Notes under the pieces: generated by a model | What the model was told of the DNA's origin: nothing | The model's database searches: none | The model's input: only the letters and a program-made list of their open reading frames with translations | Part shown: positions 1 through 35,484 of the stretch, one piece after another | Layout of the letters: every line of letters begins with the position of its first letter | How positions within the stretch are numbered: the stretch's first letter is position 1 | Program-made: the position numbers and the translations under genes | Assembly (NCBI GenBank): GCA_021774875.1 | Contig: JAJFIP010000298.1 | Span: 1 to 35,484, forward strand | DNA from: Emcibacter sp. | GTDB lineage: Bacteria; Pseudomonadota; Alphaproteobacteria; Sphingomonadales; Emcibacteraceae | Direction: 5' to 3' | DNA: 35,484 bases

Positions 1-1065
1 TCTCTGGCTTTTGTTCTGGGAAATTATGAAACACCCGTCGAGAGGTTTCAGATGATGACCGCCCTGTCACTTGATCTGGCCTTATTGTTGTTCTTTCTGA
101 GCATTACGGGCCTGGGCAAAAAATTCATCCTTTATGTCCCAACGGCGATCAAGGCAGGCATTATCCTGGGGGCCGCTTTTGCGGCTTTCAAGCGGGTTTT
201 TATTGATGATATTAAAACCTTTGAGGCCATGCCTGTTTCCATGACTTTGGCAATTGTCACTTGTCTCATCTTTTCTTTTTCCCTGCCTTTCCAGAAAATG
301 AAACTGGCAAACAAAGGCCTGGCTTTATTTGCCAGCCTCGGGCTACTGCCGGGGTTTATCATTGCGGGCATAGCAGGTGTTATGCTGGGTGAAATATCCT
401 TTCAGATCGAGTGGGGAATTATTGTGCCTCCTTTTGGTGATTTGTTGGACAAGGTATCGCCTTTATCCATAGGGTGGCCGCCTTTATCTTATTTTATATC
501 AGCAATCCCCCTTGTTTTGATCTCTTACATTATTCTGTTCGGTGATTTGCTCACAGGCATCGCTATTATAAAAGAGGCAGAAGCATCACGCCCCGATGAT
601 AAAATTGATATTGATACCAACCGTTCCCATCTTGCTATTGCTATTAGAAATGCCCTAATGGGAATATTTGCCCCCTTTTTTCCGACCCAGGGGGCGCTCT
701 GGGCCGGGGCGCATGTTATCATTGTTCAGCGCTGGCAAGAAGGCCGGGACAAGATGGAAAGTCTGATCGGCGGGATCAGCGCCTATTTAATGTATGGCAT
801 TCCTGTGCTTATCTTAATTCTGCCTGTGGCGACGTTCCTTAAACCCTTTATGCCCATCGCTCTTGTGCTTACCCTGATATTAACTGGTTTTGCTTGTGCT
901 TATGTGGCGTTAGCCATGCCCAAAGGCAGGGAAGAAAGAGGGATCATGATGCTTACCGCCTTCTTTTTGGTATTTTTTGAACCTTGGGTTGGGCTTGTTG
1001 TGGGAATCCTCGCGGTATTATTACTGCTGGGAAGAGATGCCTTCAAGCTGAAGACGGTAAATTAA
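1..1065 (+). CDS. Polytopic membrane permease, 5' end outside the window
   Basis: The reading frame is open from the first base, so the true start lies upstream; the first ATG inside the window (52) is internal. At least 354 residues are visible, with about ten hydrophobic segments separated by short loops. The order of elements resembles the UraA/SulP fold of NCS2 and sulfate permeases: an early segment of the type VPTAIKAGIILGAAFAAF, a central loop after FGDLLTG rich in acidic residues, a half-buried stretch with FFPTQGALWAG, and a final run of paired helices. I do not recognise a specific family and cannot name a substrate. It ends three bases from the stop of the convergent rod-protein gene. 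Confidence is high that this is a real membrane protein and low for the permease class. Confidence 0.6.
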   Translation, partial: SLAFVLGNYETPVERFQMMTALSLDLALLLFFLSITGLGKKFILYVPTAIKAGIILGAAFAAFKRVFIDDIKTFEAMPVSMTLAIVTCLIFSFSLPFQKMKLANKGLALFASLGLLPGFIIAGIAGVMLGEISFQIEWGIIVPPFGDLLDKVSPLSIGWPPLSYFISAIPLVLISYIILFGDLLTGIAIIKEAEASRPDDKIDIDTNRSHLAIAIRNALMGIFAPFFPTQGALWAGAHVIIVQRWQEGRDKMESLIGGISAYLMYGIPVLILILPVATFLKPFMPIALVLTLILTGFACAYVALAMPKGREERGIMMLTAFFLVFFEPWVGLVVGILAVLLLLGRDAFKLKTVN

Positions 1066-1068
1066 GAA

Positions 1069-1470
1069 TCAGATTTTCAAAAGTATTTTGAAAGTTTCAT
1101 CAAGGGTCTTGAGAACCTTGGCGTTGGCTTTATAGGCGTGACTGGCTCTGGCAAGCTCGGCTATTTCAGCGGGCAGTGAGATATTGGGAATATTGACCGC
1201 ACCCTGTTCATTGGCAAAGGGTGACGTGGGATCGAATACCGACAGACTCGCCGGAGAAACCGGGACCATTGTCGCCCGCACACCGCCAGAACCCGTGGTA
1301 GTCTGTTCCACCCGAACCGGGGTGTAACCTGCACTGAAAGTAAGCCCGTCAGGAGCTTTTCCTTTCGGTGTTGATTTGACATTTATATTGGCGATATTAC
1401 TGGCGACGGCATTTAACCGGACGCTGGAAGCAATTAAGCCTGATACACTAGTTTGTATTGCTTTGAACAT
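1069..1470 (-). CDS. Orphan FlgC-like flagellar rod/hook family protein
   Basis: The protein has 133 residues. The N-terminus (MFKAIQTSVSGLIASSVRLN, then ASNIANINV) is the helical signature shared by flagellar rod and hook proteins. The C-terminus (EIAELARASHAYKANAKVLK, then TLDETFKILLKI) is the matching C-terminal domain that packs against it in the axial structure. Length and the short middle fit FlgC, the proximal rod protein, better than FlgE/F/G. No other flagellar gene is present: it lies downstream of mfd on the same strand with a gap of about 114 bp. In a complete flagellum FlgC forms part of the periplasmic driveshaft. Here it may be a relic, a displaced flg gene or a repurposed paralogue. 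Confidence 0.8.
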   Translation of the reverse strand: MFKAIQTSVSGLIASSVRLNAVASNIANINVKSTPKGKAPDGLTFSAGYTPVRVEQTTTGSGGVRATMVPVSPASLSVFDPTSPFANEQGAVNIPNISLPAEIAELARASHAYKANAKVLKTLDETFKILLKI

Positions 1471-1584
1471 TCTGTTCTTTCTCCGGGATTCAGATCACCC
1501 ACTCTGATTTCACAAGATTATATTTTATGAGTTCTAAGATTATCTTAAAAAATAGATAAAGATTTAGGCAGTATGCTGCCTAAA

Positions 1585-4500
1585 CTATATTTGAGCCGCC
1601 TTGGCGAGGGCATGGGCCAGATTGAGTGAACCCTGAAGCCGATTTTCAATTTTAGACCATTTTCGCACGTAAACCAGCCGATGATCAGAACGTAATTTTG
1701 TCACTGTAGACTGGTTGGTGATAAAATCGATAAGCCCCGCAGGGTTGGCAAATTTTGACCCACGGAAAGTGACAATTGCACCCTTGGGGCCGGTTTCGAT
1801 TTTCTCAATACCGGCAAGGCGGCAAAAATGTTTAATCAGGATAATTTTCAACAGATGCTCCACTTCCTCCGGCAAGTCACCAAACCGGTCGATCAGTTCG
1901 GCGCCAAAGGCATCAATTTCCTGTCTGTTGTTCAGGTCTGCCAGCCGCCGATAGAGAGACATGCGTAGATTGAGATCGGGAATATATCTTTCCGGAATCA
2001 GTACTGTTGCCCCCACATTGATTTGCGGTGACCAGACGCCGTCTATTTCTTCATCAGTAATGCCCGATCTGGCCTGGGCCACGGCTTCTTCCAGCATATG
2101 TTGATAAAGTTCCATACCCACTTCCTTGATATGACCCGACTGTTCTTCACCCAGCAGATTTCCCGCCCCCCGAATATCAAGGTCATGGCTGGCAAGGGTA
2201 AAGCCTGCGCCCAGAGTGTCCAAAGTTTGCAAGACTTGAAGCCGTTTTTCTGCCTTCGGAGTTGGTAGTCTACGCGGGGCCAAGGTCAGATAAGCATAGG
2301 CGCGTATTTTAGATCGACCCACCCGACCGCGAAGCTGATATAGCTGGGCAAGGCCGAACATATCTGCCCGGTGGATTATCATGGTATTGGCGGTGGGAAT
2401 ATCAAGGCCGGATTCCACAATAGTGGTGGAAATCAATACATCATATTTACCATCATAAAAAGCATTCATGATGTCTTCAATTTGACTTGGGGCCATTTGA
2501 CCGTGGGCGGTTGCTGTTTTAACCTCCGGCACAAATTCTTTCAGAAATTCTTCAATTTCTTTCAGGTCAGAAACCCTGGGGCAGACATAAAAACTCTGAC
2601 CGCCCCGGTAATGCTCCCGAAGCAGGGCTTCACGGATGACCAGACTGTCCATAGGCAGAACAAAGGTTCGGATTGCCAACCTGTCAACGGGCGGTGTCGC
2701 GATCAGACTCAGGCCACGCATGCCGCTCATGGCCAGTTGCAGAGTGCGCGGGATCGGGGTTGCGGTCAGGGTCAGCACATGGACATCATGCTTCATTTTT
2801 TTCAGGCGTTCTTTATGGACCACGCCAAAATGCTGCTCCTCATCAATGATAATCAGGCCGAGATTTTTGAACTGGATGGTTTTGGCAAGCAGGGCATGGG
2901 TGCCAATGACAATCTCGCAAGTGCCCTGTCTCATCTCAACACGGGTTAATTTCTGATTTTTAGCTGTGACCAGACGAGATAAATGACCTATTTTCACTGG
3001 AAGTCCCCGGAAGCGGTCAGTAAAGGTCTTATAATGCTGGCGGGCAAGCAGGGTCGTTGGCGTGATAATAGCCACTTGAAAGCCCTCCATAACAGCAAGA
3101 AAAGCCGTACGCAGGGCTATTTCGGTCTTGCCAAAACCCACATCACCGCAGATAAGGCGGTCCATAGGTTTGCCACTGCCAAGGTCGGTGATCACATCGG
3201 CAATGGAGCGCAACTGGTCATCGGTTTCCGCATAGGGGAAGCGGGCGCAAAATTCATCATATAAGCCTTCTGGCGGCTGGATGACGGAGCCTTTACGCAG
3301 TGCCCGCTGGGCGGCAACCTTGATCAGTTCATCGGCCATATCCCGGATGCGTTTTTTCAGTTTAGCCTTGCGCCCCTGCCATGCCACACCGCCCAGCTTG
3401 TCAAGCTGGCCATCGCTGCCCTCGGCCCCGTAGCGGCTTAAGATTTCGATATTTTCCACTGGCACATAGAGCTTGTCGCCACCTTGATAGGTTAAATGGA
3501 CACAATCATGGGCGGCCCCACTGACCTCGATGGTCAATAGCCCCTCATAACGACCTATGCCGTGATCCATATGAACTACGAGATCACCGGGGGTAAGGGC
3601 AGATGCCTCCTGGATGAAATTTTCGGCCTTGCGGGATATTCGTACTTTTCTTACCAGGCGATCGCCCAGAATATCCTGCTCGGCAATGATCACCACATCA
3701 TCGCCCTCAAAGCCATGCTCCAATGGCAGAATAATCAGGCCGATAACTCCTGTGGGCAGATTTTTCAAGCTGGCCCAGCTGTCCATGACCTGATGACCTG
3801 CCATGCCATGCTCAATCAGAACCGCCGCCAGCCGATTTTGTGATCCCGCACTATAGGAAGCGATCAAAACCTGTTTGTCATCCTGATGAAGTGCAATACA
3901 ATGTTTGCGCAGGGCATCATAGATATTCGATTTACTGTCATTTCGTTCGGGAGCGAAATCCCGACCCACCTTGCCACCGAGTTCCATATGATTGACGTCA
4001 GGCGGGGGGCGGAAGGCCGTGAATTGGTGAATTTTACGATCTTCACAATATGTCTGCCATTGTGCAGCACTGAAATATAGTTTTTCGGGTGGCAGCGGCT
4101 TATAGGTCGATAAAACCGTATCAGCCCCCCCGGTGGATTGATTATAGGCTTCGTGCCGAGCCTGATAATAATCCTGAATGGCTACCAGGCGATCAGAGAA
4201 GGCTTCAGTGGTCAGTTGATCCATGCTCACCGGGCAATTGGGCAGATAGTCAAACAGGGTTTCCAGCCTGAAATGAAAATAGGGCAACCAATGTTCCATT
4301 CCCTGATGCTTGCGGCCTTCCTTTACTGCTTCATACAACGGGTCTTGATTAAGCACAGTGCCGAATTCACGCACGTAAGCCCCGCGAAACCGCCGGATAC
4401 TGGCTTCGTCCAGAATGACCTCGCTCATGGGGACGAGGGATATTTCTTCTACTTTTTCCGCTGTGCGCTGGCTAATGGGATCAAAAATACGCATTACTTC

Positions 4501-5070
4501 GATGACATCACCCCAAAGGTCTATACGAACCGGATTTTCCTGTCCCGAAGGAAAAATATCAATCAATCCACCGCGAATGGCAAAATCGCCATGTTCCATC
4601 ACGGTGCTGGAGCGTGCATACCCATTACGGCTCAGGAATGCCGTCATTTTTTCCACATTTATCTGACCACCGGTTTTAGCGGTAAAAGACAGATTTTTCA
4701 GGCAGTCCCGCTCTGGTATCATTTGGGTCGCAGCGTTGATAGTAGTGATCACCATTCTTTTTTTGCGACTTTCGCCGGCAACCAGTTTACTTAAGCTGGT
4801 CATGCGCCGGGCGCTGATGTCTGGATTGGGCGATACCCGGTCGTAAGGCAGGCAGTCCCAGGCTGGAAAGGTCAATATTTCAGTATCCGGGGAAAAGAAA
4901 GCCACCAGATCTGCAAGATTGCTCATGCGGTGATCATCGCGGGCAATATGCAGCAAGACATCAGTCCCGCTGTTTAGTATTTGGGCGAGGAACAGCGCAT
5001 CCATGCCTTCCGGCGTGGTGGCGACTTGTAGCGGGACTTCAGCTTGTATGAATTGGTCGGTTTTGTTCAC
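1585..5070 (-). CDS. mfd: Transcription-repair coupling factor Mfd
   Basis: Mfd is a DNA translocase that removes stalled RNA polymerase and recruits UvrA to lesions on the transcribed strand. The 1161 residues match the usual full length. In order there are: an N-terminal UvrB-like part (residues 1-350) with FPAWDCLPYDRVSP; the RNA-polymerase interaction domain around residue 500 (VVHMDHGIGRYEGL); the RecG-like motor with Walker A GDVGFGKT near residue 643 and a DEEQ box near residue 742; the helicase motif VSTTIVESGLDIP-type segment (seen as ISTTIVESGLDIPTAN); and the TRCF C-terminal domain. The start is GTG at 5070, four bases overlapping the sdhE stop (GTGA), so the two genes are translationally coupled. 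Confidence 0.97.
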   Translation of the reverse strand: MNKTDQFIQAEVPLQVATTPEGMDALFLAQILNSGTDVLLHIARDDHRMSNLADLVAFFSPDTEILTFPAWDCLPYDRVSPNPDISARRMTSLSKLVAGESRKKRMVITTINAATQMIPERDCLKNLSFTAKTGGQINVEKMTAFLSRNGYARSSTVMEHGDFAIRGGLIDIFPSGQENPVRIDLWGDVIEVMRIFDPISQRTAEKVEEISLVPMSEVILDEASIRRFRGAYVREFGTVLNQDPLYEAVKEGRKHQGMEHWLPYFHFRLETLFDYLPNCPVSMDQLTTEAFSDRLVAIQDYYQARHEAYNQSTGGADTVLSTYKPLPPEKLYFSAAQWQTYCEDRKIHQFTAFRPPPDVNHMELGGKVGRDFAPERNDSKSNIYDALRKHCIALHQDDKQVLIASYSAGSQNRLAAVLIEHGMAGHQVMDSWASLKNLPTGVIGLIILPLEHGFEGDDVVIIAEQDILGDRLVRKVRISRKAENFIQEASALTPGDLVVHMDHGIGRYEGLLTIEVSGAAHDCVHLTYQGGDKLYVPVENIEILSRYGAEGSDGQLDKLGGVAWQGRKAKLKKRIRDMADELIKVAAQRALRKGSVIQPPEGLYDEFCARFPYAETDDQLRSIADVITDLGSGKPMDRLICGDVGFGKTEIALRTAFLAVMEGFQVAIITPTTLLARQHYKTFTDRFRGLPVKIGHLSRLVTAKNQKLTRVEMRQGTCEIVIGTHALLAKTIQFKNLGLIIIDEEQHFGVVHKERLKKMKHDVHVLTLTATPIPRTLQLAMSGMRGLSLIATPPVDRLAIRTFVLPMDSLVIREALLREHYRGGQSFYVCPRVSDLKEIEEFLKEFVPEVKTATAHGQMAPSQIEDIMNAFYDGKYDVLISTTIVESGLDIPTANTMIIHRADMFGLAQLYQLRGRVGRSKIRAYAYLTLAPRRLPTPKAEKRLQVLQTLDTLGAGFTLASHDLDIRGAGNLLGEEQSGHIKEVGMELYQHMLEEAVAQARSGITDEEIDGVWSPQINVGATVLIPERYIPDLNLRMSLYRRLADLNNRQEIDAFGAELIDRFGDLPEEVEHLLKIILIKHFCRLAGIEKIETGPKGAIVTFRGSKFANPAGLIDFITNQSTVTKLRSDHRLVYVRKWSKIENRLQGSLNLAHALAKAAQI

Positions 5071-5384
5071 TTGATCATCTTGAGGTAATCTAGGGCCTGT
5101 AGCATATCCATCACATCATTTTGCAGATGTTCGGGTGCGGGGGCGTCTTTTGTTATCCAGGCGACAATTTTCATGTCCGGCTCGCGCAGAAGATTTTCAT
5201 AACGATCCAGTTGTTCTATATTCAGGCTATCCAGATGGTCATCGGCAAAATGGCCGAGCAGAATATCTGCTTCCTTGATGCCCCGGTGCCAGCTTCTGAA
5301 TTTCAGCCGTTTGCGGCGGATGTCGATAGACTCATTTGCATCAATGGCGAGTTCGATAAATCCGGGAGTATCAAATGATGACAT
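5067..5384 (-). CDS. sdhE: Succinate dehydrogenase flavinylation factor SdhE
   Basis: The protein has 105 residues of the SdhE/SDHAF2 (Sdh5) family, a small helical chaperone that helps attach FAD covalently to the succinate dehydrogenase flavoprotein. The conserved RGxxE signature is seen as HRGIKEAD near residue 35, after a basic RRKRLKFRSW stretch. The later segment with DRYENLL and WITKDAPAP is also typical of the family. The start is ATG at 5384. Its stop overlaps the GTG start of mfd, and it is divergent from recG, an arrangement common in Alphaproteobacteria. The 73 bp between it and recG must hold both promoters. Confidence 0.92.
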   Translation of the reverse strand: MSSFDTPGFIELAIDANESIDIRRKRLKFRSWHRGIKEADILLGHFADDHLDSLNIEQLDRYENLLREPDMKIVAWITKDAPAPEHLQNDVMDMLQALDYLKMIK

Positions 5385-5457
5385 GAATGTTACAATCTGT
5401 TAAAAAGTTGATGGCCTAGTGATAGGAAAATTACCAACATGAATCAAATATAAACGC

Positions 5458-7551
5458 ATGCGCCCGGAAATATTATATCCCTTTTTTGCCGATACCATCA
5501 GTCTGTCCGGTGTGGGTGGACGGATTGCGAGTTTATTAGAGAAAATAATCGGACGCAGGGTGCTGGATTTATTCTGGCATTTACCTGTTGATATTATTGA
5601 TCGCAGTGCCTGTCCTGATCTCGCGGATATTAAATATGATCAGGTGATTACAGTGAAAGTCACCATTGGAAAGCATGACGTGCCGCCTCGCAATGTCAAG
5701 CGACCCTACCGGGTTTGGTGTCATGACGCCACAGGTCGTCTGCAGCTTATTTTTTTTCATGTCAAGGGTGACTATATCCAGCGCCAGTTGCCCGAGGGTG
5801 AAGAACGGCTGATCAGTGGCAAGGTGGAAATTTACAACAATCAACTTCAAATGACCCATCCTGATTATATGCTCAACCCCGACCAGAAAGCAGAAATTCC
5901 GGGCGTAGAGCCTGTCTATCCCCTGACAGCGGGTATCAGTACCAAGGTTATGGCAAAAATAGTCCGTGGGGCCTTGGAAAGGCTGGTTGAGCTTCCTGAA
6001 TGGCAGGATAAATCTTTGCTTAAACGGGAAGACTGGCCCACATGGTTTGATGCCATGAATATGGCTCACCAGCCGAAGAATCATATTGACCTGCAAGTGG
6101 ACAGTCCAGCCCGGCAAAGACTGGCCTATGATGAGTTTCTCGCCAATCAGCTGGCGTTAGAAATTATGCGACAGCAGAATAGCAGAAAAAAAGGCCGTTC
6201 CCTGACTGCCAAAGGGCATTTGATACAGAAATTACTGGATAATCTTCCCTATGCCTTAACAGGCGCACAAGTGCAGTCCGGGGCTGAAATTGAGCAGGAT
6301 TTAGCCCGGCCCTATGCCATGATGCGTTTGCTTCAAGGCGATGTGGGCAGCGGTAAAACGGTGGTGGCCCTGCTTGCCATGCTGGTAGCAGTGGAAAATG
6401 GCGCACAGGCAGCGATGATCGCACCGACCGAGATTCTCAGCCGCCAGCATTATGCCAGCTTGAGCGAGATGACAGCAGGCATGGATGTTAAGGTTGCCAT
6501 CCTTACCGGACGGGACAAGGGCAAGGCAAGGGCAAAACTGATTGATGACCTGCAGTCGGGAAACATCGATATTCTGGTGGGTACTCATGCCTTGTTTCAA
6601 AAGGATGTGATCTATCATGACCTTGCCTTTGCGGTGATTGATGAACAGCACCGCTTTGGTGTGGAGCAGCGTATGGCGTTATCATCCAAGAGCCGCGAGG
6701 GGGCCACTATGGATGTGCTGGCCATGACCGCAACGCCCATACCGCGCACCTTGACCCTGACCTTTTACGGCGATATGGATGTGTCCGCACTCCATGAAAA
6801 ACCACCGGGACGCAAGTCCGTAGATACCAGAACCATACCGCTCGGCAGACTTGATGAAGTGGTACAGGGACTTGTGCGGGCCATTGCGGGCGGCACAAGG
6901 GCTTTCTGGATATGCCCCTTGGTGGAAGAATCCGAAGTGCTGGATCTTGCTGCGGCAGAGGAAAGATTCCGTCATCTTGAACAGATTTTCGGCCCAAGGG
7001 TTGGACTGGTTCACGGGCGGATGAAGACTAAAGAAAAAGACGCGGCTATGGATCGTTTCGTTACCGGGGATATTGATATTCTGGTAGCCACCACCGTGGT
7101 TGAAGTCGGGGTTGATGTTCCTGAAGCGACCATAATGGTGATCGAACATGCCGAAAGATTTGGCCTGTCCGGGCTGCATCAGTTGCGGGGTCGGGTCGGG
7201 CGCGGGGCCGAACAGTCAACCTGCCTGTTGCTCTATGGCAATTTACGGGGCGAGGCGGCAAAATCCCGCCTTAGAATCATGCGCGAAAGTGATGACGGTT
7301 TTGTCATCGCCGAAGAAGACTTGCGCCTTCGCGGGGCAGGTGAATTGCTCGGCACACGCCAAAGCGGTATGCCGGATTTCAAGGTGGCAAGTCTTGAGGA
7401 GCATGGCAAACTGATTGCCATGGCACGGGATGATGCGCGACTGATACTCGGGAAAGACCCCGAATTGAAAGGCGAGCGGGGGCAGGCACTCAGAATCCTG
7501 CTTTATCTGTTTGAGCGCGATGAAGGGGTGCGGTACCTTACTTCAGGTTAA
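5458..7551 (+). CDS. recG: ATP-dependent DNA helicase RecG
   Basis: RecG is the branch-migration helicase that regresses stalled replication forks and processes recombination intermediates. The 697 residues are the full family length. An N-terminal wedge/OB-fold domain covers about residues 60-150. Walker A GDVGSGKT is at about 294, DEQHRFGVEQR at about 394, TATPIPRTL follows, and the second motor lobe has VATTVVEVGVDVPEAT and QLRGRVGR. The start is ATG at 5458 with no clear Shine-Dalgarno. The stop shares the palindromic tetramer TTAA with the stop of the convergent DUF502 gene. Confidence 0.97.
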   Translation: MRPEILYPFFADTISLSGVGGRIASLLEKIIGRRVLDLFWHLPVDIIDRSACPDLADIKYDQVITVKVTIGKHDVPPRNVKRPYRVWCHDATGRLQLIFFHVKGDYIQRQLPEGEERLISGKVEIYNNQLQMTHPDYMLNPDQKAEIPGVEPVYPLTAGISTKVMAKIVRGALERLVELPEWQDKSLLKREDWPTWFDAMNMAHQPKNHIDLQVDSPARQRLAYDEFLANQLALEIMRQQNSRKKGRSLTAKGHLIQKLLDNLPYALTGAQVQSGAEIEQDLARPYAMMRLLQGDVGSGKTVVALLAMLVAVENGAQAAMIAPTEILSRQHYASLSEMTAGMDVKVAILTGRDKGKARAKLIDDLQSGNIDILVGTHALFQKDVIYHDLAFAVIDEQHRFGVEQRMALSSKSREGATMDVLAMTATPIPRTLTLTFYGDMDVSALHEKPPGRKSVDTRTIPLGRLDEVVQGLVRAIAGGTRAFWICPLVEESEVLDLAAAEERFRHLEQIFGPRVGLVHGRMKTKEKDAAMDRFVTGDIDILVATTVVEVGVDVPEATIMVIEHAERFGLSGLHQLRGRVGRGAEQSTCLLLYGNLRGEAAKSRLRIMRESDDGFVIAEEDLRLRGAGELLGTRQSGMPDFKVASLEEHGKLIAMARDDARLILGKDPELKGERGQALRILLYLFERDEGVRYLTSG

Positions 7552-8216
7552 CTTTTTTCATCTTTTTTGACGGGCAGAACACTCGGGTCTACAAGCCCGG
7601 CGGAAATAACATATTTTGCCCCTTCATCGGGGGACATGTCGAGGCGGATAATGTCTTTTTTGGGCACGAATAATAAAAAACCCGATGTGGGGTTTGGCGT
7701 TGTCGGCAGGAACACGTTGATCACATCTTTCGGTAACTTTGATTGTATTTCTCCGGTATTTTCCCCAGAGATAAATGCAATCGCCCACAGGTCTTTACGC
7801 GGGTACTCGATCAGTACTACTTCCTGGAAGCTGCTTTTTTCTTCGGAAACAACCGTCTCAAAAATCTGTTTCAGGGTGTTATAAACGCTTCTGACAATGG
7901 GCATCCGGTTCAGAATTCTCTCGCCAATCCTGATCAGGGTTTTGCCGAGATAATTTGCGGCAAAAAACCCCAAAAATGTCAGCATTAAAAACAGAAAAAC
8001 CAGTCCCAGGCCGGGCAAAGGAAAAGGCAGATAAGTTTCCGGATTATAGATTGCCGGTATCAATGGCTTGACATTCCGGTCAATCAGATCAATGAAAGCC
8101 AGTGCGAGATAAATGGTGATCCCCACAGGAGAGGCCACCACAAGACCCGTTAAGAAATATGTTTTTGTTCTTTGGAATAAGGTTTTTTTGGGTTTTATTT
8201 TTAGTTTATCAGGCAT
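7548..8216 (-). CDS. DUF502 family inner-membrane protein
   Basis: The protein has 222 residues of the DUF502 family. A basic N-terminus is followed by two hydrophobic segments (about residues 22-45 and 66-92). Then come the family motif RIPIVRSVYNTLKQ-type helix (seen as RMPIVRSVYNTLKQ) and a soluble domain with FLPTTPNPTSG and the conserved DMSPDEGAKYVISAG near the C-terminus. Molecular function is not established; members are usually encoded near recG or mfd in Alphaproteobacteria, as here. The start is ATG at 8216. It is convergent with recG, and 68 bp separate it from the upstream GNAT gene, so it may be co-transcribed with the lptF-lptG-GNAT unit. Confidence 0.88.
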   Translation of the reverse strand: MPDKLKIKPKKTLFQRTKTYFLTGLVVASPVGITIYLALAFIDLIDRNVKPLIPAIYNPETYLPFPLPGLGLVFLFLMLTFLGFFAANYLGKTLIRIGERILNRMPIVRSVYNTLKQIFETVVSEEKSSFQEVVLIEYPRKDLWAIAFISGENTGEIQSKLPKDVINVFLPTTPNPTSGFLLFVPKKDIIRLDMSPDEGAKYVISAGLVDPSVLPVKKDEKS

Positions 8217-8284
8217 ATTTTCTAACCTTGGTGCATATTATTATTAATCAAGTAAATAGATGGTCACTATGGCAGGAATATGTC

Positions 8285-9436
8285 TTAATCCTGCAGCTTC
8301 TTGCTATATAGACGATAATTTTTATACCGCCAGCAGCCGATAGTTTCCAGCATTTTTGACAGTCGGGTATTTTCTTCCAGAACCCATGACAGTTCTGCAT
8401 GGGTGCTTCCGGCCCCGGCAATATGAAATCTGCTTTCTTCGATCAAGGCAAAGGCCATGGCCCCGCCAACCACTGTATTCTGCAATTCTTTTCTAACGCC
8501 CATAAGTGGTACACGAACCGTTTTATAATTGGGATTAATTCTCAGTCGCCATAACAGTTTAAGAATTCCAAAGGGAAATAAACGTCCATCCAGATCAGCG
8601 ATAATCTCGTTCAGGTTAGGTAATGTCACCATCATAGCCATGGGTACGCCGTCATATTCGGCTATATAAGTCAAATCTTCCCGGATTAGTAATTTCATAT
8701 CTTTAACGGTTTTTTCAAGTTCTGCTTCGGTAAAGGGCAGGGCCATCCAGTTATCTGACCAGGCATCATTATATATATCGAGGATAGTTTTCAGATCTTG
8801 CTCATAATTTTTCATATTAATGCTGCGTAGCCTGACTTTGCCATCCCGCATGCTGCGTTTGATCAATTTATCAATTGTGGGGGGGAGAATTTCTTTCTCT
8901 ATATTCAGGTAATAAGCCCATAAATCCTTGATTTTTTCCATGCCATATCCAGTCATCAAATCCTGATAATAGGGCTGGGCATGGTTCATCATCAGACTGG
9001 GCGGGGTATCGAAACCCTCCACCAGCATACCGGTTTCTTCATTGATGGACAGGCTGAACGGACCCATAACGCTGTTGCGGCCCTGTTCCTTTAACCAGTC
9101 ACAGGCGGTATCCATCAGGACATTTGCCACCTGAGGATCATTGATTGATTCAAAAAAGCCGAAATGGCCTATTTTCTCATGGTGATATTGTTCCACAAGA
9201 TCATCAATCTGTGCTGAAATACGTCCTACGATCTCACCATCTTTGCAGGCGAGCCACAGTTTTGCCTGGGCATGCTCAAAAAAGGGGTTTTTCTTTTGGT
9301 CAAGAACTTCCATTCGTTCCATAATCAGGGGGGCTACCCAATTGGGATCATCTTTATACAGGGTCCAGGGTAATTTGACGAACTGCATCAGATCTTTTTT
9401 ATTTATCACTTCTTTGATGGTGACAGGTGATGTCAT
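8285..9436 (-). CDS. GNAT-fold acyltransferase-like protein, candidate bacterial ceramide synthase
   Basis: The protein has 383 residues. An N-terminal GNAT-like half contains KLWLACKDGEIVGRISAQID, the beta-hairpin typical of N-acyltransferases, then MGPFSLSINEETGMLVEGFD. A second GNAT-like lobe carries YIAEYDGVPMAMMVTLPN. This is a widespread family annotated only as hypothetical or N-acetyltransferase. In Caulobacter, the ceramide N-acyltransferase (bCerS, CC_1154) has been described as a GNAT-type protein in a sphingolipid gene neighbourhood. The location here, nine bases behind lptG and near spt/acp/cerR, makes the same role an attractive inference: attaching an acyl chain to the sphinganine amine. 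I cannot align the two proteins here, so the ceramide assignment is moderate while the fold is fairly secure. Confidence 0.7.
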   Translation of the reverse strand: MTSPVTIKEVINKKDLMQFVKLPWTLYKDDPNWVAPLIMERMEVLDQKKNPFFEHAQAKLWLACKDGEIVGRISAQIDDLVEQYHHEKIGHFGFFESINDPQVANVLMDTACDWLKEQGRNSVMGPFSLSINEETGMLVEGFDTPPSLMMNHAQPYYQDLMTGYGMEKIKDLWAYYLNIEKEILPPTIDKLIKRSMRDGKVRLRSINMKNYEQDLKTILDIYNDAWSDNWMALPFTEAELEKTVKDMKLLIREDLTYIAEYDGVPMAMMVTLPNLNEIIADLDGRLFPFGILKLLWRLRINPNYKTVRVPLMGVRKELQNTVVGGAMAFALIEESRFHIAGAGSTHAELSWVLEENTRLSKMLETIGCWRYKNYRLYSKKLQD

Positions 9437-9445
9437 TTAATTTCT

Positions 9446-10573
9446 CTATTCTTCAGTGAGCAGGATGAAACTTGTCCCGGTGAGGAAAAACAGCAAAAAT
9501 GGCAGCCAGGCTGCAATCACAGGGGGAACTGCGCCATATTGACCGAGCGCGACAAAAAGATTGTTAATGACAAAATAGCTGAACCCCATAGCCCCCGTCA
9601 GGGCAATTCGTCCGAATAAACCGCCACCGCGATGCAAACCAAATGCTGCAAGTCCCGCAAGCAATGGCATCAGCAATGTGCTTAAGGGGGCGACAAATTT
9701 CTGATAGAGCATAGTTTCAAAACTAGCCGTATTATGGCCTTCTTTTTCCAACTGGGTAATGGCTTTGCGTAAGCGTTGAAGATTAACCTGATCAGGTTTT
9801 AGGGCCAGCGCAATAAAACGTTCCGGGGGAAGGTCCGTATCCCAGAGCAGGTTTTCCATTGGGGTAACTTTCAGGGTCCGAATATCGAATTCCCTGACCT
9901 CAAACATAGTCCATTTACCATCTCGGTATACGGCAAAATCAGCCTTGATAAGCGAGGTGACGCGCATGTCCTTATCCCGGATATACTGGGTAACCTTATC
10001 TAAAAGCAGAATACTGCCATTTCGGCTGGCACTTTCCGCCTTGATCAGGTTATTACCGTCATTGACCCAAGCATCATATACCGTATCCGGTGCAGGGGGC
10101 AGGTCTGCGGCATATTTATTTTCTTTCCAGTTTCTCAATTCAGCCTTGGCGCCGATTGTAACAGTCTCGGTGAAAACAAAATGCAGACAGGCAATCAGCA
10201 GGGACATCAGTATCATCGGCATGATAATTCTGAAAGCAGACCAGCCCGATGCTTTCATAATGACAATCTCACTATGAACATTAAGACCGGCTAGACACAT
10301 GATGGCTGACAGCAGGGCGACGAAGGGGGAAAACAAAGACAATAAGGTAGGCACCCGTAAAGTCACATAATGCCAGAGGTCAGAATATACCGCGCCTTCA
10401 CCCGCCAGAATGTTATCAGATTCCGACAACAGATCCAGCATTTGCAGAGTTGCCACCAGCCCAACCAAAATAAATATATATCGGGTGGCAAATAACTTGG
10501 CCACATAGACATCCATACTACCCGGATCAACTAACCCACCTAAATGACTGGAATATTTGATAAATTTTTCCAT
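9446..10573 (-). CDS. lptG: LptG-type permease of the Lpt lipid export ABC transporter
   Basis: This is a YjgP/YjgQ-family protein of about 375 residues. Three N-terminal transmembrane helices are followed by a periplasmic beta-jellyroll domain (roughly residues 130-270) and three C-terminal helices. Typical elements are the first helix with RYIFILVGLVATLQMLDLL, a coupling segment FVALLSAIMCLAGLNVHSEI, MKASGWS, and the C-terminal LYQKFVAPLSTLLMPLLAG. LptG pairs with LptF and the ATPase LptB2 to extract lipopolysaccharide from the inner membrane. I chose ATG at 10573, one base after the lptF stop, over the TTG at 10585. The GNAT gene follows after nine bases. Its setting, with ceramide genes rather than lptD/pepA, suggests it may act on another lipid. 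Confidence 0.88.
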   Translation of the reverse strand: MEKFIKYSSHLGGLVDPGSMDVYVAKLFATRYIFILVGLVATLQMLDLLSESDNILAGEGAVYSDLWHYVTLRVPTLLSLFSPFVALLSAIMCLAGLNVHSEIVIMKASGWSAFRIIMPMILMSLLIACLHFVFTETVTIGAKAELRNWKENKYAADLPPAPDTVYDAWVNDGNNLIKAESASRNGSILLLDKVTQYIRDKDMRVTSLIKADFAVYRDGKWTMFEVREFDIRTLKVTPMENLLWDTDLPPERFIALALKPDQVNLQRLRKAITQLEKEGHNTASFETMLYQKFVAPLSTLLMPLLAGLAAFGLHRGGGLFGRIALTGAMGFSYFVINNLFVALGQYGAVPPVIAAWLPFLLFFLTGTSFILLTEE

Positions 10574-10574
10574 A

Positions 10575-11750
10575 TCAGCCTGCAATCCGTATGCGCTTGA
10601 TCAGTCGGCTTATGGCTTCCATTATCACTTCGTAGATTATCTCAATACGCCTTAATGGCATGCCGCCCACCTTATAGGCTCCGATGTAATACAGCCTGAC
10701 GGTGAGCAGGATCAGACACAAAGTGGGAACCCATATGGCCAGCCATGGAGATATGTCTCCTGTGGCGGAAAACCCAAGGCCAAATTCCAGTAACTTATGG
10801 TAAATGAGCAGTATGACAACCCCTACAGTGATTCCAAGTGCCCGGCCTGACCTTTTGGCGACCAGACCCAGGGGCAGGGCCAAAAACGGGACGATCAGGA
10901 TGGAAAGGGCGCGGGCCATCCGGGAATGAAGCATGGCAATTATCGCAGGGTCTTCACTGCCGCGCTTATCCCAAAGTTCAATGATGGTCATTTCCTTGGC
11001 TTCTTCACCCCGGTCCCGGAAACTGGCAAAATTTGGTACAGCCAGCGGCAGATCATGCATATCAAAATTTACGATGCTGGGTCGGCTCTGGGTTATATCC
11101 AGATCAATAAGCATTCCATCATAGAGTCTGAGGATCATATAACGTTTGTCGGGAGAGATAAAAAAATTGCCTTTTTTGGCACTGATGGATTGAATTCGGC
11201 CATTTTCAGATTCTTTTTGAGCAAATATATCAATGAGCTCCCGGCCAGAATCCAGCGATTCTTCGATCCTGAGCGTCAGACCATCACCAAGGTCGGTAAA
11301 TTCCCCGGCTTTGATGCTGGCGCCGAGTGCGCCGCTGCGAATGTCAAAGACCAGACCCTGATAGGTATAGCGGCTATAGGGCTGGACAAATCCCACCACA
11401 ATGACATTGACAATAAGCAGGAAAACTGCAACGTAAATACTGGGTAGAACAAGGCGGTTGAGGCTCATACCAGATGCCAGTAAAGCATCCAGTTCACTGT
11501 TAAGGGCAAGCTTGCGCACGGCAAGCAATACGCCCAGAAATACGGACAGGGGCAGTACTAATGTTAAATATTGCGGCATGAGATTACCCAGCATACGCCA
11601 GACAATATCGATTGGTCCGCCCTGATTGATGACAAAATCAAAAAGGCTGAGCATTTTTTCCAGCAATAACAACATTGCAGATATGCCTAAAGTCACCAGC
11701 AGAGGTAGAATAGTTATCTGCAAAATATATTTATCAATTTTTTTCAGCAT
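10575..11750 (-). CDS. lptF: LptF-type permease of the Lpt lipid export ABC transporter
   Basis: The protein has 391 residues of the YjgP/YjgQ family, first gene of the lptF-lptG-GNAT unit. The membrane helices are at about residues 10-32, 55-80 and 100-122, with a periplasmic domain between roughly 125 and 270 and three further helices. Family hallmarks include LPLSVFLGVLLAVRKLALNSEL, the ALLASGMS coupling segment (SGMSL near residue 94), and the C-terminal LGLVAKRSGRALGITVGVVI. LptF with LptG moves lipid up the periplasmic bridge. The start is ATG at 11750, facing a divergent kinase-like gene across an AT-rich spacer of about 200 bp that should contain its promoter. Whether this is the cell's only LptF or a paralogue for sphingolipid cannot be told from the window. 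Confidence 0.88.
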   Translation of the reverse strand: MLKKIDKYILQITILPLLVTLGISAMLLLLEKMLSLFDFVINQGGPIDIVWRMLGNLMPQYLTLVLPLSVFLGVLLAVRKLALNSELDALLASGMSLNRLVLPSIYVAVFLLIVNVIVVGFVQPYSRYTYQGLVFDIRSGALGASIKAGEFTDLGDGLTLRIEESLDSGRELIDIFAQKESENGRIQSISAKKGNFFISPDKRYMILRLYDGMLIDLDITQSRPSIVNFDMHDLPLAVPNFASFRDRGEEAKEMTIIELWDKRGSEDPAIIAMLHSRMARALSILIVPFLALPLGLVAKRSGRALGITVGVVILLIYHKLLEFGLGFSATGDISPWLAIWVPTLCLILLTVRLYYIGAYKVGGMPLRRIEIIYEVIMEAISRLIKRIRIAG

Positions 11751-11952
11751 TTAGTCGCTTTTAATCTGGAAATTTCTTAATTTCACGCTTATAGCATTTA
11801 GGGTGCAGACTTATAAATATTTTTTTGCTTAATGATCTCTATTTGTGGTTTTTATGAGACTAGAAAAAAATAATTGTTTTTGAATAATGGAAATTTAGTT
11901 GGGAATTATCGCTATTTTAAGTAGCCCATCCTCTTTTAAGGGGAATGGTGAG

Positions 11953-12861
11953 ATGGAAAAAATCCGTGCTGTTATTTCCAGCGGCTCGGGAATATTCCAC
12001 TACGAAGTTGAAAAGCATAAAGATATTGCCGAAGCTCTGACAAGATTTCAGCAAACAGACGTTGAAGCCATCGTTATTCTGGGTGACCGGGCACTGACCA
12101 CGGCAATTTTTGAATTTATTATAGAAAAAGACATATTTAAGGGGGCAGATATTCCCCTGGCCATTCTGCCAGTAGGTGACAATAATATTGTTGCGGGAAA
12201 TCTTGGTGCAATACGCTCAGAACCACATAAGGTCTTGAAGACCATTCTCCTCCACCATCAAAAAGGAGATTTGCAGGATAAGGTAACTGAATATCCTCTG
12301 ATCAAACTGGAAGGGGTAAGAGGGGTCGGTTATCTTTACGGACTTTTCTTTTGCGCTGGCGAAATAATCAAGCAGAAAAATATATTTAAAGGGAAAATAT
12401 CCTCTAAAGGTTTATTATTTTATTTGCGAAACTGGCTGAATATTTCTCTGTTGCTAAAAAATGCTTATCTTGGTGCCATGGGAAAAGCCAGTCTTGAAAA
12501 TGCCATCCGAATAAACCGCAATCAGCGTGGTGCGGTAGTTGGTGATTTTTTTATGGTGCTGATTACCACTCTGGACAAGGCCTTCTGGGGCGTATCAATC
12601 GGGCAGAATAGAAGGCAGGACAAGGCGCATTTTATCAGCGTTGAAGATACCCCAAAGGCGGTATTTGAAACCGGGAAACTTATGCTTCGGGGAAATTATG
12701 ACGGCATAAATCACGCGGGTAATATCATAGCCGAAATTCAGCATGCCAGAATTGTGCTGCAAACGCCGTTCGTTCTTGATGGCAGTTACTATGAAACAGA
12801 TGAAACAGGCGAATTATTTGTGACCGTTACCGATAGCCTGAAATTTGTCACATTAAGCTAG
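11953..12861 (+). CDS. Diacylglycerol/ceramide kinase-like protein with altered nucleotide motif
   Basis: The protein has 302 residues when started at ATG 11953. That ATG has a good ribosome site (AAGGGGAA about nine bases upstream); an upstream TTG at 11899 adds 18 residues that look non-coding. The fold resembles the DAGK/LCB5 family: a start of MEKIRAVISSGSG type, then IVILGDRALTTAIFEFI where the family has GGDGTLNEV, then IPLAILPVGDNNIVAGNLG where it has LGIIPLGTGNDFAR. The C-terminus has VLDGSYYETDETGEL, like the usual DGE substrate loop. The glycine-rich ATP motif (residues 43-48) is therefore degenerate. In Caulobacter a DAGK-family protein, CpgB, is a ceramide kinase, and the neighbours here are spt (convergent, 9 bp overlap) and lptF. 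It may be an active divergent kinase or a lipid-binding pseudo-kinase. Confidence 0.72.
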   Translation: MEKIRAVISSGSGIFHYEVEKHKDIAEALTRFQQTDVEAIVILGDRALTTAIFEFIIEKDIFKGADIPLAILPVGDNNIVAGNLGAIRSEPHKVLKTILLHHQKGDLQDKVTEYPLIKLEGVRGVGYLYGLFFCAGEIIKQKNIFKGKISSKGLLFYLRNWLNISLLLKNAYLGAMGKASLENAIRINRNQRGAVVGDFFMVLITTLDKAFWGVSIGQNRRQDKAHFISVEDTPKAVFETGKLMLRGNYDGINHAGNIIAEIQHARIVLQTPFVLDGSYYETDETGELFVTVTDSLKFVTLS

Positions 12862-14082
12862 GGCAGTTTCAGAAACATTCTGCAACAAGCCCAATTTTTC
12901 ACCAACAAGGGTAAATTTTTCCAACATAAATTCAATCTGTTCTAATGTGTGGGCCGCAGACAGGCTGCAACGCATCAGATTCAAGCCATTAGGTGTGGCT
13001 GGCGGCAGTGCCAGGTTGACATAAACGCCTTCCCTGATCATTTCTCCCCAAAAGGCGATGGCGGTATTCTGGTCTGCTACGATTATGGCGGCGATAGGGC
13101 TTTCGCCTGTGGTCCCCATTTTAAATCCGGCCTGATCCAGTCCGTTGTTAAGCTTCATGGAATTGCTTAGAAGCTTGCTGCGCAGGTTGGTGCTGGCAAT
13201 AAGCTCCAGTGCCTTGGTGGCAGAAGCCACAACAGATGGCGGCAGGGAAGCTGTAAACATATAAGGCCGGCAGACCAGACGCAGTGCTTCAAATTTTGGA
13301 TGGTTTGAGACGCAGTATCCGCCAATAGTGCCAACGCTTTTGCTGAATGTGCCAACGATGAAATCTACCTGATCCTCAACACCCTGTTCCTGAGCAACAC
13401 CGCGCCCGGTTTCTCCAAATACGCCGATGGAGTGGGCTTCGTCCACCAGTACATGGGCATGATGTTTCTTGGATGTTTCGGTCAGTTCTTTCAACGGGGC
13501 CTGATCGCCGAGCATACTATAGACCCCTTCCAGAACCACCAGAATACCGGCTTCAGGATCATTTCTGCGGATGCGGGCCAGTCTTTTATCAAGATTTTCT
13601 GGATCATTATGTTTGAAACGTACAATTGTGGCATTACCCAGAGCGCAGCCATCATAAATGCTGGCATGGCTGTCCGCATCAATCACCACATAATCTTTGG
13701 GGCCAGCCAAGGTTGCTATTACCCCGAGATTCGCCTGATAGCCGGTGGAAAAAACAATAGCATAGTCAGTATCATAAAATTTTTTCAGACATTCTTCCAA
13801 CTGCTTATGGCCATCGTAGGTTCCGTTCAGTACCCGCGACCCGGTGGTGCCGGTTCCCAGACTGGTCAGGGCTTCCTGCGCTGCCGCCATACATTCCGCA
13901 TTAAAGGTCATCCCCATATAATTATTGGTACCCGCCAAGATAGTTTCCCGACCATTGATGATAGCCGTTGTCGGGGACAGGACTTTTTCCATGCTGACGG
14001 TGAAGGGATTTGCTTCTCCTTCTGGCAAGCCATTGTAATCATTCAGGATCGGGTCAAATTTTTCAAAGAGATCAAGTGTCAT
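12853..14082 (-). CDS. spt: Serine palmitoyltransferase (alpha-oxoamine synthase)
   Basis: The protein has 409 residues of the PLP-dependent alpha-oxoamine synthase family, which condenses an amino acid with an acyl thioester with loss of CO2. Key features are NNYMGMTF near residue 53, GTGTTGSRVLNGTYDGH, the cofactor-contacting DEAHS (D214, H217) and the Schiff-base lysine in TFSKSVGTIGGY (K248). ALAS, KBL and BioF share these motifs. The Spt choice rests on the neighbours: an ACP gene overlapping its start (TAATG), a ketone-reductase-like SDR and an acyl-AMP ligase in one unit, as in Caulobacter. It should form 3-oxosphinganine from serine and acyl-ACP. The start is ATG at 14082. It is last in its operon and convergent with the kinase-like gene. 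Confidence 0.9.
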   Translation of the reverse strand: MTLDLFEKFDPILNDYNGLPEGEANPFTVSMEKVLSPTTAIINGRETILAGTNNYMGMTFNAECMAAAQEALTSLGTGTTGSRVLNGTYDGHKQLEECLKKFYDTDYAIVFSTGYQANLGVIATLAGPKDYVVIDADSHASIYDGCALGNATIVRFKHNDPENLDKRLARIRRNDPEAGILVVLEGVYSMLGDQAPLKELTETSKKHHAHVLVDEAHSIGVFGETGRGVAQEQGVEDQVDFIVGTFSKSVGTIGGYCVSNHPKFEALRLVCRPYMFTASLPPSVVASATKALELIASTNLRSKLLSNSMKLNNGLDQAGFKMGTTGESPIAAIIVADQNTAIAFWGEMIREGVYVNLALPPATPNGLNLMRCSLSAAHTLEQIEFMLEKFTLVGEKLGLLQNVSETALA

Positions 14083-14345
14083 TATTCGTCCAGTGATTCT
14101 TCAGCAAGTAATTTCTGTACGGCATCGGTGAATTGGCCGACTGTTTCCAGATCTGGTAGCAGGTTAAGGGGAACAGTAATGTCAAATTCATCCTCTATTT
14201 CAGCCAGAAGATCCATCACCGTCAGGGAATCAAGCTCCAGATCAACACTGAAAATCGTGTCCCTGCTCAAGGTGACCTTTTTAGTGTTAAAGGGTTCAAT
14301 GAGCGAGCAAATCTGCTTAAAAATTTCATCAACATTCTGGGTCAT
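14082..14345 (-). CDS. Acyl carrier protein dedicated to sphingolipid synthesis (AcpR-like)
   Basis: The protein has 87 residues from ATG 14345, which has GGAAG five bases upstream; a TTG at 14357 is the less likely start. The phosphopantetheine site is the serine of LELDSLTVMDLL (S40), followed by an acidic helix II-III region (AEIEDEFDITVP) typical of carrier proteins. It lies between cerR and spt, with its stop overlapping the spt start by one base. In Caulobacter a specialised ACP, AcpR, delivers the acyl chain to Spt, and the same role is inferred here. It would be loaded by the ligase at the head of the operon. Confidence 0.88.
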   Translation of the reverse strand: MTQNVDEIFKQICSLIEPFNTKKVTLSRDTIFSVDLELDSLTVMDLLAEIEDEFDITVPLNLLPDLETVGQFTDAVQKLLAEESLDE

Positions 14346-14382
14346 ATATGCTTCCAACTGGAATAATTAAGTTATAGTGAAT

Positions 14383-15321
14383 TTATATCAGGTTATTTTC
14401 TTTATACCACTTCAGGGTTTTTTTAAACCCCTGTTTCAGGTCTGTTTCCGGTTTCCAATTTGTCATTTTCATAACATGTGGCCCGTGACATATCCAGTCC
14501 GGGTAACATAATTCATTGACTTTTTCCGGTGTGACCATGGGGGTATAGGCGAAAATTGTTGAAAATAAGACATTTACATGCGCAAAAGTTTTTAAAATAG
14601 CTTTTGGCAGAACGAACTGAATAGGACTGATGTCAAGAATATCAGAGGCTGTATCATACATTTCCTTAATCGAATACCCATTCTTTGTGCCGTCATCAAC
14701 ATCAAGTATCTTTCCGAAGCATTTCTGGTTATTTGACACCGCTATCATGGCGCGGGCCAGATCTGGCGCATATATCCATGATGTTCTGTTTTCCGGTCCG
14801 CCGGGCAGGGGTGCTATCCGGGCAGAAATGGCCTTGAAAATTTTTAGAGTTTCCCTGTCTTTCGGTCCATATATTCCGGGTGGGCGAAGTATGGTCCAGG
14901 GCAAGTCTGCCCCATGCGCTATCAGGTTTTCTTCACCTTTACGTTTGCTTTCAGCATAATGTGATAAATCCCTCTCCCGTGCGGATAGAGAGGACAAAAG
15001 AACCAAATGAGGTTTGGCAGACGATTTAGCAAGAATGTCCATGAGCGTTGTTACGCTCTGGCTGTTGATACGGCTGAAATCTTCTGCTGTGCGGGCCTTG
15101 ATCAGCCCAGCCAGATGAAAAACTACGTCAGTTTTTTCGATGAGACGCCCTAACGCAGGGATATTTTCGAGATCGCCGGAAATCCATTCTATATTTACTG
15201 ATTCTGGTTGGGGGCGGCGGGTCAGGGCTTTGACCATATAACCCTGAGCAACCAGTTCACGGATCAGGTGGGTGCCAACAAATCCGGTAGCTCCTGTGAC
15301 TGCTGCTATTTTTGACGCCAA
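14383..15321 (-). CDS. cerR: NAD(P)-dependent extended SDR, probable 3-oxosphinganine reductase CerR
   Basis: The protein has 312 residues of the NAD-dependent epimerase/dehydratase (extended SDR) family. The nucleotide-binding motif TGATGFVG is at residues 9-16 and the catalytic Tyr/Lys pair is in HYAESKRKGE (Y122, K126), with serines at 110-113. FHLAGLIKA and RPPGIYGP are also typical. In Caulobacter the homologous position in the sphingolipid cluster is held by CerR, which reduces 3-oxosphinganine. The only usable start is TTG at 15321, because the ligase stop TAG sits two codons upstream in the same frame (TAG ACC TTG). Translation therefore probably depends on coupling to the ligase gene. 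Confidence 0.82.
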   Translation of the reverse strand: MASKIAAVTGATGFVGTHLIRELVAQGYMVKALTRRPQPESVNIEWISGDLENIPALGRLIEKTDVVFHLAGLIKARTAEDFSRINSQSVTTLMDILAKSSAKPHLVLLSSLSARERDLSHYAESKRKGEENLIAHGADLPWTILRPPGIYGPKDRETLKIFKAISARIAPLPGGPENRTSWIYAPDLARAMIAVSNNQKCFGKILDVDDGTKNGYSIKEMYDTASDILDISPIQFVLPKAILKTFAHVNVLFSTIFAYTPMVTPEKVNELCYPDWICHGPHVMKMTNWKPETDLKQGFKKTLKWYKENNLI

Positions 15322-15324
15322 GGT

Positions 15325-17067
15325 CTAAACCACTAATTCACCGGCAAGATATTGTTTTCTTGCCTTGACCCGACTTAATTTTCCAGAGGATGTGCGCGGC
15401 AGGGAGCGCGGCGGGATCAGGGCAACGATAGGGGAAATTCCGATCATGGAATGAACAGTGTCTTTAATTTTGCTTTCCATTGCGGTCCGTTCTTCTTCGT
15501 CACGGGTGCGACATTGAACCAGAATGGCAGGAACTTCTTCCTCACGTTCGCCTGGAATGGAAACGGCGGCGATATCACCGGAGCGCAAATCATCCAGTTG
15601 CTCAACCGCCCACTCAATATCCTGTGGCCAGTGGTTTTTGCCATTAATAATAATCAGGTCTTTAACCCGGCCAATAATATAGAGGGAACCTTCTTTCATA
15701 TATCCCATGTCACCGGTATCAAGCCATCTGTCCTCGGACAGGCAATTATGGGTTGCTTCTGGGTCTTGAAAATATCCGACCATGACGCTGGCTCCCCGCA
15801 CGCATACCCGGCCAATCTGATACTCCCCCAGATCAACATTATTGTCATCACGGATTTCAAGTTCATATTCAGACAGGGGAACACCGCAGTTTACAACACT
15901 ACGATAACTCACGCCGTTACCATTAACCTTGAATTTTTTCAGGTTTTTTTCTTCTCCGGATAATACTTTTTCATGCACCAGATCAATTTCAAAGCCTGTA
16001 TTCAGGCGGGCAAAACTCACCGCTAACGTGCATTCCGCTAGACCATAGTTTGGCAGGAAGGTCGTATTTTTAAAACCGACCTCTTTGAAGGTTTCCTGAA
16101 ATTTTGTCAGTACATCAGCCCTGATCATATCGCCGCCAATGCTGGCAACGCGCCATGATGATAAATCCAGATCAGCGATTTTAGTGGGGCCAGCACGACG
16201 GGCACAGATGTCATAGCCGAATGTGGGGCCACCGGACAGTGTCGCTTTGTTTCTGGAAATAAGTTTTAACCATTGCAGGGGCCGACGGGCAAAAGATTCT
16301 GTCGCCAGGTAATCTGTCGTGATCTGGTTGGTAATCGGGGACAGTAAGGCGCCGACCAGCCCCATATCATGGTAAAAGGGCAACCATGATACTATCCGGT
16401 CATCTTCGGTAAGATTCATGCCTTCGCCGCCAATACCGTGGCAGTTTGCCAGAAGTGATTTATGGGTTACGGCAACACCGTGAGGGAAACGTGTGCTGCC
16501 GGATGAATATTGCAGGTAGGCCAGATCTTCCGGCTGTGCTTCGGGAAGGGAGATTTTTCTAATTTCTCTGAGTGATGCCTGAGCTTCAAATGTGGTCGAA
16601 GTTCCGACAAACTTCATCTTTTTCAAACCGGATGTGGCCTCATCCAGCAATGGCAGCATATAGGAGGCTGAAATGGCCACCGTCGCGCCGCAACTTTTCA
16701 TAAGTTGATTAAGCTGGCTGGTATATCCCTCACGCCCACCAAAAGAAGTGGGTAGTGGCAGTGGTACAGGTAATAATCCGGCATATTGGCAGCCGATAAA
16801 ATAATAGACAAACTCATCGCTGGTTTCTGCAATCAGGGCTACGCGAGAGCCTTTTTCAATACCGAAATGGATGAAGCGTCGCCCTATTTCCTGCGCCTTT
16901 TTGCATATTTTAGCAAAACTTATGCTGGTTTCCAGTTCACCTCGTGGGGAATAGAAATTAAGGCCCCGGATGCCTTTAGCTGCATACTCAATTGCTTCCA
17001 GAAGGGTGCCAAAATCAGCAAGCCTGCGGGGAAGGGTCGGGTCATGTGTAGGAGTTGGTTCACGCAT
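15325..17067 (-). CDS. Fatty acyl-AMP ligase-type adenylate-forming enzyme (acyl-ACP synthetase)
   Basis: The protein has 580 residues. The adenylation motif YLQYSSGSTRFPHGV (about 184-198) has the STR-x-P form seen in FAALs, rather than STGxPKG. Further motifs are SWLPFYHDMGLVG, the YGLAEC box, WLDTGDMGY, and GRVKDLIIINGKNHWPQDIE, a strong FAAL signature. The C-terminal catalytic lysine is in TSSGKLSR (K563). FAALs form acyl-adenylates and pass them to carrier proteins rather than CoA. As first gene of the unit with cerR, acp and spt, it probably charges the neighbouring ACP, as inferred for Caulobacter CC_1165. The start is ATG at 17067, without an evident Shine-Dalgarno. The promoter should lie in the 192 bp gap up to the EamA gene. 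Confidence 0.87.
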   Translation of the reverse strand: MREPTPTHDPTLPRRLADFGTLLEAIEYAAKGIRGLNFYSPRGELETSISFAKICKKAQEIGRRFIHFGIEKGSRVALIAETSDEFVYYFIGCQYAGLLPVPLPLPTSFGGREGYTSQLNQLMKSCGATVAISASYMLPLLDEATSGLKKMKFVGTSTTFEAQASLREIRKISLPEAQPEDLAYLQYSSGSTRFPHGVAVTHKSLLANCHGIGGEGMNLTEDDRIVSWLPFYHDMGLVGALLSPITNQITTDYLATESFARRPLQWLKLISRNKATLSGGPTFGYDICARRAGPTKIADLDLSSWRVASIGGDMIRADVLTKFQETFKEVGFKNTTFLPNYGLAECTLAVSFARLNTGFEIDLVHEKVLSGEEKNLKKFKVNGNGVSYRSVVNCGVPLSEYELEIRDDNNVDLGEYQIGRVCVRGASVMVGYFQDPEATHNCLSEDRWLDTGDMGYMKEGSLYIIGRVKDLIIINGKNHWPQDIEWAVEQLDDLRSGDIAAVSIPGEREEEVPAILVQCRTRDEEERTAMESKIKDTVHSMIGISPIVALIPPRSLPRTSSGKLSRVKARKQYLAGELVV

Positions 17068-17168
17068 GTATGTTCAAAATCATTCGTTTTTTCCCGTGGA
17101 TACATCCACCACCTTAACAGGAAGCCTGCGAAATTCGCTAAGTCTCCCAGTTCTGATTCTTTCACCTT

Positions 17169-17193
17169 CGATACATTTTGTTGCTCGGTATCG
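17169..17193. promoter_or_regulatory. Inverted repeat upstream of the ceramide operon, possible operator/promoter
   Basis: The arms CGATAC (17169-17174) and GTATCG (17188-17193) are separated by 13 bases. On the minus strand a loose sigma-70 pair, TTGCGA (17191-17196) and TATCGA (17168-17173) with a 17-base spacer, coincides with the arms. It lies about 100 bases before the ligase start. Such short motifs can occur by chance, so this is a weak call. Confidence 0.25.
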
Positions 17194-17259
17194 CAAGCAT
17201 TTTATTTTATCGTTTTTTAATAATTGGGCATTTTATAGCTTGTTGAGCGACTTTCCAAC

Positions 17260-18177
17260 CTATTTCTTGGTTGTTGGTTCTGACGCGGCGATTTTTCTTC
17301 TTTTTTCTGCCAGATAAATTCCAGCTAAAATGAATGAGGCGGATACTATATATGTCGCTTTTAAGGGCTCATTCAGCCAAATATAGCCTGCTGCCATGCC
17401 CACAAGAGGAATCAGATAGGAGTTATAGGATACAAAGGTTGCTCCGGCCAGATGGGTCAGATGAAATAATATTAATGATGCTATTCCTGTTGCCACTATG
17501 CCCAGTATCAGAATGGAATATATGGCTGGTGCCGTGGGGTTGAGGGCCCATGGTTGCTCAAATATCAAGGCAAGGGGAATGGTGATCAAGGTCGCGCTGA
17601 TCAACATGGCAGAAGCTGTGCTAAGCGGGTCTTTATTTTTAAGTTTTTTGACCAGAACTCCGGCTAATGAATAGAAAAATGCAGTTGCCACTAACCCAGA
17701 TAGTGCCAGAAGCATTATTGGAGAACTATCCAATTCAGTCATAGTGCCGTAAAACAGACTTCCCACACCAACAAAACCGAAGACTATCCCAATTAATTTT
17801 TTTACGCTGAATTTTTCATCATGGGTCATATAATGGGCAAGGGTCATGGTAAAAAGTGGAGTCAAAGACATACATATGGCCGCCAGAGAGCTATGGACAT
17901 ATTGGATGCTCCAGTTCACCAGCAAAAAGGGAAGAATCGTACCTGTTACACCGACAATAGTACATTGAACCCATTCGGAAAGCTCACGGGGGAGTTTTAC
18001 ACCCATTTTCAAAGCAATGACGGTTATGACAATAGCCCCGATAGCGATGCGCAAGGCGGCAATGGTCAGCGGAGTTATGCTATCCAGTGAAATTTTGACA
18101 AACATGAACGCACTGCCCCAGAACAGGGCAAGTAGTATTAAGTAAATAAAATGACTTGGTGCTCTATTTTCAATCAT
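17260..18177 (-). CDS. EamA-family (DMT superfamily) inner-membrane transporter
   Basis: The protein has 305 residues with ten hydrophobic helices arranged as two EamA repeats. The first begins at LILLALFWGSAFMFVKIS, and the second after a short loop near residue 150 (SGLVATAFFYSLAGVLVKKL). The C-terminal LIPLVGMAAGYIWLNEPL is a standard DMT signature. These proteins export metabolites or amino acids, and substrate cannot be inferred. The start is ATG at 18177, only 22 bases from the divergent recX start, so the promoters must overlap. It is the gene upstream of the ceramide ligase on the same strand, with a 192 bp gap, so co-transcription is possible but not shown. Confidence 0.88.
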   Translation of the reverse strand: MIENRAPSHFIYLILLALFWGSAFMFVKISLDSITPLTIAALRIAIGAIVITVIALKMGVKLPRELSEWVQCTIVGVTGTILPFLLVNWSIQYVHSSLAAICMSLTPLFTMTLAHYMTHDEKFSVKKLIGIVFGFVGVGSLFYGTMTELDSSPIMLLALSGLVATAFFYSLAGVLVKKLKNKDPLSTASAMLISATLITIPLALIFEQPWALNPTAPAIYSILILGIVATGIASLILFHLTHLAGATFVSYNSYLIPLVGMAAGYIWLNEPLKATYIVSASFILAGIYLAEKRRKIAASEPTTKK

Positions 18178-18199
18178 GTGACTCTGATATTGTTTTATT

Positions 18200-18772
18200 A
18201 TGAAAAAAAGAAAATCTAAAAAAACTGCCCTGACAAGAGATTATCTGGTGCGAGCAACCTATAACTACCTGCAAAGATTTGCAACCACGGAAAAAAACCT
18301 TGCACAGATATTGGATCGCAAAGTCAGACGACGGTTACCTGATACTGATGAGCATGAGATATATTCACAGGCAAAGAGCTGGATTGAAGACATCGTTCAA
18401 AAGGCAGTACAACAAAATCTTGTCAATGACAGGCAGTTTGCCGAGGCCCGGGCGAAGTCACTGCTCCGTAGTGGTAATTCAAAGATAAAGATTGTTCAGA
18501 AATTAATGGCCAAAGGGGTCTCGGCTGACATAGTGGAGCAGGTCATGGGGAATTTATCGGAACAATATGAGGACATGGATTTTCTGGCTGCCATCAAATA
18601 TGCTCGGAAAAGAAGATTCGGTGCTTTCAGTACCCTCCATGACGGACAGGAGCTTGTGGAAAAGGAATTGGCCAGCATGTGCAGGGCAGGTTTTTCATAT
18701 GCCATTGCGGGCAGGGTTCTGAAAATGACAGGTGAAGAACTGGAGGAAGTCCTGTATCAGAAAAGTTATTAA
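18200..18772 (+). CDS. recX: RecX-family regulatory protein
   Basis: The protein has 190 residues, within the usual range. It is strongly basic at the N-terminus and almost all helical. The core has the RecX three-helix repeats: YNYLQRFATTEKNLAQIL, then a linker, VQQNLVNDRQFAEARAKSLL, then SKIKIVQKLMAKGVSADIVE, and a C-terminal repeat with AIKYARKRRFG. RecX binds RecA filaments and limits recombinase activity. There is no recA beside it. The start is ATG at 18200, 22 bases from the divergent EamA start. It is convergent with marR, 12 bases away. Confidence 0.88.
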   Translation: MKKRKSKKTALTRDYLVRATYNYLQRFATTEKNLAQILDRKVRRRLPDTDEHEIYSQAKSWIEDIVQKAVQQNLVNDRQFAEARAKSLLRSGNSKIKIVQKLMAKGVSADIVEQVMGNLSEQYEDMDFLAAIKYARKRRFGAFSTLHDGQELVEKELASMCRAGFSYAIAGRVLKMTGEELEEVLYQKSY

Positions 18773-18784
18773 TCATCGGGTTAT

Positions 18785-19231
18785 TCACCTTTTTTTTAGC
18801 AATTCCTGTAACTGGATCAGAAGTTCTGAAAGCTTTGCATGATTGTCCTTTCCCAGACCTTCAATCAGCGTATCTTCTAGCTTCTGGATTTCCCCCGTAT
18901 ATTTTTTTATGAATTTTTTGCCACTGGAGGTGATGGTCATGGTTTTTGATCGCCTGTCATTGCGGGCCGAGACCCTGTTGATCAAGTCATCTTTTTCAAA
19001 TTGCTTCAACACTGGCACCAGAGAGGAGCGATCAAGCCCCGCAGCTTTGGCAATCCGGCTTTGACTTTGCCCGGGATTATTGGCAATCAGTATCAGAATG
19101 GTGAAATGTCCGGGCAGGATACGTCCCCCCAGAACCTGTAAAAAAGTCTGGGCGGCCAGAGACTGTGCCTTGCGTAGTTCCAGGCCAACCATTTTATCCA
19201 GCATGCCATAGCTCAAATCATTATTTGTCAT
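18785..19231 (-). CDS. MarR-family transcriptional regulator
   Basis: The protein has 148 residues with the MarR winged-helix core: TILILIANNPGQSQSRIAKA, the recognition helix GLDRSSLVPVLKQFEKDDLI and the wing RVSARNDRRSKTMTITSSGK. N- and C-terminal helices form the dimer. It is divergent from the reductive-dehalogenase-like gene, and a perfect 16 bp palindrome lies between its promoter and its start, so it probably represses itself and perhaps the divergent gene. The start is ATG at 19231 with AGGTGA seven bases upstream. The ligand is unknown and may be a substrate of the neighbouring enzyme. Confidence 0.92.
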   Translation of the reverse strand: MTNNDLSYGMLDKMVGLELRKAQSLAAQTFLQVLGGRILPGHFTILILIANNPGQSQSRIAKAAGLDRSSLVPVLKQFEKDDLINRVSARNDRRSKTMTITSSGKKFIKKYTGEIQKLEDTLIEGLGKDNHAKLSELLIQLQELLKKR

Positions 19232-19241
19232 GTTATTTCAC

Positions 19242-19257
19242 CTATTTATATAAATAG
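19242..19257. promoter_or_regulatory. Perfect 16 bp palindrome, probable MarR operator
   Basis: CTATTTATATAAATAG is its own reverse complement. It lies 11 bases upstream of the marR start codon and just downstream of a perfect minus-strand -10 box (TATAAT, 19268-19273), at about +4 to +19 of the expected transcript. This is a classic place for autorepression. Size and dyad symmetry fit MarR operators. Confidence 0.6.
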
Positions 19258-19290
19258 AAGTAATGATATTATATTGTTACAGAAAATAGT

Positions 19291-19318
19291 TTGACATCAA
19301 ACATTATTTTGATATGCT
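19291..19318 (+). promoter_or_regulatory. Promoter of the dehalogenase-like gene with an overlapping dyad
   Basis: TTGACA (19291-19296) is followed after 16 bases by TATGCT (19313-19318), predicting a start of transcription near 19325. The spacer holds a second inverted repeat, ATCAAA-CATTAT-TTTGAT (19296-19313), which could be a further regulator site. Confidence 0.42.
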
Positions 19319-19393
19319 TGCACAATGATTTCCTACTGCTTGTGTATCAGAAGAATTGATATAAGATCAAGCATACCTGCAAAAGACTATTCC

Positions 19394-20590
19394 ATGACGG
19401 TAAAAAAATCTAATCTGAAAAATTATTTTAATTATGCCAGAGAAATTGATGACCTGACTGGCATCGAAGTACTTGATACATTTGAGAAATTCTGTCAAAG
19501 GGATGATGTTTTCTGCCGTGCCCGATGGGATGATGAGGTTTCCAGTCAAAAAACCAAAGATTTTTATCGGGGCTATTATATGCCCCATGCCAAGGCGCGT
19601 AAGTCGGATGGTTTTAGCCAGCGTGATTATGCCCTCAGAAATGCCGCATGGCATGTCTGCAATTTATTTCGGGAGCAGAAGGCAGGCCGCAGGGAAGGAT
19701 TTCAGGATCATTTTACTTCCCATGATGATGGCTGGCATGAACCCTATGCTTTTGAATCAGCCGCGCAGGCTACTGATGACATCCGGAAAGTCGCGGTTTT
19801 TTCCGGCGCGGATCTGGTGGGATTCTGTGCCTATGATGAGCGTTGGATGTATGACGGTATTTATGACACTAATGGTAAATCCAAGCCCATTGATATTCCT
19901 GATGACCTGACGGGTGTCATCGTCGTAGGTGAAGCCATGGATAAGGATCTTACGGCCACCGTTCCGTCCGCACTGGCCGGGTCGGCTACGGGCATGGGAT
20001 ATACCAATGACTGCGTGACATTGCTCACCATGGCGCAATATATCCGTAATCTGGGCTACCGGGCTTATGCCACCATGAATGACAGTGCGCTGGCCGTGCC
20101 GCTTGGTATTCAGGCGGGGCTTGGCGAAGGCGGACGCCATAGTTTGCTGATAACGCCGGAATTCGGGGCGCGGTTGCGTCTTGGTAAAATATTTACAGAT
20201 ATGCCATTGGTGTTTGACACGCCCATGAGTTTCGGGGTGAAGGAATTCTGCGAAATCTGTAACCGCTGTGCCAAAGGATGCCCGCCAAAAGCCATCAGTT
20301 TTGATGCGCCTTCTGATCATACCTTTAATCGCTCAAATCTGAAAGGCGTTGTCAAATGGTCCACTGACGCCGAGAAATGCTTTAAATTCTGGGTCAATCA
20401 GAATACAGATTGTTCCATCTGTATCCGGGTCTGCCCCTACAATAGGGATTACCGCAAATGGTATAACAGGGCGTGGCAATGGTTAGCCGGGGGGCGGGCA
20501 CGGAAAATAGCCCTGTGGCTGGATGATAAATTTGCTCAGCGGGCCAGAATGAAATCCGGCGACTGGTGGCAAAAGAAAAACATTGACTAG
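19394..20590 (+). CDS. Reductive-dehalogenase-like cobalamin/Fe-S protein, soluble
   Basis: The protein has 398 residues from ATG 19394. An upstream in-frame ATG at 19325 coincides with the predicted transcription start and adds residues that do not look coding, but neither start has a good ribosome site. The C-terminal half matches the RdhA family: a YTNDCVTLLTMAQYIRNLGY segment, AGLGEGGRHSLLITPEFGAR, then FTDMPL. Two ferredoxin-like clusters follow: CEICNRCAKGCP (C286, C289, C292, C296) and KCFKFW plus CSICIRVCP (C340, C343, C347). RdhA enzymes cleave carbon-halogen bonds with cobalamin. Unlike respiratory RdhA there is no Tat signal, and unlike the long NpRdhA type there is no fused flavin reductase. 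It may dehalogenate or perform another cobalamin reduction. The divergent MarR and the MFS gene behind it suggest an inducible catabolic module. Confidence 0.83.
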   Translation: MTVKKSNLKNYFNYAREIDDLTGIEVLDTFEKFCQRDDVFCRARWDDEVSSQKTKDFYRGYYMPHAKARKSDGFSQRDYALRNAAWHVCNLFREQKAGRREGFQDHFTSHDDGWHEPYAFESAAQATDDIRKVAVFSGADLVGFCAYDERWMYDGIYDTNGKSKPIDIPDDLTGVIVVGEAMDKDLTATVPSALAGSATGMGYTNDCVTLLTMAQYIRNLGYRAYATMNDSALAVPLGIQAGLGEGGRHSLLITPEFGARLRLGKIFTDMPLVFDTPMSFGVKEFCEICNRCAKGCPPKAISFDAPSDHTFNRSNLKGVVKWSTDAEKCFKFWVNQNTDCSICIRVCPYNRDYRKWYNRAWQWLAGGRARKIALWLDDKFAQRARMKSGDWWQKKNID

Positions 20591-20645
20591 GACTTAAATT
20601 AAGGGCCTATATCAGCTTTCAGATATTCAACTGGTAGTCCACCCA

Positions 20646-21848
20646 ATGACCGCAGCAGAAAAAAATAATGGGCCGAATAATCTGGTCGCTTTTAAGGTTG
20701 GCAGTGTCTATGGCGGGATTTTCATATATGTGGGGATAGCTTTGCCTTTTTGGGCATTATGGCTGGCACGAGTTGGGATGTCGCCCGGTGAAATAGGGTT
20801 TTTAATCGGTCTGCCGTCTTTTCTGAAAGTACTGGCATCACCTTTAATAGCCCAATTATGCGATAAATGGGGAACAGTGCGCAGACCTATGTTGGCGCTG
20901 ATGGCCCTTGCAACCCTGTTTTTTCTTGGCTATTTTTTCATTACCAGCTTTTCAGCTTTTGTCCTGATCACAATATTATTTTCCATAGCGTTTCATTCGG
21001 TGTCACCATTGATGGAAAGCTATGCGGTCAGGACATGCGATAAATATAATCTGCAATATGGTCGCGTGCGTTCTGCGGGCTCGGTGGTTTTTGTCATAAC
21101 GTCCGTTGTTTTCGGCAAATATCTTGATTATTTTGGCTATGACAATTTCCTGTATTTTTGCGTTGGCAGTCTGGTAATTACTTTTATTACCGTATTCCTG
21201 CTGCCAAGAGAGCGGCGAAAACCTGTCCCCTTTAGCACAGAAGAAGAGGCCGGAGACATATCACCGCTAAAGTTCCTGCTGACAAATACGAATTTTATTA
21301 TGTTTCTGGTGGTGCTGAGTCTGATCCAGATGAGTCATGGCTTTATCTATGTTCTGGGCAGCTATCATTGGGCATCACAGGGCATAGATAATGAAACCAT
21401 AGGGGCCTTGTGGAGCATTGGAGTCATTGCAGAAATAGTGGTATTTATTTTCGCCGGCAGGATTATCACCAGTTTTCGTCCCATGCATATGCTGGCCACC
21501 ATTGCGGCATTTGGTGTTGTGCGCTGGGTGGTTCTGGCAATGACAGCATCCCTGCCTTTGCTGTTTCTTGTCCAGACATTTCATGGTCTGACTTATGGGG
21601 CGTCTCATCTGGTCGCTATGTATTTTCTGTCAAGCCGGGTGCCGGATAAATATTTTACTACCGCCCAGTCGCTCTATAGTTCAGTGCCAATGGGACTTTC
21701 CCTTGGCTTGGTGATGCTTTTGTCAGGACCACTTTATAGTCTGTTTGGCGGTAAGACCTATTATTTCATGGCCGGCCTGTGTTTAATGGTATTGTTTATG
21801 GTCAGGTTCGTGCAGAGATTGCCAGAGCAGGCACCCGCAAAAAAATAA
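20646..21848 (+). CDS. Major facilitator transporter, HcaT/nucleoside-symporter-like
   Basis: The protein has 400 residues with about twelve membrane helices. The N-terminus (VYGGIFIYVGIALPFWALWL) and the segment GMSPGEIGFLIGLPSFLKVL, then ASPLIAQLCDKWG, resemble the MFS_1-like group that includes the 3-phenylpropionate transporter HcaT of E. coli. The conserved second-half segment HGLTYGASHLVAMYFLSSRV also fits. It follows the dehalogenase-like gene by 55 bases on the same strand, so it may import that enzyme's aromatic or halogenated substrate; this is inference. The start is ATG at 20646 with a weak ribosome site. Confidence 0.87.
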   Translation: MTAAEKNNGPNNLVAFKVGSVYGGIFIYVGIALPFWALWLARVGMSPGEIGFLIGLPSFLKVLASPLIAQLCDKWGTVRRPMLALMALATLFFLGYFFITSFSAFVLITILFSIAFHSVSPLMESYAVRTCDKYNLQYGRVRSAGSVVFVITSVVFGKYLDYFGYDNFLYFCVGSLVITFITVFLLPRERRKPVPFSTEEEAGDISPLKFLLTNTNFIMFLVVLSLIQMSHGFIYVLGSYHWASQGIDNETIGALWSIGVIAEIVVFIFAGRIITSFRPMHMLATIAAFGVVRWVVLAMTASLPLLFLVQTFHGLTYGASHLVAMYFLSSRVPDKYFTTAQSLYSSVPMGLSLGLVMLLSGPLYSLFGGKTYYFMAGLCLMVLFMVRFVQRLPEQAPAKK

Positions 21849-21931
21849 TCGCAGGATTTTGTGACATATACCGTATTACTATACATGGAGAGGGGTTTTT
21901 GAACATGAAACCTTATTTTTGGAGAATAGAA

Positions 21932-22477
21932 ATGAAGAAATTAACGCTTATTACATTGGCTTCAGTAGCGACCATGTCTTTTTCTGGTGCAGTTTTTGCT
22001 GAAGAAAAAGAAATTCATGTCATAAAAATGAAGGGCGACCATGATATGACCAAAATGATGGGGGATCATCGTATGATGCGAAAGAAGAATGCCCGCCACA
22101 TGATGCATCTATTGATGGATGCTGATAATGATGGTTCTGTCAGCTCACAGGAATTTAAGGATTTTCGGTCCAGGAATTTCTCAAAAGCAGATAAAAATGG
22201 CGATGGCAAACTTAATGCAGAAGAATTTGCCGAACTTGGCAAAATAAAGAAGGAATTGCACAAAAAAGCCAAGGAACTGGCCAAGCAGAAAAAAGCGCAA
22301 AAACATTTCAGCAAATTTGACGGGGATGGTGACGGCAATATTTCCAAGGCTGAATTTGATGCCAGAGGTGAGCGTAGTTTTATCCGTATGGATCATAATG
22401 ATGACGGGATATTAAATAAAAAAGATCGTCGCAAAAAAATGCATGTTATTAAAAAAATGAAAAAAATGGACCGATAA
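21932..22477 (+). CDS. Secreted EF-hand calcium-binding protein, Met/His/Lys-rich
   Basis: The protein has 181 residues from ATG 21932, preceded by GGAG at seven bases; earlier in-frame starts (21779, 21905) run into the MFS gene or lack a site. A signal peptide is clear, with cleavage likely after FSGAVFA (residue 23). A Met/His-rich stretch (residues 33-59, with DHDMTKMMGDHRMM) precedes four EF-hand loops starting at D63, D87, D130 and D154. The first three end in the canonical Glu at position 12; the fourth ends in Asp. A lysine-rich helix (106-124) and tail follow. It probably binds calcium in the periplasm, and the Met/His part could bind copper or another metal. A strong terminator lies just downstream. 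Confidence 0.86.
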   Translation: MKKLTLITLASVATMSFSGAVFAEEKEIHVIKMKGDHDMTKMMGDHRMMRKKNARHMMHLLMDADNDGSVSSQEFKDFRSRNFSKADKNGDGKLNAEEFAELGKIKKELHKKAKELAKQKKAQKHFSKFDGDGDGNISKAEFDARGERSFIRMDHNDDGILNKKDRRKKMHVIKKMKKMDR

Positions 22478-22522
22478 TCTTTGCTAATTTAGTTTACTGC
22501 TCTGGGCTATTATAGCCTGACT

Positions 22523-22550
22523 AGGTGGGAATTTATTCCCACCTTTTTTT
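22523..22550 (+). terminator. Rho-independent terminator after the EF-hand gene
   Basis: The arms AGGTGGGAA (22523-22531) and TTCCCACCT (22536-22544) form a perfect 9 bp stem with loop TTTA, followed by a run of seven T. It ends the EF-hand transcript and insulates dapA. A short dyad, GGCTAT-T-ATAGCC (22505-22517), lies just before it. Confidence 0.9.
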
Positions 22551-22592
22551 TATTAACACCCTGCGCCAACCATCCCTTTAAAAATTCATGAC

Positions 22593-22621
22593 TTGCAGTC
22601 CGCTTAAAGGCAGACTATTTT
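22593..22621 (+). promoter_or_regulatory. Candidate dapA promoter
   Basis: TTGCAG (22593-22598), a 17-base spacer and TATTTT (22616-22621) lie downstream of the terminator and 34 bases before the dapA start. dapA has its own ribosome site, AAGGAG, seven bases before the ATG. Two loose hexamers make this a moderate call. Confidence 0.38.
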
Positions 22622-22654
22622 GCCAGCATACGAGGATATTTAAGGAGCTATGTC

Positions 22655-23533
22655 ATGTTAAAAGGATCGATTACCGCCCTTGTCACCCCGTTCAGCAATG
22701 GACAGGTCGATGAAAAGGCTTTCCGTGCGTTGGTGAACTGGCAGATTGAGCAGGGAACTCATGGTCTGGTACCGTGCGGTACGACCGGAGAATCTCCGAC
22801 CCTTGACCATGACGAGCATCACCAGGTTACGGAAATCTGTATCGATGAAGCCAAGGGACGGGTGCCGGTCATTGCCGGATGCGGCTCTAACTCAACCAGT
22901 GAAGCCATAAGCCTGCTGCTTCATGCCAAAGCCGCTGGCGCCGATGCAGCTCTGATCGCCATGCCCTATTATAACAAGCCCAGTCAGGAAGGCCTGTATC
23001 AGCATTTTAAGGCTCTGAATGATGCCATCGAACTGCCGCTGGTGATTTATAACATCCCGTCCCGTTCGGTGGTGGATATGACCGTTGATACTATGGCGCG
23101 GTGTTTTTTCGAGCTGGATAATGTAATTGCACTCAAGGATGCCACGGGAAATATTGGCCGGGTCGCCTTGCAACGGGTGGCAATGGGCGAAAGATTTATC
23201 CAGCTTTCGGGCGAAGACCAGACCGCGCTTGGCTTTAATGTCCACGGCGGGGTTGGCTGCATATCTGTCGCCTCAAACATTGCGCCAAAACTGCTTTCCG
23301 ATTTCCAGAACTTCTGTCAGGAAGGTGATTTTAAAGCGGCACTGGCCATACAGGATAAGCTGACCGCCCTGCATCATACCCTGTTTATTGAGCCAAATCC
23401 TGGCCCGGTGAAATACGGTCTTGAGCTTCTCGGCAACTGTTCCGCAGAAATGCGTCTGCCCATGGTCGGGATCAGTGAAGAAACCAAAATGCTGGTCAAG
23501 GGTGCCATGGAAAAGGCCGGATTGCTGACGTGA
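22655..23533 (+). CDS. dapA: 4-hydroxy-tetrahydrodipicolinate synthase
   Basis: The protein has 292 residues, the family length. DapA condenses pyruvate with aspartate semialdehyde in the first committed step of lysine and diaminopimelate synthesis. It is a TIM barrel with the GTTGESPTL loop (residues 42-50, T43/T44 in the proton relay), Y106, the IYNIPSRSV segment (Y132, R137) and the Schiff-base lysine K161 in [10 protein letters not shown]. The start is ATG at 22655 behind AAGGAG. smpB follows after four bases on the same strand, a dapA-smpB pairing common in Alphaproteobacteria. Confidence 0.97.
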
Positions 23534-23537
23534 GATA

Positions 23538-24026
23538 ATGGCAAAGTCAAAAGCTTCTGATAAATCAAAGTCTGCTCACCGTAACATCGCCCTTAATCGC
23601 AAGGCGCGGTATAATTACCATATTGAGGAGGATTTTGAGGCCGGCATTGTACTGACCGGAACCGAGGTTAAATCTCTGCGGGCTGGGGAAGCCAATATCA
23701 CCGATGCCTTTGCCGAGGCAAAAATGGGCGAGTTATTTCTGATCAATGCCTATATCAAGGAATATGAGATGGGCAATAGATATAACCACGAAGCCCGCCG
23801 TCCGCGCAAACTGCTCATGCACCGCCGCGAGGTCAACAAGATCGCCGCCGCCATCCAGCGCAAGGGCAAGACTTTGGTGGCACTAGCGCTCTATTTCAAT
23901 GACAAAAACCGGGTCAAGGTCAAGATCGGTCTGGCCGTCGGTAAAAAAGCCCACGACAAGCGGGCCACCGAAAAAGAACGCGACTGGAACCGGGAAAAGG
24001 GCCGGTTGTTGAAGGAAAATAGGTAG
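23538..24026 (+). CDS. smpB: tmRNA-binding protein SmpB
   Basis: The protein has 162 residues. SmpB carries tmRNA into stalled ribosomes for trans-translation. The OB-fold core is clear: NRKARYNYHIEEDFEAGIVL, then TGTEVKSLRAGEANITDAFA, the HEARRPRKLLMHRREVNKI segment and the C-terminal KKAHDKRATEKERDW tail that enters the mRNA channel. The start is ATG at 23538, four bases after the dapA stop, so the two are co-transcribed. No ssrA RNA is visible in the window. Confidence 0.97.
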   Translation: MAKSKASDKSKSAHRNIALNRKARYNYHIEEDFEAGIVLTGTEVKSLRAGEANITDAFAEAKMGELFLINAYIKEYEMGNRYNHEARRPRKLLMHRREVNKIAAAIQRKGKTLVALALYFNDKNRVKVKIGLAVGKKAHDKRATEKERDWNREKGRLLKENR

Positions 24027-24041
24027 GGGGGCAATCTTTTC

Positions 24042-24686
24042 TCACCCCCGCGCCAGACCATCTTTTTCCAGTTGAAAACACAGGCTGTCGATGCGGTCCT
24101 GGCCGAAGAATGGCTCGCCGTTATAAATGAAGGTGGGAACGCCGTGATGGCCGCATTTATCCTGTGCCTTCATATTATCTTCCAGTTCAGCCTTGTGGGA
24201 CATGGGGTCTGCGATGGCTGCTTCCATGTCAGCAAGGTCAAGACCTGCGCGGGTGCAAGCCTTTGTCATATGGTCGTCCTGATCCCAGTTTTTGGTGCCA
24301 CCAAAAATCATGGCTGAGACTTCGGCGGCAAAGGGCAGGCCGCAGCCCCGTCTTTCGGCTTCGATTCCCAGATAAATAAGACGATGGATATAGGGCTGCT
24401 CATCGGCAATTTTAAGCTCGGTCAGTTCCTGCACGATCGGGTCCGGTGATGGCCATTCATGGGGCAGACCAAGCATTTCAGCCCTTCGCTGCCAGTCGAG
24501 AATGATATACTGGATTTTTTTCATGTTAGCCATATTAAAGAAATCGGGGTCTCGGAGAGCCAGCGGTAATACGGGCTTTAGGTGAATATCAACATCATAT
24601 TTTCTTGCTACTTCCAAGGCCCCCGGTGTGGACAGATAGCTATAGGGGCTTCTGAATGAAAAATAGTAATCAATTTGGGCGGTCAT
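24042..24686 (-). CDS. DsbA-fold 2-hydroxychromene-2-carboxylate isomerase-like (GST kappa) protein
   Basis: The protein has 214 residues of the thioredoxin-fold group that includes NahD isomerase and GST kappa. The N-terminus YYFSFRSPYSYL carries the catalytic serine position of the family. The thioredoxin cis-proline loop is HGVPTF near residue 184, followed by GEPFFGQDRIDSL, the typical end motif. Characterised relatives isomerise a hydroxychromene carboxylate in naphthalene degradation using glutathione, but most members have unknown substrates and no ring-cleavage genes lie nearby. It is convergent with smpB. Confidence 0.85.
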   Translation of the reverse strand: MTAQIDYYFSFRSPYSYLSTPGALEVARKYDVDIHLKPVLPLALRDPDFFNMANMKKIQYIILDWQRRAEMLGLPHEWPSPDPIVQELTELKIADEQPYIHRLIYLGIEAERRGCGLPFAAEVSAMIFGGTKNWDQDDHMTKACTRAGLDLADMEAAIADPMSHKAELEDNMKAQDKCGHHGVPTFIYNGEPFFGQDRIDSLCFQLEKDGLARG

Positions 24687-24859
24687 AAATATTGTCTTTC
24701 TTTAGTGAATACTGAGAAGTTGCCTTAATATCAGCAGATTTTCCAATGATAGTATAATATTCCCCGGTGAGTCCATGTGGTGGTCAGAAAATAAAATAAT
24801 CTGTCAGGCTGATCATAATATATGGTCTGATTCACCTAAATGAAATTGAGGCGGCATTG

Positions 24860-26014
24860 ATGAATAAAATAAAAGCTGGCACTATTTTGATCTTTTGCAC
24901 CGTGGCAGTATTGGCCACCATGGGGCTGTCCATGACGGGAGCAGGCTACACCGTGCCCTTAAGAATAGTGATGCCCATGTATAAGGTGCCAAATCTGCCT
25001 GAAAACGGCGAGGCCTATTATGCGCCGGACGGCATCCATCTTATCGCCCAGGTCAAAGACCCGGATGCCCAAGACCCCGGACCGGGCAAGGTCGGCGGCA
25101 GTCTGACCTATGTCTTTACCGACAAGGGCGAAGATATTCGCCGCATCAATGATCATGGCATGGATGCCTGTTCTTATTTTTCGCCCGACATGAAAACACT
25201 GGTCTGGACCTCGACCCGTGATCATTTGACCGATATGCCCGCCGGAAACTGGTCCAGTGATGACGATTATCCCCAAGGGGCGGAGCTTTATCTTTCTGAC
25301 CCAGATGGTGGCAATGTGCGCCGTCTGACCAATAATCAGTGGTATGATGCGGAAAGCACATTTTCTCCCGATGGTAAATGGATTGTCTTTTCCCGCCAGA
25401 TAGAGGGAAATTCAGACATCTGGCGCATGAAAGCCGATGGCACAGAACAGACCCAGCTTACCTTTACCGAAGATTGGCAAGAGGGTGAGGCCTATTTTCT
25501 GCCCGATAGCGAGACGGTGATTTTCCGGGCGTGGAAAAATAGCGAGAGACTACGTCTTGAGGCTCTGGACAAGAAAAATGGCACCCATACTCAGACCCCG
25601 ATGAATATTTTCACCTTGAAAATTGTCGGCGATGATCTTGATGTTCAGCAGCGCACCTTTACCAATGATACCAACTGGGCCCCATTTCCAGCCCCGGACG
25701 GGAAGCATTTTCTGGTGGTTCGCATTCTGGCACGTAATAATTGGGAACTATTCCTTGGCGATCTTGCTGATGGCCGATACATGAGGCGGATTACTTACAA
25801 TGACGGTTGGGATGGCATGGGGGCGTTTTCTCCCGATGGCAAAAAGATGGTATTCACCCGCAGCGAGCCGGGAAGCTGGGCGCTCTATTCTTATGTCATG
25901 GATGTCACGTCCCTTAATATCGGGCCGGAAAATTATACCGCCATTCCGCCCAAGTCAAAACCCCCGGCGGGTTGGGTAGAAAATCCGGAAGATTTCGCCC
26001 CCTGGCGTAAGTGA
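24860..26014 (+). CDS. Exported TolB-like beta-propeller (PD40 repeat) protein
   Basis: The protein has 384 residues from ATG 24860, which has GAGG eight bases upstream; a TTG codon directly in front is also in frame but unlikely to be used. A hydrophobic N-terminus (residues 4-30) is a signal peptide or anchor. The rest is repeated PD40 blades of the form FSPDGKWIVFSR, FSPDMKTLVWTS, FLPDSETVIFRA, APDGKHFLVVR and FSPDGKKMVFTR, with partner strands such as GGNVRRLTNNQWYDAESTF. This is the TolB-type six-bladed propeller without the TolB N-terminal domain. It probably acts in the periplasm in protein or ligand binding. Function is unknown, and no tol/pal genes are near. Confidence 0.85.
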   Translation: MNKIKAGTILIFCTVAVLATMGLSMTGAGYTVPLRIVMPMYKVPNLPENGEAYYAPDGIHLIAQVKDPDAQDPGPGKVGGSLTYVFTDKGEDIRRINDHGMDACSYFSPDMKTLVWTSTRDHLTDMPAGNWSSDDDYPQGAELYLSDPDGGNVRRLTNNQWYDAESTFSPDGKWIVFSRQIEGNSDIWRMKADGTEQTQLTFTEDWQEGEAYFLPDSETVIFRAWKNSERLRLEALDKKNGTHTQTPMNIFTLKIVGDDLDVQQRTFTNDTNWAPFPAPDGKHFLVVRILARNNWELFLGDLADGRYMRRITYNDGWDGMGAFSPDGKKMVFTRSEPGSWALYSYVMDVTSLNIGPENYTAIPPKSKPPAGWVENPEDFAPWRK

Positions 26015-26036
26015 GAATCAGAATGAGGATTTATCT

Positions 26037-26957
26037 TCATCCTAAATCAACTTCCCCACTTTGAGCCTCAATGAATATGCGCTTGATTTCGGGTAGGCGA
26101 CTTTTGATTTCCTGTTCCATTTCACTTACCGCCCGTTCGACCTCGGCAGCAGAAATGTCGTTTTTGAAATCCAGAGACAGGTTGAGCAATATATCCTGTG
26201 GCCCCATATGCATGGTCAGGGTTTCATTGATGGCGATTATTTCATCTTTGGCACTGGCAATGTCCTCGACAGTTCTTATCACGTCACCGCTGGCGGCTTC
26301 ACCGATGAGCAGGCCTTTGGTCTCATAAGCCAGCAGGAAGGCAGTACTGGCCAATATCAGGCCAATGAGGATTGAAGCGATGCCGTCCATTTCCGGAATA
26401 TTCAGCATGTCCCCGATGAACAGCCCGCCGAGTGCCACCAATAGACCAAGCATGGCGGCGGTGTCCTCAAACAGCACCGTGAAAATGGTCGGGTCTTTGC
26501 TTTTCAGGACTGACTTAATCAGGCTTGGCTCACTCTGACTGAGTTTAAATTCTTTATAGGCAATCCACCATGCACCGCCCTCGAATATTACGGCGATACC
26601 GAGCACGATATAGTTGATATAGATGTCGGTCACCGCATGGGGGGTGATAACTTTTGTGACGCCTTCATAAAGCGAGATGCCAGCCCCGATGGCAAATATC
26701 AGGATGGCGACGACAAAGGTCCAGAAATACAGTTCCATACCATAGCCAAACGGGTGTGCTCTGTCCGCAGGCCGTTTGGATTTTTTAATGCCATAGAGTA
26801 ACAGACCCTGATTACCGCAATCGACAATACTGTGAATTGCTTCTGACATCATGGCTGATGAATTGGTATAGGCGGCAGCAGCGGATTTGGTGATCGCTAT
26901 GAGAAAATTACCGATCAGTGCTGCATAAATGACTTTTTTTGAAGAGTGAGACGACAT
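26037..26957 (-). CDS. Cation diffusion facilitator metal transporter (ZnT9-like)
   Basis: The protein has 306 residues. A CDF core of six helices includes the TM2 metal site SEAIHSIVDCGNQ (H42, D46) and the conserved ADRAHPFGYGMELYFW loop. In the fifth helix the usual HxxxD pair is replaced by LFEDTAAMLG, a form typical of the SLC30A9/ZnT9 branch. A C-terminal cytosolic ferredoxin-like domain follows (about 215-300). CDF proteins export Zn, Mn, Fe or related ions by proton antiport, and the metal cannot be predicted here. The start is ATG at 26957. It is convergent with the propeller gene, 22 bases away. Confidence 0.9.
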   Translation of the reverse strand: MSSHSSKKVIYAALIGNFLIAITKSAAAAYTNSSAMMSEAIHSIVDCGNQGLLLYGIKKSKRPADRAHPFGYGMELYFWTFVVAILIFAIGAGISLYEGVTKVITPHAVTDIYINYIVLGIAVIFEGGAWWIAYKEFKLSQSEPSLIKSVLKSKDPTIFTVLFEDTAAMLGLLVALGGLFIGDMLNIPEMDGIASILIGLILASTAFLLAYETKGLLIGEAASGDVIRTVEDIASAKDEIIAINETLTMHMGPQDILLNLSLDFKNDISAAEVERAVSEMEQEIKSRLPEIKRIFIEAQSGEVDLG

Positions 26958-27011
26958 ACATGGCCCGACTTTTTATATTGTTGGCATAATATAACGGGTT
27001 TCAGGCAAAAG

Positions 27012-27046
27012 AAAAGCCCCCGAATATAAGTTATCAATTCGGGGGC
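27012..27046 (-). terminator. Rho-independent terminator of the repeat-protein gene
   Basis: The arms GCCCCCGAAT (27016-27025) and ATTCGGGGGC (27037-27046) form a perfect 10 bp stem with an 11-base loop. Read on the minus strand the hairpin is followed by TTTTCTTTT, so it ends the transcript of the gene whose stop is at 27074. Confidence 0.88.
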
Positions 27047-27073
27047 CGGAAGATCGGATTTTATAAGTGTGGA

Positions 27074-27721
27074 CTAATAGCCGGGTTCTGGGATGGCCGG
27101 GCCTAGTTTCCACGACCCGTCAGGTTGAAGACAGGACTGGCCATATGCTGGCACACTCTGATTGCCAACGGTGATTGTGGTTTGATATTCCCGTACCTGA
27201 AGGCAGGAACTATCCAGATTTTGCGGCTGCACCGGCTGTCTCTGCGTCCATTGCTGCTGTTGTTCGGGCTGCACATATACTGGCTGCTGCTGGACATAAA
27301 CCGTATCATTGTTTCTCTGATTGGCGGTCAGGGCATAAAACAGCAACCCACCCGTCAGCAATCCCAGAGCAACTTCACCGCCGTGTCCACCTCGGTGACC
27401 GCCGTAATAACCATAACTGCCGCCATAACCATAATTGCCCCTATAGCCATAGCTGCTGTAGCTGCGTCTGTTGCTGTGCCTGTTGAAGTTGCGTCTGCTG
27501 CTGCGATTACTGAAGTTGCGCTTGCTGCTGCGATTGCTGAAGTTTTTTCTGCTGCTGTGCCGATTGAAGCTGTGGTTGCTGCCTTTATTTTTGAAGCTGT
27601 GGCTGCTGCTGCGATTGTTATGACCGCGTTCTGACTTGGCCTGTGCAAGTGGGGCTAGACCAAAGATGGCTATTGCCAGTGCAAATACTGAAATTTTTAC
27701 AATATGGTTAAATTTGCTCAT
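27074..27721 (-). CDS. Secreted nonapeptide-repeat protein with surface-antigen-like C-terminus
   Basis: The protein has 215 residues. The signal peptide is cleaved probably after APLAQA (residue 28). A basic Ser/Asn/Arg region contains five nine-residue repeats starting at F43, F52, F61, F70 and F79 (consensus F-x-N-R-x-S-x-R-N). A Gly/Tyr-rich stretch follows (88-115), then one hydrophobic segment (116-133), a Gln/Pro linker, and a C-terminal domain with C173 and C197 around REYQTTITVGNQSVPAYGQS and QPDGSW. That last motif is like the end of the 17 kDa surface-antigen family. It may be an envelope protein binding nucleic acid, peptidoglycan or an acidic polymer, but the function is unknown. 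The gene is monocistronic with a strong terminator. Confidence 0.8.
   Translation of the reverse strand: MSKFNHIVKISVFALAIAIFGLAPLAQAKSERGHNNRSSSHSFKNKGSNHSFNRHSSRKNFSNRSSKRNFSNRSSRRNFNRHSNRRSYSSYGYRGNYGYGGSYGYYGGHRGGHGGEVALGLLTGGLLFYALTANQRNNDTVYVQQQPVYVQPEQQQQWTQRQPVQPQNLDSSCLQVREYQTTITVGNQSVPAYGQSCLQPDGSWKLGPAIPEPGY
27461..27595. repeat. 27 bp tandem repeat, five degenerate units in coding sequence
   Basis: Five in-frame 27-base units encode residues 43-87 of the secreted repeat protein. Two adjacent units (27485-27511 and 27512-27538 on the plus strand) are nearly identical, differing at only a few positions, which suggests recent duplication. The outer units are more diverged. Confidence 0.75.
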
Positions 27722-27823
27722 TATTCCGATCCTTATAGCTTATGTCATACAGGCTCACTGCATCTTGTAATCACTATAGCTTTCCCTACCTGAATGGTTC
27801 CTGAACGGATATTTAATGCCCTG

Positions 27824-28726
27824 TTATTTATTATGATCGGCAATAGTCTGATAAATTATGCCTAGAAACTGATCAGGTTTTAGAAATCCGCCGCCCCATT
27901 TTTCGTTCAGATCTTTTAACGGGTCGAGCTTAATAGCTTCTTCCAGCGACAGGCCTTTTTTGGTCAGCGGCCTGACCGCATTCACGGCCTGAACCAGCAT
28001 GTCATGGTAATTCTGCAAGTCCTGTTTGTTAGCCAGTGGTCCGTGTCCTGGAATTATCTTAGACTTATCATCCACTTGTGTCAGGAGTGTGGCAGCGACA
28101 TCTATCATGCCGTAAATGGAGCCACCGGAACCGGTATCGATGAAGGGATAAAAGCCATTGAAGAATGTATCGCCCATGTGAATGATATTTTTATCCTTGA
28201 AAATGATGATACTGTCACCATCCGTATGGGCATTCTTTACATGCTGTGCCTTAATATGAAGGCCATTCATGTGAAATGTCACCTCATCGTTGAAGGATAC
28301 CACTGGCAGGCCATCTTTCGGGGTGGCGGGTACTTCCCTTTTAAAAGCCTTGATGAATTGGTCGGTGCTGAGCCTTTCATAGACATTGTCATGGGCGACA
28401 ATGATCACACCCATTTTGCCAAGGTTTTCGTTGCCGCCGGTATGATCAAAATGCCAATGGGTGTTGATCATAAATTTGATGGGTTCTTTGGAAATATTAG
28501 CAATAGCGCTGAGAATTTTTGGCGTCAGCGGGCTAAACTGATCGTCAATCATGAATACACCGTCTTCGCCAGCGGAGATGCCGATATTACCTCCGGCCCC
28601 CTGAAGCATGTAAATACCATCACCAACCGGGATGGTCTTGATTTCCACTTTGCTAAAGTCCTGAGCTGATGATAATGCCGTCAGGCCAATGAATAGTGAC
28701 AGGCAAAAAGTGAATACACGAATCAT
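27824..28726 (-). CDS. Exported metallo-beta-lactamase-fold hydrolase
   Basis: The protein has 300 residues from ATG 28726, with GGAGG about seven bases upstream; the TTG at 28741 falls on that ribosome site and can be excluded. The signal peptide is cleaved likely after LSSA (residue 21). The zinc motif NTHWHFDHTGG (H90, H92, D94, H95) is complete, followed by HTDGDS, the bridging Asp in IHMGDTFFNG, and the last His in IPGHGP. This is the class B-like group of periplasmic hydrolases often annotated cyclase or Zn hydrolase. Beta-lactamase activity is not implied. The substrate is unknown. Confidence 0.88.
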   Translation of the reverse strand: MIRVFTFCLSLFIGLTALSSAQDFSKVEIKTIPVGDGIYMLQGAGGNIGISAGEDGVFMIDDQFSPLTPKILSAIANISKEPIKFMINTHWHFDHTGGNENLGKMGVIIVAHDNVYERLSTDQFIKAFKREVPATPKDGLPVVSFNDEVTFHMNGLHIKAQHVKNAHTDGDSIIIFKDKNIIHMGDTFFNGFYPFIDTGSGGSIYGMIDVAATLLTQVDDKSKIIPGHGPLANKQDLQNYHDMLVQAVNAVRPLTKKGLSLEEAIKLDPLKDLNEKWGGGFLKPDQFLGIIYQTIADHNK

Positions 28727-28806
28727 GAATCTTTCCTCCAAGTAAAATTAATTGCGCGACTGTATCATAATCACGCGCAGATTGTCATATCACAATTTTG
28801 GCATGA

Positions 28807-29481
28807 TTATTTCAGAAACTCATCTATCTTGTGAAAGACATCTTCAAACATTGATACCGTTAACCGTCCGGTGTTGGTGTTGTAGCGCGAACAGTGATAG
28901 CTGTCGATCAGGGTAATGTCCTTGCCAAAATTATTCCCAAGAGAGTGAATGGCATTATGGGCAAATTTGAACGCGGATTTTTTCTTGCCGAAGGTGGTTA
29001 ACACTGACTTATGAGCAACCCCACCCAGAGCCAGTATCAATTTCAGGCGTGGATAATTTTTAATCTGGTTTATGAGAAAAGGTCGGCAATTATTTTCCTC
29101 CTCGGCGATGGTTTTATTCTGTGGCGGCACACAGCGTACAGCATTGCTGATCAGAATATTATGCAATGTCAGGCCATCACTGGCATGGGCGCGGTAAGTA
29201 CCTGTGGCAAACCCAAACTTTGTCAGGGTAGCGAACAGCAAGTCTCCGGCATAATCCCCTGTGAAAGGCCGGGCGGTCTGATTGGCCCCCTTCAGCCCGG
29301 GCGCAAGACCCACGATCAATATTTCAGGATTGCTATCGCCGAAGGATGGCACCGGGCCGTTATAAAAGTGCGGGTATTTTTGTTTGTTTTCCTTGCGAAA
29401 CGCCACCAGACGTGGGCAAAGCACACAGTCCTCCGGCGCATCGCCCGACATCAAGGCGGCTTTAACAGGATTATCAGTCAT
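28807..29481 (-). CDS. Family 5 (UDGb-type) uracil-DNA glycosylase
   Basis: The protein has 224 residues. The four Fe-S cysteines are C19, C22, C117 and C132. The first active-site motif is GLAPGLKGANQTARPFTGD (residues 58-76), which has the family 5 pattern with Ala/Pro rather than Asp/Glu. The second motif is SYHCSRYNTNTGRLT, where H196 is kept but a Cys (197) stands where relatives usually have Pro. It should remove uracil, hypoxanthine or other deaminated bases from DNA. It is three bases behind the NYN gene and probably co-transcribed. Confidence 0.88.
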   Translation of the reverse strand: MTDNPVKAALMSGDAPEDCVLCPRLVAFRKENKQKYPHFYNGPVPSFGDSNPEILIVGLAPGLKGANQTARPFTGDYAGDLLFATLTKFGFATGTYRAHASDGLTLHNILISNAVRCVPPQNKTIAEEENNCRPFLINQIKNYPRLKLILALGGVAHKSVLTTFGKKKSAFKFAHNAIHSLGNNFGKDITLIDSYHCSRYNTNTGRLTVSMFEDVFHKIDEFLK

Positions 29482-29484
29482 TTG

Positions 29485-30078
29485 TTATTCGCTTTTCTGA
29501 CCGGCTGTAGGTTCATGGGAATGATGACCATCGTGATTATGCTTGCCATTGGAAGGACGGCCAAATTCATCATGCATTCCCGACAACTCAATAAAATTAT
29601 CGGCCTGACGACGCAGTTCATCGGCAATCATGGGTGGGGCTGTTTTTGTGCTGCTGATCACCGTGACCCGGACCCCTTTGCGCTGTACTGCTTCAACAAG
29701 ACGTCTGAAATCACCATCGCCGGAAAACAGCACCATGTGATCCACATGATCGGCCATGCCCATCATATCGATGGCCAGTTCCATATCCATATTGCCCTTG
29801 ATCTTCTTTTCCCCCTTGCTGTCGGTGAATTCCTTGGTCGGTTTGGTAATCAGGGTGTAGCCATTATAATCCAGCCAGTCGACCAAAGGACGCAGCGGTG
29901 AATACTCCTGATCTTCTAACAGGGCGGTGTAATAATTTGCCCTGAGCAGGATTCCTTTTTCGGCAAAAAAGCTTCTTAAGCGTTTGTAATCAATATCAAA
30001 ACTCAGGGATTTGGCAGTGGCAAACAGATTTGAACCATCTATAAAGAGGGCCAGTTTTTCATTGGGGTGGAAATACAT
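29485..30078 (-). CDS. NYN (LabA/DUF88) domain protein with His-rich tail
   Basis: The protein has 197 residues. The PIN-like NYN fold has its acidic residues in LALFIDGSNLF (D14), KGNMDMELAIDMM and LFSGDGDFRRLVEAV, followed by RKGVRVTVIS. This suggests a metal-dependent RNase. The last 25 residues are rich in His (NGKHNHDGHHSHEP), which may bind metal. It starts at ATG 30078, divergent from folK, and leads into the glycosylase gene. RNA target and physiological role are unknown. Members of this family frequently sit beside folK-rpoZ in Alphaproteobacteria. Confidence 0.87.
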   Translation of the reverse strand: MYFHPNEKLALFIDGSNLFATAKSLSFDIDYKRLRSFFAEKGILLRANYYTALLEDQEYSPLRPLVDWLDYNGYTLITKPTKEFTDSKGEKKIKGNMDMELAIDMMGMADHVDHMVLFSGDGDFRRLVEAVQRKGVRVTVISSTKTAPPMIADELRRQADNFIELSGMHDEFGRPSNGKHNHDGHHSHEPTAGQKSE

Positions 30079-30168
30079 GATGTAATGTCCTAAAAAAATA
30101 AATTAAATATTTGAATATTATAGCATATCTTTATATTTTTTGCACTTTTGGTAGCAATTTTGGTTCTT

Positions 30169-30705
30169 ATGGGAAATGATGTGATATTAATTGGCTTAGG
30201 CAGCAATTTAAGCGGCGATGCGTTTGCAACGCCACGACAGGTGCTGGAGACAGCAATTGAAGCAATGGCAGACTATGGTATTGTCGTAAAAAAACAATCT
30301 CGTTTTTACCGCTCAGAACCTGTTCCAAAGTCGGACCAGCCCTGGTTTATCAATGCGGTTGTGGCTGTGGAAACGGAATTATCTGCAAGCGAATTGTTGC
30401 AAAAGCTTCATAAGATAGAGGCCAGCCTAGGCCGCGTTCGCCGGGTAAGATGGGAAGCCCGGATCATTGATCTGGATATTCTGTGTTTTATGGATCAGAT
30501 ATTACCATCAGTCGCCCAGTGGCAGGAAAAGACCGATGAAATTACCATCCCCCACCCGAGACTGCATGAGAGACTGTTTGTTCTGAAACCAATGATGGAT
30601 GTCTGCCCCGACTGGACCCATCCCATATTGGGCAAAACCGCCGCTGAGTTAATAGAAATTGTGGAAAAAGAAACTGAACAGGGTATAATCCGGCCACTGG
30701 ACTGA
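30169..30705 (+). CDS. folK: 2-amino-4-hydroxy-6-hydroxymethyldihydropteridine pyrophosphokinase
   Basis: The protein has 178 residues from ATG 30169; an in-frame TTG at 30148 is a poorer choice, since the family begins close to the ILIGLGSNL strand. HPPK transfers pyrophosphate from ATP to the pterin in folate synthesis. Signatures include GLGSNL, SRFYRSEPVP, QPWFINAVV, the conserved RRVRWEARIIDLDIL that holds the catalytic metal aspartates, and IPHPRLHERLFVLKPM. It precedes rpoZ by 115 bases, with a hairpin region between. Confidence 0.95.
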   Translation: MGNDVILIGLGSNLSGDAFATPRQVLETAIEAMADYGIVVKKQSRFYRSEPVPKSDQPWFINAVVAVETELSASELLQKLHKIEASLGRVRRVRWEARIIDLDILCFMDQILPSVAQWQEKTDEITIPHPRLHERLFVLKPMMDVCPDWTHPILGKTAAELIEIVEKETEQGIIRPLD

Positions 30706-30731
30706 AAATTGTCACAAGTATGTGGCATATC

Positions 30732-30803
30732 GGTCTTTACAGACCACTATTTGAGTTGTATAAGCCGATTTTGGAATTATGTCTGCATTTGCGGACCTTT
30801 TTT
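30732..30803 (+). promoter_or_regulatory. Possible transcription attenuator ahead of rpoZ
   Basis: Four segments can pair in two ways. Segment 1 GGTCT (30732-30736) pairs with segment 2 AGACC (30741-30745). Segment 2 CAGAC (30740-30744) also pairs with segment 3 GTCTG (30781-30785). Segment 3 GTCTGC (30781-30786) pairs with segment 4 GCGGAC (30791-30796), and the 3:4 hairpin is followed by six T. The terminator ends only 17 bases before the rpoZ start. It may simply end the folK transcript, or the arms may pair by chance. Confidence 0.4.
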
Positions 30804-30820
30804 AATGGAGAATTTACAGC

Positions 30821-31222
30821 ATGGCACGTGTTACCGTAGAAGATTGCGTTGATGTAGTCCCGAACCGGTTTGAACTGGTTCTGCTGGCTGCCCAGAGAGC
30901 ACGGCAGATTTCATCCGGTGCGCCGATTTTGGTGGAGCGGGATAATGATAAAAATCCGGTGATTGCACTCCGGGAACTGGCCGATGAGAAAATCACCGCG
31001 GAAACGGTGCAGGAATCCCTGATTCACGGCCTGCAGAAAAACGTCGAAGTTGATGAACCGGAAGATGATGATATTTCATTGTTGCTGGCCGGCAAGAAGC
31101 TGGAAGAAAACCAGCAGGAAGTAACAACAGAAAGTCTGGCTAAAATTTCTGCCGAGATGAAAGCAGAAGCCATGTTTAGCAAAATAGCTGAAGAAGGACC
31201 GAAAGACAGCGATAAAGAATAA
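30821..31222 (+). CDS. rpoZ: RNA polymerase omega subunit
   Basis: The protein has 133 residues. The omega core is plain: [33 protein letters not shown] and [15 protein letters not shown]. The acidic C-terminal tail (residues 75-133) is long, as in other Alphaproteobacteria. Omega stabilises beta-prime and in many Proteobacteria forms part of a ppGpp site. The start is ATG at 30821, with GGAG ten bases upstream. A hairpin before it and a strong terminator after it suggest a largely monocistronic unit, although rel follows on the same strand. Confidence 0.96.
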
Positions 31223-31248
31223 ACAGTTTTTTTATCTACAGAAAACGG

Positions 31249-31283
31249 GACCTGCAATGATTTTCACTGTGGGTCTTTTTTTT
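31249..31283 (+). terminator. Rho-independent terminator between rpoZ and rel
   Basis: The arms GACCTGCA (31249-31256) and TGTGGGTC (31268-31275) form an 8 bp stem with two G-U pairs. A small inner TGA/TCA stem extends it, and eight T follow. It should separate rpoZ from rel, so rel needs its own promoter in the 70 AT-rich bases that follow. Confidence 0.85.
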
Positions 31284-31351
31284 AACCGAAATCTGGTAAT
31301 ATATACCATAAAGCAATAATTTCTTTCTTCTATTGAAGTGGATGCCATGGG

Positions 31352-33499
31352 TTGATCAGGCAATATGAATTAGTGGAACGGGTCAGGGAATATGACCCGG
31401 ATACAGATGAAAATCTGTTGAACCGGGCCTATGTGTTTTCAATGAAAGTGCATGGCAAGCAGACCCGTGCCAGTGGCGATCCGTATTTTTCCCATCCGCT
31501 GGAGGTCGCTGGTATCCTGACCAACATGAAACTGGATTGTGACACCATAGTCACAGCCCTGCTGCACGACACTATCGAAGACACCATTGCCACCCCCGAA
31601 CAGATACAAAAATTATTTGGCGACAATATCGCTAAAATGGTCGATGGTGTGACCAAGATGTCTGAACTGACCTATTCATCGGAAAGTGCCAAACAGGCGG
31701 ATAATTTTCGCAAATTCCTGCTGGCCATGTCCCATGATATCAGGGTGCTGCTGGTGAAACTGGCAGACAGACTTCATAATATGCGAACCCTCACCCATAT
31801 CAAACAGCCCGAAAGACGTCTCCGCATTGCCCGGGAAACTCTGGATATTTATGCACCACTGGCCGAGCGTATCGGCATGCAGGAAATCAAGGAAGAACTG
31901 GAAGCACTGGCCTTTCCCCATGTTTACCCGGAGGCACATGAATCAATTCTCAAACGTATGAACCAGATCCATGCCAATACCGAAGATATCAAGGATCATG
32001 TTATAAGCGAGCTTGAACGCCTGCTTAAGGAAGCAGGTATCGAGGCTGAGGTTTTTGGGCGGGAGAAAAAGCTCTATTCCATCTGGCGGAAAATGACCTA
32101 TCGCCACGTCAGTCTGGATGATCAGGCGGACATCATCGCATTCAGGATAATTGTTGATGATGCGGATACCTGCTACCGGGCGCTGGGTGTGGTGCATGAT
32201 AAATGGCAGGCCATTCCGGGATTGATCAAGGATTATGTGTCCATGCCAAAACCAAATGGTTACCGGTCAATTCATACGGCGGTACTCGGGCCACAGAAAA
32301 AACGTATTGAAATTCAGATCAGGTCATCGGAAATGGATGCCATCGCCGAGCAGGGGGTTGCCGCTCACTGGCTCTATAAACAGCATTCTTCAGATAAGGA
32401 AGGCGCACAGTATAAGTGGCTCAAAGACTTGCTGGAAATAATGGAGCATGCGGATAGTCCGGATGAGTTTCTGGAGCATACCAGACTTGCTATGTATCAG
32501 AATCAGGTTTTCTGTTTTACCCCAAAAGGAAAGCTGGTCAATCTTCCCCAGGGTTCTACAGTGGTTGATTTTGCCTATGCGGTGCATACGGATGTGGGCG
32601 ATAGCTGCGTCGGGGGCAAAGTGAACGGGAATCCGGTCCAACTGCGGACCCAGCTGGTTAACGGAGATCAGATCGAGATATTGCGCTCAACAGCTCAGCA
32701 ACCCTCACCTAACTGGTTGAGCTTTGTCATAACCGGTAAGGCCAAGGCAGCTATCCGCCGTTTTATCAGCCACAAGAAGAAGGAAGAATATCAGGCTTTG
32801 GGTAAAACATTGCTCGAGCGGGCTTTTGCTCTGGAGAAAAGGGATTTGAATAACAAGGCCCTGAAACTTTGTGCAAAGAAGCTTCAGTTGCAGTCCATAC
32901 CTGAAATTTATCAATTGGTTGGTAAAGGGGAATTGTCAGACCGGAAAGTATTGGAGACAATATACCCCGGCATCAAACTGAACAATCATCGTACGCTGAC
33001 CCCTGCGAAAATGATAAATGCTGACAGAAAAAAGAAAGGTGGAGATCATTCAATCCCGATCAAGGGCCTGACGCCTGGTCTTGCGGTTCATATGTCCGAA
33101 TGTTGCCATCCGATTTTGGGCGACCGCATCGTGGGAATTGTCACGACTGGCAAGGGTATCATGGTTCATACTATTGATTGTGAGGCACTGGATGTCTACA
33201 GCGATACACCGGAGTCCTGGCTGGATCTTTCATGGCTTGATATGCCAGATGAAGATTCTGTTTTTGTCAGCCGGGTGCAGGTCTTGCTTGAACATCTGCC
33301 GGGGGCATTGGCTTCAGTTCTGAGTGTGGTGGCACAGGAAAAAGGCAATGTCAGTAATATAAAATTTATTGAACGCTCACCGGAATTGTTCAGGATAACC
33401 CTTGATATTGAAGTCAGAGATGTTAAACATCTCACCAGTATTATAACGGCTCTACGCGTGAGCGAGAGGGTCAATTCGGTTGAACGGGATTTTAGTTAA
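31352..33499 (+). CDS. rel: Bifunctional (p)ppGpp synthetase/hydrolase Rel
   Basis: The protein has 715 residues. Its start is TTG at 31352: no other in-frame start lies between the upstream stop at 31334 and residue 31, and the N-terminus IRQYELVERV is the one seen in Alphaproteobacterial homologues. The hydrolase HD domain is intact (H48, H72-D73 and E77-D78 in LLHDTIEDT). The synthetase domain has GREKKLYSIWRKM, DIIAFRIIV and GYRSIHTAV. TGS (VFCFTPKGKLVNLPQGSTVV) and a C-terminal ACT domain follow, so it should both make and degrade the alarmone. The TTG start and weak ribosome site suggest low translation. Confidence 0.97.
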   Translation: MIRQYELVERVREYDPDTDENLLNRAYVFSMKVHGKQTRASGDPYFSHPLEVAGILTNMKLDCDTIVTALLHDTIEDTIATPEQIQKLFGDNIAKMVDGVTKMSELTYSSESAKQADNFRKFLLAMSHDIRVLLVKLADRLHNMRTLTHIKQPERRLRIARETLDIYAPLAERIGMQEIKEELEALAFPHVYPEAHESILKRMNQIHANTEDIKDHVISELERLLKEAGIEAEVFGREKKLYSIWRKMTYRHVSLDDQADIIAFRIIVDDADTCYRALGVVHDKWQAIPGLIKDYVSMPKPNGYRSIHTAVLGPQKKRIEIQIRSSEMDAIAEQGVAAHWLYKQHSSDKEGAQYKWLKDLLEIMEHADSPDEFLEHTRLAMYQNQVFCFTPKGKLVNLPQGSTVVDFAYAVHTDVGDSCVGGKVNGNPVQLRTQLVNGDQIEILRSTAQQPSPNWLSFVITGKAKAAIRRFISHKKKEEYQALGKTLLERAFALEKRDLNNKALKLCAKKLQLQSIPEIYQLVGKGELSDRKVLETIYPGIKLNNHRTLTPAKMINADRKKKGGDHSIPIKGLTPGLAVHMSECCHPILGDRIVGIVTTGKGIMVHTIDCEALDVYSDTPESWLDLSWLDMPDEDSVFVSRVQVLLEHLPGALASVLSVVAQEKGNVSNIKFIERSPELFRITLDIEVRDVKHLTSIITALRVSERVNSVERDFS

Positions 33500-33523
33500 T
33501 CAAGCAGGGACGAGACGGTTATC

Positions 33524-34111
33524 ATGATGGACAGGCAAGAGGTTCTGAAATATTTCAGAGATGCGGATGCTTTGCTGGAAGGACATTTTATCCTTTCATC
33601 AGGACTTCACGCTGCACGCTATCTTCAATGCGCACGGGTGTTGATGAATCCAGTCGTCGCGGCAAAATTATGCAAAAGCCTGGCGGATAAAATCAAGACA
33701 ATTGTGGATGTGGATATAGACCTCGTTGTATCGCCAGCTATGGGCGGCGTGGTGGTCGGCTATGAAATGGCAAGGCAACTGGGGGTTAATTCCATTTTTA
33801 CCGAGAGGGTTGATGGGGAACTGACATTGCGGCGGGGGTTTGAAATCCCGAAGGATGCGCGTATATTAATGGCAGAAGATATTGTGACAACAGGATTGTC
33901 ATCCCGGGAATGTATTAAGGTCATCAATGATTACGGTGGAAATGTTGTCGCCGCAAGCTGTCTGATAGACCGCAGTAACGGCAGTGTGGATGTAGGAGTG
34001 CCACTGGTGTCGCTGGCAGGTTTGGAAATACCTGCCTATAGTGAGGAAAACCTACCGCCGGAGTTGGCACAAATTCCCGCCATTAAACCGGGCAGCAGGG
34101 GTTTGAAATAA
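33524..34111 (+). CDS. pyrE: Orotate phosphoribosyltransferase
   Basis: The protein has 195 residues. PyrE joins orotate to PRPP in the fifth step of UMP synthesis. The type I PRTase fold is shown by the SSGLHAARYLQCARVL segment, VVSPAMGGVVVGYEMARQLG, the flexible loop near FTERVDGELTLRRGF and the PRPP motif ILMAEDIVTTGLSS with its two acidic residues. The start is ATG at 33524; a second ATG follows immediately. It lies 24 bases after rel on the same strand. Confidence 0.96.
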   Translation: MMDRQEVLKYFRDADALLEGHFILSSGLHAARYLQCARVLMNPVVAAKLCKSLADKIKTIVDVDIDLVVSPAMGGVVVGYEMARQLGVNSIFTERVDGELTLRRGFEIPKDARILMAEDIVTTGLSSRECIKVINDYGGNVVAASCLIDRSNGSVDVGVPLVSLAGLEIPAYSEENLPPELAQIPAIKPGSRGLK

Positions 34112-34149
34112 GGCTCATCCATAATGAGCTAAAGTTAAGGAATGAGGAT

Positions 34150-34755
34150 CTGTTCAGGCGTCGTAAAAAGAAACATGTTCTGATCGCAACCCGCGAATTT
34201 TTCTGGCCTGCGGCCGGGTGGGGGCGGGCGCTGAGTTATATGCGCCACCGGCTGGCACGAATCCCGGGTACGCCTTATGCCATTTCAGCTGGTTTTGCTT
34301 GTGGCGCGGCAGTATCTTTTACACCTTTTCTGGGATTCCATTTTCTTCTGGCTGCGTTACTGGCATGGATAATAGGGGCTAATATTTTCACGTCTGCCAT
34401 GGGAACAATTGTTGGTAATCCTTGGACATTTCCAGTTATTTTACCTGCGACATATTATGTGGGCAGTTGGTTGCTCGGCATGCCGGGTACGGATGATTTT
34501 CTTGCTCATATCAATGAAATGCTGTCCAGATATAATTTGATGGAGATACTAACTTCACCGATTGCGACACTTGGCCCATTTATCAAGTCAATCATACTGC
34601 CTATGTTTATTGGCGGCTTGCTTATGGGGTCTGTTGTCTGGATTATATTATACTGGGCACTTGAAAAACTGGTTCGGGAATATAAACACAAGCGGTTTGC
34701 CAAGCGTGCTAAAGCTGCCAGAATTAAGCGGGAAAAGAGAGCGAATGGTAAGTGA
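34150..34755 (+). CDS. DUF2062 inner-membrane protein, probable CTG start
   Basis: The protein has 201 residues when started at CTG 34150. The first in-frame ATG is at 34240, but it has no ribosome site and would remove an N-terminal block, FRRRKKKHVLIATREFFWP, that looks like the family N-terminus (I recall MFRRR starts). An AAGGA lies eight bases before the CTG. The family motif GTPYAISAGFACGAAVSFTP is followed by FLGFHFLLAALLAW, and the membrane helices and the basic C-terminal tail are typical. Function is unknown. The stop overlaps pdxJ by 11 bases, so the two genes are coupled. Confidence 0.85.
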   Translation: MFRRRKKKHVLIATREFFWPAAGWGRALSYMRHRLARIPGTPYAISAGFACGAAVSFTPFLGFHFLLAALLAWIIGANIFTSAMGTIVGNPWTFPVILPATYYVGSWLLGMPGTDDFLAHINEMLSRYNLMEILTSPIATLGPFIKSIILPMFIGGLLMGSVVWIILYWALEKLVREYKHKRFAKRAKAARIKREKRANGK

Positions 34756-35484
34756 TAAAATAAGATTAGGCGTCAATATAGATCATGTGGCCACCATTCG
34801 TAATGCCCGCGGCGGTATTCACCCCGATCCGGTAAAGGCAGCACTACATGCGGTTGATGCCGGTGCAGATGGCATTACGGCCCATCTAAGGGAAGACCGG
34901 CGTCACATTTCAGACCGGGATATTGACAGGCTTATGGCGGAGCTTAAGGTTCCACTAAATCTGGAGATGGCGGCGACGGAGGAAATGCTCACCATTGCCC
35001 TTAATCACCAACCTGCCTCAGCCTGTATAGTACCGGAAAAAAGACAGGAACTGACCACTGAAGGCGGGCTGGATGTGGGGGGGGGACACACACATCTGGC
35101 TCCATACGTGCAGAGACTACGGGGGGCCAATATCAGTGTCAGCCTGTTCATTGACCCCGATGAGCAACAGATCAGGGCGGCAAAAAAAATTGGTGCCGAT
35201 AAAGTGGAACTTCATACCGGAACCTATGTGGAACAGACCGGAGCGGCTCGCAGGGTAGAATTGGACAGGTTGCAAAGGGGGGCAGAACTTTGTCAAAGTC
35301 TGGATATGGAAGTTCATGCGGGCCATGGCCTCAATTATGAAACAGTTGTGGATATTGCTGCTATTCCCCAGTTTACAGAATTTAATATTGGCCATTTTCT
35401 GATCGGAGAAGCGATTTTTATCAGCTTAGCGGACAGTATTCAGAAAATGAAAACGCTCATGGATAAGGGGCGGGCTAGATGCAG
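34745..35484 (+). CDS. pdxJ: Pyridoxine 5'-phosphate synthase, 3' end outside the window
   Basis: The visible 246 codons start at ATG 34745 and run off the window without a stop. PdxJ condenses 1-deoxyxylulose 5-phosphate with 3-amino-1-hydroxyacetone phosphate to give pyridoxine phosphate. The TIM barrel shows LGVNIDHVATIRNARGG, GADGITAHLREDRRHI, LNLEMAATEEM, VPEKRQELTTEGGLDV, VSLFIDPDEQQI, VELHTGTYVE and VHAGHGLNYETV, then FNIGHFLIGEAIF. Only the last few residues are missing. A run of nine G (35077-35085) lies within the frame, and the protein reads correctly across it. Confidence 0.96.
   Translation, partial: MVSDKIRLGVNIDHVATIRNARGGIHPDPVKAALHAVDAGADGITAHLREDRRHISDRDIDRLMAELKVPLNLEMAATEEMLTIALNHQPASACIVPEKRQELTTEGGLDVGGGHTHLAPYVQRLRGANISVSLFIDPDEQQIRAAKKIGADKVELHTGTYVEQTGAARRVELDRLQRGAELCQSLDMEVHAGHGLNYETVVDIAAIPQFTEFNIGHFLIGEAIFISLADSIQKMKTLMDKGRARC

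Follow-up and report, generated by a model that had tools for sequence, protein, structure and literature searches.

The closest described relative of the locus reported here is found in Caulobacter, where LptC2, LptF2 and LptG2 (CC_1168, CC_1156 and CC_1155) were proposed in 2024 to transport phosphosphingolipids selectively (PMC11324152). Mutants in CC_1156 (LptF2) and CC_1168 (LptC2) were cofit with a sphingolipid head-group gene, orthologs of LptC2/F2/G2 were listed for Sphingomonas wittichii and Zymomonas, and the authors noted that the route taken by sphingolipids to the outer membrane had yet to be established (PMC11324152). A role for LptFG in sphingolipid export has thus already been published for Caulobacter and is not a new hypothesis (PMC11324152). 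In the E. coli-type complex, LptG residue K40 contacts the 4'-phosphate of lipid A and K41 contacts the inner core (PMC6744409). In E. coli, two glutamates, E84 of LptF and E88 of LptG, provide the coupling to LptB (PMC5082905).

Here we describe an lptF-lptG pair from the marine bacterium Emcibacter sp. (contig JAJFIP010000298.1). The whole stretch of DNA that was analysed, 35,484 nucleotides, is referred to as the window. The initial annotation of this DNA had suggested that the pair may be a dedicated or dual-purpose exporter of ceramide-based lipid.

Layout of the ceramide and LptFG genes

The relevant genes of the window are listed below with the evidence for each assignment.

8285–9436, minus strand: GNAT-family ceramide synthase candidate (bCerS/CerS); PF00583; homologues adjoin LptFG in most cer-linked loci
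9446–10573, minus strand: lptG, sphingolipid-type; TIGR04408, 276.8 bits against a cut-off of 240
10575–11750, minus strand: lptF, sphingolipid-type, 391 aa; TIGR04407, 250.8 bits against a cut-off of 230
11899–12861, plus strand: DAGK-like lipid kinase, a ceramide-kinase candidate, divergent from lptF; PF00781, E 3e-4, below the gathering cut-off
12853–14082, minus strand: spt, serine palmitoyltransferase; NF047599, 611 bits, cut-off 500
14082–14357, minus strand: acyl carrier protein (AcpR-like); PF00550
14383–15321, minus strand: SDR reductase (CerR-like); PF01370, assigned by position and homologues
15325–17067, minus strand: fatty acyl-AMP ligase (AasR-like); NF006624, 787 bits, cut-off 600
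17260–18177, minus strand: EamA-family transporter upstream of aasR, a possible but uncertain member of the cluster (flippase?); PF00892

Both members of the pair scored above the NCBIfam equivalog cut-offs for LptF and LptG and gave clear PDB matches. The lptG open reading frame (9446–10585, minus strand, 379 aa) opens at a TTG at 10585, with a likely ATG start at 10573. Because the lptF stop codon occupies 10577–10575, lptF and lptG abut, as the initial annotation had read them. The same is true of its placement of the GNAT gene, which starts at 9436, nine bases past the lptG stop at 9446. The pair had also been assigned to one operon with the ceramide synthase candidate. This holds for lptF-lptG-cerS, which form one unit, while aasR-cerR-acp-spt (17067–12853, minus strand) form a separate unit, and the oppositely oriented kinase-like gene between spt and lptF splits the two. 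A promoter and terminator scan of the gap between lptF and the kinase gene returned nothing above chance. The usual lpt neighbours were indeed missing, with no match to lptD, pepA, surA, pdxA or rsmA anywhere in the window. Further along the window, 19325–20590 (plus strand) encodes a protein that has reductive-dehalogenase-like as well as 4Fe-4S domains, beside an MFS transporter gene.

The gene order recurs in all family members fetched (L050–L053, L092 and L096–L098), with the DAGK-like kinase gene in the same place. The EamA gene is adjacent in those members with enough flank (L051–L053, L092 and L096–L098) and was not found in the loci of other families. When loci were retrieved with LptG alone, spt or cerS lay within 9 kb in 46 of the 56 that had full flanks, and this linkage recurs across many families. 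Taken together, the recurrence within the family and the frequency of linkage indicate that the gene order is not due to chance.

Two types of LptFG

Phylogenetic trees placed the LptF and LptG proteins of spt/cerS-linked loci, along with the second pairs of genomes containing both LPS genes and spt, in one group (cer-type) apart from the canonical copies. The split between cer-type and canonical copies is accounted for by one change, with SH-aLRT values of 94 for LptF and 98 for LptG when the very long row L046 was left out. L046 (G073:C2:493000–509000) is a very divergent LptFG-like pair from a genome without spt; its branch, with a length of about 5, fell inside the cer-type clade, and the trees were rebuilt without it. 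In both the LptF and LptG trees, the window pair fell in the cer-linked clade with other spt-linked copies, a grouping the initial annotation had put forward as a check, and not with the pepA-lptFG-lptD copies. The closest named LptG matches were in Emcibacter and Emcibacteraceae genomes (83–92% and 69% identity), followed by Kordiimonas, Iodidimonas, Sphingomonadaceae and Parvularculaceae at 38–47% identity. Within the cer-type clade, the gene trees call for only about four to five changes between having and lacking LPS.

One group of cer-type copies, in Parvularculaceae, sits apart from spt and cerS, a point against reading the cer-type pair as a sphingolipid exporter. These loci (L120–L167, Parvularculaceae/Marinicaulis) have neither spt nor cerS within 9 kb. 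Most of them carry a MarR-family gene about 5–7 kb downstream that is similar to the MarR gene of the window (18785–19231).

We then compared the residues that contact LPS or LptB in E. coli. The site equivalent to LptG K40 carries Arg in 23 of the 26 canonical alphaproteobacterial copies, and at least 111 of 115 cer-type copies have a non-basic residue there, mainly Asp, Gly, Ser or Glu. At the K41 site, all 26 canonical copies have Arg or Lys; the cer-type copies are mixed, and about 33 of the 115 are still basic. The window LptG has Asp and Asn at these two sites and so does not carry the basic LPS-contact pair. Its motif here is DLLSESDNIL, compared to D-x-[VI]-E-L-L-R-R in canonical copies. 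Across LptG segment 34–46, mean net charge shifts from +0.31 in canonical copies to −2.26 in cer-type copies. The substrate-residue comparison suggested by the initial annotation therefore came out in its favor, with the two basic LPS-contact sites mostly acidic or neutral in the cer-type. E. coli K34, R133 and R136 were dropped as substrate markers, since the canonical LptG copies of Alphaproteobacteria themselves do not conserve these residues. The residue argument thus rests on few sites, given this lack of conservation and the frequency of basic residues at the K41 site.

LptF E84 and LptG E88 do not vary in either type among the sequences that fill these columns, and the window LptF keeps the coupling-helix Glu. 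The invariant coupling glutamates combined with the altered basic sites of LptG indicate that ATPase coupling is kept and that the lipid-facing site is altered in part.

Lipid A genes, the Lpt bridge and LptFG copy number

Statements about whole genomes rest on HMM searches. The source genome, which is 99.06% complete, contains exactly two PF03739 genes, the lptF/lptG pair of the window. The second copy that the initial annotation had advised searching for was thus not found with PF03739. LpxC was detected in none of 60 genomes of the order, the source genome included, while the E. coli and Caulobacter controls were positive. With LpxC missing throughout these 60, of which 45 are of good quality, an assembly gap was rejected as the cause of the missing LPS genes. 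No LpxB was found in the source genome or in 13 other genomes of the order that were tested, and no WaaA (Kdo transferase) was found in the source genome. A genome without lipid A synthesis does not fit a canonical LPS exporter. A PF04413 WaaA-like Kdo transferase domain was detected in four LpxC-lacking genomes of the order, namely G018 (G018:C4:328131–328628), which is also without LpxB, and three genomes of family f4 (G040:C39, G046:C9 and G051:C135). In these genomes, the acceptor of Kdo may be a molecule different from lipid A.

The remaining Lpt components are encoded elsewhere in the source genome, as LptD (L067) and an lptC-lptA-lptB-rpoN cluster (L088). LptA, LptB and LptC scored above the equivalog cut-offs, and there is a single LptC (PF06835). 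The lptD locus reads rsmA-pdxA-surA-lptD-pepA, with a gap of only 120 bp between lptD and pepA. In most LPS-making Alphaproteobacteria that were fetched, lptG and lptF lie between these two genes; the junction is likewise without lptGF in 11 more LPS-free genomes.

In order to relate copy number to lipid genes, we surveyed 153 genomes of the class with completeness of at least 95%. At least four PF03739 genes were present in 7 of 8 genomes having both spt and LpxC. Genomes with LpxC and no spt had exactly two in 113 of 121 cases, and only one of the 121 reached the threshold of four (with four genes). The difference between 7/8 and 1/121 gave a Fisher p of 6e-10 in a test that ignores phylogeny. 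Exactly two PF03739 genes were found in 16 of 17 genomes with spt and no LpxC, and all 16 pairs are cer-type by both locus and tree. The same pattern can be seen within families: in f75, G126 is cer-type and LPS-free while G208 is canonical and makes LPS; in f26 the type is swapped between G174 and G077; and in f43, G187 has both types while G094 has the canonical type only. An exception to the copy-number rule is G115 (L173, L018), which combines LPS genes with a full ceramide cluster and has canonical LptFG only. Three genomes with canonical LptFG, no spt and no detected LpxC (G100, G103 and G159) were dropped as exceptions because LpxB is present; these are probably LPS makers in which LpxC was missed. 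Within the order, 12 of 98 genomes have more than two PF03739 genes. Some LPS-free members (L055 and L059–L062, in G034, G224, G228 and G238) carry additional cer-type LptFG pairs or solitary LptF-like genes, which could point to a second exported lipid.

Of 44 genomes tested, 39 retain LptD, among them all the LPS-free spt genomes with LptFG. Wherever LptD is present it is single. As this includes the two-pair genomes, it points to a common translocon for both pairs. G106, a complete genome of 5.4 Mb, has aasR-cerR-acp-spt and cerS (L172, G106:C1:1500500–1520000) without LptFG, LptD or LptC, indicating that some sphingolipid makers manage without Lpt.

Proposed function and comparison with known systems

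Comparative genomics supports the ceramide-lipid exporter suggested by the initial annotation, as the pair belongs to a separate clade and the genome is without lipid A synthesis. Set against that idea had been the case of a sole pair clustering with canonical LPS exporters; the pair is indeed the only one, but it does not cluster with those exporters. Because these are the only copies, lie in a non-canonical clade and occur without lipid A synthesis, "dedicated" is favored here over "dual-purpose". Judged from sequence, the pair is very probably a dedicated, LptB2-driven sphingolipid extractor that feeds the ordinary LptC-LptA-LptD bridge; we infer its substrate, the direction of transport and its use of the shared bridge and LptD. 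AasR, AcpR, Spt, CerR and CerS would build ceramide, which would then gain a polar head group, possibly first through the divergent kinase, whose presence hints at a phosphorylated ceramide. The cer-type LptFG, powered by LptB2 encoded elsewhere in the genome, would pull the finished sphingolipid from the inner membrane and pass it to the LptC-LptA-LptD bridge.

We gave next to no credence to an ordinary LPS exporter that lies beside ceramide genes by chance. Both proteins pass the LptF and LptG equivalog cut-offs and LptA through LptD are all present, as such an exporter would require, but LpxC, LpxB and WaaA are missing from the genome, the clade is separate from canonical copies and the basic LPS-contact site is gone. 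Thus, this reading is largely refuted. It is also improbable that LptFG-LptD exports another bulky glycolipid that replaces LPS, with a linkage to ceramide genes that is regulatory or historical. In its favor, certain cer-type copies lie away from spt, and the few relatives with a WaaA-like Kdo transferase and no LpxC raise the possibility of unusual glycolipids in the order. However, a second pair occurs almost only in spt genomes, and recurrent linkage to spt/cerS in many families argues against a mere historical association.

An action of sphingolipid-type LptFG and LptB at the inner membrane only (e.g. release or flipping), with LptD kept for another job, appears very unlikely. The ceramide genes of G106, which occur without any Lpt parts, do indicate that LptD is not indispensable for handling ceramide lipid, but LptD is retained in every LPS-free spt genome with LptFG and is missing along with LptFG in G106, so that the presence of one goes with that of the other. 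We retain the dedicated sphingolipid extractor, and lean slightly toward a broader model in which the choice of lipid by an Lpt bridge sits in LptFG. LPS-type and sphingolipid-type pairs would dock onto one shared LptC-LptA-LptD, and several changes of surface lipid would have come about as lineages deleted lipid A synthesis together with the LPS-type pair but kept the bridge.

In the literature searched, mostly outside subscription journals and in main texts only, we did not find the LPS-free single-pair state, the lptD/pepA deletion, the copy-number rule or the LptG residue switch. A lineage that has no LPS and whose only LptFG is sphingolipid-type offers a clean genetic test in which LPS export does not interfere, and the switch of residues in LptG points to a possible site of lipid selection. 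Both bear on surface construction in LPS-free Gram-negatives and on what determines the lipid carried by an Lpt machine.

Similar to the window, Caulobacter crescentus has a second LptFG set beside spt/cerS genes, and the window pair appears orthologous to CC_1155/CC_1156, judging from genomes with both pairs in the same layout. Unlike Emcibacter sp., which has only the sphingolipid-type pair and one LptC and has lost the lipid A genes, Caulobacter retains LPS and the canonical pair. Borrelia burgdorferi, a diderm of an unrelated lineage that lacks LPS, is also reported to have an Lpt-type bridge (PMC10353723). The E. coli LptB2FGC-A-DE system shares the same permease families, the coupling glutamates E84/E88 and the LptA/C/D families, but there LptG K40/K41 contact LPS, whereas Emcibacter sp. 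has Asp/Asn at these sites and no LPS.
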